In this document: positions 1 to 38,321 of the stretch, one piece after another
Numbering within the stretch: the stretch's first letter is position 1
Layout: every line of letters begins with the position of its first letter
Assembly: GCA_017857245.1 (NCBI GenBank)
Contig: JAFMDO010000007.1
Coordinates: forward strand, 1-38,321
Source: Pontimonas sp.
Lineage (GTDB): Bacteria > Actinomycetota > Actinomycetes > Actinomycetales > Microbacteriaceae
Length of the DNA stretch: 38,321 bases
Direction: 5' to 3'
Position numbers and translations under genes: made by a program
The notes under the pieces: model-generated
The model's database searches: none
Seen by the model: the letters and a program-made list of their open reading frames with translations, nothing else
What the model was told of the DNA's origin: nothing

Positions 1-303
1 GGAGGTTATTTGGCATTGACTTAGTGCACACTGTTGAGTTCTCAAGGATCGGGCGCCGCTGACTTCGCATCTCGTTTCCGAGTGGACGTCTGGCGTCTAT
101 CCAGTTTGTTGCACCTAGCGCAGCTTTCGGTGTCGAAACCAACCCGCTCTTGGAAGAGAGTTTTGGCCCGACGCTGTGAAACGCTGGAGTCATCACTCTA
201 GTAGGAGTTTCCCCGCACAGCAAGTGCGAAGTTGTCTAACTAGTTGAAGTACTTCTTGAGGCTGGGAGAGCACGCTGGCCCTGCCAACCTTTGGGGTGAC
301 AAC
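1..303 (-). promoter_or_regulatory. rRNA operon leader (pre-16S), antitermination-type motif
   Basis: Read on the minus strand, positions 46-27 give CTTGAGAACTCAACAGTGTG. This matches the motif found shortly upstream of 16S rRNA genes in actinobacteria (mycobacterial leaders carry TTTGAGAACTCAATAGTGTG) and is thought to act as a boxA-like antitermination or processing signal. It contains the dyad TTGAG/CTCAA (34-45). A small CTCTT/AAGAG dyad lies near 147-158. No 16S sequence is present, so the rRNA genes are inferred to start beyond the left edge, reading leftward. No protein gene is supported in 1-379; a short plus-strand reading frame at 244-498 overlaps the promoter and the tyrS tail and looks spurious. 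Confidence 0.75.
195..223 (-). promoter_or_regulatory. rRNA operon promoter P2
   Basis: A second minus-strand promoter has TTGCTG (223-218), a 17-base spacer and TAGAGT (200-195). It has the same orientation and spacer as P1, 115 bases further on. Tandem promoters are usual for rRNA operons. Confidence 0.55.
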
Positions 304-309
304 TCGCTA

Positions 310-338
310 ACTATACGGGCGATATCGCGGGCAGCCAA
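310..338 (-). promoter_or_regulatory. rRNA operon promoter P1
   Basis: On the minus strand a TTGGCT -35 (338-333), a 17-base spacer and a TATAGT -10 (315-310) form a good sigma70-type promoter. It lies 42 bases downstream of the tyrS stop and points at the rRNA leader. The predicted start is near 303. Its function as an rrn promoter is inferred from position. Confidence 0.6.
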
Positions 339-379
339 ATGCCTTTCATCCCGGGCGTGTCGCGGAGGAAACGTCGGGT

Positions 380-1684
380 TTAGACAAAGAACAGGGCCGC
401 GAGAGTTTTCTTCCCCCGCTTCAACAACAGGGCTACATCGCTGGGAGCTTGGCGCTCCCCCAGCTCCGCAGTTTCGTCCGCAACGGTGTTGTTATTGATA
501 CTAACTCCGCCCTGGGCGATAGCCCTTCTCGCCTCTGAAACGCTCGAGCACAGTCCTGTTTCGACCAGTGCTTCTGCGACAGATGTTGACGGTGTCACCG
601 TGGCCCGAGGGAGAGAGTCGAGCGCGCTCTCAAAGGTGTGCGGATCTATTGCGGCAAGGTCTCCCTTGCCAAAGAGGGCCTCCGAGGCCGCTACGACAGC
701 GCTGCACGCCTCCGCCCCATGCACCAGTGCCGTTACGTCGTGGGCCAATGTTTTCTGCGCCAGGCGCTCGTGGGGGGCTGCGCTGTGGCGTTGATCCAGT
801 TCCTCGATGCTCTCACGGGTGAGAAAAGTGAAGACTTTGAGGCGTTCGATGACATCACGATCATCGGTGTTGAGCCAAAACTGATACATCGCAAAGGGGC
901 TTGTGATGTCCCCATCCAACCAAATGGCGTTGCCCTCGGATTTCCCAAATTTGGTGCCATCGCTATTGGTAATTAACGGGGTCCCCACAGCATGGACCGA
1001 AACGCCAAGGGCCTTGTGGATCAAATCGGTCCCGCTGGTGAGGTTGCCCCACTGATCCGAGCCGCCGGTTTGTAATACGCAGCCGTAGTTTTCATACAGG
1101 CGCAGAAAGTCCATCCCCTGAAGGATTTGATACGAAAACTCGGAGTAGGAAATACCAGCATCAGAATTCAGGCGAGCAGAGACGGCGTCTTTCTTGATCA
1201 TGGTTCCCACGCGGTAGTACTTGCCCACATCGCGGAGAAAGTCAATCGCCGACAGGTCTTTGGTCCAATCCAAGTTATTGACCAAAGTCGCGGCGCTGGA
1301 ATTTTCAAAGGATAGGTATCGAGAGATTTGTGCTCCCAGTCTGTCCACCCACTCAGCGATGACCTCTGGTTCGTTGAGCACTCGCTCCGCGGTTGGTTTG
1401 GGATCTCCAATGAGACCCGTCGAGCCGCCTACCAGGGCGAGGGGGCGGTGCCCTGCCAACTGAAGCCTGCGCATGAGAAGCAGCTGCACCAGATTGCCCA
1501 GGTGCAAGCTTGGCGCTGTCGGGTCAAACCCGCAGTAAAACGCGATCGAGTCTCCCTCGAGCGCCTCCCGAAGGGCCGACTCATCGGTGGAAACATGAAT
1601 CAAACCCCGCCACACCAGCTCTTCATGGAGGGTGGCGAAAGTGGAATCATTGGACTGTTTTCCCCGGATCTCACTGTCTTGCAC
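380..1684 (-). CDS. tyrS: Tyrosyl-tRNA synthetase
   Basis: Class I aminoacyl-tRNA synthetase that charges tRNA-Tyr with tyrosine in the cytoplasm. The 434-residue product has the nucleotide-binding HIGH-type motif as HLGN (about 61-64), the tyrosine-pocket region YCGFDPTAPSLH just before it, GGSDQWGN (about 207-214), the KMSKS-type motif as KFGKS (about 245-249), and a C-terminal S4 RNA-binding domain (about 370-434). Length fits the bacterial family. The GTG start at 1684 is chosen because the next conserved segment begins about 15 residues later and no other in-frame start lies between. No Shine-Dalgarno is visible, but TAAGTT lies exactly six bases upstream (1691-1696), suggesting a leaderless mRNA. 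It follows argH and precedes the rRNA operon, a common arrangement in Microbacteriaceae. Confidence 0.96.
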   Translation of the reverse strand: MQDSEIRGKQSNDSTFATLHEELVWRGLIHVSTDESALREALEGDSIAFYCGFDPTAPSLHLGNLVQLLLMRRLQLAGHRPLALVGGSTGLIGDPKPTAERVLNEPEVIAEWVDRLGAQISRYLSFENSSAATLVNNLDWTKDLSAIDFLRDVGKYYRVGTMIKKDAVSARLNSDAGISYSEFSYQILQGMDFLRLYENYGCVLQTGGSDQWGNLTSGTDLIHKALGVSVHAVGTPLITNSDGTKFGKSEGNAIWLDGDITSPFAMYQFWLNTDDRDVIERLKVFTFLTRESIEELDQRHSAAPHERLAQKTLAHDVTALVHGAEACSAVVAASEALFGKGDLAAIDPHTFESALDSLPRATVTPSTSVAEALVETGLCSSVSEARRAIAQGGVSINNNTVADETAELGERQAPSDVALLLKRGKKTLAALFFV

Positions 1685-1760
1685 GGGTTCAACTTATCAG
1701 TGGACTCCCCCGTGGGTGCTCCGGCGACGCAAACACCGGCGCGTGAAGGAGCCAGCGGCA

Positions 1761-1780
1761 AAAAAAGCCGGTGTTACCGG
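1761..1780 (-). terminator. Weak intrinsic terminator at the end of argH
   Basis: On the minus strand CCGGT-AAC-ACCGG (1780-1768) is followed by C and TTTTTT (1766-1761). The argH stop codon TAA overlaps the hairpin loop. The stem is only 5 bp. A competing 9-bp pairing (1732-1740 with 1767-1775) uses the same bases with a 26-base loop. It probably ends the arginine operon before tyrS, perhaps incompletely. Confidence 0.45.
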
Positions 1781-3177
1781 AGGGCTTCCAAGGCCTCTTG
1801 GAGCGCCTTGGCCTGCTCGGAGACCCGATCCGGTGCGGTGCCGCCGATACCCGCTTTACGCGCCACGGAGGCCTCTGCGCTCATCACCTGGCGGATATCA
1901 GGGGTGAGCTGGGGTGAGATCGCTGCCAAGTCTTCATCAGACACTTCGGCAAGATCTAACCCTCGCTCTTCGCACAGCGCCACCAGTTTCCCCACAACTT
2001 CGTGCGCGGTGCGGAAGGGCATCCCCTTCTGCACGAGAACATCGGCAATATCGGTGGCAAGGGCAAAACCGGTGGTCGCGTTTTTTGCCATTGCTTCGAG
2101 ATTGAAGCCCAGCGTTGCCAGGAGTCCCGTGAAGGCCGGCAAAATAAGCGTGAGCGAATCCACCGAGTCAAAGAGCGGTTCTTTGTCTTCTTGCAGGTCC
2201 CTGTTATAGGCCAGGGGCAACGCCTTCAGCGTGGCCATAAGCCCCGTCAGGTTTCCGATCATCCGGCCTGATTTTCCTCGGGTTAGCTCGGCAATATCGG
2301 GGTTTTTCTTCTGCGGCATCATGGACGAGCCGGTGGAGTAGGCATCATCAAGAAGGAAATAGCCACACTCTCCCGAGGACAAAATGATAATGTCCTCAGC
2401 AAGCCGTGACAGATCTACCCCAATTTGAGCGCAGACATAGAGGAACTCCGCAACCCCATCCCGCGCCGATGTCCCATCCAAAGAGTTCTGGCTCACCGCA
2501 GAAAATCCCAATGCCTTCGAAATGGCTGCCGCATCAAGCCCAATACCCCCGCCAGCGAGAGCGCCCCCGCCATAGGGAGAGACATCGTTCCGGGCGAGGA
2601 AATCATCAAGCCTCGTGATATCCCTGACGAGAGGCCAAGCATGAGCCAACAGGTAGTGAGCCAGAAGCACTGGCTGGGCGAGCTGGTAATGGGTGCGGCC
2701 GGGCATCACCGCGTCCCCCGCCTCCCCAGCGCGGGAAAGAAGCGTGTCCGCCGTGTCGAGCAGGAGGGATTTCAGGTGCTTCGCACTATCGCGCATGTAG
2801 AGCTTGACGAAGGTGGCGATTTGATCATTGCGGCTTCGGCCAGCACGAAGTGCTCCGCCAGCCTCGACACCAATCCGGTCAATCAGTATCCGCTCAAGAG
2901 CCCCATGGACATCTTCGTCAGACTCCGCCGGCACCAGCGTTCCCGCTTCATAATCCCGCCCTATTTCCGACAGGGCAGCGGAAACCAACTCCACATCCCC
3001 CGCGCTCAGGAAACCTTTGTCCCCTAACTCTCGTGCGTGAGCAAGGGTGGCCGCTAGGTCATAGGGGACAAGGCGCCAGTCAAAGTGCGTGGATTGCGAT
3101 AGCGCCTGCATGGCGGGGCTGGGTCCCTGGCGAAACCGCGCTCCCCAGAGCGCACCGTCGTTGGTCTCCCCCGCCAT
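1774..3177 (-). CDS. argH: Argininosuccinate lyase
   Basis: Last step of arginine synthesis: splits argininosuccinate into arginine and fumarate. The 467-residue protein belongs to the fumarase/aspartase superfamily. Visible signatures are GALWGARF near the N terminus, RSRNDQ (about 114-119), the catalytic-histidine region [10 protein letters not shown] (about 160-169) and the superfamily signature [12 protein letters not shown] (about 283-294) with its catalytic serine loop. The ATG at 3177 lies 8 bases after the argG stop, so the gene is co-transcribed with argG. It is the last gene of the arg cluster; a weak terminator overlaps its stop codon. Confidence 0.97.
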
Positions 3178-3185
3178 CGCAACCC

Positions 3186-4382
3186 CTATTTCTTAGCGTT
3201 ACGTTTGGCAGAGATTTTGCTCGGCAGCGACCATAGCTCGATGAAGCCTTTGGCGTGGGACTGATCAAAAGTGTCTCCCGTGTCATAGGTCGCTAAGTCA
3301 AAGTCGTAAAGGCTCTCCTCAGACTGGCGACCGGTCACGGTGGCCAGGCCGGCGAACAGGTTCACCCGAACATCACCAGACACGTGCTTCTGAGTGTGGT
3401 CAAAGAAAGCATCCAAGCTGGACTTGAGGTCCGAGAACCACAAACCGTCATAAATCAAGTTCGCCCAGTCCGCCTCCAACTTGCGCTTGTAACGTCCAAG
3501 ATCGCGCTCGAGGACCAAGTTCTCAAGCTCTTCGTGGGCATTGATGAGGGTCAGGGCCGCGGGCACCTCATAGATCTCACGGCTCTTGATTCCCACTAAA
3601 CGGTCTTCGATGATGTCCACCCGCCCCACACCGTGGGCACCGGCAAGGGTGTTGAGCTGGGCGATAGCCTCCAGGGGAGAAACAGCCCCTCCGTTGATGG
3701 CGACAGGAATTCCTTCGCTAAAACTGATGGTGACGTCTTCGGCTGCACGACCCTGGTCGGGGTTGCTCGTGTACTCCCAGACGTCATCAAGCGGTGCCGC
3801 CCAGGGGTCTTCCAATGGCCCCGTCTCCACCGTTCGGCCCCACACGTTTTTATCAACGGAGTAGGGGTTCTTTTTGCTTTGCTTAATGGGCAGGCCATGC
3901 TCTTCCGCATAGAGGATGGCTTTGTCCCTGGTCAAGGCCAGGTCACGAATGGGGGCGATGGAGGTGAGTTCCGGAGCCAGAGCCGCCACGGCAGACTCAA
4001 AACGCACCTGGTCGTTACCTTTACCCGTGCAACCATGGGCAACAGAGTCCGCACCCAACTCCCGAGCAACCCGAGCTAGATGCTTGGCAATCACCGGGCG
4101 AGACAGAGCCGACACCAGGGGGTAGCGCTTTTGGTAGAGAGCATTGGCTTTGAGGGCGGGCATGACAAAGTCATTTGCGAACTCGTCTTTTGCATCCACC
4201 ACTATGGCTTCCACCGCACCGCAATCGAGGGCGCGCTGGCGAATGTCGTCAATATTTTCGCCGCCCTGGCCCACGTCAATGGCAAGTGCAATGACCTCTT
4301 TGCCCGTGGCGTCTTTGAGCCATCCGATACCTACTGAGGTATCCAAGCCACCGGAATAAGCTAAAACGACGCGATCGGTCAC
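3186..4382 (-). CDS. argG: Argininosuccinate synthase
   Basis: Joins citrulline and aspartate with ATP to give argininosuccinate. The N terminus carries the ATP-pyrophosphatase P-loop AYSGGLDTS; further signatures are [28 protein letters not shown] and the C-terminal [19 protein letters not shown]. The reading frame is open back to a GTG at 4472, overlapping argF by 22 bases, but those 30 extra residues have no family counterpart. I choose the GTG at 4382, which begins directly at [11 protein letters not shown] and gives 398 residues, the usual length. This leaves a 68-base gap after argF where many actinobacteria carry argR; no regulator is encoded here. The exact start is the only real doubt. 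Confidence 0.95.
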
Positions 4383-4450
4383 GAAGGGAACTACTTTCTT
4401 TTGAGTGCTACCAAGTCCTGGTGTGGCCAGTCTACTGGCGGGTGATACTG

Positions 4451-5374
4451 CTAGGCGTGCTCCAAAAGCCACACCATCAGTGCTTTTTGGGCGTGCAGGC
4501 GGTTTTCTGATTCGTCCCAGATCACACTCTGGGGACCATCGATAACTTCCGGGGTGACCTCGAAACCTCGATCGGCGGGAAGACAGTGCAGGAAGATCGC
4601 ATCACCACGGGCTTTGCCCATCGCCTCTGCGCCCACCTGGAATGAACCGAAAGTGGCAACCCGCTCTGCTTTTTCGGCTTCTTTGCCCATCGACACCCAG
4701 GTGTCTGTCACCACAACATCGCTTCCCTCCACGGCCTCATCGAGGCTGTGGAGGACGGTGATGGACCCACCGGACTGCTCAGCAATCGCACGGGCATCCC
4801 CCACTACCGAAGGCTGAGGGCTAAAGCTCGGTGGGCAGGCAATACGCACGTGCATCCCCGCTGTAGTGCACGCCAGGGCGTAGCTGTGGCCCATATTGCT
4901 CCCACCATCCCCCACAAAGGTCACCGTGAGGCCCGCGAGGTCGCCCTTGTGTTCTTGGATGGTGAGCAAGTCTGCCAACAATTGGCACGGGTGAAAGTCA
5001 TCACTGAGGGAATTGATGACGGGAACCGTGGTGTTCTTCGCCATTTCTTCTAACCCCGCCTGCCCGTAGGTGCGCCAGACAATGGCCGCCACCATCCTCT
5101 CCAGGACCCGAGCGGTGTCTGAGGGTGTCTCCTTTCCCCCCAGCTGCGAATTGGCGGTGGAGATGATCAAAGGCTGTCCACCTAAGTCAGCAATCCCCAC
5201 CGCAAAGGACACCCGCGTTCTGGTGGAGGACTTATCAAAAATTACCGCGACCGTCTGAGGGCCTTCCAGGGGCCTGCGAGAAAACCGGTCCGCCTTCATC
5301 TCGGCCGCTAGGGCGAGAATCTCGCTCTGCTCTTCCGGCGAAATGTCATCATCGCGCAAAAAATGACGGGTCAC
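4451..5374 (-). CDS. argF: Ornithine carbamoyltransferase
   Basis: Transfers the carbamoyl group from carbamoyl phosphate to ornithine, giving citrulline. The 307-residue protein shows the carbamoyl-phosphate motif SSTRTR (about 49-54), HPCQ (about 128-131) that contacts the carbamoyl group, and the ornithine-site HCLP motif (about 263-266). The GTG start overlaps the argB stop by four bases (GTGA), implying translational coupling. In related genomes argD normally lies between argB and argF; here the two are fused at the coupling site with no remnant. Confidence 0.97.
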
Positions 5375-6264
5375 GGCGCGACCACCTCTGTTCCTATTCC
5401 ATGGCTGGTGAAAGCTTCCAGCAAGATCGAATGCGCCAGTCTGCCATCAATGATGGCTGCCTTTGGCACCCCTCCCCCAACAGCATCCAAACACGCAGTC
5501 ATTTTGGGAATCATGCCCGACTCCAGCGAAGGCAAAAGCGCTTCCAACTCAGTCGTCGTCAACGATGAAACTACAGAGTCGGTGGCCGGCCAATGGACAT
5601 AGAGGCCTGGAACATTCGTCAGCAACACCAACTTCGTCGCCCCCAGCGCAACCGCCAGAGCTGCGGCTGCAGCGTCAGCATTCACATTGAGAAGGGATTG
5701 ACCCGCTTGATCGGGTGCCAGGGAGGACACTACGGGGAGTCTGCCCTGCTCGATCAAGTCAAGAATGTTCGCGGTGTCCACCGCGACCACCTCGCCCACA
5801 TGCCCCAAGTCCACTTCGATCCCCTCGACCACGGCACCCTTTTTTACCGCTGTGAAGAGGTGGTGGTCTTCACCTGAGAGCACAACAGCTAAGTCGTGGT
5901 GGGAATTAATCCTTGCGGCAAGATCTGCGCTGATGTGGTGGCGCAAAACATCTCGCACCACCGGAATTGCCTCCGTGCTGGTCACGCGGTATCCACCAAC
6001 AAACTCGCTGGGAATACCCCGGTCTTTCAAGGCTTGAGAAATTTGAGGCCCCCCACCGTGGACAACCACTGGTCGAACACCCACGGTGTGAAGAAAAACC
6101 ATGTCATCGGCAAAAGCCTGCAGCAGGGCGTCATCGACCATCGCGTTGCCGCCGAGCTTCACCACAAAAATTGCACCCTGAAATCTTCGGATCCATGGCA
6201 ACGCCTCGGTCAGCGTGGCTGCTTTGAGGAACGCTTCGGGATTCGTCGTTTGTGTCGTGCTCAT
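5371..6264 (-). CDS. argB: Acetylglutamate kinase
   Basis: Phosphorylates N-acetylglutamate, second step of the acetylated arginine route. The 297-residue protein of the amino-acid kinase fold has VVKLGGNAM near residue 35, the glycine-rich VVHGGGPQ, the N-acetylglutamate-site segment [12 protein letters not shown] and the C-terminal [13 protein letters not shown]. An N-terminal helix of about 20 residues precedes the kinase fold; in arginine-sensitive family members such a helix supports hexamer formation and feedback inhibition, so inhibition by arginine is possible here (inference). The ATG overlaps the argJ TGA by one base. Confidence 0.96.
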
Positions 6265-7436
6265 CAGCTGGAATATGCGCTGTTCTCGTGGACGTAATCG
6301 TGAGTGAGGTCATTCGTCCAAATCGTGGCGTCCTTCTCCCCGGCGTGGAGCTCAATGAGTACCTCCAACGCCCGGTGGCTTAGATCAACCTCGCCCCGCG
6401 GACGGTCGGGGGCCCCCGCGTGACAGACCCGAACACCATTCATGCTGACATCGACTCCATACACGTCAAAGCTCGCGTCCACAGTGCCAATGGCTGCCAA
6501 GACGCGCCCCCAGTTGGGGTCTCCGCCAAACATGGCCGCTTTAAACAGGTTATTTCTCGCGACGGCTCGACCCACAGCGACAGCATCGTCCTCAGATTCA
6601 GCTCCCTCGACGCGGATGGCGATGTCGTGGCTGGATCCCTCCGCATCTCCCAAGAGCTGGTGAGAAAGGGCGAGACACAGCTGGGTGAGCACCCTCTGAA
6701 ACTCCACCGCATCGGGTGCGATTCCACTTGCGCCCGAAGCCATCAGCGTGACCTGGTCGTTGGTTGACATACACCCGTCGGAGTCCAGGCGGTCAAAGCT
6801 GACCCGGGTGGCAGCGCGCAGAGCGCTGTTCAACCCCTCACACTCCATCACCGCATCCGTGGTGATAACCACCAACATTGTGGCGAGGCCCGGCGCCAAC
6901 ATTCCCGCCCCTTTAGCCATGCCACCGAGGGTGATTGTTCCCTCGGGTGTGTCCAGTGTGGTCACCGCCGTTTTTGCATGAGAATCTGTTGTCAAAATCG
7001 CGAGAGAGGAGGCTGCGCCGGCTTCCGGCGTTGCCTCCGCACGGCCTACTGCCTGGGCGATTCCCTCAAGAACCGCCCCCGCCGGCAACAATTCCCCAAT
7101 CAAACCTGTCGAGCACACCAAGATTTCACTCGCTCCGGTGTCGCCCAGTGCCGCAGCAAGAGTCTCCGCGCTGCGGTGGGTGAGAGCGAAGCCTTCAGGC
7201 CCGGTAAAACAATTGGCGCCCCCAGCATTGAGGACAATCGCTTTTGCGCTTCCGCCCACCATCACCTGCTGGGACCAGACGATGGGGTGGGCTTTGGCCC
7301 GGTTGGAGGTGAACACACAGGCCGCAGGAGTCATGACGCCGTCATTAATCACGACGGTGAGGTCAACACCCCCACGCGCTGCCAACCCGGCAGCAACACT
7401 TCCTGCCCGAAAGCCAGCTGCTGCTGTCACGCTCAC
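6264..7436 (-). CDS. argJ: Ornithine acetyltransferase / glutamate N-acetyltransferase ArgJ
   Basis: Recycles the acetyl group from N-acetylornithine to glutamate, releasing ornithine; some members also start the pathway from acetyl-CoA. The precursor self-cleaves before a threonine nucleophile: here the site is in LATML, Thr about residue 186 of the chosen protein, typical of the family. [11 protein letters not shown] at the N terminus and [23 protein letters not shown] split across the C-terminal half also match. The frame is open to 7484, but the GTG at 7436, overlapping the argC stop as GTGA, gives the conserved N terminus and 390 residues, so I take that. Because ArgJ needs N-acetylornithine, an ArgD activity must exist elsewhere. 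Confidence 0.95.
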
Positions 7437-8488
7437 GGGGCAAGTCCATCGATCATCAGGCCCCTTGTTTCTTCGAAGCCGCACGCGAGATTAAGGCTCT
7501 GCACCGCGGCTCCCGCGGTGCCCTTCACTAAGTTATCCAGGGCGGCAACCACGATCACCCGGTTCACCGAAGCGTCATAGGCCACACCGAGTGCGAGGAT
7601 GTTGGAGCCCAAGACATCTGCCGTTGCTGGCATTGAACCCCTGTCGTAGACCCGGACATACGCCTCGGTGGCATACGCGTCCGCCACAATCTGGTGAAGG
7701 CGTGCGGCATCCTTCGCGTCCTTCACCCGCGCGCTGCAGGTGGCGAGGATCCCCCGGGCCATCGGCACCAGGACCGGAGTCATCGACACGGTGGCGTGGT
7801 GACCTGAAGCGTGCAGCAAATTTTGGCGGATTTCCGGAAGGTGGCGGTGTGTTCCCCCCACGGCATACGGCCGGGCGCTCCCGGTGAGCTCTGCCGCAAG
7901 TAGGTCCGAGCGCAAAGCCCTGCCAGCTCCGGACGCGCCAACCGCCAGCACCGCTGAGAGGTCATCCGCTTCCACTGCCCCGGCAGCAAGCAGAGGCGCA
8001 AGAGCAAGGGTGACCCCTGTGGCATTGCACCCTGGGATGGCAATGTCGGTGGCTGCTTGAAGCCGCTCACGTTGGGTAAGGCCTTCAACGCGCGGCAATT
8101 CGGGCATGCCGTAGACAAAGGGTTGCGAAAAATCTCCACCGTAGTAGGCGTCCCAGTCGCGCGGGTCTTCCAGGCGACGATCAGCTCCCAAATCAAGCAA
8201 GACGGTGTAACCGCCGCGAGAACGCAGGGCCTCTCCCAGCGCTCCTGATTCCCCGTGAGGAAGCGCCAAAGCGATGACATCGTGGGCGGCGAGAGTGTCC
8301 ATCGAGGTTTCAGTAAACACCTGGCCCGCGAAGCTCGCCAGGTGTGGATGAACACTGTTGACTTTTTCCCCGGCCGACGAGTGGGCTGCAAGAGTGACCA
8401 CATCAAAGTCGGGGTGGGCGGCTAAAAGCCTGGCAAGCTCGCCACCTGCATACCCGCTTGCGCCGGCGATTGCCACGGAAAAAGACAT
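7433..8488 (-). CDS. argC: N-acetyl-gamma-glutamyl-phosphate reductase
   Basis: NADPH-dependent reduction of acetylglutamyl phosphate to the semialdehyde. The 351-residue protein starts with a Rossmann motif (AGASGYAGGEL, about 8-18) and has the catalytic cysteine in PGCNATG (Cys about 154). It is first in the arg cluster argC-argJ-argB-argF-argG-argH. The gap from pheT is 39 bases. The start lacks a Shine-Dalgarno but has TAAGGT (8495-8500) exactly six bases before ATG, which suggests that the operon is transcribed as a leaderless mRNA from here. I could not find a clear ArgR box. Confidence 0.97.
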   Translation of the reverse strand: MSFSVAIAGASGYAGGELARLLAAHPDFDVVTLAAHSSAGEKVNSVHPHLASFAGQVFTETSMDTLAAHDVIALALPHGESGALGEALRSRGGYTVLLDLGADRRLEDPRDWDAYYGGDFSQPFVYGMPELPRVEGLTQRERLQAATDIAIPGCNATGVTLALAPLLAAGAVEADDLSAVLAVGASGAGRALRSDLLAAELTGSARPYAVGGTHRHLPEIRQNLLHASGHHATVSMTPVLVPMARGILATCSARVKDAKDAARLHQIVADAYATEAYVRVYDRGSMPATADVLGSNILALGVAYDASVNRVIVVAALDNLVKGTAGAAVQSLNLACGFEETRGLMIDGLAP

Positions 8489-8494
8489 AGCCCA

Positions 8495-8500
8495 ACCTTA
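8495..8500 (-). promoter_or_regulatory. Candidate -10 element for argC (leaderless)
   Basis: TAAGGT on the minus strand sits six bases before the argC ATG, placing the predicted transcript start at the A of ATG. No convincing -35 is seen. The same spacing occurs before several other genes here that lack a Shine-Dalgarno. Confidence 0.5.
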
Positions 8501-8527
8501 GAGCAGTTATTGAAGGTAGTTGGCGAG

Positions 8528-11038
8528 CTATCCGCGCAAGACAGCGCCGTGACGCTTCGCCGCAAGCGCCACCCCGGCGTCTTTTGCCTCCGTGGCTTCA
8601 CCGGCGGTCAGAGTGCGGTCGCTGGCGCGGAATCGAAGCGCAAAGGTGAGCGAGCGCTCGGAATCTTCCAGGCCAGCACCGCGGTAATCATCAACAAGCG
8701 AAATTGTCTCTAACAGATCGCCTGCGCCCTCGACAAGAGCGGCTCGAATGCTTTCCGCGGGGATGGAAATATCGACCACCAGCGACACATCTTGGGTGGC
8801 TGCGGGGAAAATGGAGAGCGGCCTAGCTTCGTGAGGATCCTGACCCAGCGCAGTGATCAGAGCATCACCGTTGAGATGGAACATCGAAACGCGACGCGGC
8901 AAGTCATGCTCAAGAGCGAGCGAAGGCAACATTTCCCCCACGTAACCGACTGAGGTGTCACCGACCATGAGGTGCGCAAACCGGGTGGGATGGAAAGAGG
9001 GGTGTGCGGCCTGAAGGACACTGAGGTCGCCACCTGCTGCGAAGGCAATGTGATGGGCCGCATCCAGGGCATCTCGAACATCACTGCTCACCGCCTGGGA
9101 AAAGGGCACCCGGTGTGCCCTATTGCCGATGAACACTCCGGCAATGCTCCAGGGTTGATCAGGAACGGAGCGATAAAGCTCGTCCAACACTGTCGGGTCT
9201 GGGCGCGTGTTGCCTGCCGGGATTCCCTCGGTTCCCATTCTGCGATCAGCAGGCGTGAAAACTAACCCTGCTTCAAAGAGGGCGAGCGAGATCATTCCGC
9301 GCGAAAGGTTTCGTTTGGCAGTGTTGAGGAGGCCCGGAAGCAGCGACAACCGCATCCTGTTGATCTGAGCGTCCATCGCATTGTGAAGCTCTACGTCGGT
9401 GGCAGCCCCTTCCACAAAAAGCGCATTTTCCACTGCGCTGAGGAAGGGATAAGACAACACTTCCGTCATTCCCCACGCTGCCAGGCCGTGAGTAATTCGG
9501 CGGCGAGTGGCTTGAGTTTTCGTTAATCCGCGACCTGCCGGCGCAATAGGCAGCGAGGAAGGAATTGTGTCATACCCGACAATGCGCGCGATCTCTTCGA
9601 CAAGACCTGGAACGTCCACGATGTCGGGGCGCCAGGAGGGAGGAGTCACCTCGAGGGTGGCACCCGAACCACCCACGCTCGCGCCAATATCTTCCAAAAT
9701 TCTGCGCGTTTCCGACTCGGAAACGGTGATTCCCACGATGTTTTCGACCGCATCCACAGGGAACACGAGCGTAGCCATGTGCCCGGCACCCTCTGCGATA
9801 ACCCGGGAACCCAGAGTATCCCTGGCTCCCCCGGCATGCTCTTCCAGCAACGCGACCACTCGCTCCGCTGCTGCTTCTGCAACCAGAGGGTCAACTCCTC
9901 TTGCGAAGCGTTTCGACGCTTCGCTGGGCAATTTGTGGCGGCGCTGCGTTCGCGCGATGGAAATCGGTTCAAACCAGGCAGCTTCGATCAGCACCTCAGT
10001 CGTTGAGTCTGAAATTTCGGTGCTGAAACCGCCCATGACCCCGGCGAGCCCAATGGGTCCGGACTCATCGGTAATCAATAGATCTTCAGGATCGAGCGAC
10101 CGCTCTTGAGAATCGAGGGTGACGAGTTTTTCCCCGTGCTTCGCCCGCCTCACGGTTATTCCGCCAGAGAGAGTGCCCAGGTCGTAGGCGTGGATGGGCT
10201 GACCCATTTCCAACATCACATAGTTGGTGACGTCCACGGGAAGGGAGATGGAACGCATGCCGGCAAGCGCCAACCGGGCCACCATAAACGCCGGCGTGGG
10301 CCTGTTGACCGTGATTCCTCGAACCACTCGGGTAACGAATACCCGGCACCCTTCAACGCCCCGGATGGGGGCATCGTCCTGGAGAGTGACGGGGAAACCC
10401 TCACACGCCATGGGAGTCACCGCTGTGGCGGGATCGCGAAAAGCCGCACCCGTAGCGTGATGATATTCCCGGGCAATACCCCTGATGGACAGCGCATATC
10501 CACGATCAGGCGTGACATTCATTTCCACGGCGACATCGTCGAGGCCTAGGAGAGCTAGCGCATTCGTCCCCACCTCGGCGTGAACACCCAGGAGCCCCAG
10601 GCGAAGAATGCCGTCATGGTCTTCACCGAGCCCCAACTCTTTCGCTGAGGCGATCATTCCATCCGAAACGTGGCCATAGGTGGTGCGAGCGCTAATGGCA
10701 AAGGGGCCTGGCAACACGGCACCGGGCAGAGACACGACGACCTGGTCTCCCACTACAAAATTGCTCGCCCCACAGACGATTCCGCGGATAGCGGGGGCCT
10801 CCGGTGTGTCAGTGAGAGACACCCTGACCTGACACCACCGGATGGTTTTGCCGTTTGTTTGGGGCTCGTCCTCGAATTCCAGTATTTCGCCCACCACGAT
10901 GGGTCCCACCAGTTCGAACCGGTGGATTTCTTCTTCTTCCAGACCGATTGACACGAGGGATTCATGGACGTTTTCGGGAGTGACATCCTCCGGTAAATCA
11001 ACGTATTCGGCGAGCCACGACAGGGGAACGCGCATCAC
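8528..11038 (-). CDS. pheT: Phenylalanyl-tRNA synthetase beta subunit
   Basis: Large subunit of the (alpha-beta)2 enzyme that charges tRNA-Phe. The 836-residue protein begins with RVPLSWLAEYVDLP, followed by the OB-fold tRNA-binding domain (about 40-160), the B3/B4 editing region (about 210-400), the B5 domain (about 410-480), the inactive catalytic-like module, and a C-terminal anticodon-binding FDX-ACB domain (about 740-836, beginning around SIFPAATQDVSLVVD). The start overlaps the pheS stop by four bases, so the two subunits are translationally coupled. The first two residues are both Met; either may be used. Confidence 0.97.
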   Translation of the reverse strand: MMRVPLSWLAEYVDLPEDVTPENVHESLVSIGLEEEEIHRFELVGPIVVGEILEFEDEPQTNGKTIRWCQVRVSLTDTPEAPAIRGIVCGASNFVVGDQVVVSLPGAVLPGPFAISARTTYGHVSDGMIASAKELGLGEDHDGILRLGLLGVHAEVGTNALALLGLDDVAVEMNVTPDRGYALSIRGIAREYHHATGAAFRDPATAVTPMACEGFPVTLQDDAPIRGVEGCRVFVTRVVRGITVNRPTPAFMVARLALAGMRSISLPVDVTNYVMLEMGQPIHAYDLGTLSGGITVRRAKHGEKLVTLDSQERSLDPEDLLITDESGPIGLAGVMGGFSTEISDSTTEVLIEAAWFEPISIARTQRRHKLPSEASKRFARGVDPLVAEAAAERVVALLEEHAGGARDTLGSRVIAEGAGHMATLVFPVDAVENIVGITVSESETRRILEDIGASVGGSGATLEVTPPSWRPDIVDVPGLVEEIARIVGYDTIPSSLPIAPAGRGLTKTQATRRRITHGLAAWGMTEVLSYPFLSAVENALFVEGAATDVELHNAMDAQINRMRLSLLPGLLNTAKRNLSRGMISLALFEAGLVFTPADRRMGTEGIPAGNTRPDPTVLDELYRSVPDQPWSIAGVFIGNRAHRVPFSQAVSSDVRDALDAAHHIAFAAGGDLSVLQAAHPSFHPTRFAHLMVGDTSVGYVGEMLPSLALEHDLPRRVSMFHLNGDALITALGQDPHEARPLSIFPAATQDVSLVVDISIPAESIRAALVEGAGDLLETISLVDDYRGAGLEDSERSLTFALRFRASDRTLTAGEATEAKDAGVALAAKRHGAVLRG

Positions 11039-12075
11039 ACCACCATCCCGAACTGTCCGGAGAACCGAACATCACCCTCGACCATGTCTCGCATGTCTTG
11101 AACGTTGTTGCGGAACATCAGTGTGCGCTCAATGCCCATACCAAAAGCAAACCCTTGATACACCTTGGGATCGATCCCCGCCGCCCGCAACACATTGGGG
11201 TTGACCATGCCACAGCCACCCCACTCGATCCAGCGCGCTCCGCCCACAAAAGTGGGGTGCCAAATATCGAGCTCGGCACTGGGCTCGGTGAAAGGGAAAT
11301 AGTTCGCACGCAAACGAATTTTTGCTTCGTCGCCAAACATGGATCGCGCCAAGTGCTCCAAGGTCCCCCGCAGGTGCGCCATGGTGAGGCCCTTATCGAT
11401 GGCGATGCCTTCGATTTGGTGGAACACAGGCGTATGGGTGGCATCGAGTTCATCGGTTCGGTAGACGCGACCTGGCGCCACGACATAGACAGGGAGTTCG
11501 CGGCTCAGTAGCGACCTAATTTGCACCGGTGAGGTGTGGGTTCGCAACAACAGGTGTGATTCCACGGGTTCCACAAAAAAAGTGTCTTGCAAGGCTCGCG
11601 CGGGATGGTCGGCATCGAAGTTGAGTGCGTCGAAATTGAACCATTCATGTTCGAGCTCGGGCCCTTCGGCAATTTCCCACCCCATCGCCACAAAGACATC
11701 AGCCATGTCTTCCATCAAGACGCTGAGGGGATGCCTGGCTCCGGGAGCCCTGCGAATTCCTACCCCTGTCAGATCCAGGGCCTCTGCCGCCAGCAGTTCA
11801 CGCTCTCGCGCCGCGACCAGCTCACCCTCTCTCGACTCGAGTGCTTGCCCCACCGTCGCTCTCGATTCGCCCATCAGTTTTCCGGCCGCCGCTTTTTCGC
11901 TTGCCGGCAGATCGCGAAGAAGTGCGTTCATCTGAGCCAGCGCCGAAGCGTCCCCCACGTGAGCATTTTTTGCAGCCTGGAGCTCTTCTACGGTGGTGGC
12001 TTCGGCGAAGGCCGTCGCGGCAGCCGCAACGGCGGCGGCGGCGTTTTCTGGCGAAATAGCTTTATTGGCTGACAC
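11035..12075 (-). CDS. pheS: Phenylalanyl-tRNA synthetase alpha subunit
   Basis: Catalytic subunit of PheRS. The N-terminal coiled-coil (about 1-95) is followed by the class II core: GARHPLSVLMEDM, motif 2 region (RVYRTDELDATHTPVFHQIEG, split over the strand-loop-strand) and motif 3 (GFAFGMGIERTLM). The frame is open to a TTG at 12084; I prefer the GTG at 12075, which gives a 346-residue protein starting MSANKAISPENA and lies nine bases downstream of a TAGACT -10-like element (12084-12089). Neither start has a Shine-Dalgarno. It lies downstream of the RNA methyltransferase gene, as in many actinobacteria. Confidence 0.95.
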   Translation of the reverse strand: MSANKAISPENAAAAVAAAATAFAEATTVEELQAAKNAHVGDASALAQMNALLRDLPASEKAAAGKLMGESRATVGQALESREGELVAARERELLAAEALDLTGVGIRRAPGARHPLSVLMEDMADVFVAMGWEIAEGPELEHEWFNFDALNFDADHPARALQDTFFVEPVESHLLLRTHTSPVQIRSLLSRELPVYVVAPGRVYRTDELDATHTPVFHQIEGIAIDKGLTMAHLRGTLEHLARSMFGDEAKIRLRANYFPFTEPSAELDIWHPTFVGGARWIEWGGCGMVNPNVLRAAGIDPKVYQGFAFGMGIERTLMFRNNVQDMRDMVEGDVRFSGQFGMVV

Positions 12076-12117
12076 GAGCGCCAAGTCTACCGGGGAGGAT
12101 GAATGCCACCTGCGTTG

Positions 12118-12918
12118 TTAGCCGTGCTGGGCAAAAGCGGTCTGATACAAGCAGAGTGCTGCGGCGGTTTGTAGACTCAGGGACTCTGCCTGGCCAAAGA
12201 TGGGCACGGATATTCGTTTGTCTGCCAGGGCCGCGTCCTCCTCACTCAAGCCATGGGCTTCGTTTCCAAAAACCCAAGCAATGGGCGCGGCGAGGCCGTC
12301 GGATTGAGCAAGCTCATAAATGCTGTCGCCCTGAGCCTCGGTCGCGCACACAGTAAGCCCTGCCGCTGTGAGCCCCGACACGACCTCCGCCAGCTCGACC
12401 CCGGTAACTATCGGGATATGAAACACGCTTCCGGTGGTTGCACGAACCACTTTCGGGTTGAAGGGGTCCACGCTCTCTGCGGTCAAAATGACGGCACTGG
12501 CCCCCGCTGCATCCGCACTGCGGATGATGTTCCCAATATTTCCTGGATCCTTAACCCGGTGAAGTACCGCAATATTGCGGGGGTTTGAGCCCAGCACCGA
12601 AGCCAAAGAGGTATTCACAAACTGGGACACACACACCACCCCTTGAGGCGTGACCGTGTCAGAGAGCGCCGCCACCACTTCTTCGCTCGCAAGTGTGATG
12701 TCTATGCCTGCGCCCTGGGCCAGAGTCACAAGATCAGTGTTTCGCTCGGCGCTCGCAGGTGTCAGGAAGAGATCCACCACCGACTCAGGGCGATGCTTCA
12801 AGGCCTCCCTGGTGGCTTGCGGTCCTTCCACGAGGAAGAGCTGTGCCGCTTGACGCTTGGATTTGTGGGAAAGCTTCGATACTGCGCGGACACGGGGTGA
12901 GCGGGGGTTATCCAACAC
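12118..12918 (-). CDS. TrmH/SpoU-family RNA 2'-O-methyltransferase
   Basis: Predicted S-adenosylmethionine-dependent ribose methyltransferase of the SPOUT superfamily acting on rRNA or tRNA. The N-terminal substrate-binding domain (about 1-100; LFLVEGPQATREAL) precedes the trefoil-knot catalytic domain with motif 1 DPGNIGNIIRSADAAGA, motif 2 WVFGNEAHGLS and motif 3 VPIFGQAESLSLQTAAAL. The asparagine and arginine of motif 1 and the glutamate of motif 3 are present. The exact target nucleotide cannot be told. The 266-residue length is normal. The GTG start has TAGATT (12925-12930) six bases upstream, fitting a leaderless transcript that restarts transcription after the rplT terminator. Confidence 0.9.
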   Translation of the reverse strand: MLDNPRSPRVRAVSKLSHKSKRQAAQLFLVEGPQATREALKHRPESVVDLFLTPASAERNTDLVTLAQGAGIDITLASEEVVAALSDTVTPQGVVCVSQFVNTSLASVLGSNPRNIAVLHRVKDPGNIGNIIRSADAAGASAVILTAESVDPFNPKVVRATTGSVFHIPIVTGVELAEVVSGLTAAGLTVCATEAQGDSIYELAQSDGLAAPIAWVFGNEAHGLSEEDAALADKRISVPIFGQAESLSLQTAAALCLYQTAFAQHG

Positions 12919-12924
12919 ATGACA

Positions 12925-12930
12925 AATCTA
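12925..12930 (-). promoter_or_regulatory. Candidate -10 element for the RNA methyltransferase gene (leaderless)
   Basis: TAGATT followed by six bases and the GTG start. It supports both the chosen start and a separate promoter downstream of the rplT terminator. Confidence 0.5.
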
Positions 12931-12965
12931 GGGGTCCACGGCGGGGAATCCTTCACGACTCACAC

Positions 12966-13002
12966 AAAAAACACCCCCAACGCCAGGCGCTGGGGGTGTT
13001 TT
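12966..13002 (-). terminator. Strong intrinsic terminator after rplT
   Basis: Perfect 12-bp stem (12968-12979 with 12991-13002, AAAACACCCCCA/TGGGGGTGTTTT) and an 11-base loop. On the minus strand it ends in a T tract, and on the plus strand it also ends in TTTT, so it could work both ways. It follows the rplT stop by a few bases and closes the infC-rpmI-rplT operon. Confidence 0.9.
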
Positions 13003-13008
13003 GAGGTC

Positions 13009-13395
13009 CTAGGACTTGACTGCAGGAGCAGAGGTGTCCTTGGGTAGAGCCTTCTTTGCTTCGGCCACCAAGGTGGCGAAGGCGGTGGGTTCGTTCACCG
13101 CGAGCTCAGCGAGCATCCGGCGGTCAACTTCAATACCGGCAAGGCCAAGGCCCTGGATAAAGCGGTTGTAGGTCAGGCCGTTGGCACGTGAGCCGGCGTT
13201 GATGCGCTGAATCCAGAGGCGACGGAAGTCCCCCTTGCGCTGGCGGCGATCCCGGTAGCTGTAGACGAGCGAGTGAATAACCTGCTCTTTTGCCTTCCGG
13301 TACAAACGCGAGCGCTGCCCGCGGTAGCCCGAAGCGCGTTCGAGGATAACCCGACGCTTTTTGTGTGCGTTAACCGCATTCTTTACACGTGCCAT
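13009..13395 (-). CDS. rplT: 50S ribosomal protein L20
   Basis: Early-assembly 23S rRNA-binding protein of the large subunit. The 128-residue product starts [15 protein letters not shown] and contains the family hallmarks [20 protein letters not shown] and the [17 protein letters not shown] segment. It is basic and highly conserved. It is the last gene of infC-rpmI-rplT, 27 bases after rpmI, and is followed at once by a strong terminator. In several bacteria L20 represses this operon through its leader; no L20-binding mimic was identified with certainty here. Confidence 0.98.
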
Positions 13396-13422
13396 GATCT
13401 TTGTCCTTCGTTTCGTTCAGGT

Positions 13423-13617
13423 CTACTTGGCGAGCAATTTCTTGATGACTTTGGCGTTCGCCGGCGCAAGAACCTGCTCTTGGTTGAGGCGACGAGTCAC
13501 TCGGCTGGACTTCTTTTCGAGGTTGTGGCGCATTCCAGCACCCTGTTTCATGATTTTTCCGGATCCGGTTACCTTGAAGCGCTTCTTGGCGCCGGAATGG
13601 CTCTTCTGCTTAGGCAT
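13423..13617 (-). CDS. rpmI: 50S ribosomal protein L35
   Basis: Small basic large-subunit protein of 64 residues, starting [21 protein letters not shown], with the family pattern of a Lys/Arg-rich N terminus and the C-terminal helix [12 protein letters not shown]. The ATG overlaps the end of infC by eight bases, consistent with translational coupling within the operon. Confidence 0.97.
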
Positions 13618-14350
13618 CTGTCTCTTCCTTCTTTTCTTTGGCCTTGGCGGCCGGTTTCTTTGCTGCCGGTTTCTTCTGGGCTGCCGGAGCCGCTTTTTTC
13701 ACTGCGGCTTTCGCGGGTGGCTTTTCGGTAGCGGGGGCTTTTTCGGCGACAGGGGGTGCTTCTTTGGCGACGGGCTCGACTGCTTTTGCGGAGGCCTGGC
13801 TTCGAGCTTTTTCTTTTGCCTGTGCCGCCTTTGCATCTGCTTTGGATTTCATCGGCCCGATGACCATCACCATGTTGCGACCATCAATGGTCGGGGTAAA
13901 TTCCACGACCCCGAACTCTGAGACGTCTTCGGCGAATCTCTGCAACAAGCGCACACCCTGCTCAGGTCTGGACTGTTCGCGACCGCGGAACAAAATCATG
14001 GCTTTGACTTTGTCGCCGGCTTTGAGGAACGTTTCCGCGCGCTTGCGCTTGGTTTCGTAGTCGTGGGTGTCGATTTTTAGACGAAAACGAACCTCTTTGA
14101 GAATCGTGTTTGCCTGGTTCTTTCGAGCTTCTTTAGCTTTTTGCGCTGCCTCGTACTTGTACTTGCCGTAGTCCATAACTTTGACTACGGGTGGGTTCGA
14201 ATTGGGGGAAACTTCCACCAAATCAAGGTCAGCTTCTTGAGCTAAGCGCAGAGCAATGTCTACGCGGACCACTCCGACCTGTTCCCCTTCGGGCCCCACG
14301 AGGCGAACCTCGGTGGCACGAATGCGGTCGTTAATCCTCGGATCGCTGAT
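13610..14350 (-). CDS. infC: Translation initiation factor IF-3, probable ATC start
   Basis: IF-3 binds the 30S subunit, prevents premature 50S joining and checks start codons. The N domain starts [19 protein letters not shown], followed by [13 protein letters not shown] in the linker and the C domain (about 85-170). A Lys/Ala/Pro-rich tail of about 65 residues follows, common in actinobacteria. The frame is open to 14509, but conserved sequence starts exactly at an ATC codon (14350-14348) placed six bases after a perfect AAGGAG (14362-14357). I take this as the start, giving 246 residues. A non-AUG start in infC is known from E. coli (AUU) and allows IF-3 to repress itself. The alternative is a GTG at 14371 without a Shine-Dalgarno. 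Confidence 0.93.
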
Positions 14351-14356
14351 GCGGAG

Positions 14357-14362
14357 CTCCTT
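14357..14362 (-). promoter_or_regulatory. Ribosome-binding site deciding the infC start
   Basis: AAGGAG on the minus strand, six bases before ATC at 14350. It falls inside the longer frame, so it would be wasted if GTG 14371 were used. This is the main argument for an ATC start. Confidence 0.7.
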
Positions 14363-14402
14363 CTGTTTCACGGACTCAGTGCGCGAAAGCAGAATTACAT
14401 CC

Positions 14403-14448
14403 CACAGAAAACTGTGCCGCACCCTTAACGCTGTGAATCGTGATTCAC
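14403..14448 (-). promoter_or_regulatory. Two dyads in the infC leader
   Basis: CACAG-AAAA-CTGTG (14403-14416; TTTT loop in the RNA) and GTGAATC-GT-GATTCAC (14433-14448) lie upstream of infC. The first could fold as a small hairpin; the second, with a two-base centre, looks more like a protein-binding site. Function is unknown; an operon control element is possible. Confidence 0.3.
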
Positions 14449-14592
14449 GGAGTACAACGACCCGGTAGCCTTGGTCTCCCAGGCACACGCGGGTGGGAGG
14501 TTTCTCCACTTTCGCTTGTTCCCTACTCTAGGAGTAGCGAACGGCTAAGAGTAGCAGTGTTTGACACATCTGGCGAGCGAAATGAGATAACG

Positions 14593-14931
14593 GTGAACAA
14601 CGAGTCCCTGGAAGACCTCGGTCGGGATATTGGCGAAGTGCCCGCTGTGGAAGTCATCACCACGGTTGCGGTCCACCTCCTCTCCGCCGCTGCCGTCAAG
14701 TGTGGCCTATCGGATAATCCCGAGGAAGAAACGGACCTTGCCGAGGCCCGCAAGCTCATTTCTGCTCTTGCTGGTCTTGTCGTGGCCGCAGCGCCTGAAA
14801 TCGGAGATCATCACGCCAGGAGTTTGAGGGATGGCTTGCGGTCCGTTCAACTCGCCTTCCGCGAGGCATCCACCCACCCTGATGCTCCCGGAGCCGGACC
14901 GGGCGAAAAATACACCGGAGCGGTCAACTAA
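14593..14931 (+). CDS. DUF1844 domain protein
   Basis: Short conserved actinobacterial protein of unknown function. The 112 residues contain the family core RDIGEVPAVEVITTVAVHL, SAAAVKCGL, ARKLISALAGLVVAAAPEI and the C-terminal GPGEKYTG. It is predicted soluble and mostly helical. The frame is open upstream to 14440, but the GTG at 14593 starts just before the conserved part and has a weak GAGA purine stretch five bases upstream. A TTGACA lies at 14561-14566 and may be its -35. It is divergent from infC and converges on the SseB-like gene with a four-base overlap (CTAA), a neighbourhood conserved in actinobacteria. Confidence 0.88.
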   Translation: MNNESLEDLGRDIGEVPAVEVITTVAVHLLSAAAVKCGLSDNPEEETDLAEARKLISALAGLVVAAAPEIGDHHARSLRDGLRSVQLAFREASTHPDAPGAGPGEKYTGAVN

Positions 14932-15716
14932 GCAGCAACGACCTTCACGCCGATCCCATCGACACGGTCGGCGAGAACCGCACTTTTGCCCCACTCCATG
15001 CTCAGGCGAGCCAGGCGATGGTGCAGCTCTGTGGCGTCAAGCCCCGGCTGGGCCGCGAGTATCACCAACACTTCGGGTCCCGCGAGCACAAAACCAGGAT
15101 CACCCGTGGTGACCAAAGCAATCTCGACCCACTCAGACTCCTTCGCCACGGCATCGTGCAGAGCAGCCACTACCTGTTGGTCAACACAGGCTGGAACATA
15201 AGCATCCCCCGTGGCGAGGGCTCTAATGGCCCCTCGCCGAAGCGTCAGGGACCGTGGCGTGCCCGGGTTGAGCACGAGAAGCCCTAGCCCATCGCTGGCT
15301 GCAGCAAGTGCTGCTTGTTGCGCCGAAACAGGAATGGGCCTGGCTTCGGTGTTCCACTGAATCATCGAGGCAACATCGCTAAAAATGGGTGACACCGCGC
15401 GCCCATCAGGGCCTTCGAGGTGAAGAATGGAGAGTTCTTGACTTTTTTCCTGCAACGCATCTTCTTCGGTGGTATCCCAACCACCTGCGTGCGCCATGAG
15501 AGGTGCCAGCACTCTCGCTCCTCGCAACGCGTCAAGAAGTTCTACGATCGGGCGCGCCGCCACCACCTCACCAGCAGCCGAGGTGTCAGGGCTGAAAAAG
15601 TGATCGAGCGCGAGCGCTAGTTCACTGCCACAATCGCCCGAATCGCTTGCGTGGGGATTGGGCGCGAAGGCCCTACCTTCAAAAGGCTGCCCGGCAGAAT
15701 CAGTGCCCGGCGACAT
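14928..15716 (-). CDS. SseB family protein
   Basis: Protein of 262 residues with an SseB-type N-terminal domain: the segments [15 protein letters not shown]-like (here [16 protein letters not shown]) and [13 protein letters not shown] fit the family, and a second related half covers the C terminus. SseB proteins have no settled function in actinobacteria; the name comes from an unrelated enterobacterial effector chaperone context. The frame is open upstream into hisA, but the ATG at 15716 has GAGG at a proper distance and overlaps the priA stop by 17 bases, so it is the likely start, coupled to priA translation. No membrane segment or signal peptide is seen. Confidence 0.8.
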
Positions 15717-16449
15717 CCAACGCCTCGACGAGGTTGAAGGCTCCCGCGTAGAGAGCTTTGCCGAGGATCGCACCCTCGAGTCCAAGAGGAACGAGTTCCC
15801 GGAGCTCGGCAATATCGTCCAACGAAGCGATACCCCCTGAGGCCACTACCGGGTGGTCTGTTGCCGCCAATACTTGCCGAAGGAGGTCCGTGTTAGGACC
15901 CTTCATCGTTCCATCCTTGGTGACGTCGGTGACGACATATCGCGCACACCCGCATTTGTTGAGGCGCTCCAGAGTGTGGAACAGGCTGCCGCCCTCTTGG
16001 GTCCAGCCTCGTGCAGCTAGTGTCTCACCGCGCACGTCAAGTCCCACGGCAACCGCCTCGCCATATTCAGAAATCACGTGAGCGGTCCACTCAGGGTTTT
16101 CCAAAGCAGCCGTGCCCAAGTTAACTCGGACGGCTCCCGTGGAGAGCGCATCTTTTAGCGACTGGTCATCGCGGATGCCACCAGAGAGCTCCACGTTGAC
16201 GCGTTTGCCCACGGCTTTGACCACTCGTCTAATGACGGCTTTGTTATTGCCGCGCCCAAAGGCGGCGTCAAGATCTACGAGGTGGAGCCACTGCGCCCCC
16301 TGGCGCATCCACTCTTCAGCCGCCTCCACCGGATCACCGTAAGACGTTTCGGTCCCCGCCTCCCCCTGGGTCAGACGGACAGCTTTCCCACCGGATACAT
16401 CAACCGCAGGGAGCAGGACTAAAGAGGGGGATTGAGAGAACTCGTTCAT
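15700..16449 (-). CDS. priA: Bifunctional phosphoribosyl isomerase A (HisA/TrpF)
   Basis: Beta/alpha-barrel isomerase acting on ProFAR in histidine synthesis; in actinobacteria the same enzyme usually also isomerises phosphoribosyl anthranilate in tryptophan synthesis. The product (249 residues from ATG 16449) has [19 protein letters not shown] with the first catalytic Asp, the phosphate-binding ELSGGIRDD and the second-half [15 protein letters not shown] with the second catalytic Asp, then [21 protein letters not shown] fits the PriA rather than plain HisA pattern (family knowledge). The open frame reaches 16509, but M at 16449 fits the family start. A 94-base gap separates it from hisH. Confidence 0.94.
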
Positions 16450-16543
16450 AGTGGGGTGGGGGTATCTAACTGTCAGTCCGGGTCGATGTGGTGTTCCGCG
16501 CGCAAGCACCCGACTCTACTCCCATTGAATCAAACGGTCCATG

Positions 16544-17182
16544 TCAGGCACCCGCGAGCGATGTCACCCAGTTGCGCAAGAGGTGGATGCCAGCGGGGCC
16601 AGATTTTTCGGGGTGGAATTGGGTGGCGCTCAGTGGTCCATTTTCCACCGCTGCCACAAAGTCTTGACCGTGGTGAGACCAGGTCACCGATGGCGGAGGG
16701 AGCGTCCCGGAGGGTTCCATGCTCCAGCTCTTGAGCGAGTAGGAATGCACGAAATAAAACCGCTCGTCTTCCACCCCGCGAAACAGGGAGCTGCCGTGAG
16801 GTGGTGTCACCGTATTCCACCCCATGTGAGGCAAAATAGCGGCTTCCAACTTTTCCACTATTCCTGGCCATTGGCCGAGGCCTTCGGTACTCACGCCGTG
16901 TTCGACTCCGCCCTCACACATCACCTGGAGTCCCACACAAATTCCTAAGACCGGACGGGAGCCCGCCAGCCGCTTTTCGATCAACGAATCACCACCCACC
17001 GCTTTCAACGCCGACATCACGGTGGCGAAGGCCCCCACCCCCGGCACTACGAGGCCTTCAGCCTCTCGGGCCACGGTCGCATCATTGGTTAGTGTCACCT
17101 CGGCACCCGCAGCCTCCAGTGCCTTCAGCGCGGAATGAACGTTGCCCGAACCGTAGTCAAAGACCACCACACGAGGTGACAC
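16544..17182 (-). CDS. hisH: Imidazole glycerol phosphate synthase, glutaminase subunit
   Basis: Class I glutamine amidotransferase that delivers ammonia to HisF. The 212-residue protein has [10 protein letters not shown] at its start, the oxyanion strand VVPGVGAF (HisH-type), the nucleophile in GICVGLQ (Cys about 82) and the catalytic His/Glu in QFHPEKSG. The GTG start is two bases after the hisB stop. Its partner hisF is not in this window; in related actinobacteria hisF often lies elsewhere, so this alone is not unusual. Confidence 0.96.
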
Positions 17183-17184
17183 GA

Positions 17185-17793
17185 CTAAAGAGCACCCTTT
17201 GTGGAGGGAATCCCTGACACACGATTGTCCCGAGCCACGGCCAAGCGGAGCGCCCGGGCAAAAGCTTTGAACTCTGCTTCTGCAATGTGGTGGGGATCTC
17301 TGCCATCGAGCACGGTGATGTGAACGGTGAGGTGGGCGTGCATGGTGATGGCCTCAAACACGTGTCTCACCAGCGAACCGGTGAAATGCCCCCCAATGGC
17401 GTGGTATTCAAAACCCTCCGGTTCGCCGGTGTGAACTAAATAGGGTCTGCCAGAGACATCAACAACGGCACGCGCAAGCGCATCATCAAGAGGCACCAGG
17501 GCATCCCCGTAACGACCAATTCCTGACTTATCTCCCAGGGCTTCTCGTAAGGCCTGACCCAGGACGATGGCGGTGTCTTCCACCGTGTGGTGCACATCGA
17601 TTTCAGTGTCGCCATGGGCAGAAACTTCTAAATCGATCAGCGAGTGCTTAGACAACGCCGTCAACATGTGGTCAAAAAACGGCACCGTCGTCGAAATCGT
17701 CGACTTCCCGGTGCCGTCAAGATTGAGCGAGACGCGAACACTGGACTCTGAAGTGGCACGCTCGATGAGCGCGGTTCGTGGGGACGTGTTCAC
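17185..17793 (-). CDS. hisB: Imidazoleglycerol-phosphate dehydratase
   Basis: Mn-dependent dehydration of imidazole glycerol phosphate. The 202-residue protein is the stand-alone form without the histidinol phosphatase domain. It carries PFFDHML, the metal-binding [14 protein letters not shown] and the mirrored C-terminal half with HAHLTVH and [12 protein letters not shown]. The GTG start overlaps the hisC stop by four bases (GTGA). Confidence 0.97.
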
Positions 17794-18881
17794 CGTGCCA
17801 GTGTAGCGAGCGTCTCCAAAAAGTAACTGGTCTCTGCTTCGGTTCCCGCCGTCACACGAAGGTGGTGGGGGATCCCCACATCTCGGATCAAAATGTCGTG
17901 GCTCAGCAGTTGTTCAAAGAGGGCCTTCGGGTTTTCCACTCCCCCAAAAAGCACGAAGTTTGCTTGGGATTCACACACCGTATAGCCAAGCCCTGGCAAT
18001 TCTTGAAGAAGGCGATCACGCTGCTGCCTAATGTCCTCAACCATTGCCAGCATCACCTCTGCGTTTTCCAGCGCTCCCAAAGCGGCCGCCTGGGTAATTC
18101 CCGAGAGGTGATACGGCAGCCGAACAAGACGAAGGGCATCAATAACCGCGGGGTCGGCCAGGAGATATCCGACTCGGGCTCCGGCAAACGCAAACGCTTT
18201 TGACATGGTGCGAGAGACCAGCAGCCTTTCTCGCCCGGGCAAAAGCTCCGAGGCGGTGAGCGAGCCTTCCGAGTGAAATTCGACATAGGCCTCATCGACC
18301 AGAACAATGCCGTCGGTGGCGTCATACGCGGCTTCAATGGTCTCCAGTGACACCGGTGTGCCGGTGGGGTTGTTGGGGGCACACAGGAACACGACGTCGG
18401 GCCTCGTCAGCCGAATCGCGCTTTCCACGCCCGCGGGGGTCAAGGAAAAGTCTTGCTCTCGACTCCCCACGCTCCAGGTCGTTCCGGTCGATTCAGCAAT
18501 GATCGGGTGCATGGAATAGCTCGGCGGAAAGCCCAAGACGGAACGCCCCTGTCCGCCAAAGGCTTGCAGCACTTGCTGGATGACTTCATTGGACCCGTTT
18601 GCGGCCCACACCATCGAGGCATCGAGGGTGCCCTGGCGGTGACTCCTGGTCGCGTAGCTGGCCAAGGCCTCCCGCAGTGCGGTGAATTCTCTATCGGGGT
18701 AGCGGTTAATCGTCTCCAGCGCGCGGGAAATATGGGAGAGAATCGCCTGCCGCACCTCTGGTGGGACGGGGTGAGTATTCTCATTGACATTCAGCGCATA
18801 CGTCACCGGATCCATCGGGGCGCCATAAGGCTCTTTACCCCGGAGGTCATCTCTCAGAGGTAAATCAGTCAGTCCAGCCAT
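17790..18881 (-). CDS. hisC: Histidinol-phosphate aminotransferase
   Basis: PLP-dependent class I/II aminotransferase converting imidazole acetol phosphate to histidinol phosphate. The 363-residue protein has [14 protein letters not shown] at the N terminus, [18 protein letters not shown], the VDEAYVEF strand and the PLP lysine in [17 protein letters not shown]. In most actinobacteria hisD lies immediately upstream; here the LysM gene is only 24 bases upstream and hisD is absent. TACGAT (18888-18893) lies six bases before the ATG, so the gene may have its own leaderless promoter in addition to read-through from the LysM gene. Confidence 0.96.
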
Positions 18882-18887
18882 TCCGCC

Positions 18888-18893
18888 ATCGTA
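18888..18893 (-). promoter_or_regulatory. Candidate -10 element for hisC (leaderless)
   Basis: TACGAT, six bases, then the hisC ATG. It lies in the 24-base gap after the LysM gene. No clear -35. Confidence 0.4.
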
Positions 18894-18905
18894 ACCGGTG
18901 GCGAC

Positions 18906-19205
18906 TTAGCGAGGGAGCGCGATGTCCTGTCCGGGCCTCAAGGATGCGGTCTCGAGCTGGTTCAGAGAAATAATCTTAGCGACCACGTCGCGGGGATCTT
19001 CATGAGGAGAAATCATCGTCGCGATGCTCCAGAGGGTGTCACCGGAGAGCACCGTCATGTATTCAAAATCATCACTCGCTGCGTCGCTTTCGGCGAGCGC
19101 GCCCGAGGACGCGAGGAAGACGGAGAGGGCCATCACAGGCAGGGCAAGAGCAAGTCCGAGCACGACGCGTCCGCGTCGGGTGATGCGAAGTGAAGTGGTG
19201 GTCAT
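18906..19205 (-). CDS. LysM-domain membrane-anchored protein, probable SOS division regulator
   Basis: Protein of 99 residues: basic N terminus, one hydrophobic segment (about 14-36) that could be a signal anchor or signal peptide ending near SGALA, then a single C-terminal LysM domain (about 50-98; YMTVLSGDTLWSIA ... LRPGQDIALP) that would bind peptidoglycan outside the cell. A small LysM protein divergent from lexA matches YneA of Bacillus and Rv2719c (ChiZ) of Mycobacterium, which delay division after DNA damage; orthology is inferred from architecture and place. ATG 19205 has a strong AGGAGG five bases upstream, so the longer open frame to 19727 is rejected. Transcribed from a promoter overlapped by a LexA-type box. 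Confidence 0.85.
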   Translation of the reverse strand: MTTTSLRITRRGRVVLGLALALPVMALSVFLASSGALAESDAASDDFEYMTVLSGDTLWSIATMISPHEDPRDVVAKIISLNQLETASLRPGQDIALPR

Positions 19206-19272
19206 GGTTCCTCCTTGGTTGAGAGTTCGGACCCAACCCTCGGCCGGGAGGGCCAGGTCCGAATCTCTGTTC

Positions 19273-19286
19273 CGAATATATGTTCG
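19273..19286. promoter_or_regulatory. LexA (SOS) box
   Basis: CGAATATATGTTCG matches the Gram-positive/actinobacterial LexA palindrome CGAACNNNNGTTCG at 9 of 10 fixed positions. It covers the -10 of the LysM promoter, so LexA binding should block it. Confidence 0.8.
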
Positions 19287-19303
19287 AATGCGTGCCTTGT
19301 CAA
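19275..19303 (-). promoter_or_regulatory. Consensus promoter of the LysM gene
   Basis: On the minus strand TTGACA (19303-19298), a 17-base spacer and TATATT (19280-19275). This is the best match to a sigma70 consensus found in the window. The predicted start is near 19268, leaving a leader of about 60 bases. The -10 lies wholly inside the SOS box. Confidence 0.8.
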
Positions 19304-19353
19304 GCACCCGACACACCCCAGTTAAGCGGTCACCACTGACACGCCCGGAATAT

Positions 19354-19383
19354 GTTCGAACGTATGTATAGAAAAATTGTTCG
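19354..19383. promoter_or_regulatory. Degenerate LexA half-sites upstream of lexA
   Basis: GTTCGAAC (19354-19361) and AGAAA-AATT-GTTCG (19370-19383; 8 of 10 fixed positions) lie just upstream of the lexA -10. They probably mediate autoregulation, but neither is a full consensus box. Confidence 0.5.
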
Positions 19384-19391
19384 AAACCCGC

Positions 19392-19397
19392 TACGGT
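19392..19397 (+). promoter_or_regulatory. Candidate -10 element for lexA (leaderless)
   Basis: TACGGT, six bases, then ATG at 19404. GGAGG lies only one base before the ATG, too close to act as a normal Shine-Dalgarno, which supports a leaderless start. Confidence 0.5.
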
Positions 19398-19403
19398 GGA
19401 GGG

Positions 19404-20039
19404 ATGTTGAGCGAACAGCAGCACAAAATTCAGGCTTTCATCGAGTTGTCTCTGGACTCCCGGGGCGTGCCACCGAGCATGAGAGAGATCTGCGAGGGCA
19501 CCGGACTCTCGTCCACCTCGAGCGTGTCCCACCAACTCAGCCAGCTCGAGCGCGCCGGATACATCAAGCGTCATGCCAACACGGCGCGGACACTGGAGAT
19601 CCTCAAGCGCGTCACCCCGGAGGCGACCGCCCGCGTGAGTCAGCTGGCTCCAGAAGATTCCAATGCAGTCCAGGTTCCCCTCGTCGGTCGCATTGCCGCC
19701 GGTATTCCGATTACAGCGGAACAGCACGTCGAGGACATCATGTCCCTCCCCCGGCAGTTAGTCGGTAACGGAGAGCTTTTCATGCTCAAAGTAGTGGGAG
19801 ACTCGATGATTGATGCTGCCATCTGTGATGGCGACTGGGTCGTTGTTCGCCAGCAACAGACCGCCGACAACGGCGACATCGTTGCCGCGATGCTGGATGA
19901 AGAAGCCACCGTCAAGGTTTTCAAACAGCGCGATGGACACACGTGGCTCCTGCCCCAGAACAGCGCCTACGAACCCATCCTGGGCGACCACGCCACGGTG
20001 ATGGGCAAAGTAGTGACGGTGCTTCGCAGCGTTTCATAA
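19404..20039 (+). CDS. lexA: LexA repressor
   Basis: SOS-response repressor with self-cleavage stimulated by RecA. The 211-residue protein has an N-terminal winged HTH (about 1-68; [10 protein letters not shown] then [19 protein letters not shown]) and a C-terminal S24 peptidase domain. The cleavage bond is Ala-Gly in RIAAGIP (about 99-100); the catalytic serine is in GDSM (about 134) and the lysine in ATVKVF (about 171). The frame is open to 19377 but ATG 19404 gives the family length. The gene is divergent from the LysM gene and shares its control region; its stop lies two bases from the 3' end of rnpB on the other strand. Confidence 0.97.
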
Positions 20040-20040
20040 T

Positions 20041-20408
20041 GTTGGAGAGGGTCGGCCGATACGCCGGGTTCTGTCCCGAAGCGAACTTCGGTGACGATCA
20101 TCTGTCTCGGATAACTGTTGCCAGTTCTCTCTAGCGGCCTACCCGACACTCAGGCGAGCAACCTGATGGGTGTCTGTTTGACCTTGCTCCGGATGAGGTT
20201 TACCTAGCAGGCTTAGTCACCTAAACCCCTGGTGGTCTCTTACACCACCGTTTCACCCTTACCCGGAAAACCGGGCGGTCTGTTTTCTGTGGCACTATCT
20301 CGCGGATTACTCCGGGTGGGCGTTACCCACCATCCTGCTCTGAGGAGCCCGGACGTTCCTCGGCACTACCGAAGTAGCGACGCGATCGCCTGGCCAACCC
20401 TTTCCAAC
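20041..20408 (-). ncRNA. rnpB: RNase P RNA, bacterial class A
   Basis: Catalytic RNA of RNase P, which trims tRNA 5' leaders. On the minus strand the ends pair as P1 (GTTGGAAAGGGTTGGCC with GGCCGACCCTCTCCAAC). The 5' core GAGGAACGTCCGGGCTCC and the 3' core with ACAGAACCCGGCGTATCGGCC are the conserved P4-forming elements; AGGGTGAAACGGTGGTGTAAGAGACCACC-type sequence forms P10/P11-P12, shown here in pieces. The usual GAGGAAAGTCC is GAGGAACGTCC. Length about 368 is normal. The 5' end is set by a TACCCT -10 six bases upstream. It fills the space between lexA and rnhA, the usual actinobacterial place. Ends are good to a few bases. Confidence 0.95.
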
Positions 20409-20414
20409 TTCTTC

Positions 20415-20443
20415 AGGGTAGAGCAGGAGAGCATCCCTGGCTA
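20415..20443 (-). promoter_or_regulatory. Promoter of rnpB
   Basis: TAGCCA (20443-20438), 17-base spacer, TACCCT (20420-20415), then six bases to G at 20408, the first base of P1. The -35 overlaps the stop codon of the RNase H gene. Confidence 0.6.
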
Positions 20444-20869
20444 GGGCTCGAGGAAAGATACCCCGCCATCGAGGGCTTTGTTTCCTGCAGCATCGGCCCG
20501 GGCATTCTTCTCTCGAGGAACCCATTCAAAGGTGACCGTGCCCCCAGCAATTAGCTCCCTTGCTTCTTGGGCGAGGGTTTGCATGTCGGGGTGCTTGATC
20601 TTCCAGCGCCTCGACATCTGTTCCACGACCAACTTCGAATCCATGAAGACGGTCAGTTTTGCACCGGGTGAAATGCCCCAGGCGGCCCTGATGCCCTCGA
20701 TCATTCCGCGATACTCAGCGACGTTGTTCGAGGCCACCCCGCAGAGTTTTCCCACAGTGACGAGGGTCTCCCCCGAACCCGGATCAAGCACTACCGCGCC
20801 GCCGGCAGCGGGACCCGGGTTGCCCCGAGAAGCGCCGTCGGCCTCGACAACGAGGTGGCTGTAGCTCAC
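20441..20869 (-). CDS. rnhA: Ribonuclease HI family protein
   Basis: Cleaves the RNA strand of RNA-DNA hybrids. The 142-residue protein has the catalytic acids in EADGASRGNPGP (Asp about 11), NNVAEYRGM (Glu about 52), VFMDSKLV (Asp about 77) and NARADAAGN (Asp about 126). In mycobacteria and many relatives this domain is fused to a CobC-like phosphatase; here it stands alone. GTG start overlapping the upstream gene by four bases (GTGA), so it is co-translated with the coiled-coil protein. Confidence 0.93.
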   Translation of the reverse strand: MSYSHLVVEADGASRGNPGPAAGGAVVLDPGSGETLVTVGKLCGVASNNVAEYRGMIEGIRAAWGISPGAKLTVFMDSKLVVEQMSRRWKIKHPDMQTLAQEARELIAGGTVTFEWVPREKNARADAAGNKALDGGVSFLEP

Positions 20870-21606
20870 AGGCCAGACTCGGCAGTTCTCACCAAAATGG
20901 CGTTGGAATCAGGGCACAGCATTACTTCGTCTTCAGGAGCCTGGCGGATGGTGTGGAGATCGGATTCCGTCAAGCCAACACCGCTGGCGCTGGAAACACC
21001 TCCCCGCAGGTGGGAAGCGCCGATTCCATATCGTTCGCGTTGTCGTTCATACAAAGCCACCAAATCCTGAGGCAGGGCGCCAAGGAGCTCTGCGCGCTTG
21101 TCGGCCAGGGCTTTATTAAGCCCGGTGAGCTCCTCTGTGCGACGGGATTCCTGGTCTCTCGCTGCCTGCAGAGCCTGCTCTGCGGTGGCGAGTTCCTGAC
21201 TGATTCCCTCCAATACCGCGGTAGCGCGCTCCAGGTTGTCCATGATGGCGAGCTCGATGTCTTCAAGGTCTGATTGCCTGGTGCGCAAGCTTTCTAATTC
21301 GTGCTCCAAGCCTTGGGCGTCTTTTGCCGAAGAAGTCTGGACCAGGCGTTCTGCGTCTCGGGTGATCCGCGTCGCCACGAGAGAAACATCAGACTCGGAG
21401 CGCGTCAGCTCCGATTGGATATTGTCCACCTCGACCATTTGGTCGTGGCGCCTTGCCCTGATGTCCTCGATGGCGGCGTTCAACGTGTCGATACTGAGCT
21501 CCTTGGCAAGCCCCCTGATCGTGGCAGAGTTTCGAGCGGACATCACGTCGTCGTCTGCCACGACGAGGAGTTGTGCTTGATCCTGGGCTGAGGCGCTGAG
21601 TGCCAT
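20866..21606 (-). CDS. Coiled-coil protein of the C4-type zinc-ribbon family, ribbon cysteines lost
   Basis: The 246-residue protein has a long central coiled coil (about 30-185; ELTRSESDVSLVATRI, LEHELESLRTRQSDLEDIELA) and a C-terminal segment ending ILVRTAESGL that is diagnostic of the actinobacterial C4-type zinc-ribbon (DUF164-like) family located between nif3 and rnhA. Typical members have two CxxC pairs in this tail; here the first is replaced by SSAS and the second by CPDS, leaving a single Cys (about 231). The fold may be kept without zinc. Function unknown. ATG follows the nif3 stop directly (TAA-ATG). Confidence 0.85.
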   Translation of the reverse strand: MALSASAQDQAQLLVVADDDVMSARNSATIRGLAKELSIDTLNAAIEDIRARRHDQMVEVDNIQSELTRSESDVSLVATRITRDAERLVQTSSAKDAQGLEHELESLRTRQSDLEDIELAIMDNLERATAVLEGISQELATAEQALQAARDQESRRTEELTGLNKALADKRAELLGALPQDLVALYERQRERYGIGASHLRGGVSSASGVGLTESDLHTIRQAPEDEVMLCPDSNAILVRTAESGL

Positions 21607-22449
21607 TTATTCGCTTCCTACGCGTTGGACCTGAAAAGTCCACGGGTCTGTGTTGAGATCACTCACCGTGACAGAGAGCCCCAGTTTCGCCTCGAGTTCG
21701 GCCCCGGCCTGGTCAAGCCACAGCCATTCGGCAGCAAAGTGGGAAATATTAATCAGGGCTGGGCCACCATTCAAGACCGCTTGTTCAACCGCTTCACTTG
21801 CCGGATGGTGGCGCACATCACTGGTGATGAATACATCACTTTTCTGCACATCGGGGTGAGACAGCAAAGAATCCCCCGCCCCTGCACACAGGGATATGCG
21901 TGAAGCCAGGCGCTCGGGGTCTCCGGCCACAGTGGGACCCACAGCGGTATGGGGAAGGAGTTCGCCCAGCGCAACAGCAACCTGGTACAGCGTCTGCGGG
22001 GTAGCCAATGTGCCGACCCGACCCAACCCATGCCCCGGCTGCGCATCTTCAGTCAGTGGCGCATGATCCTCAAGTTCAAGGAGCTCAGCGAGCCTTGCCG
22101 AGGTCCCCGTGGGCACAGCATCGGCATTTGTGTGTGCTGCATAGAGAGCGCACCCACCTCGAATCAGCGTTGCAATAAGGTTCCCCTTGTAGGTGGACTC
22201 CGCCACCGTTGTCACCCCTCTCAACAGCAGCGGGTGGTGGGCAATGATCAGATCGGCACCCTGCTTCAGCGCTTCAGCAACGCTTTCCGCCGTGACATCC
22301 ACCATGAGGTGGATGTCAGAAATGTTCGCAGCGGGGTCCCCCACCACCAGACCCGCAGCATCCCAGTCTTCTGTTCCAGAGAGCGGCCACAATTCATCAA
22401 CGCCCGCGAGCACATCGGCAAGAGTGTGGGAGGGGTTCGTTTTAGACAT
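21607..22449 (-). CDS. Nif3-like (DUF34) dinuclear metal-centre protein
   Basis: Member of the NIF3/YbgI family, often annotated as GTP cyclohydrolase I type 2 although the activity is not established. The 280-residue protein has the metal-ligand motifs IIAHHPLLLRG, YAAHTNADA and, near the C terminus, SDVRHHPASEA and ISHFAAEW. The reading frame begins with TTG then ATG (MMSK); ATG 22449 is chosen, overlapping the upstream membrane-protein gene by eight bases. Conserved neighbour of the zinc-ribbon family gene and rnhA. Confidence 0.92.
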   Translation of the reverse strand: MSKTNPSHTLADVLAGVDELWPLSGTEDWDAAGLVVGDPAANISDIHLMVDVTAESVAEALKQGADLIIAHHPLLLRGVTTVAESTYKGNLIATLIRGGCALYAAHTNADAVPTGTSARLAELLELEDHAPLTEDAQPGHGLGRVGTLATPQTLYQVAVALGELLPHTAVGPTVAGDPERLASRISLCAGAGDSLLSHPDVQKSDVFITSDVRHHPASEAVEQAVLNGGPALINISHFAAEWLWLDQAGAELEAKLGLSVTVSDLNTDPWTFQVQRVGSE

Positions 22450-24445
22450 CAATCGACACCGGCGTTTTCTTCACCGGAATTGCAGAGAGCGCGCTTCCCA
22501 TGCCCCCCAGCAGAAGGGCGAACACTATTCCTAGGTTCCCCGGGGCAAGATCACCGAAGCCTTGTGACTCTAGGAATCCCAACAGGTATCCCTGCCACGA
22601 CAGCCAGGAGATGTCGGAGCTCACCACGCCAAGACCCACAGCGACTGCGACCGCCATCCCCGCAAAGGGCCCCCAACGCCAGGACAAACCTCGCGTTGCC
22701 TGCACCTTGCCAGGAATAACCGAATCAACCGCTATCGCCCCTACGCAGGCGGCAACGATGACGCCAGCGGTGAAGAAAGCATCGGGAAGAGCGTCTAAGA
22801 AGCTCGACTCAAAGAGGATTCCCAGCGCGACCAAACCGCCGATCGTCAGCATCAAAACGCTTCCGTAAACGGATCGAGGTCCGGGAACCGACATCTCCTT
22901 CAGCGAGCCGACGAGGGACCACAGGCCGATGGCCAGGAAGCCGGCAAAAGGCAAGACCAACACCACAAGCAGGGGGGCGGGGAACCAAGTGCCAAGCCCT
23001 GTACCCATCGTGGCTATTGGGTCACGAAGAATTCCCAGAGCAAATCCCGGAGCGCTCTCCGACATCCACGCTGAATAGCTCATCAACAGGCCCAGCGGCA
23101 GAACCGAAGCAATGCCTGACATCGTCCCCACCAAGCGAGAGCCACTGCGCGGCGCGAGGGATGCGAGAGAATTCGCCACCGGGGCAAAAGCGACCAGCCC
23201 CAGGACAAGCACCAGAGAACCGGCGCTAAAGAGGGGCAGGATTTCAGCTGTCCACGTCCATGTTGGTGGGCTCACAATTTCTGGGGCAGTGCGAACAATG
23301 ACGGCTGTCGTTCCCAGCACACCCAGGCTGGCGCTCGCCCAGAGGGTAACCCGCATGACGGAAGCTCTGAAGAAGATGTGGGCGAAGGAAAATACACCCA
23401 GAACAACTGCTGCCACGGTGTGCGCGACCCACTCGGGACCGCTCCACCAACCAGCAATCACGGCAAGTTCTGCCGCGGTGCGCGATACCCACCACAGCAC
23501 CAGGGCTAAAGCCATCAGTCGCAGAACGACCATGAGTAGTGCGGGCAGGACACTGCCTACCCGACCAAAGGTGTTCTGTATCGGGGTCGAAACTTTGGCA
23601 AGGGACGCCACCACAAAACCAATGACAAGGGCCGCGACAGATGCCACCACCAACGCTTGGAAAAAGCTAAGACCCATGCCCACAACCCACACACCAGCAA
23701 TCACACCGAGGAAAGGAACCAGCGCAAATCCCCAGGTCGAGACCAGAGGCCAAAGCCCTTGGAAGGGCGGACCTTCGGAATCTGAGCGCATGGTTACCGG
23801 TTCATCGACGAGGCCACCCTGCATGAGCGGCCATACCTCCGAGCGAGGGCGCAAGCCAGCGGCTGCGTCGATGGGCTCTGGGGCACTGACTGCCTCGGGA
23901 GCACTCGCAGGGTCTGGATCTGGGTCAGGCTCGGGATCGACAGGAATCTCGCCAAGATCTTGTGCCTGGTCAGCGTCCTCTTCCTCGACCGTTGCCTCCG
24001 CCTCCAGAGGGGTGGTATCTGGTACTTCGGCCGCCTCTACCGGCGCAAAAACGAGCTCTGACGGCTCAGCGCCATCAAAAATTTCCCTCTCGTGGGCAAT
24101 AATTTCCGCTGCGCGGTCAGGCTGCGTCTCCCGGATCACCACCGCCCACGAGGCAAAGGCTGCTTCTTCCTCGCTCTGCAAAGCAAGTTGTGTTTCGAGC
24201 TCGGCAATCTTGTCGCCACTGCCCGAGGAGCCCTCTGTTTCAAAGGCGGCGATGATGTCTTGTTGAGTCTTCGACGTCCGGACCGGCGGGGCAAAATACT
24301 GGGGCGCAACCGGTGTGTCCGGTTGCGCGGTGGCTTCCTCTAGCAGGACAAACTCACTCGAGGGAGGGTTCTCCTCGAGGGGCTCCTGAAACGTGCTCCG
24401 CCGAGGAGCTTCTTCGACATCGTCGCCCGATACATCATCGACCAT
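22442..24445 (-). CDS. Large integral membrane protein with acidic cytoplasmic N-terminal domain
   Basis: Function not recognised with certainty. The 667-residue protein has an acidic, proline-rich, probably disordered N terminus (about 1-225) with a likely helical part around 60-125 and the repeat DPEPDPDPDP (about 170-179). About 12 membrane segments follow (about 235-655). The arrangement, with PIQNTFGRVGSVLPALLM after the second segment, is faintly like NCS1 nucleobase permeases, but no substrate motif is clear. It heads the run nif3, zinc-ribbon, rnhA. TATTCT (24452-24457) six bases before the ATG and no Shine-Dalgarno suggest a leaderless mRNA. Confidence 0.8.
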   Translation of the reverse strand: MVDDVSGDDVEEAPRRSTFQEPLEENPPSSEFVLLEEATAQPDTPVAPQYFAPPVRTSKTQQDIIAAFETEGSSGSGDKIAELETQLALQSEEEAAFASWAVVIRETQPDRAAEIIAHEREIFDGAEPSELVFAPVEAAEVPDTTPLEAEATVEEEDADQAQDLGEIPVDPEPDPDPDPASAPEAVSAPEPIDAAAGLRPRSEVWPLMQGGLVDEPVTMRSDSEGPPFQGLWPLVSTWGFALVPFLGVIAGVWVVGMGLSFFQALVVASVAALVIGFVVASLAKVSTPIQNTFGRVGSVLPALLMVVLRLMALALVLWWVSRTAAELAVIAGWWSGPEWVAHTVAAVVLGVFSFAHIFFRASVMRVTLWASASLGVLGTTAVIVRTAPEIVSPPTWTWTAEILPLFSAGSLVLVLGLVAFAPVANSLASLAPRSGSRLVGTMSGIASVLPLGLLMSYSAWMSESAPGFALGILRDPIATMGTGLGTWFPAPLLVVLVLPFAGFLAIGLWSLVGSLKEMSVPGPRSVYGSVLMLTIGGLVALGILFESSFLDALPDAFFTAGVIVAACVGAIAVDSVIPGKVQATRGLSWRWGPFAGMAVAVAVGLGVVSSDISWLSWQGYLLGFLESQGFGDLAPGNLGIVFALLLGGMGSALSAIPVKKTPVSIDV

Positions 24446-24451
24446 GCTTCA

Positions 24452-24457
24452 AGAATA
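24452..24457 (-). promoter_or_regulatory. Candidate -10 element (leaderless) for the large membrane protein
   Basis: TATTCT followed by six bases and ATG at 24445. The rest of the 229-base gap up to the next gene (24446-24674) shows no other feature I can support. Confidence 0.5.
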
Positions 24458-24674
24458 CGGGTAACCGGTTTAGTTGTGTGACCGCTCACCCCGCGCGAAA
24501 GGACGAGGAGAAACTCCGACGCGGCCCCCCACCGAATTAAGGCCAGCGGGTGCACCGAGGGACCCCACAATGAGCCAGGGTCCCAGCAAACACTCCCCAC
24601 CGCGCTGATGCGGCCCTCATCCCTCTTCTCGGCGTCGCTAAGCTGGTAATACCTAATCCCACTTTGGAGAAAGT

Positions 24675-25007
24675 ATGACCCCGGAACAGACCTCCACGTG
24701 GCTTGCCCACCGTCGCATGATTGTCCTGTCTCAAATGGCGCCGACCGCGCTACTGATAACCACTGTGGCGCTGTTGCAGTTTGGCCTCGCTGACAACGCT
24801 GTTGCGCTTCGCGTCGCTGCTGCTGGAATTCTTCTGGCTTCCGGAATCTTTGGAGCCCTGGTTCAGTTCCAATCAGCCAGCGAAGCGCATGCCCTCTTGC
24901 GCCAGGCAGAGCCCACCAAGACATCGTGGATGTGGGTGGTGCAGTATGTGACACCGACCATCTTCGTGGTGATTTATGTCGCTTTGATGGTGGCGCTGTT
25001 CGCCTGA
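24675..25007 (+). CDS. Small three-helix membrane protein, unknown function
   Basis: Protein of 110 residues with three predicted membrane segments (about 18-38, 43-65 and 87-109) and a short soluble loop rich in charged residues (about 66-85). No known motif was recognised. ATG 24675 is preceded by GGAGA at five bases, a good ribosome-binding site, and the reading frame is not a shadow of another gene. It converges with tRNA-Val and ends eight bases from the tRNA 3' end. Confidence 0.75.
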   Translation: MTPEQTSTWLAHRRMIVLSQMAPTALLITTVALLQFGLADNAVALRVAAAGILLASGIFGALVQFQSASEAHALLRQAEPTKTSWMWVVQYVTPTIFVVIYVALMVALFA

Positions 25008-25014
25008 ATTTTTG

Positions 25015-25088
25015 TGGGCCCGGAGGGACTCGAACCCCCGGCATCCACGGTGTAAACGTGGCGCTCTAACCAACTGAGCTACAGGCCC
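25015..25088 (-). tRNA. tRNA-Val (anticodon TAC)
   Basis: On the minus strand the acceptor GGGCCTG pairs with CGGGCCC, the D arm contains GTAGCTCAGTTGGTTAGAGC, the anticodon stem CCACG/CGTGG encloses TTTACAC giving anticodon TAC, and the T arm contains GGTTCGAGTCC. Discriminator A. CCA is not encoded. Length 74. It is divergent from aceE. Confidence 0.97.
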
Positions 25089-25228
25089 AAGCCTTCATGC
25101 TAAACCACCGGGACCACTTTTGTTCCCTCAGGCCTAGCCACACACAGGGGCTAGACTTGTCGGACGTTCCGGGGGCAATCCCTCCGGGAGTGGACTTCCG
25201 TATCTACCACACACAGGAAGAGGTCACG

Positions 25229-27955
25229 GTGGCCGTTAACGACCAAGATCCCTATTCGTTTCACCAGATGGATTCTGACCCCGCGGAAACCGCGGAGTGG
25301 CAGGAATCTCTCGATGCCGTCGTAACCGGTGCTGGCCATCAGCGTGGTCGCGAGATTATGTTAAGCCTTCTCAAGCGCTCCAAAGAGCTTCACTTGGGTG
25401 TCCCCATGGTTCCCACCACGGACTACCTCAATTCGATTGCACCGGACTCTGAGCCAGAGTTCCCGGGCGATGAAGAGATTGAACGCCGCTATCGTGCCTG
25501 GATTCGCTGGAACGCAGCAATTACCGTGCATCGCGCCCAGCGACCAGGAATTTCTGTGGGTGGACACATCTCGACCTACGCCTCCTCGGCAGCGCTCTAC
25601 GAAGTAGGCCACAACCACTTTTTCCGTGGCGCCGATCACCCCGGCGGCGGGGACCAAATTTTCTACCAGGGTCACGCTTCCCCCGGGATGTATGCCAGGG
25701 CTTACCTCGAAGGCAGGCTCAGCGAAGACCAGCTTGATGGTTTCCGTCAAGAAAAGTCTCACCCCACGGGCGGGCTATCCTCTTATCCCCACCCCCGTTT
25801 GATGCCGAATTTTTGGCAATTCCCCACGGTGTCGATGGGCCTGGGGCCCATCAACGCGATCTATCAGGCACAATCTAACCGGTACCTTCATCACCGCGGC
25901 ATCAAAGACACCTCTGATCAACACGTCTGGGCGTTCTTGGGTGATGGGGAGATGGACGAAGTGGAAAGCCGCGGCGCGCTTCAGCTCGCCGCTAACGATG
26001 ACCTTGACAACCTCACTTTTGTCATCAACTGCAACCTTCAGCGACTCGATGGACCGGTCCGCGGTAACGGCAAAATCATCCAGGAACTCGAAAGCTTTTT
26101 CCGCGGAGCCGGCTGGAATGTCATCAAGGTGGTGTGGGGCAGGGAATGGGACGCATTGCTCGCCATGGATCATGAGGGCGCACTGCGCGACCTGATGAAC
26201 AAGACCCCCGATGGCGACTACCAAACCTATAAAGCCGAAAGCGGCGCCTATATTCGCGAACACTTCTTTGGGCGCGACCCTCGCACCGCCGCCATGGTGG
26301 CGGGGATGAGCGACGACGACATTTGGCGTTTGAAGCGTGGTGGCCACGACTACCGCAAGGTCTATGCCGCATTCAAAGCAGCCACCGAGCACAAAGGCCA
26401 ACCCACCGTCATTTTGGCTAAGACGGTGAAGGGTTATGGCTTGGGCCCCAGCTTCGAGGGTCGAAACGCCACCCACCAGATGAAGAAACTAACGCTCGAA
26501 AACCTCAAAACCTTCCGCGACGACATGCGGATTCCCATCACCGACGCTCAACTAGACGCTGACGTGTACCAACCGCCGTATTACCACCCCGGCGCCGGTG
26601 ACGAAGCAATTTCCTACCTGCACGAGCGGCGTCGGGCACTCGGCGGTTACCTGCCCGAGCGTCGGTCTAAGTACACCCAGGTGACCTTGCCGGGTGCTGA
26701 GACGTATGCAGCAGTGAAAAAGGGCTCGGGGAAGCAAGAAATTGCCACCACAATGGCCTTTGCGAGGCTACTAAAAGACCTGCTGAAGAACCCCGACTTT
26801 GGTCACCGCTTGGTCCCTATCATCCCGGACGAAGCGCGAACCTTCGGGATGGATGCTTACTTCCCCACCGCGAAAATCTATAACCCGCACGGCCAGAGCT
26901 ACACCTCGGTCGATCGCGAACTTCTGCTGGCCTACAAGGAAAGCCCCCAAGGTCAGATTCTGCACACCGGCATCAACGAAGCGGGCGCCTTCGCGGCCTT
27001 CACCGCGGTGGGAACCAGCTATGCCACCCATGGCGAACCGATGGTACCGATCTACGTGTTTTACTCCATGTTTGGTTTCCAGCGCACCGGCGACGCCATG
27101 TGGGCTGCGGGTGACCAGATGGCGAGAGGTTTCATCATGGGTGCGACCGCCGGTCGCACCACGCTGACGGGTGAGGGTTTGCAGCACGCCGATGGGCATT
27201 CACCGCTGCTTGCCTCGACCAACGCAGCGGTCATTACCTATGACCCGGCGTATTCCTACGAACTCGCTCACATCGTGGCCGATGGCATGGAGCGCATGTA
27301 TGGCGGGAAACACCCCGACCCGAACGTGATGTACTACCTCACCATCTACAACGAGCCTGTCGCCCAGCCAGCAGAGCCAGAAGATGTCGATGTCGAAGGA
27401 ATCTTGAAGGGCATGCACCGGATCAGCACCGGATCCGGTGTGGGGCCCAAAGCCACCATTCTTGCCTCGGGAGTCGGAGTGCCCTGGGCGCTCGAAGCCC
27501 AAGAGCTCCTTGCCAATGACTGGGGCGTCAGCGCAGAAGTTTGGTCGGTGACCTCCTGGAACGAGCTCCGGCGCGATGGCGTCGCAGCAGAGCGCCACAA
27601 CTTCTTGCACCCCGAAGAGCCCGCACACACCCCGTACGTCACCGCACGCCTGGCAGAAAGCGAAGGCCCCGTCATCGCGGTGAGCGATTTCATGCACTCG
27701 GTTCAAGATCAAATCCGTGAATTTGTTCCCAGGCCCTATCTCACACTGGGGGCCGATGGCTTTGGGTTTAGCGATACAAGGCCTGCCGCGCGGCGCCACT
27801 TCGCCATCGACGGTCCTTCCGTTGCGGCACGCGTGCTGCAACAGCTGAGCAAAGAGGGCCTCGTTCCGACACATTCCCTGCAGGAGGCAATCACCAAGTA
27901 TCGCCTCCACGATGTGACTGCAGGAACCAGCGGCACAGCCGGCGGAGAATCCTAA
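25229..27955 (+). CDS. aceE: Pyruvate dehydrogenase E1 component, homodimeric
   Basis: Thiamine-diphosphate enzyme that decarboxylates pyruvate and acetylates the E2 lipoyl domain, feeding acetyl-CoA to the TCA cycle and fatty-acid synthesis. The 908-residue protein (from GTG 25229) has the N-terminal [32 protein letters not shown], the ThDP/Mg motif [14 protein letters not shown] ending in an asparagine some 30 residues later, and the transketolase-like middle domain with [14 protein letters not shown]-type C-terminal sequence. The frame is open to 25097, but GTG 25229 matches the family start and has GAGG five bases upstream. Partners E2/E3 are not in the window. Just downstream lie the fatty-acid genes. 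Confidence 0.96.
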
Positions 27956-27981
27956 GCGGGAGGCAACTCCCCGGGTCCACT

Positions 27982-29163
27982 ATGGCAATGACCAAGAAGC
28001 AAACACTGTCGTGGCTTCGCAACATTTCAGGGGAAATGGCGACCACCACACTCGCGACCCTGGAAACAGAATTGCCCTGGTATCGGGCGATGCCTCCGGG
28101 GCGCCGATCAGCGGTAGGGATGGTTGCCCAAACCGGTATTTCCTCTTTCATCTCATGGTTTGAAAACCCTCAGTCCACCCCGTGGATTGCTTCAGATGTC
28201 TTTGGCGTCGCCCCGAGGGAGCTGCTGCGCTCGGTGAGCTTGCAGCAAACCCTGCAGTTGATCAAGGTCACCGTGGAGGTGGTCGAGAAGCAGCTGCTCC
28301 AGGGGCCGCCCGAATTGCGAGAATCGATCCTCCACTATTCCCGTGAAATTGCTTTTGCCGCAGCCGATGTTTACGCCAGAGCCGCAGAAGCCCGAGGCTT
28401 GTGGGATGCGCGCCTCGAGGCTCTCGCTGTGGATTCCATCCTGAGCGGTGAATATGACCAAGAATTGCCTTCGCGCATCGCCGCCCTGGGTTGGTTGGGC
28501 CACGGTGAAGTCGCTGTAGTGGTCGGCACGAGCCCGCGAATGGTGGACGTGGATGACATTCGTCGCATTGCCCGGCATCAGCATGCAGACGTCCTCGTGG
28601 GGGTTCAGGGAAACCGTTTAGTGGTGGTCATTGGTCGGCGGGTAGATGAGGAATCCGATCACGCCCACCCCGCAAGCTTCATGGATATCGCCTTGGCGAT
28701 GGAACGAAGTTTTGGAACAGGGGCGGTTGTGGTGGGACATACCGTGGCGAGCGTGGTGGATGCCGCCAAGAGCGCAAAGGCCGCTCTTGCCGGCTTCTCC
28801 GTGGCGAAAGCTCGCCGGGAATTACCACGGCCACTCTCGGCAGATGATGTTCTTCCCGAGCGCGCCCTCGCTGGTGACCCCTTGGCCAGAAGAGCGCTGG
28901 TCAGCCAAATTTATGAGCCCTTGAGAGATCACCAGCTCGATTTGCTCGGCACGTTGTGGACGTATTTGGAAACCGGGCACTCCCTGGAAGCCACCGCCCG
29001 GGAGTTGTTTGTCCACCCCAACACTGTTCGATATCGCCTCAAAAAGGTGGCCCAAGTGGTCGCCTGGGATCCTGGGAACCCTCGCGATGCTGTGACCTTG
29101 CACCTGGGGATCATTTTGGGAAGCATGAGCGAGCCGAACACCTCGGGCTCCCGCTCGCCCTAG
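27982..29163 (+). CDS. PucR-family transcriptional regulator, FasR-like
   Basis: Regulator of 393 residues with the PucR/CdaR C-terminal helix-turn-helix (about 325-385; LEATARELFVHPNTVRYRLKKV). In Streptomyces coelicolor a PucR-type protein, FasR, in this position activates the fabD-fabH-acpP-fabF operon; orthology is inferred from the same neighbours. The central part (about 140-270) would be the GGDEF-like CdaR region. The gap from aceE is 26 bases and contains a GGGAG-GCAA-CTCCC hairpin (27958-27971) without a T tract. Two ATGs (27982, 27988) are possible; neither has a good Shine-Dalgarno. Confidence 0.88.
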   Translation: MAMTKKQTLSWLRNISGEMATTTLATLETELPWYRAMPPGRRSAVGMVAQTGISSFISWFENPQSTPWIASDVFGVAPRELLRSVSLQQTLQLIKVTVEVVEKQLLQGPPELRESILHYSREIAFAAADVYARAAEARGLWDARLEALAVDSILSGEYDQELPSRIAALGWLGHGEVAVVVGTSPRMVDVDDIRRIARHQHADVLVGVQGNRLVVVIGRRVDEESDHAHPASFMDIALAMERSFGTGAVVVGHTVASVVDAAKSAKAALAGFSVAKARRELPRPLSADDVLPERALAGDPLARRALVSQIYEPLRDHQLDLLGTLWTYLETGHSLEATARELFVHPNTVRYRLKKVAQVVAWDPGNPRDAVTLHLGIILGSMSEPNTSGSRSP

Positions 29164-29202
29164 GTGTTCCCTCCCTACAAAGGTAGGGGCTCAGGACACA
29201 CC
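29164..29202 (+). promoter_or_regulatory. Inverted repeat between the regulator and fabD
   Basis: CCCTAC-AAAG-GTAGGG (29173-29188) is a perfect 6-bp stem; flanking GGTGTTCC (29163-29170) and GGACACACC (29193-29201) extend it imperfectly. No T tract follows, so a simple terminator is unlikely. It could be the operator for the PucR/FasR-type regulator or an RNA element. Function is inferred only from place. Confidence 0.4.
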
Positions 29203-29244
29203 ATGACCTACTACGCCTCACGGCTCCCTCAGGGGGGAAACTAA
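29203..29244 (+). CDS. Possible 13-codon leader ORF before fabD
   Basis: ATG at 29203 opens a short frame encoding MTYYASRLPQGGN and stopping at TAA (29242-29244), five bases before the fabD ATG. An AGGA lies seven bases before this ATG. The only purine-rich sequence that could serve fabD (AGGGGGG, 29231-29237) lies inside the short frame, 12 bases before the fabD start. This suggests translational coupling, but so short a frame can arise by chance. Confidence 0.3.
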   Translation: MTYYASRLPQGGN

Positions 29245-29249
29245 AACCT

Positions 29250-30164
29250 ATGTTTGTTATCGCAGCACCCGGACAGGGATCACAAAAGCCAGGGTTTTTG
29301 GAACCCTGGCTTGTACACGAAGAACATCGTGCCACCCTGGAATCCTTTTCCCAGGCCGTCGGTATTGACTTGGTTCTCCACGGCACCCGCAGCGATGAAG
29401 CCACCATCAGGGACACCGCCGTAGCACAGCCTCTGATTGTGGCAGCGGGGCTCCTGACCGGTCGAGCACTCCTCGCTGGCCTTCCCGCGGGTACTCCTCT
29501 GGCTTTTGCCGGCCATTCCGTCGGTGAATTCACCGCCGCCGCGCTCTCTGGTGTTCTCTCGGATGAGGAAGCGCTGAAGCTGGTGGCTGCGCGAGGCGCT
29601 GCCATGGCGGTCGCTTCTGCCCTCACTCCCAGCGGGATGGCCGCTGTGTTGGGGGCTGACCCTGAAGAGCTCCCCTCCGAACTGGAAGCACGGGGGCTTT
29701 CCGCGGCAAACTTTAACGGGGGCGGCCAGATCGTGGTTGCGGGATCTCGAGAGGCTTTGTCCGAATTTGCGGCGAATCCGCCGGTCGGGACACGAGTAAT
29801 CCCTCTGCAGGTAGCAGGCGCATTCCACACCGCTTTCATGGAGACTGCCCTCCACGCGGTTTCTGACGCGGCCTCCGAGCTGGCACCCAAGGACCCTCAC
29901 CAGGCGCTCTATACCAACCGAGATGGCTCGGTGCTGACAAGCGGCAGGGACGCCCTTGCGTCCCTGGTCTCCCAGGTCACCCAACCCGTGCGTTGGGACG
30001 CGTGCATGGGGTCCTTTGAGAAAGATGGAATACAAGGCATGATGGAACTTGCTCCCGGCGGAGCGCTGGTGGGTCTCGCCAAGCGGGGCCTCAAGGGAGT
30101 GAACACTCTGGCACTGAATACTCCCGAAGACATTCCCCGAGCACGCGAAATGGTGGTTTCTTGA
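29250..30164 (+). CDS. fabD: Malonyl-CoA:ACP transacylase
   Basis: Loads malonyl groups onto acyl carrier protein for type II fatty-acid synthesis. The 304-residue protein has APGQGSQKPGFL at its N terminus, the nucleophilic serine in GHSVGE (about 90), the catalytic histidine in GAFHTAFM (about 193) and the NFNGGGQIVVAG segment. First gene of fabD-fabH-acpP-fabF; its stop overlaps the fabH start by one base (TGATG). Confidence 0.96.
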   Translation: MFVIAAPGQGSQKPGFLEPWLVHEEHRATLESFSQAVGIDLVLHGTRSDEATIRDTAVAQPLIVAAGLLTGRALLAGLPAGTPLAFAGHSVGEFTAAALSGVLSDEEALKLVAARGAAMAVASALTPSGMAAVLGADPEELPSELEARGLSAANFNGGGQIVVAGSREALSEFAANPPVGTRVIPLQVAGAFHTAFMETALHAVSDAASELAPKDPHQALYTNRDGSVLTSGRDALASLVSQVTQPVRWDACMGSFEKDGIQGMMELAPGGALVGLAKRGLKGVNTLALNTPEDIPRAREMVVS

Positions 30165-31165
30165 TGGCTCCTCTCACCCAATCCCATGGCACGGAGTTCA
30201 CCAGAATCCTCTCCCTCGGTGCTGCCAGGGGTGACACTTCGGTCAGCAACGACGAAATTGCTGGACCCATCGACTCTTCCGACGAATGGATTCGCCAGCG
30301 CACCGGAGTAATCGAGCGCAAGCGCTCCAGCGCTGATGAAGGGGTCATCGATCTTGCCCAACGCGCAGCCCAGGAAGCCATCACGGCGGCGGGAATCGAG
30401 TCCACCGATATCGGCGCCGTCATTGTGGCCACAATCAGCAACAGCGTCCAGACTCCCTCGTTGGCGGCACTGCTGGCTCACAGAATTGGCGCCACTCCGG
30501 CGGCTGCCTACGACATCTCGGCCGCGTGTGCTGGATACACCTATGGGATTGCCCAAGCAGACGCGCTGATCCGATCCGGTGCCGCGCGCTATGTCTTGGT
30601 CGTGGGGGCTGAGAAACTCAGCGACATCGTTGAACCTACCGACCGCAGTATTTCCTTCCTGCTGGGCGATGGGGCAGGTGCTGCGATTGTAGGCCCCAGC
30701 GACATGGTGGGAATCGGCCCCACCCAGTGGGGCTCCGATGGATCCAAGTGGGACGCCGTCGGCATGAACAAGACCCTCCAGGAGGCCTTCGCTGATCGCG
30801 ACGGCGGCTTCCCCACCCTTCGCCAAGACGGGCAAGCCGTCTTTCGCTGGGCGGTCTGGGAAATGGCCAAGGTGGCGAAGAAAGCGCTTGACGAGTCAGG
30901 GGTTTCTGCCAGTGAGTTGGCGGCGTTTGTTCCCCACCAAGCCAATATGCGCATCATCGATGAGTTCGCGAAACAACTGAAGCTTCCTGAGAGCGTACTG
31001 ATTGCCCGCGATATTGAAACCACCGGCAACACCTCGGCGGCGTCTATTCCGCTAGCCATGCACAGACTTTTGCAGGAGCACCCCGAAGCTTCCGGTGGTT
31101 TGGCTCTGCAGATAGGTTTTGGCGCCGGTCTGGTCTTCGGCGCGCAGGTCGTGACACTCCCCTAA
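30164..31165 (+). CDS. fabH: 3-oxoacyl-ACP synthase III
   Basis: Condenses an acyl-CoA primer with malonyl-ACP, starting fatty-acid chains and setting straight versus branched composition. The 333-residue thiolase-fold protein has the catalytic Cys in SAACAGYTYG (about 122), the His in PHQANMRI and the Asn in TTGNTSAAS. ATG 30164 overlaps the fabD stop; an in-frame TTG just before it (30161) would add one residue. Confidence 0.97.
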   Translation: MAPLTQSHGTEFTRILSLGAARGDTSVSNDEIAGPIDSSDEWIRQRTGVIERKRSSADEGVIDLAQRAAQEAITAAGIESTDIGAVIVATISNSVQTPSLAALLAHRIGATPAAAYDISAACAGYTYGIAQADALIRSGAARYVLVVGAEKLSDIVEPTDRSISFLLGDGAGAAIVGPSDMVGIGPTQWGSDGSKWDAVGMNKTLQEAFADRDGGFPTLRQDGQAVFRWAVWEMAKVAKKALDESGVSASELAAFVPHQANMRIIDEFAKQLKLPESVLIARDIETTGNTSAASIPLAMHRLLQEHPEASGGLALQIGFGAGLVFGAQVVTLP

Positions 31166-31226
31166 ACCCCAGGCTGGCTCTAAGATTGGAGCCGGTCACT
31201 GATAGACACACAGAAAAGAGAAACAC

Positions 31227-31475
31227 ATGGCTCACACCTCCGAAGAAATTTTGGCTGGACTAGCGGAACTCGTCACGGATGAGACCGGTATCGCTGGAGA
31301 CCAGGTCAGCATGGAAAAATCCTTCACCGACGACTTGGACATTGATTCGATCTCGATGATGACCATCGTCGTGAATGCCGAAGAAAAGTTTGATGTGAAA
31401 ATTCCCGACGATGAGGTCAAGAACCTGACCACTGTCGGCGAAGCTGTCACCTTCATCACCAAGGCTCAGGCCTAA
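31227..31475 (+). CDS. acpP: Acyl carrier protein
   Basis: Small acidic carrier of growing acyl chains on a phosphopantetheine arm. The 82-residue protein has the attachment serine in DLDIDSISMM (about 41). AAAAGAG lies a few bases before the ATG. A 61-base gap after fabH is the longest in the fab operon and may contain a processing site or weak promoter, which I cannot define. ACP is usually needed in excess over the enzymes. Confidence 0.98.
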   Translation: MAHTSEEILAGLAELVTDETGIAGDQVSMEKSFTDDLDIDSISMMTIVVNAEEKFDVKIPDDEVKNLTTVGEAVTFITKAQA

Positions 31476-31491
31476 TCCAGGTCCCCCGCAG

Positions 31492-32727
31492 ATGACCACC
31501 ATTGTCGTCACCGGTATCGGGACAACAAACCCACTCGGCGGCGACGCCGCCTCCACGTGGAGTGCTCTTCTTGCGGGTGAATCAGGCATCTCCACTCTGG
31601 AACATGATTGGGTTGCCCGACACCAACTGCCGGTCACTTTTGCCGGACAGGCCAAGGTGGCGGCAGTCGATATTTTGGAACGCCAAGAGGTTAAGCGCCT
31701 TGACCCCTCAGCGCAGTTTGCGCTGATCTCGGCCCGCGAAGCGTGGACGGACGCTGGTTCGCCAGATGTTGATCCCGAACGCATCCTTGTCGACTACGCC
31801 ACGGGTATTGGTGGGTTGTGGACGCTACTAGATGGTTGGGACACGCTCCGGGAGAAAGGGCCCAGGCGGGTCCTGCCGATGACCATCCCCATGCTGATGC
31901 CTAATGCCGCAGCGGCGGCAGTGAGCATGGGTCTGGGAGCAAAAGGTGGAGCACGGACCGTGGTGTCCGCCTGCGCTTCGGGAACAGAATCCATTGCCAA
32001 CGCTTACGAGCACCTTCAACTAGGACTCGCAGACATTGTGGTTGCCGGCGGAACCGAAGCAGTCATCCATCCCCTCCCCATTGCCGCTTTTGCCGCCATG
32101 CAAGCGCTGTCCAAGCGCAATGATGACCCCCAGAGAGCCTCCCGGCCCTATGACGCCAACCGCGACGGCTTTGTGCTGGGCGAGGGTGCTGCGACGTTGG
32201 TGCTGGAAACCAAGGAACATGCGCTTGCGCGTGGCGCACGGATTTATGCGGAGCTAGCCGGTGGGGCAATCACGAGCGATTCCTTCCACATCACCGCCCC
32301 GGACCCCGAAGGATTAGGGGCTTCTCGTGCGGTTATGGCGGCTCTGAAGCAAGCAGGCGCAACGCCAGAAGATGTCACCCACATCAATGCTCACGCTACG
32401 TCAACGCCCGTGGGTGATGTCGCTGAGTACGCCGCGTTGCACAAAGTATTCGGCGACCGCGTAGGAAATATCCCGGTCTCAGCCACGAAAGCCTCGACCG
32501 GACACCTGCTCGGGGGCACCGGGGCCTTGGAGGCACTGTTCACGATTCTCGCGATCTATCATCGCCAGGCTCCCCCCACCATTAACTTGGATGACCAAGA
32601 CGAGCGGATTCCCTTGGACGTGGTAACCAGCCCCCGTGACTTAGGTCCAGGAGCACAGCTGGGCATTAGTAACTCTTTTGGCTTTGGCGGCCACAACGCG
32701 GTTGTTGCCTTCCGGAGTGTGGACTAA
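31492..32727 (+). CDS. fabF: 3-oxoacyl-ACP synthase II
   Basis: Elongating condensing enzyme of fatty-acid synthesis. The 411-residue thiolase-fold protein has the nucleophile in VVSACASGT (Cys about 161) and the two histidines in NAHATSTPVGD and KASTGHLLGG, followed by the GFGGHN C-terminal loop. It lies 16 bases after acpP. Its TAA shares bases with the TAG of the convergent DUF3145 gene (CTAA, 32724-32727), leaving no room for a conventional terminator. Confidence 0.97.
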   Translation: MTTIVVTGIGTTNPLGGDAASTWSALLAGESGISTLEHDWVARHQLPVTFAGQAKVAAVDILERQEVKRLDPSAQFALISAREAWTDAGSPDVDPERILVDYATGIGGLWTLLDGWDTLREKGPRRVLPMTIPMLMPNAAAAAVSMGLGAKGGARTVVSACASGTESIANAYEHLQLGLADIVVAGGTEAVIHPLPIAAFAAMQALSKRNDDPQRASRPYDANRDGFVLGEGAATLVLETKEHALARGARIYAELAGGAITSDSFHITAPDPEGLGASRAVMAALKQAGATPEDVTHINAHATSTPVGDVAEYAALHKVFGDRVGNIPVSATKASTGHLLGGTGALEALFTILAIYHRQAPPTINLDDQDERIPLDVVTSPRDLGPGAQLGISNSFGFGGHNAVVAFRSVD

Positions 32728-33227
32728 CCCACTCGGTGAAACCACACCACACCGGTTTCTTCGCTGCAGTATCGAAACGGCTCCAGCTCGTCGTCCCATG
32801 CTCCGCCCCACGCCAGTCGCAGGGCCTTGGTCGTCAGGCGCGGGTCGCCACCGGCCTCGGCAAGGGCGGTCTTAACGCGATCTTCTGAAATCATCGTGTT
32901 CCCCGCCGTATCCATGGCGCCATAGAAAATTCCGAGGTCGGGGGTGTGCATCCAGCGCCCACCGTCCACACCGGGTGAGGGTTGCTCGCTGACTTCGAAT
33001 CGCAGATGTTCCCAGCCGCGCAAAGCGCTCGCCATCACACTTCCGGTGTTGATGGGACCTCGCCAGGGAAACTCGGCGCGAAGGGTGCCAGGCAACACGG
33101 GTTGGTCTTCCCAGGCGAGGTGGACGGGGCGACCCAGGCAGCGCCCTATGGCCCATTCGAGGTGCGGGCAGAGCGAAGGGGGTGAAGAGTGCACAAACAG
33201 CACCCCACGGGTTGTGGCAACAGCCAT
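32724..33227 (-). CDS. DUF3145 domain protein
   Basis: Actinobacterial protein of unknown function, 167 residues, with the family features RGVLFVHSSPPSLCPHLEWAI (shown without further extension), ALRGWEHLRFEV, EQPSPGVDGGRWMHTPDLGIFY in pieces, and the C-terminal WGGAWDDELEPFR. Commonly found next to fabF, so a role linked to lipid metabolism has been guessed from context only. ATG 33227 has GGAG seven bases upstream; the open frame to 33269 adds residues without family match. Soluble, no signal peptide. Confidence 0.9.
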   Translation of the reverse strand: MAVATTRGVLFVHSSPPSLCPHLEWAIGRCLGRPVHLAWEDQPVLPGTLRAEFPWRGPINTGSVMASALRGWEHLRFEVSEQPSPGVDGGRWMHTPDLGIFYGAMDTAGNTMISEDRVKTALAEAGGDPRLTTKALRLAWGGAWDDELEPFRYCSEETGVVWFHRVG

Positions 33228-33311
33228 AGTTTTCTCCGATTCCTGTGGTTCGACTTCCCCATCGACCATGGAATCGGGGTATTACTCGCCGCCTGAAAGC
33301 GGAATGCCCTT

Positions 33312-33341
33312 ATTATGCGGCAGGTTGGCTATGAAAAACAA
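33312..33341 (-). promoter_or_regulatory. Candidate promoter for the DUF3145 gene
   Basis: TTGTTT (33341-33336), 18-base spacer, CATAAT (33317-33312) on the minus strand, about 85 bases before the ATG. It lies between the DUF1684 stop and the DUF3145 start. Confidence 0.4.
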
Positions 33342-33348
33342 GTGAGGA

Positions 33349-34161
33349 CTAGCCGTGTAGCAGAGAGCCGTCTTTCTTCAGCACATTTTTTTCCCCAGCC
33401 TCAATGGCGAAGGGGAATCGGTTTTGCGCCGGCGGCAAGGGGCAGTTGAAGGCATAGGAAAAAGCGCACGGTGGCAAGACGGCGTAGTTGAAATCCAAGG
33501 TGATCGTGCCATCGGGGTTGGGCGCGAGAAAGAGAAAGCGTCCCACACTATACGTGCTGACGTCATTGGTGGCATCGGCAAAGACCAGCTGGAGGGCCGT
33601 GCCGGCTTTGAAGGCAGCTATCGAATACTCGGTGCCTTCATGGGTGAAGGTGATTTCACCAGGAATCACCTCATCTCTGGAGACACCCTCGTCCTTGAGG
33701 TGTTCAAATCCCACACTTTTACCGCCGGGGATTTCTTTCCACGCCCCGGTAATAACCCACTCGGGTGCATAGTCAAAGGCGTCAACGTTTCCGAAAGACT
33801 GGATGCCCTCTGAAGTGCTATCCCAGACCCGTAAGGCGTAGGAATCACCCTGAGCGATGACGTGACCCTTCTGGGTGTCGCCAAAGATCACCTCCGAAGG
33901 CTGATCTGAGCCTTTTGATCGAACCTCCACAGTCCCATCCACTGGGATACCGTCGACGGAAATCCCCTCGCTACCCGGTGCGGTAAGCATCAATGCCTGC
34001 ACGCCTTGCGGCGCTGGTGCCCAGGTTCCCGGCACTCCCCAAATAGTTTGTTCCATGTCCACCCACTGAGTGTTCACCAATGCGAGGGGACCTTGGGGCT
34101 GAATTGCCCCAAGGTTTCTGCGTTCACGAAATAACGCGAGCCGCTCCCCCGCTTCACTCAT
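33349..34161 (-). CDS. DUF1684 domain protein, likely co-transcribed with heliorhodopsin
   Basis: Protein of 270 residues of the DUF1684 family, function unknown. It has the diagnostic C-terminal features GRFLFLAPNPDGTITLDFN, PPCAFSYAFNCPLPPAQN and IEAGEK. No signal peptide or membrane helix is seen, so it is probably cytoplasmic and largely beta-stranded. It begins six bases after the heliorhodopsin stop, in the same direction, with only a weak ribosome site, so its translation is probably coupled to heliorhodopsin. Family members are widespread without rhodopsins, so the link is a hypothesis from context. Confidence 0.9.
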   Translation of the reverse strand: MSEAGERLALFRERRNLGAIQPQGPLALVNTQWVDMEQTIWGVPGTWAPAPQGVQALMLTAPGSEGISVDGIPVDGTVEVRSKGSDQPSEVIFGDTQKGHVIAQGDSYALRVWDSTSEGIQSFGNVDAFDYAPEWVITGAWKEIPGGKSVGFEHLKDEGVSRDEVIPGEITFTHEGTEYSIAAFKAGTALQLVFADATNDVSTYSVGRFLFLAPNPDGTITLDFNYAVLPPCAFSYAFNCPLPPAQNRFPFAIEAGEKNVLKKDGSLLHG

Positions 34162-34167
34162 GGGGCT

Positions 34168-34971
34168 TTAGTCGGTAAGGCCAGGAATAATCGACCCGGA
34201 GAACACCTGGTAAGCCAGCGCTGTCTTTGCGATCAAGCTCAGGGTGATGTACATGCGCTCGCCCCTGATGTAATCAACCCAGCTGCCGACCTGGTGGTAC
34301 TGCAAAGCCTGGTTGACGGCAAAAGTATTGAAAAAGAAGAACAGGGAAACGATAATGACCACGACGAAGGCGGGGGCTTCCACCGTGGACTGGGATCCAG
34401 GAGAGAAGAAGTAAATCAGAATCACAATCCAGGGCACAACCCCGGTCATGGATCCGAAGATGAAGGGCAAAAACCCACCGCTTCCGGGAGATTCATACTT
34501 TTCCTGTAGCGCACCAAACATGATCATCGACGCGTTCACCGCGAAGATCGAGAAGAGTGCAGCAACATCGGTGATTCCGGTGATCTGGGCGACAAGCCAA
34601 ATCATCACGGAGGAGCTCAGGGAGTATTCCGTCCAACGGAAGTAGTTGCGGTTTCGCTTCAAACCGTTTCCATAGCGGGTGAAGAACATGGGGGAGGAAA
34701 TAAGGAAGTGGAAGAACGCGGACATCGCGAGGAACGCTGCGACACCGATACCAACGTTGACGTCAAAGAGGATGACCCGCTCTGCCGGCAGATCTACACC
34801 GGGGGGACCCCCGAGGTAGTCGGCGGTCACGGGGAAGGTGACCTGGTCATCGAGAAGAGTGAGCACGTAGCCAAGGCCCAAAGCCTGGATGAGGTGCAGT
34901 GAGCCAGCGACGATATTGAACGTCCTCAGACGAGTGATTTTCTCGTCTATTGTCCTTTGCTTCTTTGCCAT
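34168..34971 (-). CDS. Heliorhodopsin
   Basis: Retinal-binding seven-helix membrane protein of the heliorhodopsin family (type 1-like fold, inverted topology with the N terminus inside). The 267-residue protein aligns closely with the founding member 48C12: retinal lysine in SLIAKTALAYQVF (Lys249), the counterion in RWTEYSLSSSVM (Glu115), and the two conserved histidines (His26 in SLHLIQ, His88 in FFHFLI). Conserved GALQEKY, GVVPWI, LQYHQVG and YIRGERMYI are also present. The Trp five residues after the lysine in 48C12 is Tyr254 here. ATG 34971 has AAAGGA upstream. Heliorhodopsins do not pump protons; a photosensory or enzyme-regulating role is proposed. No carotenoid or retinal genes lie in the window. 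Confidence 0.95.
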   Translation of the reverse strand: MAKKQRTIDEKITRLRTFNIVAGSLHLIQALGLGYVLTLLDDQVTFPVTADYLGGPPGVDLPAERVILFDVNVGIGVAAFLAMSAFFHFLISSPMFFTRYGNGLKRNRNYFRWTEYSLSSSVMIWLVAQITGITDVAALFSIFAVNASMIMFGALQEKYESPGSGGFLPFIFGSMTGVVPWIVILIYFFSPGSQSTVEAPAFVVVIIVSLFFFFNTFAVNQALQYHQVGSWVDYIRGERMYITLSLIAKTALAYQVFSGSIIPGLTD

Positions 34972-35065
34972 GAAATTTCCTTTACGACAGCCCAACGTGT
35001 GGATTTTCTTCCCCCAACCCTAGCAATGGTGTTGAATCTGAGCTCCGATGGCTCGCCCTCTAGCT

Positions 35066-35079
35066 AGGTGTTTACACCT
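35066..35079. promoter_or_regulatory. Perfect dyad between heliorhodopsin and doxX-like gene
   Basis: AGGTGT-TT-ACACCT, a perfect 6-2-6 inverted repeat, lies 95 bases upstream of the heliorhodopsin ATG and about 170 bases before the DoxX-like gene. The form suggests a dimeric regulator's operator. The remainder of the gap (34972-35247) shows only weak promoter-like elements, such as TAGAAT at 35115-35120 on the plus strand. Confidence 0.4.
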
Positions 35080-35247
35080 GATGCAGGCAACCCGACCACT
35101 GGGTCAGCAATTCATAGAATCTCCCTGTACGGTTTGCTGGGTGTTACAACGCAAAGATATCCTCGCGGGAGCCCTTGAGCCCTTTGTGCGGCAAGCCCTG
35201 GCCGTCACACACCGCCGCGGTGTCCGTCCGAATCAGAACTGTAGCCG

Positions 35248-35682
35248 ATGAAGAAACCCCAAACGCTTGGGAGAACCGCCCGTTTGGTGGCACGTCTTAC
35301 TCTCGGGCTAGCCCTGATCTATGCAGGGGTGGGGCACCTCAGTTATTCGCGGCTGGAGTTCCAGGCTCAAGTGCCAGTCTGGCTTCCGCTCGACGCCGAT
35401 TTCGTCGTTCTCGCTTCGGGTGTTGTCGAGATTGTGCTGGGGTTAGGGCTCCTCACCTGGGGGAAAGTGGTGCCGATTACGGGTCTGGCAGCAGCCGCGT
35501 TCTTCATCGCAATATTCCCCGGCAACATCAATCAGCTTGTCGAAGGAATCGCTGCCTTCGGACTTGATTCCGACCAAGCCCGAGTCACTCGACTTTTCTT
35601 CCAACCCCTGCTGGTGGTGTTGGCGCTATGGTCCACCTCAGCGATCGGTTTCGTCCAAAGCCTCCGCCACCGTTCCCAGTAA
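35248..35682 (+). CDS. DoxX-like four-helix membrane protein
   Basis: Protein of 144 residues with about four membrane segments (about 12-32, 50-70, 74-94, 117-137). It has the DoxX-type pattern: YAGVGHLSY after helix 1, PVWLPLDADFVVLASGVVEIVLG in two parts, and FPGNINQ after helix 3. DoxX-like proteins have been tied to redox and thiol stress, but no partner is present here. The ATG at 35248 has no good Shine-Dalgarno. Divergent from heliorhodopsin, convergent with the MFS gene. Confidence 0.85.
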   Translation: MKKPQTLGRTARLVARLTLGLALIYAGVGHLSYSRLEFQAQVPVWLPLDADFVVLASGVVEIVLGLGLLTWGKVVPITGLAAAAFFIAIFPGNINQLVEGIAAFGLDSDQARVTRLFFQPLLVVLALWSTSAIGFVQSLRHRSQ

Positions 35683-35701
35683 AAAGTTCCCGCAAGAACC
35701 G

Positions 35702-36907
35702 CTAGCGCACCAAGATGTTTTCAGGCTCCTCGAGAGGCAATTTTTTTGTGACCGGCGACAAGATGGCCGAGAGAATCATGAGGGCCAAAGGGATGGAAAA
35801 GGCTACGTAGATTCCTGCTACTTCCCCGACGCTGCCCAGTGCCGGACCCACCGAGATACTCGAGATATACACCACGGTGATGATCATGTTGATCCTGAAA
35901 GGCGCCTTGCGTGGATCATCGCTCATCGCGGCGACAGCCATGGGGAAACCCATCGACATGCCTAATCCCCAGAGCACTAGACCTAAGAAGGGCAGGGCGA
36001 TCACTTCTCCCAGCATGAAAACGAGAATGCCGGCGGCGGTCACCAGGGTCGAGATCAGAACGGTCCGGAATCGCCCGATTGCTTCAACCACGAATCCCCC
36101 GAGTACACGTCCAATGGTGATTACAATCCAGAACACTCCGAACGCAAAAGCGGCAGCGGATCCAGAAAAACCGGAGACAGTCAACGCAATCGGAACCCAC
36201 GTTCCCGCGGAAATCTCCGCCATGATGAAGGAGAAACCGATGACCGCAATCAGCAGTGTCCGCTTTTCCTTCCAGACCGCCACAGACATCTTTCGTTCCT
36301 CGCCTTTGGGCCTTACCAGTGGCTTATCGCGGTTGGGAAATTGCAACGAGGCCACCACTGCCAGTGCCACCACAATCCCCGCGACCATCAGGTAGTTCGG
36401 GGTGAGACTCCACCCCGCGTCAATCGCGAGGGATGCCCCACCTGCGCCCAAGAGCATGCCCATTCCGAAGGCACTGTGAATGGCGGGGAACAAACTCTTC
36501 TTCGACACACGGTCGACTGCGGTGCCCTCAAAATTCCCCAGAAAATCGGCGATTGCCATGGGGAGTCCCATCGCAAAAAGCGCGACCGAGGACACCACAA
36601 GGTTCCCTTCAACGAGAGAGAAGCCTAAGGTGGCCAAGGCAGCCCCGCCGAGGGTGAAGATTCCAATCCCCGACGCGGTCGAACCAAAACGAACCGTGAG
36701 CACGTTGGCAAACAAAATCCCCGCCAGGCCACCCAGAGGAAACAGCATCACGAATAATCCCATTTGAACGGTGTTGAGGGAGAGCGCGGCCTGCACCTCA
36801 GGTGCGCGCGAAAGCCAGGTGGAAAAGAGTAAGGCACGGGCAAAAAACAAACCGGCAGCGGCAAAAAACCACAACACTATCTTCGGCGGTGCGACGGGTG
36901 GTGTCAC
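35702..36907 (-). CDS. Major facilitator superfamily transporter
   Basis: Protein of 401 residues with about 12 membrane segments and a central cytoplasmic loop (RPKGEERKMSVAVWKEKRT) between the two six-helix halves. The start (FFARALLFSTWLSRAPEVQAAL) and the GRVLGGFVVEAIGRFR segment after helix 8 resemble the YbjJ/FucP-like branch of MFS. Substrate unknown. GTG start at 36907; an AGGA lies 11 bases upstream. It is followed 19 bases away by the convergent DoxX-like gene. Confidence 0.88.
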   Translation of the reverse strand: MTPPVAPPKIVLWFFAAAGLFFARALLFSTWLSRAPEVQAALSLNTVQMGLFVMLFPLGGLAGILFANVLTVRFGSTASGIGIFTLGGAALATLGFSLVEGNLVVSSVALFAMGLPMAIADFLGNFEGTAVDRVSKKSLFPAIHSAFGMGMLLGAGGASLAIDAGWSLTPNYLMVAGIVVALAVVASLQFPNRDKPLVRPKGEERKMSVAVWKEKRTLLIAVIGFSFIMAEISAGTWVPIALTVSGFSGSAAAFAFGVFWIVITIGRVLGGFVVEAIGRFRTVLISTLVTAAGILVFMLGEVIALPFLGLVLWGLGMSMGFPMAVAAMSDDPRKAPFRINMIITVVYISSISVGPALGSVGEVAGIYVAFSIPLALMILSAILSPVTKKLPLEEPENILVR

Positions 36908-37031
36908 GGAGTGTTGGTCCTAATCTCTGGGCTGGTTGCGGTGGTCAAGTGAGGGGTTCGCGAGGTTCAGACCACAGACACTTATTCTTTCGCTAAGCAT
37001 ACGTCCCGCTGGTTCCTGGAGACGAGGCGGA

Positions 37032-37844
37032 CTAGCCGAGAAAAGCTTGCACGCCCACTGTCAGGAGTGGGGCGATGATCAGCGCTGGCAACATATCCGC
37101 CACTGCAACGGCGCGCAGGTTGAGCAGGCGCAACCCTACCCCCAGCAGCAGCACTCCCCCCGTGGCGGTCAGGGCCGCAATCGCCGCACCAGACATGACG
37201 GAGCCAAGGCTGAGGGCAAGCAGTGTCAACAGTCCCTGCCAGATGCCCACAGGTATGGCCGAAAAAGCAACACCCCAGCCGAGCGAGGCGGCAAACGCAA
37301 TCGACGCAAAGCCATCAAGGGTTGATTTCAGCGCCAACTGGTCGATTCCCTGACCCGTGCCATCTTGAAAAGCACCCAGTATGGCTAGGGGTCCGATGGC
37401 AAACACCAGCGACGCGTCCACGAAACCATTAATGAACCGCTGCCGGCCCGTAACCGGGAGCGGGGCATCGGAGAGAGACGAGGCGACACCCGTGCCCACC
37501 TCAGAGTCTGATCCGGAAGCGTGGTCTGGCCGGGTCATCGTGTTTTGAAGCCATCCGCCAAAGCGCTCGAGTTGGAACTCGATGCCCGCCAACGAACCAA
37601 TAATGCTGCCGATCAACAGAGCCCCGATGACGACGAGAAAAGTGCCCCCAGCACCCACTACGCTCACGAACTCCACATCCGTGAGCGAAACCAGGTTGAG
37701 CCCACCCAGCACAAGTGTGACGAGCCCTAGAGCGTCAGTGACCACTCTGCTCGTACGCCCTGGAAGTCGCTTGCCAATGAGGATGCCGATGGTGGCGCCG
37801 ACCACGATGGTGGTTATGTTCAGGAGGGTACCAAGTCCAATCAC
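37032..37844 (-). CDS. DUF554 family membrane protein
   Basis: Protein of 270 residues of the DUF554 (YdfK-like) family: MIGLGTLLNITTIVVGATIGILIG at the N terminus (shown as seen, in segments GLGTLLN and GATIGILIGKRLP), GALLIGSIIGSL, FINGFVDASLVFAIGPLAILGAFQDG in two parts, and a C-terminal ADMLPALIIAP. About seven membrane segments and a soluble loop (about 105-135). Function unknown; some relatives are suspected transporters. GTG start at 37844 with TAGCCT (37851-37856) six bases upstream and no Shine-Dalgarno. Confidence 0.9.
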   Translation of the reverse strand: MIGLGTLLNITTIVVGATIGILIGKRLPGRTSRVVTDALGLVTLVLGGLNLVSLTDVEFVSVVGAGGTFLVVIGALLIGSIIGSLAGIEFQLERFGGWLQNTMTRPDHASGSDSEVGTGVASSLSDAPLPVTGRQRFINGFVDASLVFAIGPLAILGAFQDGTGQGIDQLALKSTLDGFASIAFAASLGWGVAFSAIPVGIWQGLLTLLALSLGSVMSGAAIAALTATGGVLLLGVGLRLLNLRAVAVADMLPALIIAPLLTVGVQAFLG

Positions 37845-37850
37845 CGCTCA

Positions 37851-37856
37851 AGGCTA
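37851..37856 (-). promoter_or_regulatory. Candidate -10 element for the DUF554 gene (leaderless)
   Basis: TAGCCT, six bases, then GTG 37844. It fits the spacing seen at other Shine-Dalgarno-less starts in the window. Confidence 0.45.
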
Positions 37857-37873
37857 ATCGGTTCCCCTCTGTG

Positions 37874-37917
37874 ATTCGTTCACGGGTGAGCGGGGCGTGA
37901 ACCCGTGACCGACGAAT
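37874..37917. repeat. Large imperfect inverted repeat
   Basis: ATTCGT-T-CACGGGT (37874-37887) pairs with ACCCGTG-ACCG-ACGAAT (37901-37917) around a 13-base loop. A second register, GTTCACG (37878-37884) with CGTGAAC (37896-37902), is possible. It lies downstream of the partial gene and just upstream of the DUF554 promoter. There is no T tract on either strand; it may be a non-canonical terminator for the partial gene or a binding site. Confidence 0.5.
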
Positions 37918-38027
37918 ATGGGCTCCATACCGAAGTGTTCCAAGTTGGTAACTGCCGCAGCGGGTGAGTCATATCGTCTCTTCACCAACAGCAATCCCCC
38001 GCTTGGTAATCAGGCGAGAAAGCATTC

Positions 38028-38321
38028 TCACCCAGCGAAGTCCTGTGCCGACGGCACCTCCATCGGCAGAATGTCCTGGAGCAGCTCAATAACGATGAAC
38101 TTGCTCTTAGGAGTCAACAAGTCTCCATAAAGCCCCGCGGTCAAATCCAGAACTTCCTGGATGCTGGTTACCCCGATGTGGGAGCAGAGGCTCAGGATAT
38201 CGTCGCGATCACGATCCGCCCTCGCAGCAAAAACCTTCATAGCCAACAACCGCCTCGGCGATGCCACCAGGACTCGAATACCCTTTTCTTCTAGGAAGAC
38301 CGTGGCATCATCATCCTCTGT
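38028..38321 (-). CDS. Nucleotidyltransferase-like (DUF6036-type) protein, 5' end cut by window edge
   Basis: The open frame runs from the right edge to a stop at 38028, giving the last 97 residues. The segment RVLVASPRRLLAMKVFAARADRDRDDI (seen in two parts) with SHIGVTSIQEVLDL resembles the C-terminal helical part of DUF6036/AbiEii-type nucleotidyltransferase-like proteins, where LLAMK and RDRDDI are recurrent. Such proteins often belong to toxin-antitoxin-like pairs, but the partner, if any, lies outside. An internal GTG (38267) is an unlikely start because conserved sequence continues upstream of it. Confidence 0.7.
   Translation of the reverse strand, partial: TEDDDATVFLEEKGIRVLVASPRRLLAMKVFAARADRDRDDILSLCSHIGVTSIQEVLDLTAGLYGDLLTPKSKFIVIELLQDILPMEVPSAQDFAG

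Follow-up and report, generated by a model that had tools for sequence, protein, structure and literature searches.

A heliorhodopsin (HeR) gene and a gene for a soluble DUF1684 protein were found as a tight same-strand pair throughout the HeR-bearing members of the marine genus Pontimonas (Microbacteriaceae). The pair was analyzed in a window of 38,321 nucleotides (the whole stretch of DNA studied, positions 1 to 38,321 of contig JAFMDO010000007.1, assembly GCA_017857245.1), and its features are listed in Table 1. Our preferred reading, which draws on analogy with studied HeR systems and is given a probability of about 0.42, is that the two genes form a co-translated operon in which the cytoplasmic face of HeR binds DUF1684 and changes its activity on illumination. 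Translation of DUF1684 in this two-gene operon would be coupled to that of HeR, and the coupling would cause the soluble protein to be made next to the membrane protein. HeR would act as a retinal-binding photoreceptor, not as a pump; its cytoplasmic side (the N-terminus and the intracellular loops) would bind the cytosolic two-domain DUF1684 protein, and illuminated HeR would alter the activity of its partner as reported with glutamine synthetase, photolyase and an ABC transporter. In Pontimonas, HeR would have been placed upstream of DUF1684 as an input module. We infer all of the single transcript, the physical binding, the light control and the redox role. The conserved pair, together with a look-alike arrangement in Microcella, is suggestive of a joint function of the two proteins but falls short of proof.

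Table 1. Features of the HeR-DUF1684 locus (positions in the window).
Feature	Position	Strand	Evidence and remarks
HeR leader with Shine-Dalgarno-like AAGGAAA	34972..34995	-	Sequence reading
HeR, 267 aa	34168..34971	-	Profile search: PF18761, 303 bits (cut-off 26.7); NCBIfam HeR equivalog NF038020, 328 bits (cut-off 100); K249, E115, H26 and H88
Gap AGCCCC, 6 nt, HeR stop TAA to DUF1684 ATG	34162..34167	-	No ribosome site in the gap
DUF1684 protein, 270 aa	33349..34161	-	PF07920, 125 bits (cut-off 25); FHA-like N-terminal fold, about residues 28-117; DUF1684 domain, residues 122-258; Cx7C pair C232 and C240
DUF3145 gene	32724..33269	-	PF11343, 205 bits; synteny
FabD-FabH-ACP-FabF cluster, convergent	29250..32727	+	Gene names presumed from sequence recognition; BLASTP homologues at the corresponding position in other genera

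The first-pass annotation had described a HeR with Lys249, Glu115 and both conserved histidines, and each residue was present: K249 in TM7 (motif SLIAK), E115 as the TM3 counterion, H26 and H88. The window genome (1.28 Mb, 97.7% complete) contained one DUF1684 gene, one type-1 rhodopsin gene and two HeR genes, the second divergent. This second HeR (contig C76:60427-61158; L002 1489-2292, minus strand) has the retinal lysine, is adjoined by a divergently transcribed arginase-family gene, and has close relatives in genus g14 and in genome G018; it was also considered as a site of pairing, and no DUF1684 gene stands beside it. A search of the window genome for the retinal-forming BCD gene found none, a weak result since the positive control was likewise without a match, and this counts weakly against a role for light.

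The junction reads ...GAC TAA AGCCCC ATG AGT..., with both genes on one strand, so the six-base spacing first described was borne out. The weak ribosome site that had been proposed before DUF1684 fared less well: 'weak' is a generous word, since there is none within the six nucleotides that follow the HeR stop. The AAGGAAA upstream of HeR is Shine-Dalgarno-like and gives HeR a ribosome site of its own; as DUF1684 has no such site in the gap, translational coupling of DUF1684 to HeR is likely from the sequence. The gap is too short for a promoter, and one inside the HeR gene is possible. Promoter and terminator scans and an Rfam scan of the locus returned nothing useful. Short intergenic gaps are common in streamlined genomes. 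In a genome of 1.28 Mb such a gap is by itself ordinary, and it is the conservation of the gap that exceeds chance.

That conservation was assessed in 19 Pontimonas genomes. HeR of this kind occurred in nine of them (10 copies, of which two belong to a single genome that is 10% contaminated) and DUF1684 in 13. Directly downstream of all 10 HeR copies, on the same strand, lay DUF1684, at gaps of -1, 2, 4 and 4 nt and, in six cases, 6 nt; the loci thus show what is expected of an operon (same strand, gap below 10 bp, kept across species) in 10/10 cases, at -1 to +6 nt. None of the 19 genomes held a HeR of this kind without DUF1684. A pair confined to the one strain, the outcome that the first-pass annotation had named as contrary to its proposal, therefore did not occur. 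At least five kinds of gene stood upstream of HeR (DoxX, a TetR regulator, a fatty acid desaturase, a toxin-antitoxin-like pair and an unnamed membrane gene), so conservation of a longer block does not by itself explain the shared junction, and that all 10 junctions are tight despite these varied neighbors counts for a partnership. Trees of HeR and of DUF1684 recovered the same two Pontimonas subgroups, with genome G005 apart, which indicates that the pair was co-inherited; this co-inheritance, and the lack among these genomes of any HeR of this kind without DUF1684, count in the same direction. Among the HeR changes specific to Pontimonas, two alter the charge of what is presumed to be the cytoplasmic face: Q to K at position 11 and K/R to H at position 226 (region borders were estimated by eye). 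Position 226 is K/R in 51/51 other HeRs of the family. These Pontimonas-only changes are compatible with a private partner and likewise count for partnership.

Four Pontimonas genomes (G001, G003, G006 and G011) carried DUF1684 followed by DUF3145 and no HeR, with other genes upstream of DUF1684; DUF1684 therefore does not need HeR, which counts against the proposal. G001 (locus L067), a single-contig genome, has DUF1684 and DUF3145 but no HeR at all. In the DUF1684 tree G001 was the sister of the HeR-bearing G005, so HeR has probably been lost at least once in Pontimonas, to judge from the sequences. The DUF1684-DUF3145 pair with a convergent FabF-ACP-FabH-FabD set is conserved across Microbacteriaceae (window 29250-34161; L195-L255), and DUF1684 was present in 349 of 400 genomes of the family. 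By these comparisons DUF1684 is older than and independent of HeR, and HeR is the newcomer, added upstream of the DUF1684-DUF3145 unit. As a side observation, the arrangement is a hint that DUF1684 and DUF3145 may be connected with the synthesis of fatty acids or with its regulation.

These facts give room to a serious rival, almost as likely as binding between HeR and DUF1684, in which the two genes are co-expressed and the proteins never meet. HeR would have landed upstream of DUF1684-DUF3145 in the Pontimonas ancestor, its promoter would have taken over and the starts would have become coupled; the arrangement would then persist by descent and because breakage would stop expression of DUF1684. 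The family-wide DUF1684-DUF3145-fab arrangement, which exists without HeR, the other genes that take the upstream place in HeR-less Pontimonas, the general frequency of short gaps in streamlined genomes and the restriction of the pair with canonical HeR to one genus all fit this account. Set against it is the expected chance of even one adjacency of the kind seen in Microcella, a HeR-fold protein before DUF1684, about 4-7% (a rough figure that assumes about 60 independent placements), as is the behavior of HeR elsewhere in the family, where its neighbors vary even within a genus and no fixed neighbor was seen within several genera.

Outside Pontimonas the pairing with retinal-binding HeR was sought in two samples. 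DUF1684 was near none of 51 canonical HeR loci in 19 other Microbacteriaceae genera (inspected up to about 6 kb on either side, some loci being cut by contig ends). The difference between 10/10 and 0/51 gave a Fisher p of about 1e-11, a value for loci related by descent and not for independent events. Of 396 genomes sampled across the phylum, 109 had HeR, the window genome included; among the other 108 no DUF1684 lay next to HeR, and only 18 of them have DUF1684 at all. A general actinobacterial link between HeR and DUF1684 is ruled out by these two counts, which show no general rule and weigh against the proposal. The suggestion that the pairing might run across actinobacterial HeR loci thus failed in its broad form and held within Pontimonas; on present sequences retinal-binding HeR paired with DUF1684 is found only in that genus.

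As an independent set, 80 loci were picked by DUF1684 similarity alone. They included canonical HeR in six Pontimonas loci and a HeR-fold protein in 13 Microcella-like loci (11 of them direct), and neither in other genera. A many-helix membrane gene other than HeR lay directly upstream of DUF1684 in 1/80 loci, which rules out that DUF1684 attracts any membrane protein to that place.

The Microcella arrangement was examined in the 17 genomes that these loci and the family survey gave between them, three of which were assigned to the genus by similarity. In 17/17 the orthologous DUF1684 has a HeR-fold protein before it, directly in 14, and this counts for the partnership; co-expression without contact does not predict that this position should hold a HeR-fold protein in a second genus, unless it was inherited. 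The family survey had returned nine Microcella genomes with a divergent HeR homologue upstream of DUF1684 on the same strand (seven direct, two with one gene between), and several of the nine have canonical HeR elsewhere. The DUF1684 proteins of these nine are 71-73% identical to that of the window. One gene separates the HeR-like gene from DUF1684 in three Microcella genomes, as at L129 6751-8364, where it has a choice-of-anchor I domain, and at the corresponding position of L136. The Microcella protein (L132 and kin) scored 66 bits against NF038020, below the cut-off of 100. Its model (pLDDT 88) had as best solved matches the heliorhodopsins 6su4, 6su3 and 6uh3, with TM scores of 0.82-0.84 (0.84 for 6su4). 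The lysine at the retinal position in TM7 was absent from the HeR-fold protein of every Microcella locus. Light is thus not needed for the arrangement, and the link between HeR and DUF1684 need not depend on it.

In the HeR tree the Microcella proteins fell in a lysine-less clade of several Microbacteriaceae genera, apart from canonical HeR (100/100). This clade comprises L122-L148 (genera g5, g8, g31, g66, g76, g77, g78, g82 and g84) and the Microcella loci, and several of its members score close to the Pfam cut-off, on either side of it. Outside Microcella its members were not beside DUF1684, except for a Salinibacterium copy that lies some 3 kb upstream. No lysine-less copy was found in any Pontimonas genome searched. 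Descent of the Microcella protein by decay of the Pontimonas HeR was considered and is unsupported, since it groups with this separate clade, where its exact place is unsure because of long branches. Pontimonas and Microcella were sisters in a FabF tree (100/99; FabF lies near this locus and is not a neutral marker), and as sisters they may owe their two HeR-fold placements to one ancestral placement. The position before DUF1684 has thus either been held by a HeR-fold gene ever since the common ancestor of the two genera, with an exchange of that gene, or it was reached by two related genes separately. The same operon position would hold a retinal-binding HeR in Pontimonas and a retinal-free HeR fold in Microcella, and it is conceivable, if rather unlikely, that DUF1684 was retained as the partner and its sensor changed between light-sensing and non-light-sensing forms.

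The Microcella proteins also bear on a second rival, in which the HeR fold is a light-independent membrane anchor that tethers DUF1684. Pontimonas would have kept retinal binding for other reasons, and the lysine-less protein would tether its DUF1684 likewise. Such an anchor would account for a lysine-less HeR-fold protein before DUF1684 in all the Microcella genomes, and in another system the partner site is reported to be formed by charged loops on the cytoplasmic side of HeR. We consider it improbable, since Pontimonas HeRs of this kind (median identity 84%) keep every retinal-site residue checked, as expected for a photoreceptor. Median identity in Microcella was 38% for the HeR-like protein against 84% for its DUF1684; divergence this rapid argues against the fixed interface that an anchor implies, and also speaks against a tight conserved interface there for HeR as a binding partner.

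The DUF1684 protein has no evident signal peptide on sequence reading and should therefore meet the cytoplasmic face of HeR. Both in sequence and in fold, its C-terminal domain matches the solved haloarchaeal proteins 2lnu, 2lok, 4dlh and 4fj4. The Cx7C pair was found in 80/80 DUF1684-centered loci and in 48/51 DUF1684 proteins of the family set (the other three are cut by contig ends or N-filled, and all complete copies have it), as well as in these haloarchaeal structures. What looked like a deletion in the copy of G013 proved to be a run of N in the assembly. Over the C-terminal half the predicted structure had modest quality (mean pLDDT 62). Residues 28-117 of the model matched FHA chains (VIA Z at most 7.2, values below 8 not being decisive; Foldseek probability 0.90), and no Pfam FHA match was obtained for the protein; the resemblance of the N-terminal part to FHA domains is suggestive only. 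HVO_1043, a DUF1684 protein of Haloferax volcanii, was classed among the thiol-relay genes on account of its conserved Cx7C and OxsR-bound promoter (PMC9426492). DUF1684 would have an older job that does not need HeR and that, by this analogy, is probably redox or thiol related. HVO_1043 and the four solved proteins share with the window protein a DUF1684 domain with Cx7C; the solved proteins are shorter (190-197 aa), match in sequence only over the DUF1684 part, and have no rhodopsin neighbor described.

HeR has been reported to bind and light-regulate adjacently encoded glutamine synthetase, photolyase and OmrDE (PMC9529153, PMC9769723, PMC11109279). These precedents, with Cx7C and HVO_1043, count for the proposed mechanism. 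For AbHeR and glutamine synthetase a Kd of 6.06 uM and light stimulation were measured (PMC9529153). The present pair resembles that system, which is likewise actinobacterial, in that HeR shares an operon with a soluble protein on the cytoplasmic side, but glutamine synthetase is an enzyme of known activity with measured binding, whereas the partner here is DUF1684. A same-strand HeR neighbor, there under one predicted promoter, is also what marks the ten groups of HeR operons in Cho et al. 2024 (PMC11109279), with DUF2177 and DUF2238 among them; DUF1684 is not one of the groups named. Under the strict criterion given in the main text of Bulzu et al. 2021 (PMC8612252), the same strand and a gap below 10 bp, HeR and DUF1684 would be counted as neighbors. 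That text also shows a thiol theme among HeR neighbors (glutaredoxin, glutathione peroxidase); DUF1684 is not named in it and may stand in Table S9 of the paper. In agreement with the first-pass annotation, which knew of no described pair, the literature searched yielded no paper joining heliorhodopsin with DUF1684 or COG3358, a listing in that neighbor table being possible, and none on lysine-less heliorhodopsins. The nearest likeness to the Microcella proteins, a rhodopsin fold without the retinal lysine, is among type-1 rhodopsins (Rh-noK and freshwater FArhodopsins; PMC10308929), of which FArhodopsin is kept beside a fixed partner gene, flotillin (PMC10308929). The Microcella proteins differ from these in having the heliorhodopsin (type-3) fold and in preceding DUF1684.

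The function of HeR is largely open and few partners have been tested, and a tight operon kept across a genus gives a new, small and testable partner. The lysine-less relative at the same locus permits a direct comparison of light-dependent and light-independent HeR function. If the sensor was indeed switched while the partner was kept, the HeR fold would be a general module for cytoplasmic partners, with light only one of its inputs. For DUF1684, a widespread family of unknown function, the pair with HeR would give a first handle.
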